Source of the DNA: Branchiostoma floridae
Taxonomy: Eukaryota; Chordata; Leptocardii; Amphioxiformes; Branchiostomatidae
Direction of reading: 5' to 3'
DNA length: 64,000 nt
Assembly: GCF_000003815.2 (NCBI RefSeq)
Contig: NC_049994.1
Location: 11,689,376-11,753,375 of the forward strand
Shown here: positions 1 through 64,000 of the stretch, piece after piece
How the letters are laid out: the number at the start of each line of letters is the position of its first letter
How positions within the stretch are numbered: the stretch's first letter is position 1
Notes under the pieces: generated by a model
Database searches by the model: none
What the model was told of the DNA's origin: nothing
What the model saw: only the letters and a program-made list of their open reading frames with translations
Position numbers and translations under genes: made by a program

Positions 1-47
1 GGATTGCTGGTAAATGGGGAATAAGAAGCAATTGTGAGAAAACAGCC

Positions 48-2569
48 CGGGTAGTATTGCCCGCTCTCCAGCAAACATCCGCCGCACTGACTTACGGGAA
101 CGCAGCCTCCTTCTCCCCGCACATAGCCAGGGTCGCAGTGGCATGACGGGATGCAAGCCATGGGACAGATGGGGTTTGGCTCCTCGCACGTCGGTTGGCA
201 GCTGCCTTTCCCACAACTCTCGAAGTGGCTGTTCTCCGGGCACTTCTGTTCAGGAAGCTCGCTTGGAGTCTTTTCAGGAGGTCCTGTGACATATTAGGAG
301 ATTATTTTACAACATAAGAATTTCAGAAAGAATGTGACATGGTCGAGTTTGTGAAATACGCCATTTGATCACAGTGAACGTCTTTAATCCGTCATTATTG
401 TGTAACAGTTTTACTTCAAGAAGTTCAACCAATCCTGTAATGCCAAAGAGTTGCATTTGTATGCCGTCATCCTGAGTGTGTAAATCGCTGTTTTGACCGG
501 CTTGTGCTCCTTGCCGCAAGAAATGATAACATGCTATGCCTTGGATTTACCGAGAAGGAGTTATATACCTCCTGGGATTTATATACAGCTGACGATATGA
601 AGATGGTCTATAAGGTAGATCGCAGTTTTAAAAGCTCATGCGAAGTATGATGTATTGTGGGTAATATGTCAATGCCCCTGGACATTGTTTATAATTTGCT
701 AGGGGCCTTCACAACTTCGAGATATTACCTACAATGCCTCAAACTGCACATGCGCACTTTAAATCGCGAACTAGCTTGGACCAAAAGTATGGGAGGTGTA
801 CCGATAATGCAGGTCCAAAGGGGGTACTTGTCATCAACCCATGCGAGGTCGATCCGGGAATCCTTAGGGCAGTGGCTCCGGTCTATAGGAGTGCAGAAAA
901 CTTGCTTCATCAAACACATGCAGTTGGTTCCCTCGGTCTCACCAGCCCACTTCGCACCGTTCTGAGTAAAACAACAGAGTCGGAGTGATCTTTTACGTAG
1001 TTTCAGTACTTTTGTAGTTATGTCTCGCTTTTAAGATAGACTTACAAACGTTTCGATGACCAGAACGTAAGCACACCATACAAAAAATTGATAAACTAAT
1101 ACCAGATAAAGGCAAGACTGCTTGATACGTAAGTCTACGGTCCACTTGGAAAAGGGCCCCTTACAGGCTGTTTTTTTTAACATTCTGGCTGGACCCCTAC
1201 GTAGCCCCGTGGGATACCCTGCAGGTCCCGGGATATATTTGAGAGCGGCCGGGCCCCGGGTTTATTTTAAGTCGGACTTAAAATCATTCCGGGACCTGGT
1301 AACAAATAGCTCGCCGGGACCTATCCGTAGGTATCCAGCAGTTCACCGGGGAAAATAGGTGGCTTGGGAGACCGGTTGGTACTACATCCATGGAGTGGGT
1401 GTCATACCTAATGTACACTTCCTAAATAATTCTTATGAGTCGTAGCTATAGCCTTTATACAGTTCCCTGTTTGCAATATTCTGTAAGCTTACCGGGTAGT
1501 AGTCACCTCCTTCAACGGAACACCCATCGCATTGACTCCTGGGAATACAGCGCTCCTCTTTCCAGAGGTAGCCGGAATCGCAATGGCAGCCGGGAGGCTT
1601 GCACTCCCTGGTACACGCGGGATTCGGGTTCTCACACGTCCTCTTGCAGGTGCCGCATTGCCGGAAATGGCTGTTTTCTGGACACTTCCGGTCCGGACAC
1701 TGGTCTTCGGCGATGCACTTCCCGTCATGCAGCACAAACCCGTTGTCGCACTGACAGCTGGGAATGCACTGCATGGTGCAGAAGGGAGCTGGGTTGTCGC
1801 AAGTCGGTTGGCAGGCGCCGTGACCGCATTCATCGAAATGGGCATTTTCTCCGCAATCTGTTGAAAACAAAAAAATGCGAGTTCACGTTAAAATGTCTTT
1901 GTTCATGTGTTTGTTTGTTTGCTGTGGTAGTAAAAGGTTTGCCCTTATTGGATAAATAACCCCCTCTTACATAAATTTGTAAGAGTTATGTGGTAAGATA
2001 ATAAGAGTTATGTGGTAGTGGAGGCTTCAACTCAGCTCTAACCCAATACTGAAGTCACGTGCCCATAATCACCTGTATGTCCGTAGTATAGTGGGTCATT
2101 TATCCCGAGAAGGACCATACAAATCAGGGCTATAAATGTAGCATGGGTACCATCCGCTGTAGTTTATCGCTGACTCATTCTTTTTGCTTGCTCTGTAATA
2201 AGCTTAGTAAGCGAAAATGTAGATCCAGCGGTTGACTACGGAGGGAGATACATAGGGTAATGCTAAGGTTAACGTTATGACACTGTTATAGACAAACTAG
2301 ACACGGATGAGCGCCATGCTTAGTCTATCTGTTTACCTTGAAGAGAAGACTTATTCTTCTTACAGGTTCCGTGAACATTAAAGTCGTCATGAGGTTTGTC
2401 ACATACGAGTCCCTGATCGCAAACGCCGGCAAGGTTCCATGGGCCACCGCACTCCTCTCCTTCAACCTTAGATTGGACAAAGAAACTTAGGCCTCTTTTA
2501 AGTGATAAGGACATGCATCTTACCGACAGATGATACGTGAAATTCCACGATTCTTGTTATGCCCCACAT

Positions 2570-2610
<41 letters not shown>

Positions 2611-3299
2611 GTGACACACACACATATACACAAACACACACACACACACACACACAAGCACGCACACACAAGCACACACACACAAGCACGCATACACAGA
2701 GAGAGAGAGAGAGAGACATACACACACAACACACACACTCATACACACACTAACAATTAGCGTTTATTTTACTTCAAAATCGATAGGTGGCGTGGTTATA
2801 ACGATATCTTACCTTTGCGCACACGTCACAGCACCCACACACCCCCTTGGTAGTCCCTCCAGGACAGTTTTCAGGCGGCTGGCATGAGATCGCATTACAT
2901 GGTGCACACGACAGTGCGCGGGAACTATACGTACGCAAAATCAATGAGAACGTGTTTTGTTCCACTTAACGATTTCTATCAACAGGCTATATAGTACATC
3001 AATATAGGGGATGGTTGCGATAAATCCGAATACTATGTACCAAGATCATATAATGATATTTTTTATCACATTCTATGGCATCATTACAGAATTCAAAGCA
3101 ATTTTCTTTCCGTTCAGTAAAACAGAAAGAAATAATTCTGTTAAGCAGCCGCAACACGAGCGTTGTCATTAGTATCATCTAACGTGCGATGACGTTTTTA
3201 TACAAAGGATTGAGTTGAAAAATGATACATAATTTCAAAAGGAATTAGAAAAGCCTCTTACCCCGCCACCATACACAACAGAATCACTAGTCGAATCAT
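48..3299 (-). CDS. Secreted IGFBP-N / TIL / VWC-like multidomain protein (5' part, runs off window)
   Basis: Exons read 3299-3262, 2924-2813, 2466-2337, 1857-1493, 961-802 and 283 to about 48, with matching phases (2, 0, 1, 0, 1). The first exon plus the start of the second encode a signal peptide ([16 protein letters not shown]). Exons 2-3 form an IGFBP N-terminal-type Cys fold (CAPC, then [10 protein letters not shown], then GEECGGPWN). Exon 4 holds two trypsin-inhibitor-like (TIL) domains ([11 protein letters not shown] and [11 protein letters not shown]) and ends [10 protein letters not shown]. Exon 5 adds a VWC-like piece ([16 protein letters not shown]). Exon 6 is another TIL domain ([11 protein letters not shown]) followed by [10 protein letters not shown], mirroring exon 4. 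The family suggests a secreted protease-inhibitor or growth-factor-binding role; substrate unknown. The exon 5 donor (GTACAC) is weak, and the exon 6 end is unclear: frame stays open to base 1, with an internal GTAAGT at about 88-93. No gene name is recognised. Confidence 0.82.
801..1492. other. Introns flanking the VWC-like exon of the IGFBP/TIL gene
   Basis: Apart from the exon at 802-961 this stretch is intronic. About 1140-1350 is unusually GC-rich for the window, with several short CCCGGG-type palindromes, but no coding signal or clear repeat ends were found. Confidence 0.4.
2572..2750. repeat. (CA)n microsatellite with a (GA)n block
   Basis: An almost pure CA run, interrupted by GCACG and TATA-type units, leads into an eight-unit GA run and a second CA stretch. 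It lies in the intron between the two IGFBP-N exons. Open frames across it are repeat artefacts. Confidence 0.97.
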
Positions 3300-4352
3300 G
3301 GTGGATGTCCTCTGGGCAGAAATGATGAAAGTATCAGTACCTTGAAGCAATGTAGTACATATGAAGTGTTGGCCACTTGGTATATATGTTAAACTGAGGT
3401 AACATGCTCTATGTCCAAATTTATAGACAAATTTTCCAAACTTCGTCGGAACCCGCTACCGATCAAAATGTTAGGATGATGTCTTCATGTTCCTGAATAG
3501 TACCGCATAGTGCAGCATATCATAGTGAAGAACTTGAATCGTTAATTTTTGCCTCGAGATCGTTGCTGCCCCTCCCCTTCTACCACTTTAGACGTTCCTA
3601 TTGACCCCCGAGTTTGCGAAACAATTAACAATTAATACCTTTCTGCGCAGTGGTCTTGTGTCGCGATTACACTTGAATCCAAGTGCACGCTGTTCAGCTC
3701 TTTTTTAAGAAATGACGCCAGTCACCGTCAATATGTAGGCTTAAATCTCCTCCAAAACCTCAGACAGACTTTATGACGAGGATTTCAAATACGCTTTGAA
3801 TGAATACTGTCGTCTGACTCAAACCTGTCTTACAACATTTGTAATCATTCATTCGCGGGTCAAAATATGGGATGTATGTTAAGAGTATTTGACCTCAAAC
3901 TCTTGTTTCGTCTGATGGCCAACCAAATACAACATTTCTTCTATGGTTCCAAACTAGAAAATCTACAAAATCTTATTTCTACGGTTGTAACATTCTCGTG
4001 TGTAAAATTGGTTTTGAAAACTGTGGTGTTCAGTGGCTGGTACATACCTACACTAGCAATAGAAATGGACTCGTCCTTGAAAAACCTGTTGGTTTGGTAA
4101 GTCGAAGGGCACGACCCAATCACACATCGTTAAAGTGACAACATCTGCAAAGTTGTTTTGCATGCACATGATTCATATTGGTAAATGACCCATAACGATA
4201 AGGCTGTCATTGTTTTTAATTCGTTTATTCGTTTATTCAGAAAAGAATCAGCATCGCAGTTTGTAAGAACAAACTGAATATCACTGATTTTGTACAAATT
4301 TTCAACATGTCGACTACAATGTTAACATCTAATTACATTCACTCATACATCG

Positions 4353-4652
4353 ATCAGCCCCCACATCAGCCCCCACACCAGCCCCCACATCAGCCCCAAC
4401 TTCAGCCCCCTCATCAGGCCATACATCAGCCCGCACTTCAGCACTCACTTCAGACGCCACATCAGCTCTCGCATCAGCCCCCTCTTCAGCGCTGCACATC
4501 AGCCCCCACATCAGCCCCCACATCAGCCCCCACATCAGCCCCCACATCAGCGCCAACTTCAGCCCCCACGCCAGTCCCCGCCCCCACACCAGCCCCCACA
4601 TCAGCCCCAGCATCAGTCCTCACATCGTACATCAGCCTCCACACCAGCCCCC
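4353..4652. repeat. 12-bp minisatellite (CAGCCCCCACAT)
   Basis: About 25 imperfect copies of CAGCCCCCACAT or CAGCCCCAACTT in tandem. Because the unit is 12 bp, both strands stay open and read as SAPT- or HQPP-like repeats (+) or WGLM-like repeats (-). There is no flanking exon signal, so it is treated as noncoding. Confidence 0.9.
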
Positions 4653-4732
4653 CTCTTCTTGACTTTTATATTTACACTGATTTGTCATTTCGCTGCCCTG
4701 GAGGAAGAAAAAGAAACCTTTCTACATTTCTA

Positions 4733-4795
4733 CGTGTGCGTGTGTGTGTGCGTGAAAGTATGTGTGTGTGTTTCTGAGTGCATGCGTGTGCGTGC

Positions 4796-4836
<41 letters not shown>

Positions 4837-4910
4837 CGTGCGTGTGTGTGTGTGTGTGTGTTTGTACCCGTGTGTGTGTGTGCGTGTGTGTGCGTGTGTT
4901 GGAGTGTGTT
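4733..4910. repeat. (GT)n microsatellite
   Basis: A long GT run with interspersed GCGTGC units, 80 bp after the CAGCCCCCACAT array. Confidence 0.97.
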
Positions 4911-5469
4911 ACATTACATGCAGGTGACTTTGTTACCCCCTACGTCGCCATTTTGGGGAACATACCTATTTTGGGGGGAGGGGAAGACATGGTAAAGGGC
5001 CGCATGGCGAAACACATCAGATATGCATTTAGAGTTGGTGACTGCAAGATTCGTATTCGCACTGACAATGTCATCACTCTTACATAGTATGCAGGCAGCG
5101 AAATGCCAGCTTAAAACTTCATCGCCGTTTGATACTAAATGTTCAACTATGTAAATACCATTAGCTTCATGGAGTAAATCTATTTCTTCCCACGGTTAGG
5201 CGCACCTGTAACTTTTTATGAGCAGGGATAAAACGGTCAATTGGATAAAAGCTTTCCACTTACGTGGTGCAAGTTTACGAGTCAAAATAAAGAGTATTTG
5301 TTCAGAAAGCCGATGAATGTACCAAATCATCATCCATCTAATTTGTCGTAAGGCATACAGAAAAATGCTATCAAGTTGTAAAGTAAAATTCCCTCTAGCA
5401 ATGCATGTCAATCACTAATAATGTAAAGCAGTGCAATAGGGGCAAAACCTTACATGCCCTACTCTAATT

Positions 5470-5700
5470 TCGAGACCTATCTACAACTAAAATATTATGG
5501 CCATGGCAGATACAGAACACGAGATATCAAAACCAGACGTGGATGTGTTGCTACAGTATCATAACAGGCCGGTAGGGAGTCTATTATTCAAGCATTTCAA
5601 GGTTTTCTAAAGACCTTCTCACATACCAAATATCAAAACAATTCATCCAGGTGTTCTCTAGTTTTCGTACAAATTGACATCTTCGTAACAAAGACACAGC
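5470..5700. repeat. Dispersed repeat copy (family shared with 63050-63290)
   Basis: Shared landmarks with 63050-63290, in the same order: GAGATATC, CTACAGTATCATA versus CTGCAGTACCATA, TAGGGAG, a pair of short ACATACC/ACGTAC blocks, and ATCCAGG. The copies are diverged. No terminal repeats or ORF seen, so the class is unknown. Confidence 0.55.
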
Positions 5701-6718
5701 AGTTACTACGATGTTAGCTTTGTGATTTTAAATTATGATGGGTTAGTAAAGTATAGCTACATTGTGACATTAATTAAACAAACATGTTCATCCGCGTAGT
5801 TGTCAACGCCAGAGATGGATCAGATACTACAAGGGATGCCCTTGGCACAGTACAAATCATACCTGCTTTTATGCATTACCATTATTTGTTATTCTCTGTA
5901 TGATGTTTCGTGAGTTTTAATAAAGTTTGTTTAAAATGTGTAACATGTACATGTAGAATATATTTCAGAACGCCATGTTAGATTACATTATTGTCACACA
6001 TTTACGTATCAGTGGATACGTTTGGTACCTTTTATAGCCGACGTTAGCGTAACAGTCCATCACATTGCAAAAGCTGTCACCACCTTTTCGTTATCTACGT
6101 TGGAACAAAACGATTATCTTGTTGCAGTGGGGAATAGGGTGCTGCGCTGTGGTACATGGAGTCATCCATTTTGCTCTTAACGAGAAAGATTTCGTTTGAT
6201 CTATGTCGTGTGCTGAGAGCTAATCCATTTAAAGGTCTCTAAAGGGGTGGTTATAAAATACTAATGGATCAGCCTACTCTTTCTTAGATGTCCCCAATCG
6301 CCATTTTCAGCATTTTCTATTAGAGCATGTCCTTAAAGTAAAGATGCGTGTGAACAAGTTCGTTTATTGCAGGAAAAGTTCAACATCTTTATAAGATCGC
6401 CAATTATGTTACACTGGTCATCAATCTAACACCATTGATGTCTCCAATTAACGTAAAAATGTCTTAAGCGGGTTTCTCACTGAAATCAGATAACAGCATG
6501 GCTTCAATGAGATGCTCTCTGTATTGGGATGTTGCAATATCATTCAAGTAAAATCTTTCTGAGGCCGCGGCAACGTAACAATATAGCTAAAGGGAGAGAG
6601 CGAAACACACAAAGGATTTTGTTTTTGTTTTTTTAATGGATAAAAATCGATAAACGATTTGCCAAATCGCTCGGACGCAGAGACGCCGTCTATGTGCCAC
6701 AACGACATACCTGCTTTA

Positions 6719-6959
6719 AGGTGGTATCTCACTGCACTTGGAGCACCGGTGTGGCACTGCGGGGTTCGAAAGATTACTCAACGAATTTCAGAGATAAGAA
6801 CGAATTTTCTTTCATTTTGTGTATTTTGTTGTCTTCAAAGTCATGCTTTTACCTATTACGCAATATCTTCATTATAAAAGATGGGCGAATTATAACTCAG
6901 TGCATCAGTGAACCCCGCAGTGCCACAGCGGCGCCCCAAGTGCAGTGAGATACCGCCTA
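6719..6959. mobile_element. MITE-like element with about 50-bp terminal inverted repeats (family A, copy 1)
   Basis: The left end GGTGGTATCTCACTGCACTT and a following CACCGGTG...CACTGCGGGGTTCG are mirrored at the right end by CGAACCCCGCAGTG...AAGTGCAGTGAGATACCGCC. About 140 bp lie between the arms and no transposase frame is present. A second copy lies at 63574-63796. Target-site duplication is not clear. Confidence 0.85.
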
Positions 6960-7695
6960 GCCTTTACTGAGAACGTGAGACCGAGACGCTCTCTCCCGCT
7001 GGACTAAACCTTGTTACGCTAAAGTAGGCACGTAAGCGCGATCATTAACGCGATGTACTAAAACCACAGGGGACCAATTTCCTGTTAACGACGAACGGAG
7101 AGGGATGTGAAGACGTGGGGATGAAACTGGTGATGCGATTAAAAGACTGCAGAACTTTATGACCAAAAGGTGGGGAAAATGCAGCACGAGTAAAGTGTAC
7201 AATTTTCTGTCTATGTCTTTGGACGAACAAGGACAATGTGGCACTGCACTCAAGTTGATAACTTATTTTATAGTGCCACATACAAAGGAAAACGGGTTTG
7301 GTGTACGTTAAGGTAAAGGCAGTTCCTGTCTTTTTAAGGCCATATGGCCATAGGGACAGTGGGTTGCAATCTACTGTGTCAAGGACAACGCACTGGAAGG
7401 CGGAACCAAACCCTTTCCTTTCATCGTCTTTTAGTGATTTTCGACGCTGAAGATCTAGAAATCTACATTTTCTTAGAATATTCATTGCCTACTAGAATCT
7501 TGCAATGAAACCTATTAGTCATAAAACCAACTTTACTACTGAACGATTAGTTATGATTATATTACAAAGTGATTGACGGTGCCAATAAAGCATCAGACTC
7601 CACCCACGTCTCATGACGCAGATTACGTAGTAGATATATGATGATGGTGATGACCATGGGGCGGATGTAGTGAATCAGGAAAGGTGCGTCTATCC

Positions 7696-7705
7696 CCATA
7701 TAAGG
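7696..7705 (+). promoter_or_regulatory. Candidate TATA / CArG box for GPCR 1
   Basis: CCATATAAGG fits both the SRF CArG consensus CC(A/T)6GG and a TATA element. It sits about 30 bp upstream of a probable untranslated first exon ending in a strong donor at 7861. Start-site position is inferred. Confidence 0.4.
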
Positions 7706-7729
7706 ACAGAAGACGGCTAATCTACACGG

Positions 7730-7860
7730 CAGAAGGCTGGGAGAAGATAAGAGCAGCTCCCTGTGCCGTACGACTTTAGATTTCCCGCGAATTCAACGCG
7801 GTAAACCCGATCAGACTGTGCAGTACAGTAGAGTGCTACCGCCAGGTTCTTAGAAAACGG
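7730..7860 (+). other. Probable 5' UTR exon of GPCR 1
   Basis: No long frame, but it ends AAAACGG|GTAAGTTG, a strong donor at 7861. The next good acceptor (TTTTCTTAG at 9066) lies 4 nt before the GPCR start codon. This gives an untranslated first exon and an intron of about 1.2 kb. The 5' end is approximate. Confidence 0.45.
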
Positions 7861-9066
7861 GTAAGTTGTTTCTTCATCACCAACCCTATTCTATATGAGA
7901 TGCCTTGTATTGCATTGTATACAACATGATACTACCGTCTATACTTTTTCCCAAAACGTACAAACAGCCATTTCGGTCAAGAAAGATATTTCTTTTTAGG
8001 TGTGAATTTGTAAACAAGAAAACATGAAACATTAATGAATTCAATTCTCGTATTCATTTTTCAACTTCGAAAATGGTCTGGTTGTGTTTTTAGGTAATAA
8101 GAAAGGTGAAGTATTATATTATATAAGATGAGATTAATTTTTTAATGTTAGCAATACGGTTTAGATTTGACCTAGGTTATATCCGAATTTTATATAGATA
8201 TGTTGTATAGCTATATGGTCTAACAGTTTGCTTCCCTACAAATATTAGTTACATTTGACTAAGAAAATGTCCAAACGCTTCCCCTTGAGCTCTTCTGAAT
8301 GTTTTTTTTACAGTGGACAACATATCAGTTTGCATTTGACTCGAAAAATTAACCTAAGAGACCTTTGAGTTATACCCTGTCAGTATAATACCATTACGAA
8401 AGCAGATGCTATATAGTAAAAGCCAGAAATTTCATCACCAAATGGCCATAATACGATAAACATGTCATACTTTCTGCAAAAAAATATCAATTTTGCATGC
8501 CAATGTAATAGCGTAATTATAGGTGATGAAATACCTATGCTAGAGTATTGCTTAAAATCGATCATTTGCGTCAGATTAATGTTTTATTGTCCCCAATCTA
8601 GCTTGTGAAAATTGACTTTTCACCAAGTATTGTTTCTACGTGTAATGTTACCATGTATGTGTCCATAGGGATATACAGTTTGATTGCCTTATGGGGACAT
8701 TACCAACGTTCAAGATAGTATCAGCTTTTTACGTTTTCTCCAGGAAAAAAGTGATTTTAAGAGTCCAAAATATATTCGTCCCTTTACTTTGCTTAGTATA
8801 AATGTAGTTTGTAATGAGGATTTTACTTCTTATCCAAAACTTTCCATGAAATATATAAAAGATTATGTACTCATACAGAAGTATTTGACTTGGTAACTAC
8901 ATCGTTATGCATATCATTCTGCCATAAACATCAATGGAAACCAAACTCTTCATATATCTCTAAGCTCACTAGCAAAGCTGGTCGCCCAGTAGAAGTGTTA
9001 AACTGTACAGTCAACATTGTGACGGGTGAATCTCTTATCGTAATTTCTTTCTTTTTGTTTTCTTAG
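7861..9066. other. Intron 1 of GPCR 1
   Basis: AT-rich with no supported coding exon. Short frames at 8380-8565 and 8684-8896 are unconvincing. Confidence 0.4.
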
Positions 9067-9070
9067 AACA

Positions 9071-10611
9071 ATGTCAGCGAACGTTAGTAATGTGTCACTG
9101 GATCCGAATCAGGACTTCCAAGCAAACTGGACACACGTGTCTTCAACCAACTCCAGTAACTTCACAACAGAGAAGCCCTCCCCTGAAAACATCGATGTTG
9201 TCAATGGCATAACAGCTCAGAACATTCCAGTCTTTGTAGAGCTTGTTCTGGCTGTGATTGGTGTTCTGGCAAACTCCCTCGTCATCTTTGTTATCGCGAG
9301 ATATCGCGAGATGAGAACAGTTCCAAACGTTTTCGTCCTTAACATTGCCGTAGCTGATTTTCTGTATTGTATCGAGTTTGTTCCTATTTGGAACGCCTAT
9401 GGTTTTTTGCCCAATGGATGGATATTTGGACTGGCAATGTGCGTAATAACACGGGCGTTATACGGTATTTGTGGAAACGCCAGTATCCTGTTCATGATAG
9501 CCATGAGCATAGAGCGGTATCAGGCAGTCGCAAACCCAATCGTCCATCATCAACGAAGTTCCAAGAAGCGAACATGGATCATCAGCGCCGGCCTTTGGAT
9601 GGTGTCAGTCATCTTCACAATCCACATCATCGTCTTTACAAAGGTTGAACCAAATGGCACACGCAAAGCATGCAAATCGGATCCAACAAGCATCGTGCCG
9701 TATGAAGATTACATGAAAGGAATCCTGATCTATCGGTTCGTGGCGTGGTGCGTCTTACCACTGTCCATCCTGGTGCCGTGTTACGCTAGGCTGTACTACA
9801 AACTGCACCACGGTAGAGTCATCCAAGCTGCCCCGTCCAAGTCAACAGTGAAGTCCCGAAACCACGTTACGAGGATGGTGACCGTTGTTGTGGCGGTGTT
9901 CGCAGTCTCCTGGATGCCGCTACATATCGTCTATATGGTTAAATATAGTTTCCATCTGTACAGCGTTCCTGAAGGTTAGCTCTAGTTTTTGTGTTGATGT
10001 TAAGTTTGTCTGTTTACGTGCATGTAAGGAAACCATGTTTTTGGTTGGCAGACGTTGTTGTGTCTCAAAAGAAAAAGCTTCACAACGAAAATAATGTGCT
10101 TTCATCAACTGATAGACTGCTAGTTTAGTTTCCTACTTTACAGTAAAACATTACACTATTCTATGTACACATAGTAGTGGCCTAACTTTTTTCCACTTCA
10201 ACTGAATGTATGTGCATAGTAGTCTTATGATTGAGTGATTATGTTTTGACCTGTTGAATGAATGTTCGGTCTTCAGGGCAACCTGATCCACTGGAGATGT
10301 TCGTGGCCATGCTGTCCTCCACCAACTCCATGATCAACCCATTCCTGTACGCTCTGCTGGGAGACAAGTTCCGCATCTACATGAAGAAAGCCCTCTGCTG
10401 CGGTCGTGGGGCGGACAAAAGAAGATATCAGCAGGGTACAACACTCAACAGTACTAGCCACGCCACACGGTTAACTCGACAAACTCTCGTCTGGCAACAT
10501 TGTCAAGGAACGAATTCGGCTGGAGAGAAAACAGTAGAGACAGAATTCAACAAGGCAACGGCAAAGACATCAGAGAAGCGGGAATATAACGTTAGCTCCA
10601 TTGAAGCCTAA
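9071..10611 (+). CDS. Class A (rhodopsin-like) GPCR 1, peptide-receptor type
   Basis: Two coding exons, 9071-9974 and 10277-10611 (phase 1 intron), give 412 aa. The N-terminus has several N-glycosylation sequons (NVS, NWT, NFT). Seven membrane segments follow, with ANSLV in TM1, LNIAVAD in TM2, Cys124 paired with Cys201, ERY at 148-150, FAVSWMP in TM6, NPFLY at about 322-326 in TM7, a CC palmitoylation-type pair after helix 8 and a long Ser/Thr-rich tail. The intron falls in the TM6-TM7 loop. The start follows an acceptor directly (TTAG|AACAATG). TM2, TM6 and TM7 patterns suggest a receptor of the somatostatin/galanin/allatostatin-like group, but ligand and exact family are not established. 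It is the tandem paralogue of the gene at 13745. Confidence 0.93.
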
Positions 10612-13600
10612 AAACCAAATGCAAACACTTGGAAACTTCAGGCTACTGAAATAAGTCTTTATCTGCACTGAAATATCTAGAAAGGTAATGACTGAGTACA
10701 GAACAGCAGGCAAACGTTACAGTAGAAAACTAAAACAACTACGTCTTTGAAGTATTGTTATGAGTAACAAGAGCAGTGACATTCACATCGAAAGAAACAG
10801 GCTTGTATTGCTTTTTGTTAATAACAATTACACAAATGCTATTTGTGCAGTTTGATTGTGGAATGTTATTGTCCGTGGAAAGTTGTTATCTGCATAGCTT
10901 AGCTACTCCTGTCATTTAGTGCTGAATGGATTAAAACTTGAGCAAAATAACTTTATATGGAAAGTAGGATGTTGCAAAATGATTGTGAAACTGCAGTGAG
11001 GCTATTACGAAGTGTGTACGCCCAGAAATAGAGACTTCTCAATTTACGTGTTTTTGGCTGAAAAAGTCTGACAATCTGTATTGTATGGCCAGTGTAACCT
11101 CCCGTCTGTATTGTCAGTAAGTGTTGTTCAGATGTATCATCATATCATTTCGTGTCAGTACTGCAGCCAGGCCGAGGCCTTCTCATTTTCTTCTGGCAGG
11201 TCCTTGGAGATGTTGTAAGTGTTGTTAATATTGAATAAATATTCAACTCCAGGGGAATTTGTTCATCATTTATTACTTGTATATTACCTTCATTAAAGGT
11301 TCCTATAGAAATTTTCCTTTAACATAGCGAGGGAAAGACAGTATGTGGAGAAGGACAACCTCAAGCCAGCCGTTCACACTTACCGCCACATCTTCAGAAA
11401 AGACGCTGGAGTCGAATGTTCCCCGCATAGGAACTTTATTAACCGACACACAACAATAGCGAAGTAAAAACCTAGTGCTCCAAATATTAAGTACACTTCC
11501 TCGTCCATAGGTGCGGCGTACAATGAACACATCATCCTAGTCTCTGTCTGTGGCAGTTATAAGAAGATGAATCTTGTCCAATGTTGTTTTTTCTGCGTTA
11601 ACAAACACAGTAATATAGCTACTATATGGTCATTGCTAAGTATCCCCCAAGACCCTAGAGAATATGGCTAGGTCAGCACACCTCTTTACTGTGCCCTGTA
11701 ACACACTTAATGACGACCTCTCTAGCGTCGTTTTTGTTTCTAAACGTGTTTGACGTACTGCTTATTCTTGTAATCTAATAGACAGCACAGCACTTACGAC
11801 AGCCGTGAGTGTGTTGTTCCTAATACGTTGCAAAAGTAAAGACCATAACATCATCAACTCATATAACTCTACTGCTCCACGATAACACCACATAAAAAAC
11901 GTTCCTACTAAGGTCTTCTCAAGATTGTCTTCAAAAGCTTATTTTGATATCTGAAGTGTATATACCCCAGGGTTACTGATGACTAGTGATGAGAGGTGTA
12001 GGGTACATGAGCGGCAATCTGTGCTCGACAACACATCTATATTGCAACAGCTCTTCTCGCTTTACGCCACAGTGGGCACGAAAGGTACTTTTGATATTGC
12101 AACGCGTTCTGGTGTATACCCGGGGGAGGAATAAGCTTACCGGGAACCAACCAGGAAGAATCGCGGGTGTGAGCTCCCATTTTACGTAAAATAAAATTGC
12201 ACATTATCTTTAATAAATAAAACAAATGCTCAAAAATTACCAGCCATTCTGATTAAGATATTTTGTCAGGGCATCTTGAAGTTCCTACATTTTCTTATCA
12301 CGCTCCTCAGTATAAGTCAGATGGTCAAACGTCATCCCTTCAGCACTTTTTCACCTCATTAAGGGACAACGATGGTCTGGGGACGGACCTAAAGTACAGC
12401 CTGTGTTTCCGCAACCGTATAAGGCAGGCGACCTACGCATCTGCGCGACTCGAGGGAAAGATAAGACCTAGGCTGGCATCCATCCGTAGATAAGGATTTC
12501 ACTCCTTCGCCTTCGTAGATAAGGATTTCACTTCGAAGTTTCCAAGAACAAACCGTTAATGCGACCAGCATGCCGAGAGATCTTCCGCTATATCAGCAGC
12601 AGGTTTCTTGAAGACGGGCTATACTTCGGAATTACGTGTGCAGTACACCGGATTGTGGAGACAGGTATGACATTTCCGGTTCATCGAACGATATCTACTG
12701 TAGTCTACTGTTAGAACTGTTGAGACAGCTCTTTATCTGAATCAGTGAAGGAGAAGTTTCCGATCGGATACGGAAATACGGGAAATTCATCAGTTGTCGT
12801 TATAATTATGTAGGTCATAGACTCAGTCAAAGCAAGGAAGTCAACCTCCTTGGTCAAAGGTATTCGGTTTCAAATCATTATCGTTTGCATTGCCCTCTCA
12901 GTGATTTGTTTTCCATGGGCTACATTGTATAGCTTTCCATATTATATCTACTACGTTCACGTACATGATCAAGTGTGTATAGGGCTTCAAAAATTGGGAG
13001 AAAAATTAGCACGGAGAACAAGGTTTCTGTGCTCAACTTCGCTGTCTATCACTGTAGAAAATGACTAATCAAATGAAAGGTACTTGACCCATATTCAACT
13101 GAAGATTATTCAGACACGAACCCTATTTTTCTTTTCAGTGCCACAGTGAATTGCCCTATCCAGTTAATGCTTAGGCAATCTCCAATAAGGTAGATGAGAA
13201 AACAATACCAACGCCTCCCCTGTTTATGAATAGCCAAGATAATACATATTGATTTGATGAGCCCTTTGCAATATATATGAGACGATACATTTATTTAGGT
13301 CACTGAATCACATGGGACAGAATCAGATGGAAAGCATTAGCGGTGAACAAGGCAAACTAATTATACAGATCATTACTTACGCCCTTTGATTTGCATTTTC
13401 ATTGTACCATTTTCAAGAATCGAAGGGCTAAAGTTAAGTGTGTAGAAAAGTATCTTTTTCAAGATTGGACTGCAGATAATGTGAAGATATAATTTATATA
13501 CAGACATACCTGCCCAAGACGACCACCCGGAGGACCGGGCAAAAGCTGTCGATTTGGTCAGGTGGTAGGTTAGAAGAGTATCGACTCACAACATGCCAGA

Positions 13601-13740
13601 TGCATAGTTTAAAAGATTTTGTTGTGTTTAATGGCAAATAGCAAGCACACGCACGTGCATCCTCTGCCATCATTATTTTCCTGATATACTGACGAAACTT
13701 TATCCCTCATTGAAAAGTGAAAACTGATTTTGTTTTTCAG
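10612..13740. other. GPCR 1 3' end and spacer to GPCR 2
   Basis: A polyadenylation-type AATAAA lies at 11234-11239. A short tandem duplication containing GTAGATAAGGATTTCACT occurs at about 12485-12540. A weak donor, GAGACAG|GTATGA at 12665, could end an untranslated first exon of GPCR 2. No other coding exon was recognised. Confidence 0.4.
11234..11239 (+). terminator. Candidate polyadenylation signal of GPCR 1
   Basis: AATAAA about 620 bp after the stop codon, on the coding strand. Transcript evidence would be needed to confirm use. Confidence 0.35.
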
Positions 13741-13744
13741 AACA

Positions 13745-15192
13745 ATGCCAGAGATGAATGCGTCTCTGGATCCTAGTGGCGACTTCCTTACCAATTGGAC
13801 AAGCGTGTCTACTACAAACTCCAGTAATTTCACAACAGAGATACCTTCTACTGATGCCGTTACTGTAGCGCATGACACACTCAGTACAGAAACAATTTCA
13901 ATCTTTGTAGAGCTCATTCTCGCTGCTATAGGTATCATAGCGAACTCTCTCGTCATTTATGTTATCGCGAGATATCGCGAGATGAGAACAGTGCCAAACG
14001 TTTTTGTTTTAAACCTTGCCCTGGCCGACCTTTTGTATTGCTGCGAGTTCGTCCCCATTTGGAACGCTCAATACTTTTTGCCAAACAAATGGATATTCGG
14101 ACAGGCTATGTGCACAATAACACGGGCGCTATACGGTATTTGTGGAAACGCAAGTATCCTGTTCGTGATAGCCATGAGCATAGAGCGGTATCAGGCTGTA
14201 GCAGACCCGATCGGACATCATCAGCGAAGTTCCAAGAAGCGAACATGGCTCATCAGCGCCGGCCTTTGGATGGTGTCAGTCATCTTCTCAATCCACATCA
14301 TCGCCTTCTCTAAGGTCGAAACGTATGGCACTCATAAAGGATGCAAATCAGATCCAACAAGTGTTGCACCGTATGAAGACTACATGAAAGGAATCCTGAT
14401 CTATCGGTTCGTGGCGTGGTGCATCCTGCCACTGTCCATCCTGGTGCCGTGTTACTCTAGGCTGTACTACAAACTGCACCACGGTGATCATGATGTGATC
14501 CAAGCTGATTCATCTGCAGCTGGATCCACGGCCAAATCTCGAAACCGCGTCACGAGAATGGTGACGGTTGTTGTGGCGGTGTTCACCGTCTCCTGGATGC
14601 CGTTGCACATCGTCTATCTGGTCAAATATGGCTTCCATCTGTACAGCGTCCCTGAAGGTATTCTGTTCTTACAATACTTTTTTTTTTAAATCTAGGTTTA
14701 TATAATATTAGGTTTGGGGCCACCTATAGCTACCAGCTTGTTTTGGAACTGCAGGGGCTCTTTTGTCAAAATTTTTCCAAGGAGAATAACCGAAGAGAAG
14801 AACGAGGGATTTCCATGATATTTATTATGCAATTAGCTTAGGCAGGGATGATTTATTTTCATAATTGATGCGAAAGTGCCATAATTCTTTATTTGGAGTT
14901 GAGGTACAAAACTGAGATCTGGGAGAGGGTTGAATAGATAGTTTGGGAGAGAGAGAGAGAGAGAAAGATAACGGTTATTACAAATTTTACAGAATATGTT
15001 ATGTTGAAGTCAAACACTGTATAATAATCTAATAAAATGATTTTTGTTTTCTCAGGGCACCATGATCCACTGGAGCTGTTCGTGGCCATGCTGTCCTCCA
15101 CCAACCCCATGATCAACCCCTTCCTGTACGCCCTGCTGGGAGACAAGTTCCGCATCTACATGAAGAAGGTCCTTTGCTGCGGCCGCGGGTAG
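13745..15192 (+). CDS. Class A GPCR 2, tandem paralogue of GPCR 1 with a short C-tail
   Basis: Coding exons 13745-14657 and 15056-15192 give 349 aa. The acceptor TTTTCAG at 13740 lies 4 nt before the ATG, exactly as in GPCR 1, and the phase 1 intron is at the same codon (CCTGAAG|GT). Motifs are the same: ANSLV, LNLALAD, ERY, FTVSWMP, NPFLY, CC. The protein stops directly after CCGRG, where GPCR 1 continues for about 65 residues. The stop sits in CGCGGGTAG, which also contains a possible donor (CGCGG|GTAGGG), so a third tail exon is possible though none was found. Long stretches of TM4-TM5 DNA are nearly identical to GPCR 1, while the N-terminus and intron differ. Confidence 0.9.
14942..14966. 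repeat. Short (GA)n microsatellite
   Basis: About ten GA units in the GPCR 2 intron. Confidence 0.85.
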
Positions 15193-16795
15193 GGTAACGG
15201 TGGATTATCAGTCCCAGGAATTGCTTATATATGCCCTCTGTAGACATTGACCCTGCCATTGGATGATACAGTTTTATACCAACAACTTGGCTGGTTCTAC
15301 TTACCACCTCTAGGTGGCGTTGCAGTGAGAGAAGAATGGAATATGGCTAAGATTGTATCCACACTCCAGTCCACTCGGGTATGGCTAAGGACTGATTCGG
15401 AAGTAGATTTTCAGAACCAGAAAATCTTTTTAGACGGTTTCCACGTAATTTCTGTACGCAAAGTGAAGCTAGTTAATGAAGCATGAAGCTTGACGGTGGG
15501 GCATGAGAAGTTGTAATATATTATATCAATATAGACGTTGAAAAAAATGTTAATAATATGAAAACATACTGCAAAAAATCTGGTGTTTAAGTGTGATTAA
15601 TCTTCGTAAAATAGTGGTTAGGGTAAGGGAGGGGTGAGTATTAGAGTTAGAATTGGGATCAGGATTTGGGGTCAAGTTAGGTTAGGTTATATGATATCAT
15701 ATTGAATACTACAACAAGCACAACACATGACAATAAAGAAATAAGTTATTAGCTTGAAATGGAAATGTATATAAAAATGTTTTGAATGTTGATTTGCTGT
15801 AATCTAGGCAACGGTCATTCAATTTGATTTGACGCATTCATTGTTTTGTGCATGCACAAACTAGACACAGATATATTTAACGTTTGTGATTCCTAGTATA
15901 TAAACTTGTATGAACTATGAATACGAATAATGAAACCTCTCATATGTCGATGAGTTAATCATCAGCCCGCGATGATGATGATGATGATAGTTATTAGAGT
16001 TTACATCATATCTAGATGTACAACTGCAGTTTACGAATCACATTTTACCCACATATTGATATAATTTTTTTCATACTTATGATATGAGAACGATCTTCTG
16101 ATCATTTGATAGGTTTCCTAGACCAAATTCTCTTTAGATGGCCTTACATGAAACAGATGTGTACCACTTTATATCATCCATAAAATCAAGTTTATTACGA
16201 GACATATTACATCAGGGGATATTACAAGACAATCTCCGATTATCTGTTCCAGCGCCGCGGTTCGCTCCAGCATGTCCCATATGTATGGATTTTCCCACGG
16301 AACAAATCTGATCAGGAGTACTTCAACTGCAATGAAATTGCCCCCCAAACGACCGTTAGAAACTCAATAATCTGTAGATTAGCAGGTGATTTATATGAAA
16401 TAGATAGGATTAACTAAATCCGATTCCAAACTAACTCCAAAATGACTCAAAACACAGCAAATGCTGATTGAAATTCATAGTCTCTTATCTTCTAACACCT
16501 TGGCAGGAATTCATTTGTTTGAGCCAATACTTTATCGACGCTACTTACATGTACAATATCACGTACATGCATATATGAGTCGAATCAATAGTCATAATAT
16601 AGTTTTATCAAAGTCAAAGAGTACATATTGATAACAGAGATATTCTGAGTAAAATTGCAAATTTCAATTCATTCACTAATGAATTTTCGAATGTCAGCTA
16701 CGAAAAAGTAAACAGTTTTTGGCCTTTAAGATTATCTGGAGCGTGACCAATGGAGACGGTAAAAGTTGCAATAAAGAGGGACTTGGAATCATTAT

Positions 16796-16859
16796 GTTTT
16801 AAAAGCCTCTGGTGATCTGTGTGTTGGAAGTACAACAGATCACCAGAGGCTTTTAAAAC
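16796..16859. repeat. Perfect 25-bp inverted repeat with 14-nt loop
   Basis: The left arm (16796-16820) and right arm (16835-16859) are exact reverse complements containing AAAAGCCTCTGGTGATCTGT. Pairing continues outward imperfectly for about 7 bp (CATTATG opposite CTTAATG). The transcript would fold into a hairpin of about 35 bp. Confidence 0.9.
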
Positions 16860-17293
16860 TTAATGGACCATATGATAGATATCTGCGTTTCAAAATGACT
16901 GCTTGTTGTGAACGAGTACACCAATTCGATACAAAGATTGAATGTTTTGTAATTAGTATATTATACTAGTTGCAGAACCAACTTATATTTTATGTATAAC
17001 CAGTCAATCGACGAAACCAACACTTAATTTGGCCTAAATATCACTATTATCTGATATGAAACAATGACGAGTCGTAGAAGAATAGAGTAGTAGAGTCATA
17101 TTTCTGTATTATGATATTATCTTACATCCTCTGCATGCTTCTAGTATATTTCAAACATATTTAACATTCATGTTATAATAATAATCAACATAACCCTGTG
17201 ACAGAGAAAAAGGGCGATTCTCCCTACAAACCCTATATTCAAACAGTCTAGTATTGTAATGTACTTACTATGACAGTGCTTCTTGCGTAGATT

Positions 17294-17417
17294 GTTTCTA
17301 ACCTCCTTTGCAGACTTTCGAGGGAGCGGTGTTCATTTCTTTGTTAGCGTTGCAATTGATGCGGGGATTTCCTTAGCCCATGTTGAAAACCCCGAAAGTC
17401 TGCGAAGGGTGCTAAAC
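17294..17417. mobile_element. Small MITE-like inverted-repeat element
   Basis: The ends GTTT...CTTTGCAGACTTTCGAGGG and CCCCGAAAGTCTGCGAAGG...AAAC are inverted with few mismatches over about 28 bp, around a short core. No coding frame. Confidence 0.75.
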
Positions 17418-17934
17418 TATTTCACAATCCGATGCGGATCTCTGTAAAGTTGTAGTTGGAAAGATCGTGTTTTTGTTAATCCAGATTCCTACCGAGGTAT
17501 AAGAGGTTCTGATCATTATCACAGTTATACTGTAAAATACATACAAACTTGAATGTTGTTTAAAGCTTGCTTGACACGATAATTTCCTGTTCATAACCGT
17601 AGATTGTACAAGATTCAAAACAGTAAATTACATAACATGATAGTATGTAGTCTACGTAACATCACTGGTAGAATATACTTTAACACAAGGTGAATCTACA
17701 GCTATTAAATTTTGTAAATTTCAAACGTTGATTGTATCATAGCCACGCCTTTTGCAGTATAAGGTGGGGATATATCTGTTTCCATACCATCAGGCCGAAG
17801 GCGGTCATCAAAAATGTCGAAAACAGATAAGAATTATTGAATTACTTCAACGCATGGTCATGTAAGTGTAAGAGGAAGAAGAGATTTTGAAATGACTCCG
17901 AGAAAGAATGCCTATAAGTTATACTGTGTACAGC

Positions 17935-17940
17935 TTTATT
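17935..17940 (-). terminator. Candidate polyadenylation signal of the metalloproteinase gene
   Basis: TTTATT on the plus strand (AATAAA on the coding strand), about 35 nt after the stop codon. A very short 3' UTR is implied; a more distal site is possible. Confidence 0.3.
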
Positions 17941-17971
17941 TTATATTTATGACTATAATCTATATGAGGCA

Positions 17972-20900
17972 CTATTCTAATGTTATTTGAAAGATACAGA
18001 TGCTGAGAAACACAATTAAGCAAATAGACATGAGAGACCCTAATGGTAAAGAGTGCGAACTTGCCGACCGATAATACAGTCGGGTTGGCTGAGGCTGGAG
18101 CGGAATGTAGATGTCGTCATCATCTTCATCCGGGGACTGTGGCGGACAGTCCATCCAATGTTCCGCGGTGTATTTTGGGTACCCAGGAAGCACCAGGAGC
18201 GCTTTCTCACTGTACTTGTAGTAACGCCGTCCTTTGAAGAAATAAACGCTGTCTGTGGTGGGCAAAAATGGTAAAGTTAAACTTTGAACTAAGGCATGCA
18301 GTTTAACCATTGCCTTTTCTTTGACCCCTTTATAAATTGGAGCTTTTCAAAAGTTTGTAATTCCCAATAAATTTTCAAAAACGTTTTTCTAAAAGTATAC
18401 TCGATGATATTTACCATCATCAATGTACTGTGTTGCCGCGTCAACATTGTTGGGCACGCCCTTCCACACGGAGATGGGGCGGGGATAACCGTCGTCTATC
18501 CGGCCCAGCTCCTCGTCGTAACGCCAGTACCTTTCACCCTGTGGAAAGGTATAACGACAACATGTGCACTTAATATATATAAAGAAAGTTAACCTGACTT
18601 ATATATATAGTATTGGCAATGCAACAAGCTTAAAGTGTGCTACAGAAGAAGCGTACTTTTCACTTATGAAAGGGGATCAGAAGAAAAACAACGATCAGCC
18701 ATCTTGCCTTTTGGCCGGCACAGAGAAGGTTATAGATTATAGACACAGAAACAGAGAGAAACTGATAGAAAGAGAGAGTAAGAAAAACAGGGAAAGAGGA
18801 AATTTACGTATACAGACTCGACAGAGACGAGTGAACTTAATGAATCCTGGCGTGTGGAAAGCTAAATTTACATATAAATTGGTGTGTATTTGTATCTTTA
18901 CTGTCTATAAGTAGTTTTACCTTGAAAAAGTATGTTTTCCCGGTCGGTTGCCAAGGCAACGCAGCATCCAAGTCGCTAGGCAACCCGAAGTCTGTAGAGA
19001 TGTACCTCGGGTATCCCGGTTCCAGTTGGCGACCGTTGTATTTCCAGTATTTGGATCCTGAATTAACATTGATGGAAGAGGTTATCAATACTGCAGAAAG
19101 TCAACTAAATATATCTTATCATTATTGTATAAGAACCACCGATCGCGACCTCTGAACTGTACTTCCTGTCGCTCCGGCAAGTCTAATCTTTCGATTCATC
19201 TTCCTACTTACATCCTGACATTTTACTGACAGAGCCGCTTTCAAATAACTACGGACACACACTAACCCAGTGGCCAACAAATAAACAAACAGACAAACAC
19301 ACAGACCGGAAACAAAGACTCGAAACAAAGTATCTGAAATTGTCTTCATTCATAGTTAGAGTATAAAAGACCTGTTTCTTCCAGATCACTTCAGTGTCAC
19401 TGACGAAGGATAGTGGATTCTATCCGAAACGTCTGACCGCTTCAAAACCATATCCAGTTGCTTGAGTAACTACTTTTTGGCGTAAAGACTCGTATACGTA
19501 GTCATAAACATATGAAGTATAGAAGGACAATGGTGTATAGAAGTACCTCCGAAGAAGAACACGTAGCCATCTTTCCTCTCGTACCCAGCGTCGACCTTGT
19601 CAGGTAGGGCAGTCCACATTTTTGTAAGAAGAATAGGACCGTCTACTTTGTGGCTCTGTCTTCGGAAATACTGTATTCCCTGGGAAGAGACCAGTTACGC
19701 AACTTTCAAAAAAACTTTAAAAAGGCAAACCATTGGTATCAAGTGCCATGATAACTGAAAGCATTTCAAACTACTTTGTAGCCATCAACATTTTCTCTGA
19801 CATATGACACTTATGAGTAAATTAGAGAAGCTTGATATTCAATTTCAGAGTAAGTAATTTTGTTGATTTGTTGAAACAGGTCTATACATACATTCTGTGT
19901 CATCCTCACAATTCTGCCCAAAGCAATCTATTTCCTATATCTACAACCAGTCATGTCAGATATAACCAGCTGCTGCCGCACCGCGTGCCTGCGAAGCTGA
20001 TGTTACGCTGAAGGCTGGTTATACCGGTACCGAATGTACATGCAGATACAGATGTTAGTTACATCATACAGTGTGCACTTCACTGTACCTGAATAAAATA
20101 GGTGTCTCCTCGGAACTGTAACACAGCATCATACTCTGAGTCATGGCATTTCTCCGGCAACAGTGAGCAGACGGGTATCAAGGGATTCTTGCTTTTCCTT
20201 GAACCTGAGTAAACGATAAAAAAGATGTCATAAATTTAATCTGTTTCAATACAACAAAATCTGAACACGCCAAATTTGTAGCTTTAGTGCTGAAGCTACC
20301 TTCCCAATAATGACATTCGATGTTTTATGAGTCTGTCATTTTGAACTTTTCAAACAACAGTCGGGATCAGAATCTTTAACTTCTCAGTCTAGATACACTG
20401 CAATACATGTGCAATGCACAAAAGGCAGTGGTTTTCTGAAGCAACGTGCAAACTTGACCTGTTGGTCTAGAAACAGGGTTGCTGATCGATGAACGTTACA
20501 CAGTGTCTACAGTAAAGTTTACATTCTCTCCTTTTTTTTGTAACAAAATGTTCTCTTTTCTCATGACTCACCATACATAGCTTGAATTCCCTGTAAGTCG
20601 TCCGGGTGGATGCAGTACTTGTCTTTGTACATGTAGGCAGGGTACATGATGGTTCCCGGAACCAGGGTGTGGCCGAGGCCAAGGGCGTGGCCGAACTCGT
20701 GCGTGGCGACCTGGAGAAGGTCAACGCCTTTCCGGGAATGGAATGAAAATGGCATAGGTACATTTATTCCTGTGAAATACGATAAGCACACTAAAGCCAG
20801 ATGATATTCAGGAATTTAGGTAGAAAGAAACGAGGACAACAGAAACGCTGTATTACCACGATGCGTTCCCGTCGTCCATTGCTCGTCTCCGTCAAAGTGG

Positions 20901-23900
20901 GTGTCGCCATCAATCCCATACTTCTTTGCGATGCGCTCTGAGCGGGGAGGCATGAACGCATGCGCAAGACCAAGACCTGTGCCGCGACTGCAAAAAGAAG
21001 TAGAATGCTGCATCCATAAGTAAGAACAACAGACTTTCTTAGAAGACCTACGGCAAGCACATGTATATAGAGGCAATGACTGCACATGCAAAAGCACAAT
21101 TGTAGTTGATCTTTATTCTAACTTAATGTCAAAGACAGCAGTTTTTAATTCGTCATATTAAAGCAGATTTAGTCACAGTTATTCAATCATCCTATTTAGC
21201 TTAAACTATATATGAGTTATTCCGTAAAACATCAAAAAAGAAAACTATCCTTCGTTCAGAATATTCTAGAAGGCAAGCGGATGCAAAACAATATATTGTA
21301 ATAAAACGCATCAACATAAAAACGCAATCAAGTATCAGCATACAACGAAGAACACAACACTATATATCAAAACTCTTTTATTTTATTCTATACAAATTGT
21401 TTGAAATTATTTCTATTTCATGATCAAATCTTTGTCTTGACACATATGTAGATTTCACCTATAACTTATAAGATAAGGAGAAAACTTACTCCGGGTCCCA
21501 GCGCCCGTCAAACGGCGTGCCGTCCCCGTGGTCCCAGCGCGGGAACGCGATGAGCATATCCGCATTTCCTGACGTCACTTCCGTAAAGTCCAGCGGCGTG
21601 TAGTCACTCCATATTTGGAAGGCGTCGTGCATGATTCTGCGCACTTCTGATTGGCTCAGCCGAGGGGTGTACTCAGTTATCCTTTGTGCAATGAGAAAGT
21701 TATTTACCATTCAGATTTGTAATGGTAATTACCCAATAATGATTGACATCTAACTTAATTAATATTGACTTTTCTCTCAAACAAACTAAGTGTCTCATCT
21801 ACATGAAGAAATAGTTGAAATACAAGTAAATGTTTGAAAAAAATCAAAATCTATCAAACTAAATTTAGATTGAATAGCTTACGGAATCGTCTCTTTGTCG
21901 CATTTGGATGCGATCGTCTGGTACACTAAGTAGTACTGTTACTGTAATGATCATTTTTACTTGGTTGAATATGGATATCATACTTTCAATCGACTAATAA
22001 GAATAATAATCTATAATGATGATGAGAACTAGATAGCTCGGAAATCATGAGTTATCATGATTATCAATGCTGTTCCATATTGGATTTTTGTAGCCGTAGA
22101 TGGACCTACGAAAATACGTGTGACTGTTACATACTTGTACGTTATTTGGAATTTGTGCCACTTCGTCCCTGAGAGAACATAGGGCGCAACATCCACAGAA
22201 AGCCAGTCCATCGGGTCCTTAACGGAACATCTGAAATTGAATTATAGGGCAGTGGATATGCACAGAAAAGTACGTTTCTTCTGTAACTTTTTTTTTTAGA
22301 TTTTACTTCCGGAACTACATGTACCGTAGTTTGTTTCAAATTCTACATATTTGTGTGATTAAGCCCCGTTTACAAATCAAGAATTTAGCTCGGCCGAGTT
22401 GTCAGCGAGCTCTAAATTACGAGGAGGCATGACCCTGACGCCTACGAACAAATGGCAAAATCTCTTCGTCGGCATCAGGGTCATACCTCCTCGTAATTCG
22501 CTGGCAACTCGGCCGAGCTAAATTCTTGATTTGTAAAGCCCCCTTTAGAACACACTGTCAGGCTGTCAGGTCATTTTGTATAACATAGATACAAATCATT
22601 CTTACGTTTTCAGAGTTGGTATTAAAGGGAACTACATACATACTCCAAACATCTATTAAGTTGAATTTCCAACAATTAGTACATGTAGTGCAAAATTACT
22701 AGTCAACATTTATTCAATAAAGCAAACAAACCTTGGTGTATGCATTATTTTTCTCGTGACGTTGTCGACTTTTCCGGTGATAGGTATCCCATAATTCCTC
22801 TGCATTTTCACAATGGCGGCGGTCAGGTTGAAATCCACCGGTGGGGACAAATTTTCTGTTCCGTTTATCAAACGTCCCGGGTCTGTTTCTGATGGGTTCT
22901 CTTGTGCGACATAGCCGTACTTTGTGAGCCATCTCTGTGAGAAACAAAGCAGAAAATGATTAGTAGCTTACAAGTTTACCTGTTCAGCGTTCTACTCGTT
23001 TACCTCAACGTCTCTCATTTTTAAAATCCCCAAAATTCCTCTCAAAGCTCAGTACTTTTACTGGCTTTTTATCCTGACCTTGAAGTTTATTTTGACCTTC
23101 AGCGTACTCAGTATGATACAGTGCCCATGCAGATATGCCGATTAAAAAGGACTACTTTAATGAGTGGAAGTTTTCAATTCAACTGAGAAGTTACTAAAAG
23201 AAATAACTTTTTTGTTGGCTGGTTTCCTATTGATCCTTACCATCGAAAAATTTGTATCACAGACTAGAAGGACTGACGATAGTAGATGTGACTTCAGGGC
23301 CTTTGCAATCGACCGAAATGGCCGCAAACGTCCTGTAGCACGCTTTTTGTTATGATTTTACTTCCGCTGGTCCAAAGCCTTTTATGTGGCCATATTAGGT
23401 AATACAGTCGCCTATGGCGGACGGAAACCGTCTGAGAACGATGGTGCACATGTACAATAAAATAAAGCATCACTTCTATATAATATCAGCATTTTCAACT
23501 GAAATGAGAGCCATAATTTTACAACTAAAACTGTTAGGTCATCGTCAAGACAATAGCGCAGTAGCGCCCCTGACGGCAGACTTGTGTACTGCTCCCATTG
23601 CATACTTCCCCTGTTACCGGCCTTTGGATTTGAAAATTAAATCTCCAACACAAAATGAAAACAGACTTTCTAAATGCTTTGCCCAATCATCTACCCCCTT
23701 TCAAGATAATCCATTCAAAACTCCGACTACTCGATCTGCTGAAGATTCTATACATCCGTTTCGTGTATAAGCTGATAGTTTAGTCCCATATTATGTCATT
23801 ATTAGATACAGAAGAGCTTTGATGCAAACTTTCGTTAGCTGTGTAATCAAGAAGGTAGTCATGAGAGAAAAAAAAGCAAGGTTTTATCCAAGGGCAAATA

Positions 23901-24101
23901 CATACACCATTATAATCAAAATTAATGGCCGCCATCTTTTTACCGTTGTCATGTATAGAAATCATTACTCACCCTAGTTTGTAGATTGTCAGTAGTTTCC
24001 TCATTGTTTACGGGGACGCCGTCAGAAACAACTATAAAGCCGCATACCACCATGAGGCAGGGGGTGAGCCCCTTCCATACGTTCATCACTACTGCGAACA
24101 T
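17972..24101 (-). CDS. Matrix metalloproteinase with hemopexin domain and hydrophobic (GPI-type) C-terminus
   Basis: Eleven coding exons: 24101-23973, 22934-22732, 22230-22135, 21681-21490, 20987-20857, 20727-20572, 20204-20089, 19679-19547, 19057-18921, 18538-18415, 18252-17972. All phases match, giving 565 aa. Order: signal peptide; peptidoglycan-binding-like pro-domain (RWLTKYGYV); cysteine switch PRCSVKD around residue 112; catalytic domain with [11 protein letters not shown], the zinc site [11 protein letters not shown] (260-270) and Met-turn GTIMYP; four hemopexin blades starting at [10 protein letters not shown] and closing at DCPPQ; acidic linker; terminal [20 protein letters not shown]. 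The family cleaves extracellular matrix and pericellular proteins. The tail suggests membrane tethering. [12 protein letters not shown] resembles stromelysin-3-type enzymes, but no furin RXKR site precedes the catalytic domain. An acceptor at 20769 would add 14 residues in frame. Confidence 0.93.
19966..20035. repeat. Dispersed repeat fragment (shared with 29340-29390)
   Basis: Read on the minus strand it runs CCGGTATAACCAGCCTTCAG, then CGTAACATCAGCTTCGC. The segment at 29340 reads CCGGTATAACCGCCCTTCGG, then CGTAACACACCAGCTTCGC. Lies in an intron of the metalloproteinase gene. Confidence 0.6.
22359..22546. mobile_element. Foldback MITE with arms of about 75 bp
   Basis: Nearly the whole element is an inverted repeat. 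TTTACAAATCAAGAATTTAG, then CTCGGCCGAGTTG, CGAGGAGGCATGACCCTGA are mirrored on the right with few mismatches, leaving a loop of about 30 nt. It lies in the intron between the pro-domain exon and the cysteine-switch exon of the metalloproteinase gene. Confidence 0.88.
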
Positions 24102-24149
24102 TTTAAGTCGGAGTCTGGATAATGTCCAATTAAGACAACGTAGAAACAA

Positions 24150-25257
24150 ACGTTATGATGTGGTCTCTGTAAAGGAAATGTGCCCGTTTCAATTCTTTGT
24201 TTCACATCACTTTTTGACGAAATTTCAAAACATTACAATTCTACATCGACAACTTTTAAAGGGAAAAATCTACAAAATCATCAACAATTTTTGTGATTGG
24301 ATATATAAGACTTTGTATAATATGATTGATCTAGACCGACTTTCCTATTCACAAGAACTGATACGTATCATATTCTTGCTAAATGTTCTAATTGATGAAT
24401 TTGAACATCACGCAAAAAGGGTCCAAATCACATCCCAACTAATTTTCCACGGCCACATCGATTTTTTATAATAATCATTAAAAAATCTTTGTAAAATTAG
24501 TTAATTTGCCTGTGACGGCAAAACCCACAGGGAAAACCAGATGGGTAATAAATCTTACGTTTTGAGCAGTCTACAGTGATATTTTCCCCAAAGGTGATGT
24601 TTAATTTTACCTCCAACGTATTTGTTTTCGCCCAACGGTGAGGTTCAGATCGGACCACATTATCAACGTCCGGCAGAAGCGCTTAACCGGATGTGCACAC
24701 GTGACTACTGCTGGGACACTGGATGTGATGTAACGGTTCCCTTGGCAACGGGGTGTTGTATGCCAAGTTTGATTCTACATCGAATGTGATTAACTTATGA
24801 GGACCTTATCTGACCTAGGCTTTTTCTGCATATAACAAATGTGGCATACGACTTTAATATAAGTTCTCTTAAAATCATAGCACTACTCTTGAGGTTTCTT
24901 TCATTTATTCTATTCATAAGAAACGATCAAGATCTCCATATACAATGTATATACAATTTTGACAAATCAAATTAAAGAAATAGTAACAATGGCTGAAAAC
25001 ACTAGATAATTATCAAATGATATTTGATAACATACAGAAAGACATATAAAAAATAATACATATAATCACCCAATACTTATGAATGAACAACATCAACTAA
25101 CAAGGAGGCTATTGGGGTTGAGATGCTATTGGGCTTCAATAAAGATCGACCTTCGAAGGCGGAATAAAGCGAACAAGGCTAAAAGATCGTGGTTTTTAAG
25201 AGCAAGAAATTTACGTCCAAACGTAATACCAGTCAGTCCAAGTCAATCATAATTAGA
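24150..25257. other. Spacer upstream of the metalloproteinase and downstream of the LRR gene
   Basis: Should hold the metalloproteinase promoter or 5' UTR and the 3' UTR of the LRR gene. No further coding exon was recognised. Open frames antisense to the signal exon are shadows. Confidence 0.4.
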
Positions 25258-27776
25258 TTAATCATAAAAGTAAATTTCGTCGTCCTTTTCGAAGACGTTT
25301 TGTTCAGGACTTGGGTCCATTTCATCGATCAGCATAGCACTAGTTTCCGTTTGTTTCCTGCACCACGGGATGGGGAGTTTGTGTCGAAGGATGAAAACCA
25401 GACAAGCAATGACTACGCCGATGAAAACTCCACCGAAAAGTGCAGCAACGAGAGCCGGAATACCGAATTGCGATTCTCTCTCACAAAGTGAGGTGAGCTG
25501 CTCGGGCAACACGGTTTCTAACGGTCTTCCGCGCATGATGTCCGGGCTTGCGCAGACGGCGGCGGTCCTTTCTCCATTTCCGTCACTGATCCAAGCACGC
25601 AAACTCTCGACCCCACAGTCACAGCGGAAAGGGTTCTCCGTCAAGTTCACAAACGTCATCGGCGGGAGATTGCTAAAGGCCCCACCGGAAACTTCTTCGA
25701 TCTGATTCGAATCCAAACGAAGCTCTAGAAGAGACGACATGGCTTGAAAGGCTCCTTCGTGGATGCGACTTATCTGGCAATGATCAACAGCAAGATATCG
25801 GAGATTTTTCGTATTGTTAAAGCAGTTTGCTGGAAGCTCGCTGAGAAGGTTGTGACTGAGCTCTAAAGTCTCAAGTTGGCTAAGATGTTGGAGAGAAGCC
25901 GAAACAGTAACTAGCTTGTTATGGTTCAGAGTGAGTTTCTTAAGGGCCAGTGAACTTTGCTGATCGAAAGCGTTGTCCTCGACGAACGTGAGTTTGTTGT
26001 TATCTAATGTCACGTTTTGTAACGCCGTAAGGCGGTAGAAGGTATGTTCGAAGATATGGGAAAGTTGGTTGTTGTCCAGGTGAACAGACTTGAGACGAGG
26101 AAGAGAGGAGAAAGTGCGGCTGTGAAGTTGTTGCAGTTTGCAGCCTTTCGCGGTGAAACGTTCCAAGTTGTCCAACGAATCCAACGCGTTGTCTCCAATC
26201 TCGGCTAGAGAATTGTTATCTATGTTTAGTTTTCGCAAGTTCACGAGAAATCGCAGGTCTTCTTTCCTCAGACTCGTGATGTTGTTTACACTCAAATCTA
26301 CGTTCTCAGTACTGGGGGATAGGGACGGTACGAAGAGCAGCTGATTTCTTGCGATGTCAACTGTCCAAAGGGAAGAGAAATCGGAAAGCGAAGGCAGGCT
26401 TTTAATACTGTTGTTACGCAGCAGCAAGACCCTCAAGTTAGGCATTGCCGCAAAAACGTTTTCTTCGACAAGCTGTATTTTGTTATTGCTCAAACGAAGA
26501 CATTTCAGATTATTCAACCCTTCGAAGGGATATCCAACAATCTCTGCGATCTTGTTATTTCCTAAATGTAGTTCTTCTAGATTGACAAGATTAGAGAATA
26601 TGTTATTTCCCAAAGAAGCGAGTTCGTTGGACTCTATGTAGAGATTCCGGAGGTTTGTGAGCCCGCTAAACATTGTGCGATCCAGGTTCGTAAGCGAGTT
26701 CTTGGACACTTCCAGGGTGGTCAGATTCGAACTTTCTGTTGACACCAGAGGGCGAAGGTACGTTAGCTTATTCCCTCCAATATATAACACGGACAAAGAC
26801 GGCACGTGGTCAAGAAATGACTCTTGAAAAACGTCTATTCCGTTTTCATTTAAGAAAAGAGTGGTGAGGTTGGGTAAACCTGCGAAGCTTTCTCCTCGGA
26901 TTTGGCTTAACTGGTTTTTAGACAGGTCGATAAACTGTAGGCTGCTGTGTCGAACGAACGCGCGGGTTGGAAGGTTCGCTAGGAAGTTTCTAGGAAGTCT
27001 GAGTTTGTGTAAGTTTGGGAGGATCTGTGCATCGAGCCCGTCAAGGTTTACGATGAAGTTTCCTGTGGCGTCTATTTCTTCTGTTGTCTGTGCGATGGGA
27101 GCAGGGAAACCGGGCAGTCTCTTCTCATAGCATCGCACATACGTCCTGTTGGTGTAAAAATGCAACATTAGTGAGGATACATTACTTTGGCTACATAAGC
27201 GACCGAGAGAGCGAAGGGAAGCTAAAATGCTGACACCCAGGCTTTAATAAACAAACATACTATACATAGTACTAACAAGAAATTCTGTCAACAGTTGTAT
27301 TTCTTCGAAATTCTTCTTGAGTAGTTTGTTTATGAAGCAAGTAGGAATTGTTATAACGTTACCGGTAGTTCACCTTTATCCGCGGGGTAACCTAAATCCG
27401 TTGCTTAAAAAACAAGGGCATTTAGGGATATCAAGTACACGGACACTAGTTTCAAAGTGCAATATGCGCCTTTTGAAAAAAAAAGAAAGAAAATATTTCC
27501 ACTTACAACCATCGTCCGTCGACTTGATATTCTTTATATCCTGTGTTTAAAAACATCGGGTATAGGTTACCCCGCGGATGAAGATGAACTACCTTAGACT
27601 CTTTGGTAACTTACGAGTCTACACAGGTGCATTCTGTTGGACAGATGTCGATGTGCGAGTCTATCTGTCTGAAGAGGGCAGCCAGACCGAACACGCACAG
27701 GAACAGCGCACGGACTGACGGACTCTGGAACCCAGAGATCTGCATAGCTGATCCACGTGCACGGGGCGTCTTTTCC
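25258..27776 (-). CDS. Type I membrane leucine-rich repeat receptor
   Basis: Coding parts 27745-27615 and 27145-25258 (phase 2 intron) give 672 aa. The 5' exon begins at the acceptor ACTGTAG at 27776, so untranslated exons lie upstream. Order: signal peptide (MQISGFQSPSVRALFLCVFG); LRRNT CPTECTCVDSTYVRCYE; about 20 tandem LRRs (LxxLxLxxN); LRRCT (NPFRCDCGVESLRAW to SLCERE); membrane helix near residues 605-630 (GVFIGVVIACLVFILR); 40-residue acidic cytoplasmic tail with several tyrosines (EIYFYD). No TIR, Ig or fibronectin domain. Such receptors act in cell adhesion or innate recognition; the ligand is not predictable. An upstream in-frame ATG at 27853 lies before the acceptor and is not used in this model. 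Confidence 0.92.
27364..27593. mobile_element. MITE-like element in the LRR gene intron
   Basis: Ends GGTAGTTCACCTTTATCCGC then GGGGTAACCTA, inverted at the right as TAGGTTACCCCGCGGATGAA then GATGAACTACC. About 30-bp arms around a core of about 170 bp. The right end lies about 20 nt from the donor of the signal-peptide exon. Confidence 0.85.
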
Positions 27777-28482
27777 CTACAGTAATAGAAAACGGTATGT
27801 ATTTTGATAAGGGCAAACAAAGGAAGTGACGCATTATGGTTGTCACTCAGCACAAATAGTTGGGAAAGGTGAATTTGATCATCATTTCTGTGTTGCTACA
27901 TGTACTTTATCATTGGTATAATTAGAAAGCTTATTTATCAGTGATTGCAGTGATTCGAAATGTGTCATGATCATAACAAATGTGGTATTGTTGTCAAGGG
28001 CAATAAACACGCTTTCCAAGTACACGTGTATGTGCAATACAACGCAATGTATAGTTTTCTTTGAGACATGAAATCAAGCCTTCCAAATTTGGTTCTGAGT
28101 TTATCTAGTATTATCACACTTTTCCAAATGACCTTTGTGTCGTTAAAATGAACTTTTTACGACCCCCAAAGGTGAAACGTTACATAACGGGCTAAAATAT
28201 CTATCAATCAACTTTGTGAATTCTCGTCATCATCGTACATTTAAAAGGAATTTAAAGCTTTCTTGAGGGGGGAGGGGAGCTGGAGAACAAGACTACATGT
28301 GACATACAAATGTGGCAACGAACGGTACTTTGCATCATACATTGCAGTGCCAGTTAGATGATGAACTGATAAGTTGACCTACTTAAAAAGCAGCAGAGTT
28401 ACGAAAACAACTTTAGAATCACGCTATGACAAGCAGACGAGTTCCCATCGCCCTCTCAGTGTGACAAACAGATCAAACTTAC

Positions 28483-28620
28483 ATAAATGTAGCTTGGGGG
28501 CCGTTTTCACTAGGTTTATTCGTACCGGGTTTTCCTAGGTTGTTGAGCGGCGTAAGTCGTGAGATGGTCAGTGTGCAATGCAGGGACGGCAGGGTCACTC
28601 CGTCCTCTATAAAACGACGA
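28483..28620 (-). other. Candidate 5' UTR exon of the LRR gene (copy 1)
   Basis: Ends in a strong minus-strand donor (ATTTAT|GTAAGTTTG at 28482). It contains ACCATCTCACGAC, shared with the similar exon at 30097-30240. Would splice to the acceptor at 27777. Confidence 0.35.
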
Positions 28621-29287
28621 TGTATTTTTTACACGGTCAGCAAATATGTCTTGTAGTTAATTACAAACCTAAGTGCAAACAACCTATGTACTGATTCGTC
28701 CTAATTCTATGAGACTCTTTTGCCCACCTGTTTAATTGATTAGAATGTCACGACAATGCAGTATCAAACTTTATTCCAGCTACAAATTTTCAAGTCTATC
28801 GCCACAATTTTGACATTTTCTTTCGTTATTTTGAAAATATCTAGTGATCTGTGTTGTAATTAAGGTCATGTTTTCCGATTTTATGGGTGACAAATGCTCG
28901 CGCATCAATTTTCGTCCGTCTCCCGAAAAAAAAAGTTTTCAACCATACTGTAAATCGTTTAAAGCTGATGCATAATGAGTAAATATATTCTGTAAGTTGC
29001 AAAAAAAAAATATTCGGAAAATGAATACCAATGTCGAAAAATGATGAAGTCAGCTTCAAAGTCAAAGAAGATTTGAAAGAGCAAAAATGAAGAATCGTTC
29101 GATATAAATTCCAAGTTTTGTGTAATTTAACATTTTGTTCACCCTTTCCGACCACTTAGATTACATAATGATGGCCACTTTTATTTTGGGCAACCTTTTT
29201 CTTCATTCACACGCGTACATCAACATCAATATAACCAATATGGGCTAATTGTCTGAAGAAATATATCATATCAAATCTATCAAAAGA

Positions 29288-29298
29288 AAATCTGTATC

Positions 29299-29333
<35 letters not shown>

Positions 29334-29338
29334 CTATA
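29288..29338. repeat. (TATATG)n microsatellite
   Basis: Seven or more GTATAT/TATATG units immediately before a dispersed repeat fragment at 29340. Confidence 0.9.
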
Positions 29339-29339
29339 T

Positions 29340-29390
29340 AGCCGGTATAACCGCCCTTCGGCGTAACACACCAGCTTCGCGGCCATTATG
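29340..29390. repeat. Dispersed repeat fragment (shared with 19966-20035)
   Basis: GCCGGTATAACCGCCCTTCG then GCGTAACACACCAGCTTCGC; diverged match to the copy at about 20 kb on the other strand. Confidence 0.6.
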
Positions 29391-29674
29391 AAGGGAGGGG
29401 GTGGGGTCTCGACAACAAAGCCTACAATGTATGATGTTTTTATTATCACCTTCAAGATACATGTACAAAGTAAGGGGACAAAGGACTAAAGTTTACTCTA
29501 GACATGTGAAAGAAAATATTGACTTTTCAGAACTGAAGTCACGTTTCCTGATTTAAGTCAAGTTGAAGTTTCACTGTGATGAAAGGTTAAACAAACGCCT
29601 GTGCGTCAATGTCCAAGTTCAAATAACCAAGGATGAACTTGAACCATGTACTATGAACATGTATACTCTCCAAG

Positions 29675-29800
29675 CAGAGGTTCGGCTCCAGCTGTTTTCG
29701 ACTTTATATGCGTTTTTATCAGGCTTTTTTTATGCTGTTTATTTTGTTATTTTTTGTCTTCCTGCCAAACTGGAAAAACTCAGCCGGAGCCGAACCTCTG
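29675..29800. mobile_element. Short MITE-like element
   Basis: CAGAGGTTCGGCTCC at the left is exactly mirrored by GGAGCCGAACCTCTG at the right, around about 95 bp of T-rich core. No ORF of its own; frames crossing it are chance. Confidence 0.85.
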
Positions 29801-30096
29801 TTTTAAGAGTACCAAGAACGCTGATATGGCTTCTTGGCAAACGGACAGCAACAACTCACATGCATTTGTGATACGTCACACGAAACGGTTATCATTTTGC
29901 GAAGGTATAAGGTCGTGGAACTCTAGTTTCCAAATGAAGGCAGGTTTCATCAACTTATAAACGATGCAATGCCCTACCAGATTACTTGATAAGATGATCT
30001 ACTTTATATTACAAGCGAGTTACAAAACGATTTTAAGAATCACACTGAAAATTTAGTTGTCATTGCGACTTGCTACGACAAATCAAACAAACTTAC

Positions 30097-30240
30097 GCCA
30101 ATTTCGCTACGTCTTCCTTTCTGGGGGATTCGTGCTGAGCGAAGATGTTGAGCAGCGTCGTGAGATGGTTCTTGCGCATGCTTTATGCTGGCATGAGGGG
30201 GTGACAGGGTCAAACTGGTGTGCCAAAAATAGCCTTCAGC
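30097..30240 (-). other. Candidate alternative 5' UTR exon of the LRR gene (copy 2)
   Basis: Minus-strand donor AATTGGC|GTAAGTTTG at 30096. Shares ACCATCTCACGAC and GTTGAGC-type blocks with 28483-28620. Lies about 400 bp from the divergent Lifeguard promoter. Confidence 0.35.
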
Positions 30241-30621
30241 AGGTACTCTGACCCTAAAACCACGTGTATCCGAAATAGATAAAGATATTTTTCACATGGT
30301 AGACTTAACTCATCAGCAAATATATCTTACAGTTAATTATAAACTACGAGCAAATAAATGCATGTATGTAACGTTATGTATAAATGTCCATTCGTTGATG
30401 GTATACAGCGATAATCAAGCTCAATATAAAAGTGATGGTTTTCTTAGCGTATTTTTCCTATATATACTTCTGTATTACATAACGTTCGAACTTAGAAAAG
30501 GTACGGCTTGACAGGGCTGTGTGGAGTGAAAATGTACAAACTTGACCGTTCAACGGCGGCCTCTTGCGGCTTTATTCAAAACTGCAGCATTTAAAGCCAA
30601 CTTCTTGTGTATCTCGCCAGT

Positions 30622-30662
30622 TCTCGCGAGACTTCAAATTTGATGATGTTCGCGTGACGTCA
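30622..30662 (+). promoter_or_regulatory. Core promoter of the Lifeguard gene: TCTCGCGAGA plus CRE
   Basis: TCTCGCGAGA at 30622-30631 is the palindromic CGCG element typical of TATA-less housekeeping promoters. TGACGTCA at 30655-30662 is a perfect ATF/CREB site. Both lie just upstream of the untranslated first exon that ends at 30744. Binding is inferred from consensus only. Confidence 0.6.
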
Positions 30663-30744
30663 TTTGGAGAATCAAGGGTCTTGTCGTGATCGATGTAGTG
30701 ATTTCTTCAGCAAATTTTCGACAAGAAGGATCAAATCTTATCAG
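30663..30744 (+). other. Probable 5' UTR exon of the Lifeguard gene
   Basis: Ends CTTATCAG|GTAAGAC. The partner acceptor TCATTTTCAG lies at 32489, 24 nt before the start codon. Intron 1 of about 1.7 kb has no supported exon. Confidence 0.5.
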
Positions 30745-32513
30745 GTAAGACTTGACAGGTTGTTAAAGAATCATCTAAAGGCTTTAGGGACATTTTTAGT
30801 AGCTGTAATTTTTGTTGGTTGTTGTTTTGGGCGTGTTTTGTGGTGAACACGAACCAGCAGCCATTTCCTTGTTGTATCTACATGCTGATTTTAGGCGTTG
30901 CAGAAATACAATTTTTTTCTGGGCTTTAATATAGAATCTACCATATTGTCACCAATATCTCATCATTAGCGTCGTCATTTAACAGTGTAGTGGCTTAATC
31001 TTTGTCTTATATTCATGTCGTTGATGGAAAACAGGATTTGACGGTGATTATTTTATAATTATTGCGCAATTCGATTACTCATTTGGCATGAAACTGTGAT
31101 GTCAAAGACTCAAAAATAAAATGACAACATCAAAGTAAAAAAAAATTAAGATAAGGCTAAAACAAAAACGGAACTTAATTTCCTCCTAGAATTTAGCTTG
31201 GTATGGTATTTTAGTAAACCAGCGCATGCCTGATTGTGACATGTTTACATAAATTCATATCTCATGTATGCATCAAGCTGTCATAAGATACAGCAAAATT
31301 ATGAATGATGTATGTATTGCTAAGAAGAATAAAAGGAAAGAATCCGCCTATGTATTGAAAATAAGTGTATTTCGAATTTGTATGTATAACTACTGGTACT
31401 GTTAATAATATTGGGTTTTGGTTGGAATTGCAGACTTGCACGGACCAGATTTTTCTGGAATGTGCGTCAGATTCTGGAAAAATCTAGTAGTATTGATTGT
31501 ATTGATGCAAATGACACCATGCGCATCTGACAACATATTCTCATTGCTTTAGATTCCTTTCACGTTATGTTATAGTTATGCTTTCCTCCTACACTCCTGT
31601 CTGCTATGTAATTTTTTAAATCTTAGTCTTAGATCCAGACTTGCTTAAATTATACTAGAATTTTTGCCACTTGTTGTTACCTTGTATGTATACATGCAAG
31701 AACATCATAAAGTTCTTCATGTATGTTAACATACAATTAAAATTGGCCCGTGGTGTAGCATTTATTTTAAGTGTTCAGCAGAGGTGGCAGCCAAATAATT
31801 ATGCTAAGTCAAACAACCCACTTGACCAAGGAGCTTTAAAAGCTCCTTGACTTGACTAACCCTATAAATTTAACTATGTAGATTAGGCATTGTAATAATA
31901 TTATATATATAAAGTGTTAGTACTAGTGGCATTGATTCAACGTGTCTAACAGAGACTTATACCATGAGCATTTTGGTCATCACTGTTTATCTCTCGGTTC
32001 TAAACATGTCTTTTAAAAATTTGCCACATTAATTATGCATTTTCAGGAGCATGGCTATTCAGCCAGGGTTTCCCCATGTCATGGCTCAGTCATGTGATGT
32101 GGTGTCATACTCATAGGTAAACTGAAAGTGAAAGAGGAACTTAAAACTAGGGTGATGAAATTCTAAGTTTTTTCCCATGATGGTGCAAAAATGAATTCTT
32201 ACTGTACTCATATATATGCAGCTACTAGTACTAATTTATTAGGTTTATGCAGTTAAACCGCTGCACACTTTGTATATATGGAAAAAGGTACACCTGACCT
32301 GGTGAGCTAGATGCAAAAATGGGCTCCATAGAGTAACATTCCAATCAATTAGGTACATATGTCTTGAAAATGACTGCTTAAACATTTGTACCTTTATTTC
32401 ATACGGTTCCAGCACAATATAATCGATATATTACAAAGATTGGTATTTTGAAAAATGACTTCTGAAGTAATTTATGTTATCATTTTCAGAGAGAAAACCT
32501 AGTGGTGTTCAAG

Positions 32514-38915
<6,402 letters not shown>

Positions 38916-38942
38916 GTTCAAGATGAATATCTCTAACAGTTG

Positions 38943-39143
38943 TACTGTAAATGTATTTACTTTTGCGGTGGTTTTATATCATGGTAGGAGGCGAAATGAG
39001 GTTTTAATTTGCGTTTGAAACAATTTTGTACTTCTATATGTAATCATACATTCAAACACATAGTCGTGGTGTGATAAATTCCCAGAGGTCACCAAGAAAA
39101 AGGAGCAAATATGACCACCGCAAAAGTATCCAGATTTACAGAA
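38943..39143. mobile_element. MITE-like element, TACTGTAAAT family (copy 2)
   Basis: TACTGTAAATGTATTTACTT then TTGCGGTGG at the left, and CCACCGCAAAAGTATCCAGA then TTTACAGA at the right. Diverged relative of 35628-35839. Confidence 0.7.
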
Positions 39144-42100
39144 GCACAGCTTGCAGTCGGTTTTCTATCATTTCTTGATCCACATTTAAGGACATTGGGT
39201 GTTTTTTTCTTGATTTATTTAACTTTATTTTTTTACTTGTTTATGCAATGCTGAGCAGTTTCATGTAAGGGGTAGCAGGTAACTGATTTTGTTTAGGGTG
39301 ATATTTCTTCATCTAAACACAGCTGTTTGCAAAACTTGCTGTTGTTCATCATGCAGTTAAACGAAGTGCATAGAGTAATCTTATGACGTACAATTTCATA
39401 TTTTTGCCTCGCATCAGACCTCCTTGTCTCTTTACGCATGCCAAATTGAATTTTCAAAACTGACTTTCTGGCTTTTACTTATATATAATAACCAGAAAAC
39501 TGAAACAAAAGTATTTTTGAAAGTAACAGTGCTTGTATATGTCTTTTGCTTCAAGAAGTGTGGCTAAAATACTATGATATTATTGGTGTTGACTGTAATG
39601 CATGGTTAGAGTGGAAGATTCTACTACATTTGGGTGTGTTTTCTGTGTGTTCCCCTTCCATGCTGACCTAGGCGGTGGCGAGTAAAACCTTTCAGAACCT
39701 GGACACCCCTCGTGTTGAAATGGAATGATCTCTGAAACTGAAAAATAAGTCACTTGACCCAAGGAAGTCAATAGACATGAATGCAAAAGGTATCATTGGG
39801 AAGAAGTCAAGATGCTTTACTTGACATAATTTCTTTTTTTATCCACCCTATGCGAAAATGGTTCCAATCCAACTAACAAATTTTCTTACTGTTATCATTT
39901 AAAGATTAGGCCCCCCCCCCCCAAAAAAAAGTTTGGTAAATGCAAAAGATTGATGAATTTTAAGTTCCATCTTTAACAAAGTGTGCATGCTAGCCCTTGT
40001 TAACTGAAAGTCACTAACAAAATGTCCTAAAAACACTTTTGGTCATATTACATGTTTCTAGATCAAAAGAGTTTGCACATGGAGCTGAAAAAGTCATATT
40101 TTGTTGTTTTTTTACACATTTTGGTATTTCTGTTGTTGTATCAAAGGCTTGTGTTAGTTGTGTTGGAACATACATTTATATGTTGCATTTGATGTTCTTT
40201 TAAACTGTTAAGATATAGCCTAGCATAGTCATGTAAAATATAAAGAAAGTATAGAAGAAGTCTAGATATAGATTTCTATATTCTCCTGTGCAATGATAGT
40301 TAAACTTTGTGTCATGGAAACTCGATGCGCCAACGTTTGACCTGAACAACACTGGAAAAAATATCACCTAACATTATATATAGAAAAGAGAAATAAAGCT
40401 ATATAAGGAGACTTACTTGATAAACATGAGGCATTATATTCTAGATTTATAGACGGGAGAGAAAAAAGAACATCTTGTATGTTGCATGTACATGTACACA
40501 ATCACACATATTACATGCACTAGACTGTGTAAACTTAATATCACTTCTACTAGTAAAGGCAATAAAAGTGTACAATGTACCCGTAATCGATCACTTTAAA
40601 ACTAGAACCTTAAAACTGTTAGAAGTAACTTTTTAAGCATCTCTGTAACAGTATAGTATATGTGACTTTGTGTCATAACTGAAATAAGGATACTGTTTGA
40701 ACATTGAGGGCAGCATTGTCCGTAAATATCACAAAAGTGTCAATGTAATCTATCAACTAGGTAAATCTTAGGAGTTGTGACATGGTTTTCTGTGAAATTT
40801 GGGAAAGGATTTTCCCAAGATATTGCAGTTTGTGTTATATTATGCTTTGTGTGTATAATGTGAAAACATACATGTATTTCCCTCTTAGAGTTATATAATA
40901 TACCCTTCACTATATTGTACAGTTTCACAACATTTAAGAACAGTAAGTTCCCATTATGTAATGTTCTAGTAAAGGAAGGGATAGTATGTGTGCCTTTTAT
41001 TCTTCAAAAACTCTAGACTTGTAGATTGTCCATTATAAAATATTCTCTCCAATTATATAAAACTGACACTTCTTCATTATGTAATAAATAGGATTGCCAA
41101 TAATAAACAACTTCTAAACTGAATTATGTAGTCAGAAGACATTGAATCTCACGTTTGAAGGGAAACGTGTAGATCTACCATTGAAACTTTCTTTGTTGCG
41201 CTCTTTTTAAAACCAAACTGTCAAGTTAGAAAAGTCAGATTTCAATTTGTTGGTAAGGCAAATTTTGCATTTGTAAGCCAAGCATTGAAATAAACTCAAA
41301 AAGCTTATCTTAATGGTCTAGAAAAGATTCTGAAAGATATGAAAATTGCTTCAAATTATCGTTAATTGTGTGCATGTCTGATGATGTCCGTCAGTTACCA
41401 AGTCTGTAAAAAGATGATTTAGTCAAATGTACAGTTTTCGAGAGCCAAGGCACAATGTAAGAGTGCTACTTGCAAGCATGTGTGGTGTCCCATAAGAGTT
41501 TTTGCAGAGGTGGTCTCTAGCCTACGTTCACCTGTGTTGTCAGTCATCTTGTTTTGACAATTAGAATGTACTGTAAATGACAAGTGCATGTAAATTTAGA
41601 TGTACAAAGCTACAGGAATGTAGAGTTGTATTTTAGTATGCAAGGGTGCCAACAAATGGTCATTGGAAAGATTGCCACTTACAGTTTGTGAGAAATTTAA
41701 CTTGAGCTCCTTGAGAAGAAAGAAGAAACATGTAGAAACGGTACCTTATAGCTGTAGATGGAAAGCAATGTATTATACTGCTACATGATTCAATCGGAAA
41801 GGTTCAGTAAAAAGATTGACACATTTTGAAAGATTTAAGGAAATGTCTTCGAAGGACCTTTAACCCTCAACTGTTGCTCTGACAGCGAGTGAATTACACT
41901 TGGTACTCGACATATTGGAATTTGTATTGGAGCAGTCACAAACTGTATAAAGGTAAATGGAAGCTTTGTAAATCCAGTAGGAAGACGTATAGGACGGATG
42001 GATCGGACAATAGAATAACTTAATGTGTTATAAAAGTATTTTCTGATTAGTATGATGTATATTGATTAATGTGATGTACTTCTTGATCTGTGTAATGTTG

Positions 42101-42812
42101 CCATATAGTAATCGGGTATATTGTGTGGTGAAATGTATAAACTGTGTTGAATATTACAAGTTACTAAATCTATGAATAAGGAAATATACAAATGTATAGC
42201 CATGTACTAGTAATACTTAGGCCACGGAAAAAAACTAGCTTTTTTTGTGATACATGACTGTGGAATTCCAGGTCCTAGCTCTTAATGGTAAAACAAAAGC
42301 ATATCTTTTTCCTAATACGATGTATTCCTCTTTATAAACCTGCTAGCATGTATAAACTGGAAAGGGGGGAAGGGATGCTAGGACTAGCACATACTAACAA
42401 CATGGTAACTGTGTTATGGGGGGGGGGGGGGGGACACCTGCAAAATACCTAGGGGATTGAAGACTTTTTCAGACAAACAGCCCTAGTGTATGTAGGTACA
42501 TGTACTTTGCTGGAGCTGTGTAAAACTGTTCATGTATAATAACTCCAGTGGGAAGCTTACGGGTCCTGTTGTATGTACTTTTACACGGAGTAACGCAGAG
42601 ATATATATGAAATATACCTATAGTGTAACACAAATAAAAGTTATCCAGTGTAGTGTTCCAGTAACAGAATCTTTTCTTCAATACGTGGTAATACATTTGC
42701 ATGTTATACCGTATTGACTGTGGGATATGGTAATCTAATGTTGTGCACTTCTTGATGTTTGACTGTGATTTCTTCTATAACTATAAGTGTACACAAATAC
42801 AAAACTACTGTG

Positions 42813-42831
42813 AATAAAGCTTGTGAATAAA
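42813..42831 (+). terminator. Candidate polyadenylation signals (two AATAAA)
   Basis: Two AATAAA hexamers 13 nt apart followed by GU-rich sequence; the strongest candidate end for the plus-strand Lifeguard transcript. Confidence 0.45.
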
Positions 42832-43317
42832 CATGTCTGTATTTGGTCTCTTGTTCTTATATAAGTAGATAAAATAGAGTAAAGATGGTGCTTTAGGACA
42901 ATACTGGTAACTGTATACTCTTCTGACCTCAGTGCTGTGGATCAAAAGCGCCTCCTGACAAGCAATTGAGTTATTACAGTAGGATGTCCGGCGCAATGTT
43001 GCTACATACAATACTTCAAGCGCCAGGGGGCGTCATTGACACGCATACTACATGTAGTAGAATGAGCACGCACTTACACTGATCCAAGGCATGTATCCGA
43101 ACGATAACAGCACGAGACAGGCCACCAGAGGCACCAGATGTAAACAGGAGAAACCTTCGTTGAGAAGGTTAATATCCAAAATATCGAATATTATGTATAC
43201 AAACGGATTTAGCTATGTTTGATGGACTCCGGAGCATTCTCTGATTATCATTCGAGAAGGCACAATTAATCATTAAGTGACAACTGTCTCTGATTTATCC
43301 AAATGCATCACGTAGAG

Positions 43318-46300
43318 CTATTTCTGCGGTCCCAGGACTTGAGGAGCCTCATTCATAGCCACACGGAGCATCTCCTCGATGTACCACTTCTTCAGGAACT
43401 TGGCGCGATTCTCCTCATCCTTCAGCAACTTGGACAGGTTATCTTTAACGTCTTCAAGTTCATCTATACTCAACCCTTCTGTATCGGGTAAGTCATAAGG
43501 TTTGCGCTCGGGTATGTAGGCGGCCAGGTTCTTGATCACCGGGTACTGGAGAACATGTGGCACGGACGCTGCTAGTTTGGCTCTTAGGGACTCAACGTAC
43601 GCGACCAGCTCGTCCGCCTGTTCTCTCATGGTGGTGAACTCGTCCCACAGATCCTCGATTTTCCACACGTGCCTCATCTTCTCGAACTCAGGGTCGTCTT
43701 CCTTGTGTTCGGGATGTTGGTTGGCTGTCGGAAGAACCTCTCCTCCTCCCTGTGCCGTCTCACCAGGACCGTCTGTGTCCGTGTTGCTGTCTGCAGGCGG
43801 TTGCTCAGTCTCGGTGTCCGTCAAAGCTGCAGTCATCCAGGCATATTTGGGGACCAAGTGTTGAGGAAACTCACGTCGTGCTAAGATACGTTTCAGGTTC
43901 CTCAAATACATCTCAGTCATCGCGTCCTTCGGATCCACCCGAGGTTCTGGCTTCTCTTGCGTCACCGTCATGGCGGTCTTCTTCGTGGAAGCGGACTCAG
44001 CTGGGTTTGAATAGAATGAAAGTTAAAACTGTGGTTGATCTTTACAATTTACTACCAATTTGATGAGTACTTTCCTTACTTGAAACGTCTTGTATTTACC
44101 ATTGAGGGAAAGATTTTAAGATATACTGTACGATGGACGTTAAAACCAAGTTTATTTACAGAACGAACAGCAGACGCCTCTTACCTGTCGGACCCCGTCC
44201 GGGGTTGCTGTCATCCATGGGACAGCCCATAGCAGCGGGAAGATGTGGAACCACCCGGTCCTCATCAGATACAGTCATGACTTCCTTCATGTCGACGTCC
44301 TCCCGGGACTTAGCTAAGTTTGAATAGAAAACATTATTATTAGACGTCGTTGTTTTCCAAAATACTTTATTTTGCAGTAGATCATTTAGATATCAAATTT
44401 ATGAACATGTGTCTTATCAAAACCCTGTATTTACCCTGTTAAAAACATCTTGTATTTTCATGTGAGAAAATCTTATAGGATTTTCAAGTATATATAAATA
44501 CAAGGTACTAAAAGGTTCATTGACAGAACGAACAGAATGAACCTTACCCTGACTACGTCCGGAGTCGATGTTGCCCATGCACGTGGTGGGGCAGTCCGCA
44601 GCAGCGGGGACTTCGGAGACTTCCACCGCCTTGTCCTTGCGACACTCTGGGCCCGACTTGACATCGCCCTCTCCATGGCCACTTGTACCAGTCTTGTCCG
44701 GTGTGCCGACTGAAACAGGTGGGCAGGACGTTGGGGTTGACGACGCTGGCTTGCCGTCTGTGACGTCGCCGGCTGCGGACGGTGGTGAGGTGTCCGTACG
44801 GCTGCTGTCTGACGTTCCCGTCTCTCCTTCCTGGGATCCTGAGGAACGGCGCTCAGGGTTCGACTTGTCTTCTGTCTTGGTAGAAATCTTGTCTTGTGCA
44901 GCAGTCGTTGAAGACTCGTTGTCGGGCTTTGCATGATCTGAATTAAACAATACAACATGCATAACGTTTTATCATTATTCATGTTAGCACCGCGTTTCAT
45001 ACGTTTACAAAAACACTCGAAACCATGTTTTTTTCACAATAAAGTTTCAGAAATGTGTTCTAAAAAAGCCCAGTGAAAATTTGCACAATGAATAGTAAAC
45101 ATCGCTTACCCTGGCTCCGTCCGGAGCCATCGTCAACAGCCATTGTCACCTCCGCGTCCTTGAACACTTTCTTGTCTCCGGCTGAAGATTCTGGGTCCTC
45201 TTGTCCTGCCGCCATCTTCTCGGATAGCCTGGTCGGGTCTGAATAGAGTACACTTTGCAGTGGCTATTTTCACAATGTTTATCCTACATTCTGTAACGTT
45301 ATATTATTTCCAATATGATTTGCAATTGCTTGGTCTACTATTCACATCTGAGAAAAAGCATCTCAGTGCAAAGAGATAACGTTAATTAAGAGTCCCTGTA
45401 CAGAAAAGAGCACAGATTTATGATGTCTCTTACCTGTAGCCGGCCCCGTGTCATTGCCACCCGCGGGACCGTCTACTGTAGCGGGAACATGTGGAACCTC
45501 CGCGGTCTTGTCACGGGAGCGGTGAGTCGTGTCTGCCTTGACGTCGACGTCTGTGACGTTGCCGGCTGCGGACGGCGGTGAGTTATCCGCCTTGTCTTCC
45601 TGGGAAACCGAGAGACGGCGCTCATCATGGCTTGGCTTGTCCTCCCGTTTGGTAGAAGCCTTGTCGGACTCGTCTGAGGTTGACACGGCCGTCGGTGAGT
45701 TGGCCTTCAGCTCCGGCGTGATCTGTGGCTTCTCTTGTGCTGCTGTTGTAGCAGCCTCCTTAGCGGGCTTAGCAGGTTCTGAACAAAACGAAACAGTAAC
45801 GTTATGTATTATTATGTGTGCACTAGACAAAGTATGGAAGTCACCCGTTTCGCGGCATGTTCTATAGAAGGCGGAACTTTTGGTGCTTCGACGTGTCGAA
45901 CGCTGGTTCATACCCTTGTGACATACCCTTTGCCATTGCTTGCAAGTAAAGTAATGCCATCTTTACGTCTGATAAAAGCACGTATCTGTATAACTACAAC
46001 AACAAAAAGATTATTCCACATTTACACACACCTGTTACTAGTTGCCATTATGACGTCGATTTAGTATGTCTCCATTCCTAACGGGTGCACATTTAGCTCC
46101 TGTACGGCCACAAGGGCGTAAACATGATACAAATTCGACTGTTATCATAAACAGAAACAGAGCCCTTACCCTGCGTTGCACCACTTTTCACATGCTGACC
46201 GTCCACAGTCACCGTGATTTGTAGGAAGACATCTTCCTTCTGACGACCACTTTTGTCGAGTCTCTTCATTGCGTACCACCATTTGGTTGGTAAGCCGTCA

Positions 46301-46653
46301 GCTGACTCCAGTACGGTCGCAACATCGATGGAGAGCTCAGCGATGGTCGTGTCTTTGCACCGCTTCACCTTGCGCAGCTTCAGTATCAGCGGGTCTTTTG
46401 GCTTCCAACGAGAGAATTCGGCAGCCTCCTCCCAAAGCAGGCTGTCTGATTTTTTCTTCTTTGTCTGCTTCTTCTCTTTACCGTGACGAATCGTAACTAA
46501 ATATTTTGCCTGGCTGTGTCGTCCAACTTTCCCCTCATGAACAACCACATTAAGTTTGGACTCGCTCGTCCACCACTTACTACTAGGCCTGATCACTGAC
46601 AGGGCACCCACTACTGTCAGGTAGGCTGATGCGATCCTGTCTCGGACACCCAT
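43318..46653 (-). CDS. C2-domain protein with duplicated disordered exons and a charged C-terminal domain
   Basis: Six coding exons: 46653-46170, 45778-45434, 45238-45110, 44937-44548, 44313-44185, 44000-43318. Every intron is phase 1; 719 aa. Translation starts in a strong context (CACCATGG). Exon 1 encodes a C2-like fold (KLNVVVHEGKVGRHSQAKYL, then LLWEEAAEFS, DPLILKLRKV), with a KKKK loop. Exons 2 and 4 are related low-complexity Ser/Thr/Glu/Lys segments (KPAKEAATTAAQEK versus KPDNESSTTAAQDK; both have SPPSAAG-VTD), and exons 3 and 5 are both 129 nt. The last exon has a helical charged domain (MRHVWKIEDLWDEFTTMREQ and WYIEEMLRVAMNEAPQVLG). C2 folds bind membranes or proteins; the calcium-binding aspartates are not evident. 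Function unknown. Confidence 0.85.
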
Positions 46654-47689
46654 GGTGTCAAACGGGATCAAAATTTCTCTGTACACAACGAGACGCTTGA
46701 GACTTGCACTAATGGCATCCTTAGCTGTGTAGTTGTGTTTGGATACTGTTCCATAGCGACGCTACAACACTGTGTAAATGCCGTTCTAGAACACGGCGTG
46801 ACAATCACGGAAAACTCTTGTTTATGGAACAATCATCACTTCTATTCAACCTTTGTGTGATAGAATCAATGTAAAAAGCAAAATGCGCCTGTTCATTTAA
46901 TAGCTGTTAGCCATAGAATACACGCACAAAAGGACTCCGGAGCTTCTTGCGCATCGTCGGTTGTGGTATAGACAACAACGACACCTACCGAAAATTGTTT
47001 GAACAGCTTGAACAGTTAATTCAACAAACATTTCCACATATCTTCTTACGTCTTGTTTGATTGAATTCCATATTACCTGTATCACTTAAACGCCAAAGCA
47101 CCTCAAGCGCAACACACTGAATTGTTTATTGTGTATCAAGCCATAAGATAGAGGAAAAAAGGCTATGTTCACTGATAGGTATGCCTTTCCTTAAACGTTT
47201 CCCTTCGAGCTTATCCCACCTGAAGGACTAAAAACTTTTCAAGTTAAGTGCACTAGTGGTAATTGATAAATGGGATTCGATCTATCCTCCAGACAACTCA
47301 ACTCACCTTCTTTGGGTCAGGTCTCAACTATTTCAACACCAAATGTCAAAAACTCCTCAGTATCCCGGTAACAAAACAAAAAAACTAGATAGGAAACATT
47401 TGCAAGCAAATATATAATATTTACATTCACATGTTGTAATCTAACACTAGCAACTTTTATGTTTATATGCATTCCATCACATTTCTAAATGTAGTGACCC
47501 GAGCCCCTCTAGCTCTGTACCAAGACATTTGCTACATTATGTAACCTAACATAATTACAGCGTGCCTGCTACTTTGGTAACTATGGTGACTGCCATCTGG
47601 TCTAGGCCGTTGACCTTATTTGGAGAAGAAGATGAAGAAAGAAGAAACAAAGCCAAATTTAACCATTATTCATTGAAGGTAAACATAAC

Positions 47690-48068
47690 AAACAAACAAA
47701 CAAACGCTACTTTCATAGACAGAAAAATGGCTCAAAGTTTTACGGAAGTCTCCAAGTATATACATATTTTGTAAGTGACTGAAAGGTACCGTACATGACC
47801 GATAATATCACCCACTGATCAGTCAGTAAGTGGCGCTAGCACCGCTGTGATTAGTCACATCGTTATTATCAACAGACAAACAAACAAGACAACAAACAAA
47901 AAAGCAAACGCTACTTTCATAGATACAAAGAAGTTTTAAGGAAGTCTCCAAGTATAAGTGACTGAAAGGTACCGTACATGACCGATAACATCACCCACAG
48001 ATCAGTCAGTAAGTGGCGCTAGCACCGCTGTGTAGCTCCTCATGATTAGTCACATCGTTATGATCAAC
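47690..48068. repeat. Tandem duplication of about 190 bp
   Basis: 47690-47871 and 47880-48068 share ACGCTACTTTCATAGA, GTGACTGAAAGGTACCGTAC, ATGACCGATAA, CAGTAAGTGGCGCTAGCACC and GATTAGTCACATCGTTAT, with small indels. Confidence 0.9.
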
Positions 48069-49351
48069 GGAAATTGAATTACTTTCCATCGGCAATGCTT
48101 TAGGGAAGCTTACATTACGTTTGCGCTCGTGTCAACTACAAATTAATTGAATTGACCCCGCTTATTTCAATCTTCCCGGCGACACATGTAGAGAGGAAGT
48201 CGGGGAAAACTAATGAGTATGGATTTACGGCTTTAGTAAGTGAACCGAGATGATTTCCCCCTAAAACCTTATTTACAAGACAGTTTCAATTTCAAGTCTT
48301 ATCTTGCTTATATTAGTCAAGAGTTCAAAAGTTGTATCTCAAACACTTATTTTCTTGTATTTCACTAGTGAAACTGATAGAATAGATGAAAGTTTCTAAG
48401 CACAGTATAAAACTCAATTCTAACAAGACCTATTTTTGTTTCAAATTAAATGGCACTGCAAAAACAGTTTTAGATTCTTTTTAGTTAAAGTGATTTTTTT
48501 AACATTTGCGATAACGTTTACGCTACAGGCATGGCAACAAACCTCATTTGGGGCAAACTGGATGTTATGTTTTAACTGTTGCCATTAGTAATGTATGAAT
48601 TCCCGTACGTTAACATCTGCTAGCTGCATGGTAGCATGTGAACCCAGTAAAAACTCAACCCCAGTTGTCTCCCACAAATCTTGTTGCTGTATCCAGCGGA
48701 AAGGGGTACCTGGGTGAAATGGAAAGATACAGTGACTGCGTCTACAAGGACAAATCTCTACATGCAGTCAAACGTCGACAAAACTGTTGGATACAACCTA
48801 TTAAACACTGTGTCAATGTATTCGTCATGAATCTAGGAATGTCCGTTGACTAGCCATTTCAGTACAGTGTAAGCGGCAATGTGTAATAGAATTCACCTAG
48901 CTAGCTTAGTTATCATACAATTTGCGATGAAGCCATACATACAATAGTTGTTTCAGATTAGTGTACTAAGTGTATTCATTGTATACAGCGGTATTGAAAA
49001 AGTCATGATCAACTGCTGTTAAGAAACAGAAGCCTCCTGTTTAACTCAGTAAAAACGAATGGTGAAATTGTTCTTTTCTATAAGATATAGGAGACGTGTA
49101 CGAATGCATGTAGTGACATCTACGAAACAGCCTTACAAAAGAATAATGACATAGTGAGGAAATTGCACCCTCAAACAATCATTGGTTAAACAAATTATCT
49201 TTTGGTAAGAGCCCCTTACATGTTTTATCCATTTGCCGTTGTTACTGATTGTGATCCATTCAGGTGCGATAGGATCAGACGCATACATTTGTTTGACCAA
49301 CGATTTGTCTTGATCATCGGTGTGGCGACACAGGTACTAGGTGCCACATGA

Positions 49352-49645
49352 TAGGATCATGAGAAAGAGAGAATCGTAATGGACCTTTGGCATCGACAAC
49401 ATTAGATCGCAGTCAAATTATACTCGGGTACCCTATTTAAAAAAGAAACCCTGAAACATGCTTTTATTGATATATGCCCTAAGTCTGTTTTCTTCAATGC
49501 AAAACACGTCAGTTCTGGATAACTGGGATATGTCTATAGATAGGATCATGAGAGAGAGAAGCATGTTGTACCTTTTGCATCGACAACATTTGACTGCAGT
49601 CAAATTATACCTAGGTACCCTATTTTCAAAAGAAAATCTAAAACT
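49352..49645. repeat. Direct repeat pair of about 104 bp
   Basis: 49352-49455 and 49542-49645 share GGATCATGAGA, GCATCGACAACATT, GCAGTCAAATTATAC and GGTACCCTATTT in order, about 190 bp apart. Confidence 0.85.
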
Positions 49646-52099
49646 CAACCGTACCATAAACATTAATATTAGAAACCTTTACCATTTTTTGTATGTATAC
49701 TCCAAAATTTGTTCTAAGAATCCAAATAGAGGACTCTATAATATCAATTTGTGTTGCCAAATTGGAACATTCTGTTCCTCTCAATTTTCTTTATATCCAC
49801 TGCAGAACTATGTTTTAAAGCTTTAATTTTGATTGTTAGTGTTTACAATGTATTGGTTTTTGTAGCCGGCATCACTATAAGTGTCAATCCAAACTGTCAA
49901 TACGGACATTTTTCTCATTAATTTGTAAAACAAACATCCATTTCTATTTACTAAGTATGGATTTGTAGCTTCCGTTTCCTTCTAATCTTCCTCGTCCTAG
50001 CTTTACTTGCCCGTCCTAGCTTTACTTGCTATAATCGACACCCCGGATTCCTCTTTAATGAGCTTGACAGAATTAACCGAAGAATTGCAGTGGGTAACAC
50101 TCCGTACCTAATCGATGAAAGCAGCCACCAGCCAGATAAACGGTTTGTTGCAAAGATAGATTACATACGTAAAATACTCTGTCTATTGGCCTTGAAAAGG
50201 TTTACATTGCCCCTGAGTAAAGTTCTAGGGATGATCACAACGCTGATAAGTTGAATGAACGGTTTAAATGATAATGCGCACTGAGTACCCTACTTTAAGT
50301 GGAAAAGGTTGTTAACTGTACGGCTATCTATCATCATGTCTATAGCAATTCGTCTCAGAGTATTAGCGAGGCCCGCTCTGTCCATAGAATGACGTCTTAA
50401 CACAACCTTAACTCCTTAAAGTAAACATAGTATGCAAGGTATCCTTGGCTTCTAACATCTTACAACACAGGCAGTGCTTGGTGCTTTAACGATTTATAGT
50501 CAATGACTCGAGAAGTGACATGGATATAACGATGTTACCGCCTTATGACCCAAGAAGCAGGGACATTTGTAATGTAGGACGGATCGATTTTAAGGTGCTC
50601 TTACTGATGGGGTCTTGCATTTTGCATGCTGAAACTATCTAGTGAAGCAAACAAGATTTAGATAGGTACGCATTCAGGGTATTCTAATTCACATTAAGTG
50701 TATGTGCAATGTCAATTTCTGATCACAAATAATGAAAATATATCATTTTTCTGCTCCTGAAATTCAGAAGTTTTAGCATTTCTTATCGTTACAAAATCAC
50801 TTTCAATAATGTGGCTTTCTTTTTTTTGCCGAATGTGCTTCGTTTGAGCTCTGTGATTAAAGTTATGTATATGTGTATAGATAATCCAGAATCAACCTTT
50901 CTGCAATATGGTAAAAGGGGTACTTCAGTGGCCAATAACCATCACAGCAGAGAGACGGAGGACGTCATAGAGTATTTACTACATTTCATCAACTTCTGAA
51001 CGAAATACGGTAGATGAACAGCTTCTCAAATAATGGTCTGGTACAGAATGCAATTCAAGATGCAAGTCAAGATGCAATTCTTCAGTCGGAAGTTTCATTA
51101 CTTATGAAACTGACAGCCATCACCTCATTGACACCTCTATACAAAGAATTCATCATCTTCCCTTCTTCTTCACAAGAAGAATTATCCCCCCCCCCCGATC
51201 TACCAGATCTATGTCCTTCAACGCATCGATCGCCGTTGAGATGTACGGTCAGTTCGTGCTCTAACAATGGCTTTACCGATGTCTATTTAGGGGGAGGTAA
51301 TGACTTTCTCATGCCCTGCCTACAATGTGACTACAGCCGACAACCTGACTCCCCCGCGATGAAAAGCATTGCCCTAATGCAATAAATCAATCCAAACTTG
51401 TGTGCTGAACAATGATCTATATCTACCCTGATTTTCTATGGCTAAAATTGAAATCACATTGTCCCTGTGTATATAAGGACCCATTATGTATATTGCTTGA
51501 ATAAATGTCATTACATTCCTTAATGACCTATAATTATATGACGTGATTTTATCAAGTTACATTATTTATTTATCATATTAGATTAATTTATGAAATGCTT
51601 TTTATTAGTTGGCATAAATATCTGAAATTCTACCGCACAATTCACCATAAAGCAAAATACGTTATGTAAAGACCAGTAAAGTAGATTTGTTTTGGCTTTT
51701 ACCATGAGAAAACTGCTGGTGATGTCTGTATTGTTAAAGAGCAGTGACCAAATTGAATATTCCAGGAGATTGGCATAGATATACCCGAATAAGAAATCAC
51801 CGTTTTGTTGTATTGTGTCCGGTCTAGAAAACGCAGAGAATAAAACATAGCTAAACCTAGAAATTATTTGTCTTCATACATGATATTAGAATGATTTTTG
51901 ATATTCATTTTACAATCCGTAAGGTTAAAATTGCTAATGCTCGAACACGAGTCAACACGGTGTGAATTACTTATAATCAATAATCTAATTATCCAGCTTT
52001 CCTGTTAATTAGCGCTGGCCTTGCCTTCTTATCAGCATATCCTGCCAATGATAATCAGATTATCACAAAATCGAGGACTAGGCTGATAAATTATTGAGC

Positions 52100-52376
52100 A
52101 TCTCTCTACTATACAAATGGACCGCTCCCCCACCCGCCAGACAACTGTCCAATGTGCGAGTCTGTGTGTACGTGTCGGCCATTCGTGTAAGGATCTCTTA
52201 AAGTGTACGCGAATCACACTCACGGTGTTTGAAACGTTAGGACACCATGTGGATTTTTCCTTGAGGCTCTCTTCGGACCCCTTTGCTATCCTTTACTGGA
52301 AAGGTAGGAACGAAAGCCTACGGGAAACTGGATCTGGAGAAAACCACCACGGCATCTTCAAGGCTTACACCAGAAG
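52100..52376 (+). other. Candidate upstream exon (possible 5' UTR of the DEG/ENaC-like gene)
   Basis: GC-richer than its surroundings and ending CACCAGAAG|GTGAGTAG, a strong donor at 52377. The first acceptor of the channel gene (AAAAACAG at 56336) is 18 nt before its start codon, so an upstream untranslated exon is required. An open frame 52117-52376 has no known domain. Confidence 0.3.
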
Positions 52377-52849
52377 GTGAGTAGTATCTCCAAAGATTAT
52401 CCAACCATGGCAAAGACCGTATTTGTTGTCGGGATTATTATTGTGGCTAAAGAACTAGTTTTTTTGGGTTAAGTAGTTGTTTAAGATTAAGGTTATTTAG
52501 ATGTGATATGATACAATGTATTTTTGTTGGGAATTTGGTATCTATGTTTTCTGTTATTCAACACTCCTCATTACAAAGGCTTCAGGTAGTTCCTTCAGCT
52601 AGCAGTATTTGCCACTTCTTTCAAATTACCAAACTTTAATGGTAAGGGCAATCTGTTCTTGTCATGAAACATTTTCAATGAAATGAAAGTTTATATATCT
52701 AGATGTTTGCAACATAAAAAAATTAGATGTTTATTACAGCATTTTTGCAGCCTGATGTAGCTAAGTCCTCATTTACTATTTTATTAGCTTAATAAATACA
52801 TCATGTGTTAACCGTCTGTTGCGACCAGTATCTGATTCTACCTTCTTTG

Positions 52850-53299
52850 CCAACATTGCTGCCGTGTATATACCTTTGCCAAGAAGCAATCGAAAATTAC
52901 ACAGTCAGACTAGCAGCAAAAATCGCAGATAAAGATGCTGACACACGAATTTGTCAACTTCCTCGAACTCAAGAACTGGAAAATAGTCATTCAGTCTGCC
53001 AACATTGCTGCCGTGTATACACCTTTGCCAAGAAGCAATCGAAAATTATACAGTCAGACTAGAAGTAAAGATCACAAAGATAAGATTGCTGACACACAAA
53101 TTTGTCAACTTCCTCGAACTGAAGAACTGGAAAATAGACATTCAGTCTGCCAACACTGCTGCCGTGTATATACCTTTGCCAAGAAGCAATCGAAAATTAT
53201 ACAGTCAGACTAGAAGCAAAGATCTCAAAGATAGAATTGCTGACACACGAATTTGTCAACTTCCTCGAACTCAAGAACTGGAAAATAGCCATTCAGCCT
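52850..53299. repeat. Tandem repeat, three units of about 150 bp
   Basis: Units start at 52850, 52999 and 53150 with CCAACATTGCTGCCGTGTAT and include TTGCCAAGAAGCAATCGAAA and CTTCCTCGAACTCAAGAACT. Unit lengths of 149 and 151 bp change the frame, so no single frame reads through cleanly. No protein family recognised. Confidence 0.9.
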
Positions 53300-56200
53300 C
53301 GGTCAAAGGGCTCTTTAGGGACGACGATGAGTTATATTTCTGCCATCAGTTCTGCACTTTATGGCTTGCAAATTGCACATCCGAGCTAAACGTCTACCTG
53401 AAGCTAATCGAATCCACATAGGTAGACGATTGCTTTCGGATCTGAGAAATACTAAATCGACTATTGATAGGTGGTGAGACAAATGCCTTGCAGTGTTATG
53501 TCTCACAGAGGACAAATAGTTATTGAGAATAAGTGTTCCGTTGGGATTCATGGGCAATATTGTCCTACAAATTGCATGTCTTCGTCTCGCTGAACCCAAA
53601 GTACAATATCAACGAATGAATACACATTTAGGTCGTGGTAGACGCCATCCATTTGACATCGCAAGTATATCATCATTGACACAAAGTAGTATGTGGTCAT
53701 CGTAAAGTATTCACATTGATGGCACGATATAGAAGATTGAAACACGCTTTTGCGATGGAAAATGCCAAAATAAAACCCCTTGCCAACTGAAGCCCCTGAA
53801 ATCTATCGGCATGCATTTTCCATTTTATTTCATAATGCAGGGTATCGCATGACATTTCTGCACATAGAATACAGTATCAGACTCAACATGATTAGAATAC
53901 CTAGCGATACGATCCCTTAGTCTAATTTACTACGATATATACATATACAAATACGTATATGTAAATGTGTGTGTATGAGTGTCTGTCTGCGATATGGATA
54001 AGTATACTGTTGAAAAGTAGAATATGTTTCATTGCTCATGATTCAATGAACATCGATATTCTTGGCAATCTATGATCTATGATGGCAAACTTTCAAAAGC
54101 TGACTTCGCTATAAACGAAAGGAAATGTAGCAGCCGATATTTCATATTAAACGTTTTACTATATGAGTTTGCAAAAATGCATAGCACGGTCTTAGACCCA
54201 AAGTACTTTATCACCACTACCGGACAGTATGCGTTATGGCCCATTTTCTATACTTCACGGATACATAATATCCCGTATCACGATGTTATGGTTTGATGTA
54301 AGACTTTATGGGACGCTGCCATCATAACAGATCCCATTTTACCGTGAATGCCAAGGGTAAATCAAGGAGGCACAATATTGTAGCCATCTTCAAATATTGT
54401 CATCAAAAACTGACCGTTTATGAATGTGATGCGACTATGGTTGATTTATAGTTTAAGTAGCCATTCGTACAATTTCCTTCACAATAGATGGAACATTAGT
54501 TGGACCTTATCAATCTTTGGGGGAATTTGTCAGGTATTTGTAGACACAAACAATAAAGTTATGCAAGTGAAGCAACTTTATTTCTATCTAAGTGGATTTT
54601 CTGTTCTCCAATGTGGTAAAAAGGGTGCTGGTGGGTTGTAAAAACTCACTGCTTCCTTGGTTTATATCATTTTTGAAGAAAATGTTTTTTAGATATGTAA
54701 ACACCATCTGTTTCTCTATCACCTCAGTGAGCCAACAAACAATTTCATTGGACACTTTGGATTCAATCCCAAAGAAAACTTTATATTCTATGTTTATTTC
54801 AAGCATAACTGGTTAGATAGCTGGGGCCCAAGATTTTGAATAAATCAAGTCAATTCTCATCTCCATACATTCGAAGAACAGACAAACTGCCATTGTTATT
54901 ATGTGGAATATATTGCTCACTGGATTGGAAGTACAAAGACAGCCAATGATCTCTGATATTTGTCAGGCAATAAGTGAATACTATACTAATAATGAATGTT
55001 TGAAATGAAAAATAGACTCCAGCAATTCTTCGGACAAAAATCAAAATAATTGATGATGAAGCTAACCATTCATGTTCTGTGTACTTATATTACATGTAAT
55101 AGTAGTATTAGACAATGATATATAATTTTGATAATTGCTTTATTGTATCACCTTCAACTGAGCATATTTTGGAACAGGCACTGACGTTACGTTAACCTAA
55201 ACGATAGTTATGGTAACGTTGTGTGATTATGTGAAATATATCAGCGCAAAACGAAGATAGAAACGTCAAAAGGATATTCTGCTGACGGCATGATTTTTTT
55301 CCAATCATGACATTTACTTTAAATTAAAAATACTTCAAAGTTTCAAGATTTAACAGCAATATATATCCGTCATTGGGTCGTAAACATTTATGTAATCTTC
55401 AACAAGTTTTACCCTTTCCCCAATTCAAGTTTGGTTTGTGTGGCATAGTGTATGACTTCACGAAAGCATAAATTGTAAATCTATAAAACCAATTCTTCAC
55501 GGCCCGTCGATGGGATTACGTTAAACTAATTGCTTGAAGTTAAATGGTGCGTGCCATGTGTTCAGGAACGATAAGGGCGTGTAAACAACGTTTTGCATTG
55601 GTGAACGTATTGGTGCACTTCTAGATATTTCCGATGGGTCTTCTAGGTAGTCAAAATGGAAATATCCATTACAGATTGACGAAACTCAAGATAAAGATAG
55701 TCATCAGATGGCAGAAAATTTTAAAATGAAAAGTTAACCGGTAACCGCCACATAATACACGATTCCATCATTGAAAAGCAACCACTCCAATCCAAGCAGG
55801 CCGAAATGGCAGAAACCATATGGCTATATTTTATTAGGGATCACCAATGCATTATCTGCTGGCTTTTTGCAGAGCTATTTATCATTATCCCAACTGTCAG
55901 CTAGGCCATTACGGCGAAATTTTCCTCAATCAAAAATGTATTGCCTCGTAGGTCTGAGCAGGTTCCAAGTATACATGATGGGACTATAGAACCAGCGGCT
56001 CACAACTATTGATCGAAAAATTCTCCAATACTTTCCAATTCCCAGACGTCACTGTAAAGGAAGGTTTGGTTTTGGCACGCAAGGAATAAGCGATAAGAAC
56101 ACTGTTTGATGAGGAGCCAAAAATATATCGAAACCCGATTGAAGACTCATACATTACGTACATAGTAACGAGCGGATTAATACAAAAGCACGACCTGGAG

Positions 56201-56336
56201 GTGATAAATTTTATCTACAGACGGTTATCAATGGCGGTGGGCAATCTAAGAACCGCAAGCCCTTTGTTGCCTGCATATCTGTGTATACTTTATGATATAC
56301 CGTGCGATTAAAATCATATATATGTTGCAAAAACAG
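53300..56336. other. Spacer before the DEG/ENaC-like start exon
   Basis: AT-rich, probably intron 1 plus intergenic DNA. Nothing coding was supported. Confidence 0.4.
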
Positions 56337-56354
56337 AAGAGGTGACGACCAACC

Positions 56355-59300
56355 ATGAATGAGGAGGAAAAAGAAGAGCTGGCCCGAAACGTCGAGGCCA
56401 GAACTTTGAAAGCCATAAAGGCTTACATGTACGAAGCCGAGGAGAAGGAGAGGGAGGATGAGAAGAAGAACGAGATCAAAGTCATCACGGCGGAGTTCAC
56501 GTCCACCACGACTGCCCATGGGGTCAGCAGGATCGGAGATGCGGCCACGTTTGGGACCAAGCTGATGTGGTGGACAATATTTCTGGCAGCTTTTAGTCTC
56601 TTTTCCTTCCAGGTACGTGAGAGAAAAATGATATAGAAACTAGGGTTCTTGTTACACAGCTCATTGGACTTTTATATAGAAAAGTTTTGGAAACTTGTCA
56701 GTCGCCGTCATCTAATCAAGCCGTAATATACTAACTCTATAAGATAATGTTTGTCATATTTTTGGGATGCACCGTCTATAACTATCCAAATTGTACATCT
56801 GTACCCTACTTTCTGTATTTTTTTATCCTTTACATTCTTCACCGTAAACTCTTTTGCAAAGTGTAAACGACAAGTTTCTGAAGCGACGTAAATGTATTCC
56901 GGTTTTAAAGACAAATTCCGAGGACTATTGTCAAATAACCAGCTAGCGGATGAAACTGTTGCAAAAGAAACACCAATTTGGTTAACTTATTACATACACT
57001 GTTTCATGTTTAAGTAAGGAATATGATTCTATCTCTAGTAAATAGATATAGTTGCGGTTTTTTTTTTGGTAAATGTTTTTGTTGAATAATACATTTCATA
57101 CAGTTGCCAAGGGTGAGATAAAACTAAACTTTGGGAGATCAACTTAAAATGTACCGGTACGCTATTTTTTTATAACCGGGAACTTGTCTTAAAAGTAAAA
57201 ATTTATAACACTGCACGAGAAAATCTAAAGTAAAAAAAATGCCCACTTGACAATACTTACTCAGAAACATATTGGCTCATTAATTCTACATGATGGCTGA
57301 AACTGTATGATATTGTGAGTGTTTAATTATGTGAAAGCAGAGTATTTGATTCTAATTCTAATACATATTTTCTTTACAGGCTTACTCGTTGATCATGATG
57401 TATTTCAGCTATCCAGTTGTCGTCAAAATCAAGGTAAGAATAACAGTCACCAATTGAAATGTGAAATAATTCAGGAACTGATACATTTTTTAAAAATATC
57501 GGAACTGAGTTTACCACATGATGACATCGAAATGCACATAGTAGATGATTTGTGTTCAAAGATTCCTGTCAACTACATTTATTTTCTCTGGGAGGGAGAC
57601 TATTTCGATCTTTTAACCCTATTCAGACCGGGCTTTTTTGGTCAACCCTTTGGGGGTGGCTTTTGAGGCCCTCCCCTTCTAAGTCTTCTAACTCTTGAAC
57701 AACTTATTGTAAAACCACCAAATCAGGGAATAATGTAAATATGATATCTGACGGTTCTAAAATTTTTGACGCTATTATAACTTAATATGACGTAATTATA
57801 ACGTCATCATTTTGATTAAATGGGCTGAACCCATGAAAATAGGGTACTCCCAGAAAACGTCAAGGTATACGACAATAATGTAACAGCCAGCGCAGATAAC
57901 AGAATTATAATGTTTGTTACAACTTGTGTTGCCAATAGTATCTTGGGCAACACCCACTTGTAAAACATTTTACTACATCTGTTCTCTTAAAAGATGTGGG
58001 AGATATTAGTAGACTAACGTATGGGTACGGTTATCGGATATCAGGTGAAACATGTAAGCTCTCCAAGAAGGCAATCGTAATCAATGAACCCTGATTATTT
58101 CATCAGTACTGGACAGCTGTAATCTTGGCTTACCCAATACAACCAATAAACGAGCACACAGCCCATTATAGCACGACATTGGTGCTGATTTATTGCATGT
58201 TCGATTTCAATCTACACCTTTGACCGAGCTTTCCTTTAAAAAGCATTTCGCCAAGGACGCAAACGATGGTCTGTATTTGCTTGAATGGCGATATACGTAG
58301 GTTTAGATTTCTGTATACTTCTCTCATTTTGTGTATTAATAACTTTGTAAAATCTAAGAAATGCCAAATTACTTAGTAAAAGAACGCACTTTATCACAAG
58401 AATCTATAACTTTAGAACTGAACAGGGAACATGAAATCTTTCTTCACCAAAATAACGAAGATATGTTTTTTCCACATTATAACAAGGTCGTGGATACAAA
58501 ACACATGGCGTTTCCATCCGTGACCATCTGCAACAACAATCGGCTGAAACGATCATCGCTGACCGGGACCCACTACAGCAGTCTGTACGATATTGATGTG
58601 ACTTCAAGGGAAAATATTGAGGTAAAATGCACCAAGAAATATACGACCATTTGTTGTAAAATAATTTACGTAGACTTTTAGAAGCTAGCCTATTTAGTAG
58701 TTATTACAATGTTATTCCATTAGTAGTTGTGATGAAATAGTATTTTCATTGAATTTAGAAGAAAATGTCATAGTGCAAGTTATGCTCAAAACGTGCCCTT
58801 GCTTTTGTTGTTGTATTTGTATCAGTGAATAAGCGAGCTACCACGTGTATTGTCTAGGAACTTAGGGGATACTGTTTCAACTTTTAAAACAACTTTGCAA
58901 TAGCAAACATTGAACACTTATTCCCATGTTTTATTCATTTGCTTGTTGTTTAGTTGTTAAAGCAAAACAAATAGATAGCAAAGTTTCCAGATTTCCAGAT
59001 TTCAAACGTGTTATGGTTTGTTTCCTGTTGTAGAAAATGCTGAACACCAGTGTTGAAGCAATCACACGGGGTGACCTCGAGGATCTACTCCTCAGGGTCG
59101 CCAGGCTACAGAACAAAACTGCACACTATCGCCCCCAAAAGTTGTCCGGTAACGACAGCGATACTGGACTAACGTCAGACGGACAAGGCACCTGTGACGA
59201 GCTATCAGGAACCCCGTGTATGTCAACTGACAGCAGACGGAAACGGGACATCTCACGCGCGTCAAATTATGATAATGCGGAAGATGCTGACTACTATGAT

Positions 59301-62300
59301 AGATATGAACCCTACAAAAGGATGAGCGATGATTTCTTAAGAGGCTTGTATGATGGCACTTATACATCATCCACTGCCAGATTGTGGAAGGGTACTTTTC
59401 TCCAAGATGGCGATAACGAAGATGGAGGAGATATGTACTTCCGTAATGGTTCTCTAACCTGGTTAGAACCGAACGAAAATCAATTACTCGTCGGGGCCGT
59501 ACCCGTGATGTCGGCGACTCATAGTTACGAAAGTATCCGGAGATCAGAGAGATCGACGAGTCAGGATGAGAAGAATATGCTAACTTTGACAGCCGGTGAC
59601 GCCTCTAGTTACAACGAGTCGTGGAAACTGTGTTCGGACATGGGGAAACAACTCTGCACTCTGCGACAACTCCGAAGCGCACACCGGTCCGGGTATCGTA
59701 ATGCTAAATGGGGATACTACAGTGAAGAAGGACGGAAGGCAATGGTCAGTGAAGACTGTAGAGATAGCGTGGATCTATGTGAGGAGTGTTACGATGACGC
59801 CTTGATGACTAAAACAATGGATGAAGACGAGTCTCTTCCTGCATACTGCTGTAAACAAACGTTCATGATTACAGAAGAAGAGTACTACAGCTACGAGCAG
59901 GCTGCGTTGGGATGCAAAGAACGTGAACTCCGCCTTTGCTCGATGGAAGTCATGAAGCAAGCTCACAGGGATGGTTTCAGGAACGAAGCGTGGGGCTGGT
60001 TCGTCCGGAATGACAAACAAATCTCTTTAACGGAGAGATGCAACGTGAGCAGGATGGTGCCCCGAAACAGGACTGTCTGTAACACAACCTTAGTGTACAT
60101 CTGCAGCAACGAAACGGAACCTGCGACCGCTGCCCCAACTGCGACCGCTGAGCCAACGACCCCCGAACCAACAGCTACTCCAGTCTACTGCAACGAGACA
60201 GATTATGAGTGCATGGGCTGTAACATAACCGAGGAAGTTAACTGCTATGTCGTAGACTACTTCGAAACTGTGCCAGCGGACTGTCATGGCGACACCATTC
60301 CCATGATTCCAATCGAGATGCAGGCGCATGCGTACTGCTGTGATTACTCCACGTGCACCCGGTCGCCCTGCAGTAGTCCGTGGCCCGGATGTAGCAGCCC
60401 GCTAGGTTTAGAAAATGGCCGAATCATGGACATGTACATTACAGCTTCATCTGCAGAACCAGCTTTTCCCGCCCACCACGCCAGATTAAACGCACGAAAT
60501 GCCTGGTCGAGCTTGTCCAGCGATCCAAGTCCCTGGCTACAAGTAGACCTACGAAGAAGGTTGATGGTAACAGGAATCATTACACAAGGTTTTGAATCAA
60601 GCTTCGTGAAATCGTTTCGGTTCAAGTACAGTAGAGACGGCTCGGAGTGGTGGACGTACAAGGAGTACTACGGAGAGAATATGTTGATTTGTGGCAACCA
60701 CGATGACAAGAGCTACAACCACCAGCACTTCGAGAGGCCGTTTGTTGCCCGTTACGTTAAAATCATGCCAGTAGATTGGAACGTTCTTCCTCGCATGCGT
60801 ATAGAACTGCTAGGATGTGATAAGATGGACTGTAATATTTCACGTCCTTATCAAAGAGAGGAGTTTCCTGATCCAGCCGGGCTGCAGTGCCTGGGGGAAG
60901 AGTGCATGACTAGTGTAAGCAGCTACCGCGGAGCTCTCAGTCAATCAGCCACGCTTACGTGCGGCGCCTGGAAGTGTCCAAACAGGCATCCAGACATGTG
61001 CTTGGAGGAGAACTATTGTCGCCCCTTCACTGGACATGGGGATACCCGTTTGGCATGCCCATGGAACTCTGCCGCACCTTTATCCGACACGTCCCTATCT
61101 GGGGACGACGCCCTGATGCCGTGCTCTGCCATAGACATTTGCAGGATCAACGAGGGAGACAAAGACACGGCTCAACCGACGAAACGATTGTTTTACCATC
61201 ACCAACACGCTCTGCAGTACTGTGAAGAAAGAGAGATGCACTTGTGCACTATCCAGCAGCTCACGTTCATGCATGTCTCTGGAAAACGTACCAAGAAATG
61301 GGGCTGGTTTGAAGCTGAGGGGAAAGAAGTCGTGTTGTCTGAAGGTTGCGGCAAGTACGTCGGGGAAAACTGCTACCAAGGTTTGTTTCCTATCGTTCCT
61401 AGTGCCGCAATCAGCCGGCCTGCGTATTGCTGTAGACCAACGTTCAGCGTTACGGATAAGAAGTATGAAATGCAACGCGATGCCAGAAAGAACTGTAACA
61501 AGATGGGTCTCCAGCTCTGCACGGTTGAGCAAATGCGAGCGGCACACAGGGCCGGGTACAGACTTCAGGGTGGAGCCTCAACTAACCTGGAGGACAAACA
61601 GCCAAAGAAAGCAGCCTGGTACTCCAGGCCAAACGGACTAGGGTTGATAGAAGAAAGTTGTGGCTGCCGTAAGGGGCGTGAATGCTACAAATCGGTCGTC
61701 ATCACCTTGGTGAACGAAAAGAAGCGTCCATCAAAAGCAATGTGCTGTGAGAAAACGGTTTTGCTGACGGAGACAGAACACTTCGAGTTTGAGAACGCGT
61801 CTCTAGACTGCGCTAGACACGGCATGCAGCTCTGCGAACTAAATCAGCTCTCTGAGGCCCACCAAGATGGCCACCGGGACAGATCCTTCGGCTGGTTCTT
61901 CGACAAGAAGAGAGCGGCTTCTCTGCCCAAACACTGCAACAACACGAAACATGAATGTGTGGAAAAAGTAACACTAGCTCCTTTAACCAGTCTCCTTCCT
62001 GTAGGCGCCTACTGTTGCAGTCCTCCTCTTAAGAGAGTGGTGAACGAAACAGGACCGTTCGTCTCCCAGTGTTATACCTACTTTCCAACATGCAATAATC
62101 CAATAGGAATGGAGAACGGCAACATTCCGGATCATCAGATTAAGGCCTCGTCGTACAAACCCGAGTTCGGAGCTCACAAGTCCCGTCTTAATCTAAAAGG
62201 TGCATGGATCAGCGAATCAAGCATACCGGGTAAAGAATGGCTGCAATTGGACATGGGAGAGGTACGCATCGTCACAGCTGTACTTACGCAAGGCCACGGC

Positions 62301-63506
62301 CTTAGTAGTGAGCAGAGTTGGGTGGAAACGTATTCCTTATCTTTTAGCATCAACGGAATCAAGTGGTGGCACTACAAAAACGCCACCACCAACGAGGTCG
62401 TTGTGTTCAAAGGAAACGACGATGGGGAAGCTATTCAACACCAGCATCTTCCAAGGGCGGTTGTGTCCAGATACGTTCGGTTTTATCCGGCTAGGTTCGT
62501 AAACAATATGGCGTTGAGAGTGGAGCTAGTTGGCTGTACGCTTGACGAGTGTGACATCAAGCAAGACATCAAGGGCGTCAAGTTGTTCAATCAAGGTTCA
62601 CTGGTGTGCAAAACGTATGAATGCATCAATGGAAAGGGCCACACCTACAGAGGAACTAAGAATGTGACGATGAACGGCCTACCATGTCAGAGGTGGAACA
62701 CGGATGATCCAAACCCCCACTGCTATTCTCAGACAAAGTAAGGAATACATTTTGAATTTATACACAGGCAATACTTACATCACAAGATAAATGGATATTA
62801 CCACAAAACACAGTAAAACTGTGAGCTATTATTTTCATTTCTATAACGACTTAGTGTTCATCTTCATGTTACATATACAGATCATCCTTCCAACAGTAGG
62901 CATTAGTCCCCTTGAACACAGACGTGGCCAGGTATCGACTTCAAAGTAACGTTGACCCTGTCATGTATTTTATCCGGTAGCTATATTTTAGTCAGTAAGT
63001 AAATCGCAGATGCACAGTTTACTTTTTAAAAACATACTCTCTGCCCCAAGACCTATCAACCGCTCAAAAATCACGACCGAAGAAAGTACAAAACTCGAGA
63101 TATCGAACCGCTGCAGTACCATAGCAAGTCCCTAGGGAGCCCAAAATCTAAATGTGTCAAGGTCTCATCAAGACCTAACCACGTACAAATCTCAAGACAA
63201 TACATCCAGGCATTATGGAGTTATGATGGTCAACTACACACATAGACACAAACACTACGGAAAACATAACCCTTTAGCGAAGTTAAAAATGTTATACGTT
63301 CTTTTGTTCTATCAGGTACCCCCACCGATGCCTGGTCCACAACTACTGCCGTAACCTGCTGGATGACCCGACCCCCCGGCCCCGTCCCTGGTGCTACACC
63401 TCGGAGAAGTCGGAGAAAGGCTGGGAGTTCTGTGAGATCGAGCAGTGTGAGCTGGCCAGGAACAACCTGGGCTTCATCGGTGTGGAGGGCGAAGGGGACT
63501 GGGCAG
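56355..63506 (+). CDS. DEG/ENaC-type ion channel with a giant modular ectodomain (partial, continues past window)
   Basis: Exons 56355-56612, 57380-57433, 58487-58621, 59034-62737 and 63316-63506; phases 0, 0, 0, 2, 1 all match; about 1447 residues so far. Exons 1-3 are DEG/ENaC: charged cytoplasmic start, HG gating motif (TAHGVSRI, 55-56), TM1 (about 67-92), FPSVTICNNNRL (113-124). Exon 4 starts with a finger-like helix (KMLNTSVEAITRGDLEDLLL), a furin-like RRKR (217-220), an acidic stretch, then Cys modules 1-2, a Thr/Pro linker, F5/8C 1, kringle 1, Cys modules 3-5, F5/8C 2 and the first half of kringle 2, completed in exon 5. TM2 and the thumb must lie downstream. The family makes trimeric sodium channels gated by protons, peptides or force. 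Kringles and discoidin domains are not part of the family core, so the model needs transcript support. The exon 3 acceptor (ATAACAAG) is weak. Confidence 0.8.
59235..59246 (+). other. Furin-type cleavage site RRKR in the channel ectodomain
   Basis: SRRKRD lies at residues about 216-221, about 125 residues after TM1, in the finger-like region. Vertebrate ENaC alpha and gamma are furin-cleaved in the finger. Cleavage here is inferred from the motif. Confidence 0.55.
59590..60110 (+). other. Cys-rich modules 1 and 2 of the channel ectodomain
   Basis: Both follow the pattern C-x3-G-x-QLC-x3-QL-x2-AH-x2-GYR-x4-WGW/Y (CSDMGKQLCTLRQLRSAH, CKERELRLCSMEVMKQAH). Module 1 closes with AYCC; module 2 shows no clear CC close. 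Layout recalls Link-type modules, but the CC ending is different and the family is not certain. Confidence 0.55.
60360..60830 (+). other. F5/8C (discoidin) domain 1 of the channel ectodomain
   Basis: Starts CSSPLGLENGRIMDMYITAS, contains PWLQVDLRRRLMVTGIITQG and YSRDGSEWWTYKE, and ends ARYVKIMP...MRIELLGC, the complete discoidin pattern. Such domains bind phospholipid, carbohydrate or collagen. Confidence 0.88.
60831..61140 (+). other. Divergent kringle 1 of the channel ectodomain
   Basis: CLGEECMTSVSSYRGALSQS, then CGAWKCPNRHPDMCLEENYC, RPFTGHGDTRLACPW and MPCSAIDIC match kringle cysteine order (YRG, NYCR, PW, C...C), but with extra residues and no clear PWCYT. Confidence 0.6.
61185..62030 (+). 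other. Cys-rich modules 3-5 of the channel ectodomain
   Basis: Three copies: CEEREMHLCTIQQLTFMH, CNKMGLQLCTVEQMRAAH and CARHGMQLCELNQLSEAH, each ending in a CC pair (AYCC, AMCC, AYCC). Module 4 has an insertion before its tryptophan. Confidence 0.6.
62070..62550 (+). other. F5/8C (discoidin) domain 2 of the channel ectodomain
   Basis: CNNPIGMENGNIPDHQIKAS, then EWLQLDMGEVRIVTAVLTQG, FSINGIKWWHYKN and VSRYVRFYP...LRVELVGC. Closely similar in layout to domain 1. Confidence 0.88.
62590..63470 (+). other. Kringle 2, split by an intron
   Basis: CKTYECINGKGHTYRGTKNV and LPCQRWNTDDPN lie in the giant exon; HNYCRN, PRPWCYT and GWEFCEIEQC lie in exon 63316-63506. Joining at the phase 2 intron restores a canonical kringle, which supports the splice call. 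Confidence 0.88.
63050..63290. repeat. Dispersed repeat copy (family shared with 5470-5700)
   Basis: GAGATATCGAACCGCTGCAG, then TACCATAGCAAG, TAGGGAGCCC, GGTCTCATCAAGACCTA, AATACATCCAGGCATTATGG; ends near ACACAAACACTACGGAAAAC. Lies in the intron that splits kringle 2. Confidence 0.55.
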
Positions 63507-64000
63507 GTAGGATCAGACGGCACCTTGTTTGGGTCACTTGGTCACTTTAGATATAAGGGTACATTACACAATAGTGGTGGTATCTCACTGCACTTGGGGC
63601 ACCGGTGCGACACTGCGGGGTTCGTTCACTGCGGCACTGTTGTTATTTTCGCCATCAACTTCTATAAGTTAGATATTGCGTAATACGTTAAGTATTACTT
63701 AGAATACAAAATACACAAAACGTAAGAAAATTAGTTCTCTATCTCTGAAATTTGTTGAGAACCGCACCGGTGCCCCAAGTGCAGTGATATGCCACTTATA
63801 TCTGACCTCCGTATGGGCCAATCTACATTACAAGCACGTGGTCTTGTTTAGAAAGTCGCAATTTTTCTGAACAGACTTACCACCAGGCCTTTGTGATACC
63901 CGCAATCCCACTAGATGATGTAGTTTCTTTGTTAGAAAAAACACACAACAACTAAAAAAGTACTTTTAAATGGTAATGGTATACAATGTCATGTACGTGC
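63507..64000. other. Intron of the DEG/ENaC-like gene to window end
   Basis: Begins with the donor GTAGGA after the kringle 2 exon; contains the MITE copy at 63574-63796 and no recognisable exon. Confidence 0.6.
63574..63796. mobile_element. MITE-like element, family A (copy 2)
   Basis: GTGGTGGTATCTCACTGCAC then TTGGGGCACCGGTG at the left, and CACCGGTGCCCCAAGTGCAG then TGATATGCCAC at the right. The same ends as the element at 6719-6959; the core is only partly similar. Confidence 0.88.

Follow-up and report, generated by a model that had tools for sequence, protein, structure and literature searches.

The roles of the HG motif and the GxS filter in channels of the DEG/ENaC family are covered in excerpts of PMC7308080 and PMC8791634. 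How these channels couple physically to the matrix is an open question: tethers that link them to it are described, in the available part of PMC7958617, as a core feature, and their nature is scarcely known. In the same excerpt, a delta-ENaC construct with added glycans shows an extra shear response that is largely abolished by hyaluronidase, and the shear response of wild-type delta-ENaC is unchanged by the enzyme; matrix tethering is thus not universal in the family. Vertebrate ENaC has a GRIP domain, placed between helices alpha1 and alpha2 in passages of PMC6197857.

We describe a predicted channel gene of the amphioxus Branchiostoma floridae. The DNA analysed, hereafter the window, is a stretch of 64,000 nucleotides (contig NC_049994.1, positions 11,689,376 to 11,753,375), and the features discussed below are collected in Table 1.

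Predicted gene and channel core

Five predicted exons within 56355-63506 join stop-free to encode a protein of 1,447 aa, with AG/GT borders and phases 0, 0, 0 and 2. Pfam finds in this protein the channel family ASC (residues 48-150; profile 1-105 of 455, E 2.9e-21), Xlink in five stretches (E 7.3e-17; 61.8 bits for the whole protein, cut-off 27), F5/8 type C in two stretches (E 1.4e-43) and a complete kringle spanning the junction of exons 4 and 5 (E 6.9e-18). An initial annotation, made from the letters alone, had proposed that exons with the HG motif, TM1 and FPSVTICN join in phase to a 3.7-kb exon and then to half of a kringle, giving a discoidin and kringle ectodomain. The in-frame join and the Pfam results confirm it, and the cysteine-containing modules that it left unnamed can now be identified, with Xlink and a family profile, as five Link-like modules.

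The second half of the channel lies beyond the window on the same contig, where the next 4.8 kb holds six more predicted exons for the remaining DEG/ENaC fold, with a GIS filter (GxS type) at residue 1764 and TM2; these were the elements that the initial annotation had suggested looking for downstream. All 11 exons together predict a protein of 1,836 aa. Pfam scores it at 287 bits for ASC in two stretches (cut-off 23.6; profile 1-105 and 129-455). In the PDB, every one of the 28 sequences that its C-terminal half hits at E<=0.001 belongs to DEG/ENaC. Hydropathy scanning (19-residue mean of at least 1.2) marks the TM1 region (65-108) and TM2 (1747-1785) only. The gene as predicted encodes a complete two-TM DEG/ENaC subunit, as its sequence shows from HG motif to TM2. 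Read by eye, the C-terminal tail contains no PPxY, which we took as the PY pattern. The PY motif is well conserved in the C-terminal tails of ENaC (PMC8791634, excerpt).

Table 1. Positions of predicted exons, motifs and modules, in window numbering
Feature	Position	Strand	Content and support
Exon 1	56355..56612	+	Start codon, cytosolic N terminus, HG motif, first part of TM1
HG motif	56517-56522	+	Exon 1, residue 55
Exon 2	57380..57433	+	Remainder of TM1
Exon 3	58487..58621	+	Post-TM1 strand, then finger start; phmmer matches to FaNaC1, ASIC and ENaC chains
FPSVTICN strand	58511-58534	+	Exon 3, post-TM1
Exon 4	59034..62737	+	Giant insert, stop-free over 3,704 bases
Furin-type motif RRKR|D	59235-59246	+	Residues 217-220; linker ahead of first Link-like module
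Link-like module 1	59601..59858	+	Residues 339-424; Xlink alone 20 bits, below cut-off 27
Link-like module 2	59883..60113	+	Residues 433-509; Xlink alone 22.9 bits; family profile
F5/8 type C (discoidin) domain 1	60387..60836	+	Residues 601-750; Pfam; coagulation factor V/VIII chains
Kringle-like remnant	60879..61022	+	Residues 765-812; end of first repeat unit; local alignment
Link-like module 3	61191..61439	+	Residues 869-951; weak Xlink alone, E 0.016; family profile
Link-like module 4	61464..61754	+	Residues 960-1056; Xlink alone E 0.0018; family profile
Link-like module 5	61779..62024	+	Residues 1065-1146; Xlink alone 29.8 bits
F5/8 type C domain 2	62088..62546	+	Residues 1168-1320
Kringle, first part	62622..62737	+	Residues 1346-1384; Pfam
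Exon 5	63316..63506	+	Kringle second part (to 63448), then linker start toward second channel half
Downstream exons (locus L009), numbering continued	65180-65455, 65942-66077, 66456-66663		
Downstream exons (L009), continued	67043-67117, 67888-68049, 68512-68823		With stop

The insert and its modules

By sequence, the finger carries an insert of about 1,300 residues, which follows the post-TM1 strand and precedes the GHQ helix (alpha3). Depending on the chain aligned, the first channel half ends at ASIC1 106-110 and the second starts at ASIC1 158-162. Between these end points ASIC1 has about 51 residues and ENaC beta, gamma and alpha have 113-137, compared with the roughly 1,300 here; the predicted insertion interval contains the site of the protease-sensitive GRIP domain of vertebrate ENaC. 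It comprises five Link-like modules, two F5/8-C domains, a kringle and a kringle remnant, which together form an imperfect tandem repeat with the order Link-F5/8-kringle. EGF families were absent at E<=10 in the Pfam search of the 1,447-aa protein and at E<=0.001 in that of the complete protein.

Hyaluronan-binding proteins such as aggrecan, LYVE-1, TSG-6 and CD44 share the Link-module fold. Scanned singly, only module 5 of the five exceeds the Pfam cut-off, and across the amphioxus family 14 of 18 Link-like modules match Xlink at E<=1. The profile built from those 18 (module 1 matches it at E 1.4e-37, as a member of its training set) retrieves only Link-module proteins from the PDB at E<=10, 16 sequences in total; aggrecan alone is significant (3.4e-8 for the whole sequence, 0.014 for the best single stretch), and E ranges from 0.024 to 0.54 for the remaining 15. 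All 18 aligned modules lack the cysteine that follows the G-F/G-I turn in aggrecan and LYVE-1, and extra cysteines occur (QLC, AYCC). Because the canonical cysteine is missing, others are added and most modules fall singly below the Pfam cut-off, hyaluronan binding by these modules is uncertain. A structure model of 61104-62561 (mean pLDDT 70.1) supports F5/8 domain 2 only. Fold searches with that model gave no rows filled by Link-like modules, which is not evidence against the Link fold; the assignment thus rests on sequence profiles.

For the F5/8 type C domains, profile and jelly-roll fold concur. The kringle matches its profile from 1 to 79 of 79 and, aligned to plasminogen, has all six cysteines plus two extra ones; it keeps only one of the two acidic positions of the lysine site. 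Pfam finds nothing at the remnant in the first repeat unit, where local alignment to the true kringle scores 64; none of 500 shuffles exceeds 56. The AlphaFold2 model of a related protein, P0009, has a mean pLDDT of 39.8, too low for use in placing the head on the channel.

Relatives, gene family and selection

One full-length relative, P0001, is a predicted protein of 1,832 aa from a B. floridae x belcheri hybrid assembly, with 92% identity over 100% of the query and the same start methionine as predicted in exon 1. That search gave four other matches, from corals and oysters, which have F5/8-C or kringle in common with the query and no ASC listed. When the core was the query, among candidates of 1,010-3,213 aa that share words with it, all eight matches were from Branchiostoma and all eight had F5/8-C and kringle. 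Predicted family proteins number 11, from B. floridae, B. lanceolatum, B. belcheri and the hybrid assembly. The fusion, which the initial annotation had proposed seeking in other cephalochordates, recurs in Branchiostoma, in the full-length P0001 and in ten further related predictions.

The B. floridae genome has at least 11 loci (five on C16, three on C6, two on C1 and the window gene), a lower bound, with 38 of 703 candidates scored; a free-standing copy of the composite insert may exist among the rest. In two of the paralogs a single open frame crosses a junction: L022:2424-5237 contains the TM1 half, Link, F5/8-C and kringle, and by eye a GHQKNDFILQC segment, and L010:5541-9530 contains F5/8-C, kringle and the ASC half through TM2. 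Since an unbroken frame runs across each junction in the paralogs, the fusion is independent of splice prediction. Together with the downstream TM2 exons and the Branchiostoma predictions, these junctions support the earlier view of a single DEG/ENaC polypeptide whose modular head is very large.

Between paralogs, dN/dS is 0.18-0.44 for the insert only (11 of 36 pairs, the rest saturated) and 0.05-0.17 for the core only (11 of 21 pairs). Whole big exons give 0.11-0.38 (12 of 36 pairs, the rest saturated), with the 0.11 pair hardly usable at dS 3.4. These values cover the paralogs, the window gene's own exon being outside the set, and masking hides 1,990 bases of L012's exon, half of it, and 306 of L015's. 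Purifying selection acts on the inserts of the paralogs. The core evolves several times more slowly than the insert, and trees of the two show the same four groups. Identity to P0001 is 98% in the core and 80% in the linker, the lowest of 11 regions compared.

Public models of the relatives are partly damaged: P0009 looks exon-skipped, and P0011 and P0008 are without TM1. One C6 copy is broken into frames of 798 and 530 aa. Scanning the window DNA for a GLYVG-type filter gave two matches, neither inside the gene (0.29 expected; 3 of 100 shuffles reach two).

Furin-type motif in the linker

The 120-residue linker segment of the window protein contains one RX[KR]R motif, RRKR, also kept in P0001. 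Shuffled, such segments yield a furin-type motif by chance in 9.8% (window) and 5.5% (P0001) of cases, and in 1-12% across the rows counted. The string is not rare in the window protein, as two further matches occur at residues 123 and 1656. Eight of 18 rows have the motif (the window protein, P0001, L022, P0014, L023, L025, L024 and L036); among B. floridae rows it is present in 6/6 outside C221 and 0/5 of the compact C221 rows. It is absent from the four full-length cluster relatives (P0006, P0007, P0010 and P0012) and from the annelid protein P0034. The C16 and C6 genes of B. floridae enter this count through their relatives, and L031, L035, L037, L038 and L039 stand outside it (no frame by pattern, masked, or an exon that ends early). 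As a universal rule of the family, then, the motif was rejected. The N-terminally truncated P0008, outside the 18 rows, has two furin-type motifs near its start. Against a furin-type step is the single site in the linker segment, compared with the two cuts that ENaC activation needs (PMC8791634, excerpt).

Proposed function and alternatives

The identity of the modules suggests an anchoring or sensing role for the head. We lean slightly towards a DEG/ENaC subunit with an intrinsic, matrix-tethering adhesive head, in which a furin-type cut perhaps sets restraint or release. The insert would project from the finger, its Link modules would bind glycosaminoglycan-rich matrix, its F5/8-C domains membranes, collagen or glycans, and its kringle basic or protease partners. 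The finger would then relay pull or ligand binding to the thumb and gate, and the channel's own extracellular tether would replace a separate tether protein or N-glycans. After cleavage at RRKR the head would stay joined at its C-terminal end, and the cut could determine whether the head restrains or releases the finger. In favour of a tether are the tethers and the hyaluronidase effect described in PMC7958617 and the Link fold of hyaluronan-binding proteins; against it stand the altered cysteines and low single scores of the Link-like modules, the acidic kringle position that is not kept, the one furin-type site in the linker segment and its absence from the four full-length cluster relatives, the faster evolution of the insert, and the indifference of wild-type delta-ENaC to hyaluronidase.

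The clustered loci, in which the insert diverges more quickly than the core, also resemble receptor families, and one DEG/ENaC member, FaNaC, is FMRFamide-gated according to the names of its PDB chains. The head could on these grounds be a recognition or chemosensory receptor for microbes, glycans, peptides or a soluble partner, and binding would gate the channel with no mechanical tether. We consider this rather unlikely, as the modules are mainly of matrix- or membrane-binding families and dN/dS, which is pairwise and not site-wise, is below 1 throughout. We give still less credence to a reading in which the subunit does not conduct alone and serves heterotrimers as a regulatory or matrix-anchoring partner, or in which furin-type proteases cut the head and thereby change gating. 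The retention of RRKR in P0001 within the least conserved region, and the distribution of the motif between C221 and the other B. floridae rows, speak for it; against it, HG, GIS and TM2 are all intact, one cut would not release the head, and the motif's absences, its frequency in shuffles and its two further occurrences weaken the case for cleavage.

Finally, the splicing is predicted, and the damaged public models and broken C6 copy could be taken as signs that two neighbouring genes were misjoined or that the locus is a pseudogene. This is very improbable: the paralog junctions are unspliced, P0001 is colinear along its full length, insert dN/dS between paralogs is below 0.5 (with the window gene's exon outside the test), the trees are congruent, and the start of exon 4 has no hydrophobic signal-like segment. 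One outcome that the initial annotation had named as overturning its proposal was that 59034-63506 forms a distinct gene, led by a signal peptide and lacking TM2; TM2 is present, and no hydrophobic segment was found beyond it and the TM1 region. The separate-gene or mis-splice reading was rejected on the TM2 exons, the unspliced paralog junctions, P0001, hydropathy and the congruent trees.

With the matrix-tethering head as the preferred reading, a broader and more doubtful idea is that the finger interval alpha1-alpha3 may be a general docking port of DEG/ENaC channels, with the amphioxus insert as an intrinsic, protease-conditioned matrix tether. In amphioxus the port would take Link/F5-8/kringle and mucin-like inserts, in an annelid MAM/kringle/LDLa/CUB and in vertebrates GRIP; if so, gating by matrix pull and GRIP-type proteolytic gating would be two uses of one port. 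The expanded family is found in cephalochordates, outside vertebrates, and uses the interval through which vertebrate ENaC is gated by proteolysis. A natural channel with Link, discoidin and kringle modules in its finger makes the matrix-coupling question testable.

Comparison with known systems

None of the titles listed in literature searches describes channels of this kind, and no paper in the collection searched combines ENaC, degenerin and kringle. Compact DEG/ENaC channels (ASIC1-5, FaNaC and ENaC alpha, beta, gamma and delta) are like the amphioxus channel in their two TM helices, HG, FPSVTICN and GxS filter, but are without its roughly 1,300 residues of extracellular finger modules. 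The GRIP domain of vertebrate ENaC is likewise inserted between helices of the finger and has polybasic motifs for cleavage (excerpts of PMC6197857 and PMC8791634); as described there, it is short, built of beta-strands, and contains an inhibitory tract, whereas the amphioxus channel has adhesive modules and one polybasic linker site. In the PDB at E<=10 the Link-like profile matches Link-module hyaladherins (aggrecan, LYVE-1, TSG-6 and CD44) and nothing else, aggrecan significantly; the amphioxus modules differ in lacking one canonical cysteine and in having new ones.

The initial annotation had held that DEG/ENaC ectodomains are compact and lack such modules. This is too absolute, since nematode members and an annelid prediction carry modules. 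C. elegans EGAS-1 to -4 are, like the amphioxus channel, DEG/ENaC with an added extracellular module, but the module named in the available part of PMC10424705 is EGF; the comparison is by name and description only. In P0034, a hypothetical protein of 1,332 aa from the annelid Paralvinella palmiformis, ASC is split at profile 100/111, and a kringle is among the modules inserted, as in amphioxus, in that interval; this single gene prediction differs in having MAM, LDLa and CUB in place of Link and F5/8-C, and its model stops before TM2. These are precedents for modular DEG/ENaC channels, to which amphioxus adds the Link/F5-8/kringle form.

Gene model and the second half of the channel

Five predicted exons in the window (see table) join into one open frame of 1,447 residues with phases 0,0,0,2, as recomputed from the joins. 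In this product, Pfam matches ASC, the family of DEG/ENaC channels, over profile positions 1-105 of 455 (E 2.9e-21). The domain search proposed in the initial annotation identified in the large extracellular insert, or head, five stretches of Xlink (the Link module), two of F5/8 type C and a kringle that is complete once exons 4 and 5 are joined, the domain spanning their junction. The initial annotation had read this region as DEG/ENaC exons spliced in phase to a very large exon of adhesive domains, followed by the second half of a kringle; both the joins and the Pfam matches bear this out at the tabulated positions.

Predicted features of the gene inside the window
Feature	Window position	Remarks
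Exon 1	56355-56612	predicted, AG/GT edges
Exon 2	57380-57433	predicted, AG/GT edges
Exon 3	58487-58621	predicted, AG/GT edges
Exon 4	59034-62737	predicted, AG/GT edges
Exon 5	63316-63506	predicted, AG/GT edges
Furin-type motif RRKR/D	59235-59246	in the linker; retained in P0001 (LOC144906232)

The 3' end of the window falls within the gene. A profile search across all 431 contigs of the assembly (513 Mb; the window is C16:11689376-11753375) matched ASC positions 129-234 at 1.2 kb and positions 403-455 (TM2) at 4.5 kb past the window end, both on the same strand. In this downstream stretch (L009), six further predicted exons continue in phase to a stop, giving a protein of 1,836 residues in which ASC scores 287 bits in two stretches (Pfam). 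The HG motif lies at residue 55, FPSVTICN at 113, GHQKED at 1476 and the TM2 filter GIS at 1764. The TM2 that was to be sought downstream is thus present in the L009 exons with its filter; because of this, and because hydropathy gives the two expected membrane regions and no others, the adhesive exons do not appear as a separate gene with its own signal peptide and no TM2.

Composition of the head

All 18 aligned Link-like modules contain the core CxxxGxQLCTxxQLxxAHxxGxRxxxWGW. Scanned singly, 14 of the 18 reach E<=1 against Xlink; of the five modules in the gene under study, one exceeds the Pfam cut-off. The 18-module profile retrieves 16 PDB sequences at E<=10, all of them Link proteins; aggrecan (3.4e-8) is the sole significant match, with LYVE-1 (0.024), TSG-6 (0.062) and CD44 (from 0.13) below significance. 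One canonical cysteine is absent, and the modules are therefore divergent Link modules. For the second F5/8 domain, a predicted structure and fold search point to the neuropilin b1/factor VIII C2 fold.

The insert repeats itself imperfectly in tandem, residues 331-868 aligning with 863-1440 (E 7e-69). A kringle remnant, unmatched by Pfam, closes the first unit (alignment score 64, versus 56 for the best of 500 shuffles). Residues 150-1447 include 68 cysteines and 17 N-glycosylation sequons.

Insertion site

In phmmer alignments, the first half of the channel ends at residue 131, aligned to ASIC1 106-110 depending on the chain, and the second half starts at residues 1469-1471, aligned to ASIC1 158-162. 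The corresponding ENaC end points are 127-128 and 248 (gamma), 116 and 230 (beta), and 138 and 276 (alpha). These end points place the gap in the finger before alpha3, in the helix naming of ASIC. In the passages cited, GRIP, the protease-sensitive domain of vertebrate ENaC, sits between alpha1 and alpha2 (PMC6197857) and is described as found in ENaC alone within the family (PMC8791634).

Motifs similar to the furin-type motif follow the post-TM1 strand in five other stretches of the assembly (L022, L023, L024, L025 and L036), and a motif scan found none in five compact C221 genes of the same genome, four full-length cluster relatives or the annelid protein P0034. Depending on the segment, the motif arises in 1-12% of shuffles, which makes the pattern suggestive rather than a rule.

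Related proteins and paralogous loci

With the full-length protein as query, a database search found five proteins: P0001, of 1,832 aa, from a B. floridae x B. belcheri assembly (92% identity over 100% of the query), and four coral and oyster proteins that have F5/8-C or kringle in common, with no ASC listed. Compared region by region with P0001, the protein is 97.8% identical in its core (1431-1790), 98.2% around the kringle remnant (751-860) and 95.7% in the kringle itself; the F5/8 and Link regions reach 89-93%, and the linker (151-340) 80%. The channel core, searched against 2,173 candidates of 1,010-3,213 aa, found eight proteins, all from Branchiostoma and all with F5/8-C and kringle; because candidates had to share five-residue words with the query, distantly related giant DEG/ENaCs could escape this search. 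A C1 paralog used as the query found 23: the Branchiostoma fusions P0013, P0014 and P0015; the annelid P0034; P0028, a sea-cucumber protein with ASC as its sole module; P0023 of B. belcheri, which combines F5/8-C, SRCR and kringle but lacks ASC; and 17 other kringle proteins. Eleven fusion proteins are predicted from B. floridae and, as regards the suggested check in other cephalochordates, from B. lanceolatum, B. belcheri and the hybrid assembly; they are already public as uncharacterized or hypothetical proteins.

At L022:2424-5237, a single frame contains, besides the TM1 half, the Link, F5/8-C and kringle modules and the segment GHQKNDFILQC; at L010:5541-9530, L013:6120-9998 and L016:3252-7247, single frames hold F5/8-C and kringle together with the ASC half as far as TM2. 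The head-channel junctions need no splicing in these paralogs, which is independent support for the fusion. In the genome (38 of 703 candidates scored), the composite insert occurs only at loci also holding ASC halves: at least the gene under study, five on C16 (12.25-12.30 Mb), three on C6 (22.02-22.08 Mb) and two on C1 (20.77 Mb), all counts being lower bounds. Other insert matches among the 38 cover the first F5/8 domain, one extending 46 residues beyond.

Several side observations follow. A fusion paralog on the minus strand at L020:3768-7747 (C6:22.07 Mb) is broken into 798- and 530-aa frames and is either a pseudogene or an assembly error. The C16 cluster contains a 1,268-aa open frame (L014:881-4684) that by eye is retrotransposon endonuclease/reverse transcriptase-like. 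Three 151-bp tandem units (92% matches) lie at window 52848-53296, ~3 kb upstream of the gene. On C13, long collagen-like GPEGPEG repeats (L028:1-861 and 5048-6419) lie close to a further DEG/ENaC gene, on the downstream side of its TM2 match. The ASC model exceeds its cut-off in Thermotoga maritima, one of 14 control genomes, which is odd for an animal channel family.

Evolution and possible function

Of 36 paralog pairs, 11 give an unsaturated dN/dS for the insert alone, at 0.18-0.44; for the core alone, 11 of 21 pairs do so, at 0.05-0.17. The remaining pairs are saturated. Quick trees built from the core and from the 285 insert residues next to it, both subject to a long-branch warning, give the same four groups with identical members. 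Three of these each span more than one named species, and channel and head have therefore co-descended since before the species split. The comparisons establish the predicted architecture, the insertion interval, the conservation and the family size.

From these sequences we infer surface location as a channel, ligand binding and gating. The best reading of the head is an intrinsic matrix tether: carried on the finger, the Link, discoidin and kringle modules would build such a tether into a single polypeptide. According to the cited sections, DEG/ENaC channels act together with matrix as a mechanosensitive complex, and knowledge of the tethers in it is poor; in a delta-ENaC construct with an added glycan, hyaluronidase removes most of the extra response to shear, and it leaves wild-type delta unaffected (PMC7958617). 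A review sets out the tether model for MEC-4 and ENaC (PMC10148893). Kringle proteases with plasminogen-like activity are reported in cephalochordates (PMC6337849); in principle, a kringle partner for the head is at hand. The rival with most weight is that the head is a ligand-sensing receptor, which the clustering of the loci and the faster evolution of the insert favor. With the matrix tether as the preferred reading, the functional hypothesis is concrete and testable, and the gene and its family are conserved and unusual.

Comparison with known modular channels

The literature searched, with most subscription papers outside its reach, yielded no description of a channel with the Link/F5-8/kringle combination and no paper with ENaC, degenerin and kringle together. 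A precedent for modular DEG/ENaCs is provided by the EGAS channels of C. elegans, named in the cited passage for EGF plus ASC (PMC10424705). The P0034 prediction, from Paralvinella palmiformis, carries MAM, kringle, LDLa and CUB, in that order, between ASC 1-100 and ASC 111-320; its ASC is split at nearly the same profile position as in the amphioxus gene, in a model without TM2. In another amphioxus gene (L025:1302-4949, C2:34.71 Mb; first half only), the TM1 half and an ERRKRRE motif are followed in a single open frame by a Ser/Thr-rich, mucin-like stretch of 1,076 residues (27% T, 19% S), which is a giant insert of another type in the same part of a DEG/ENaC.
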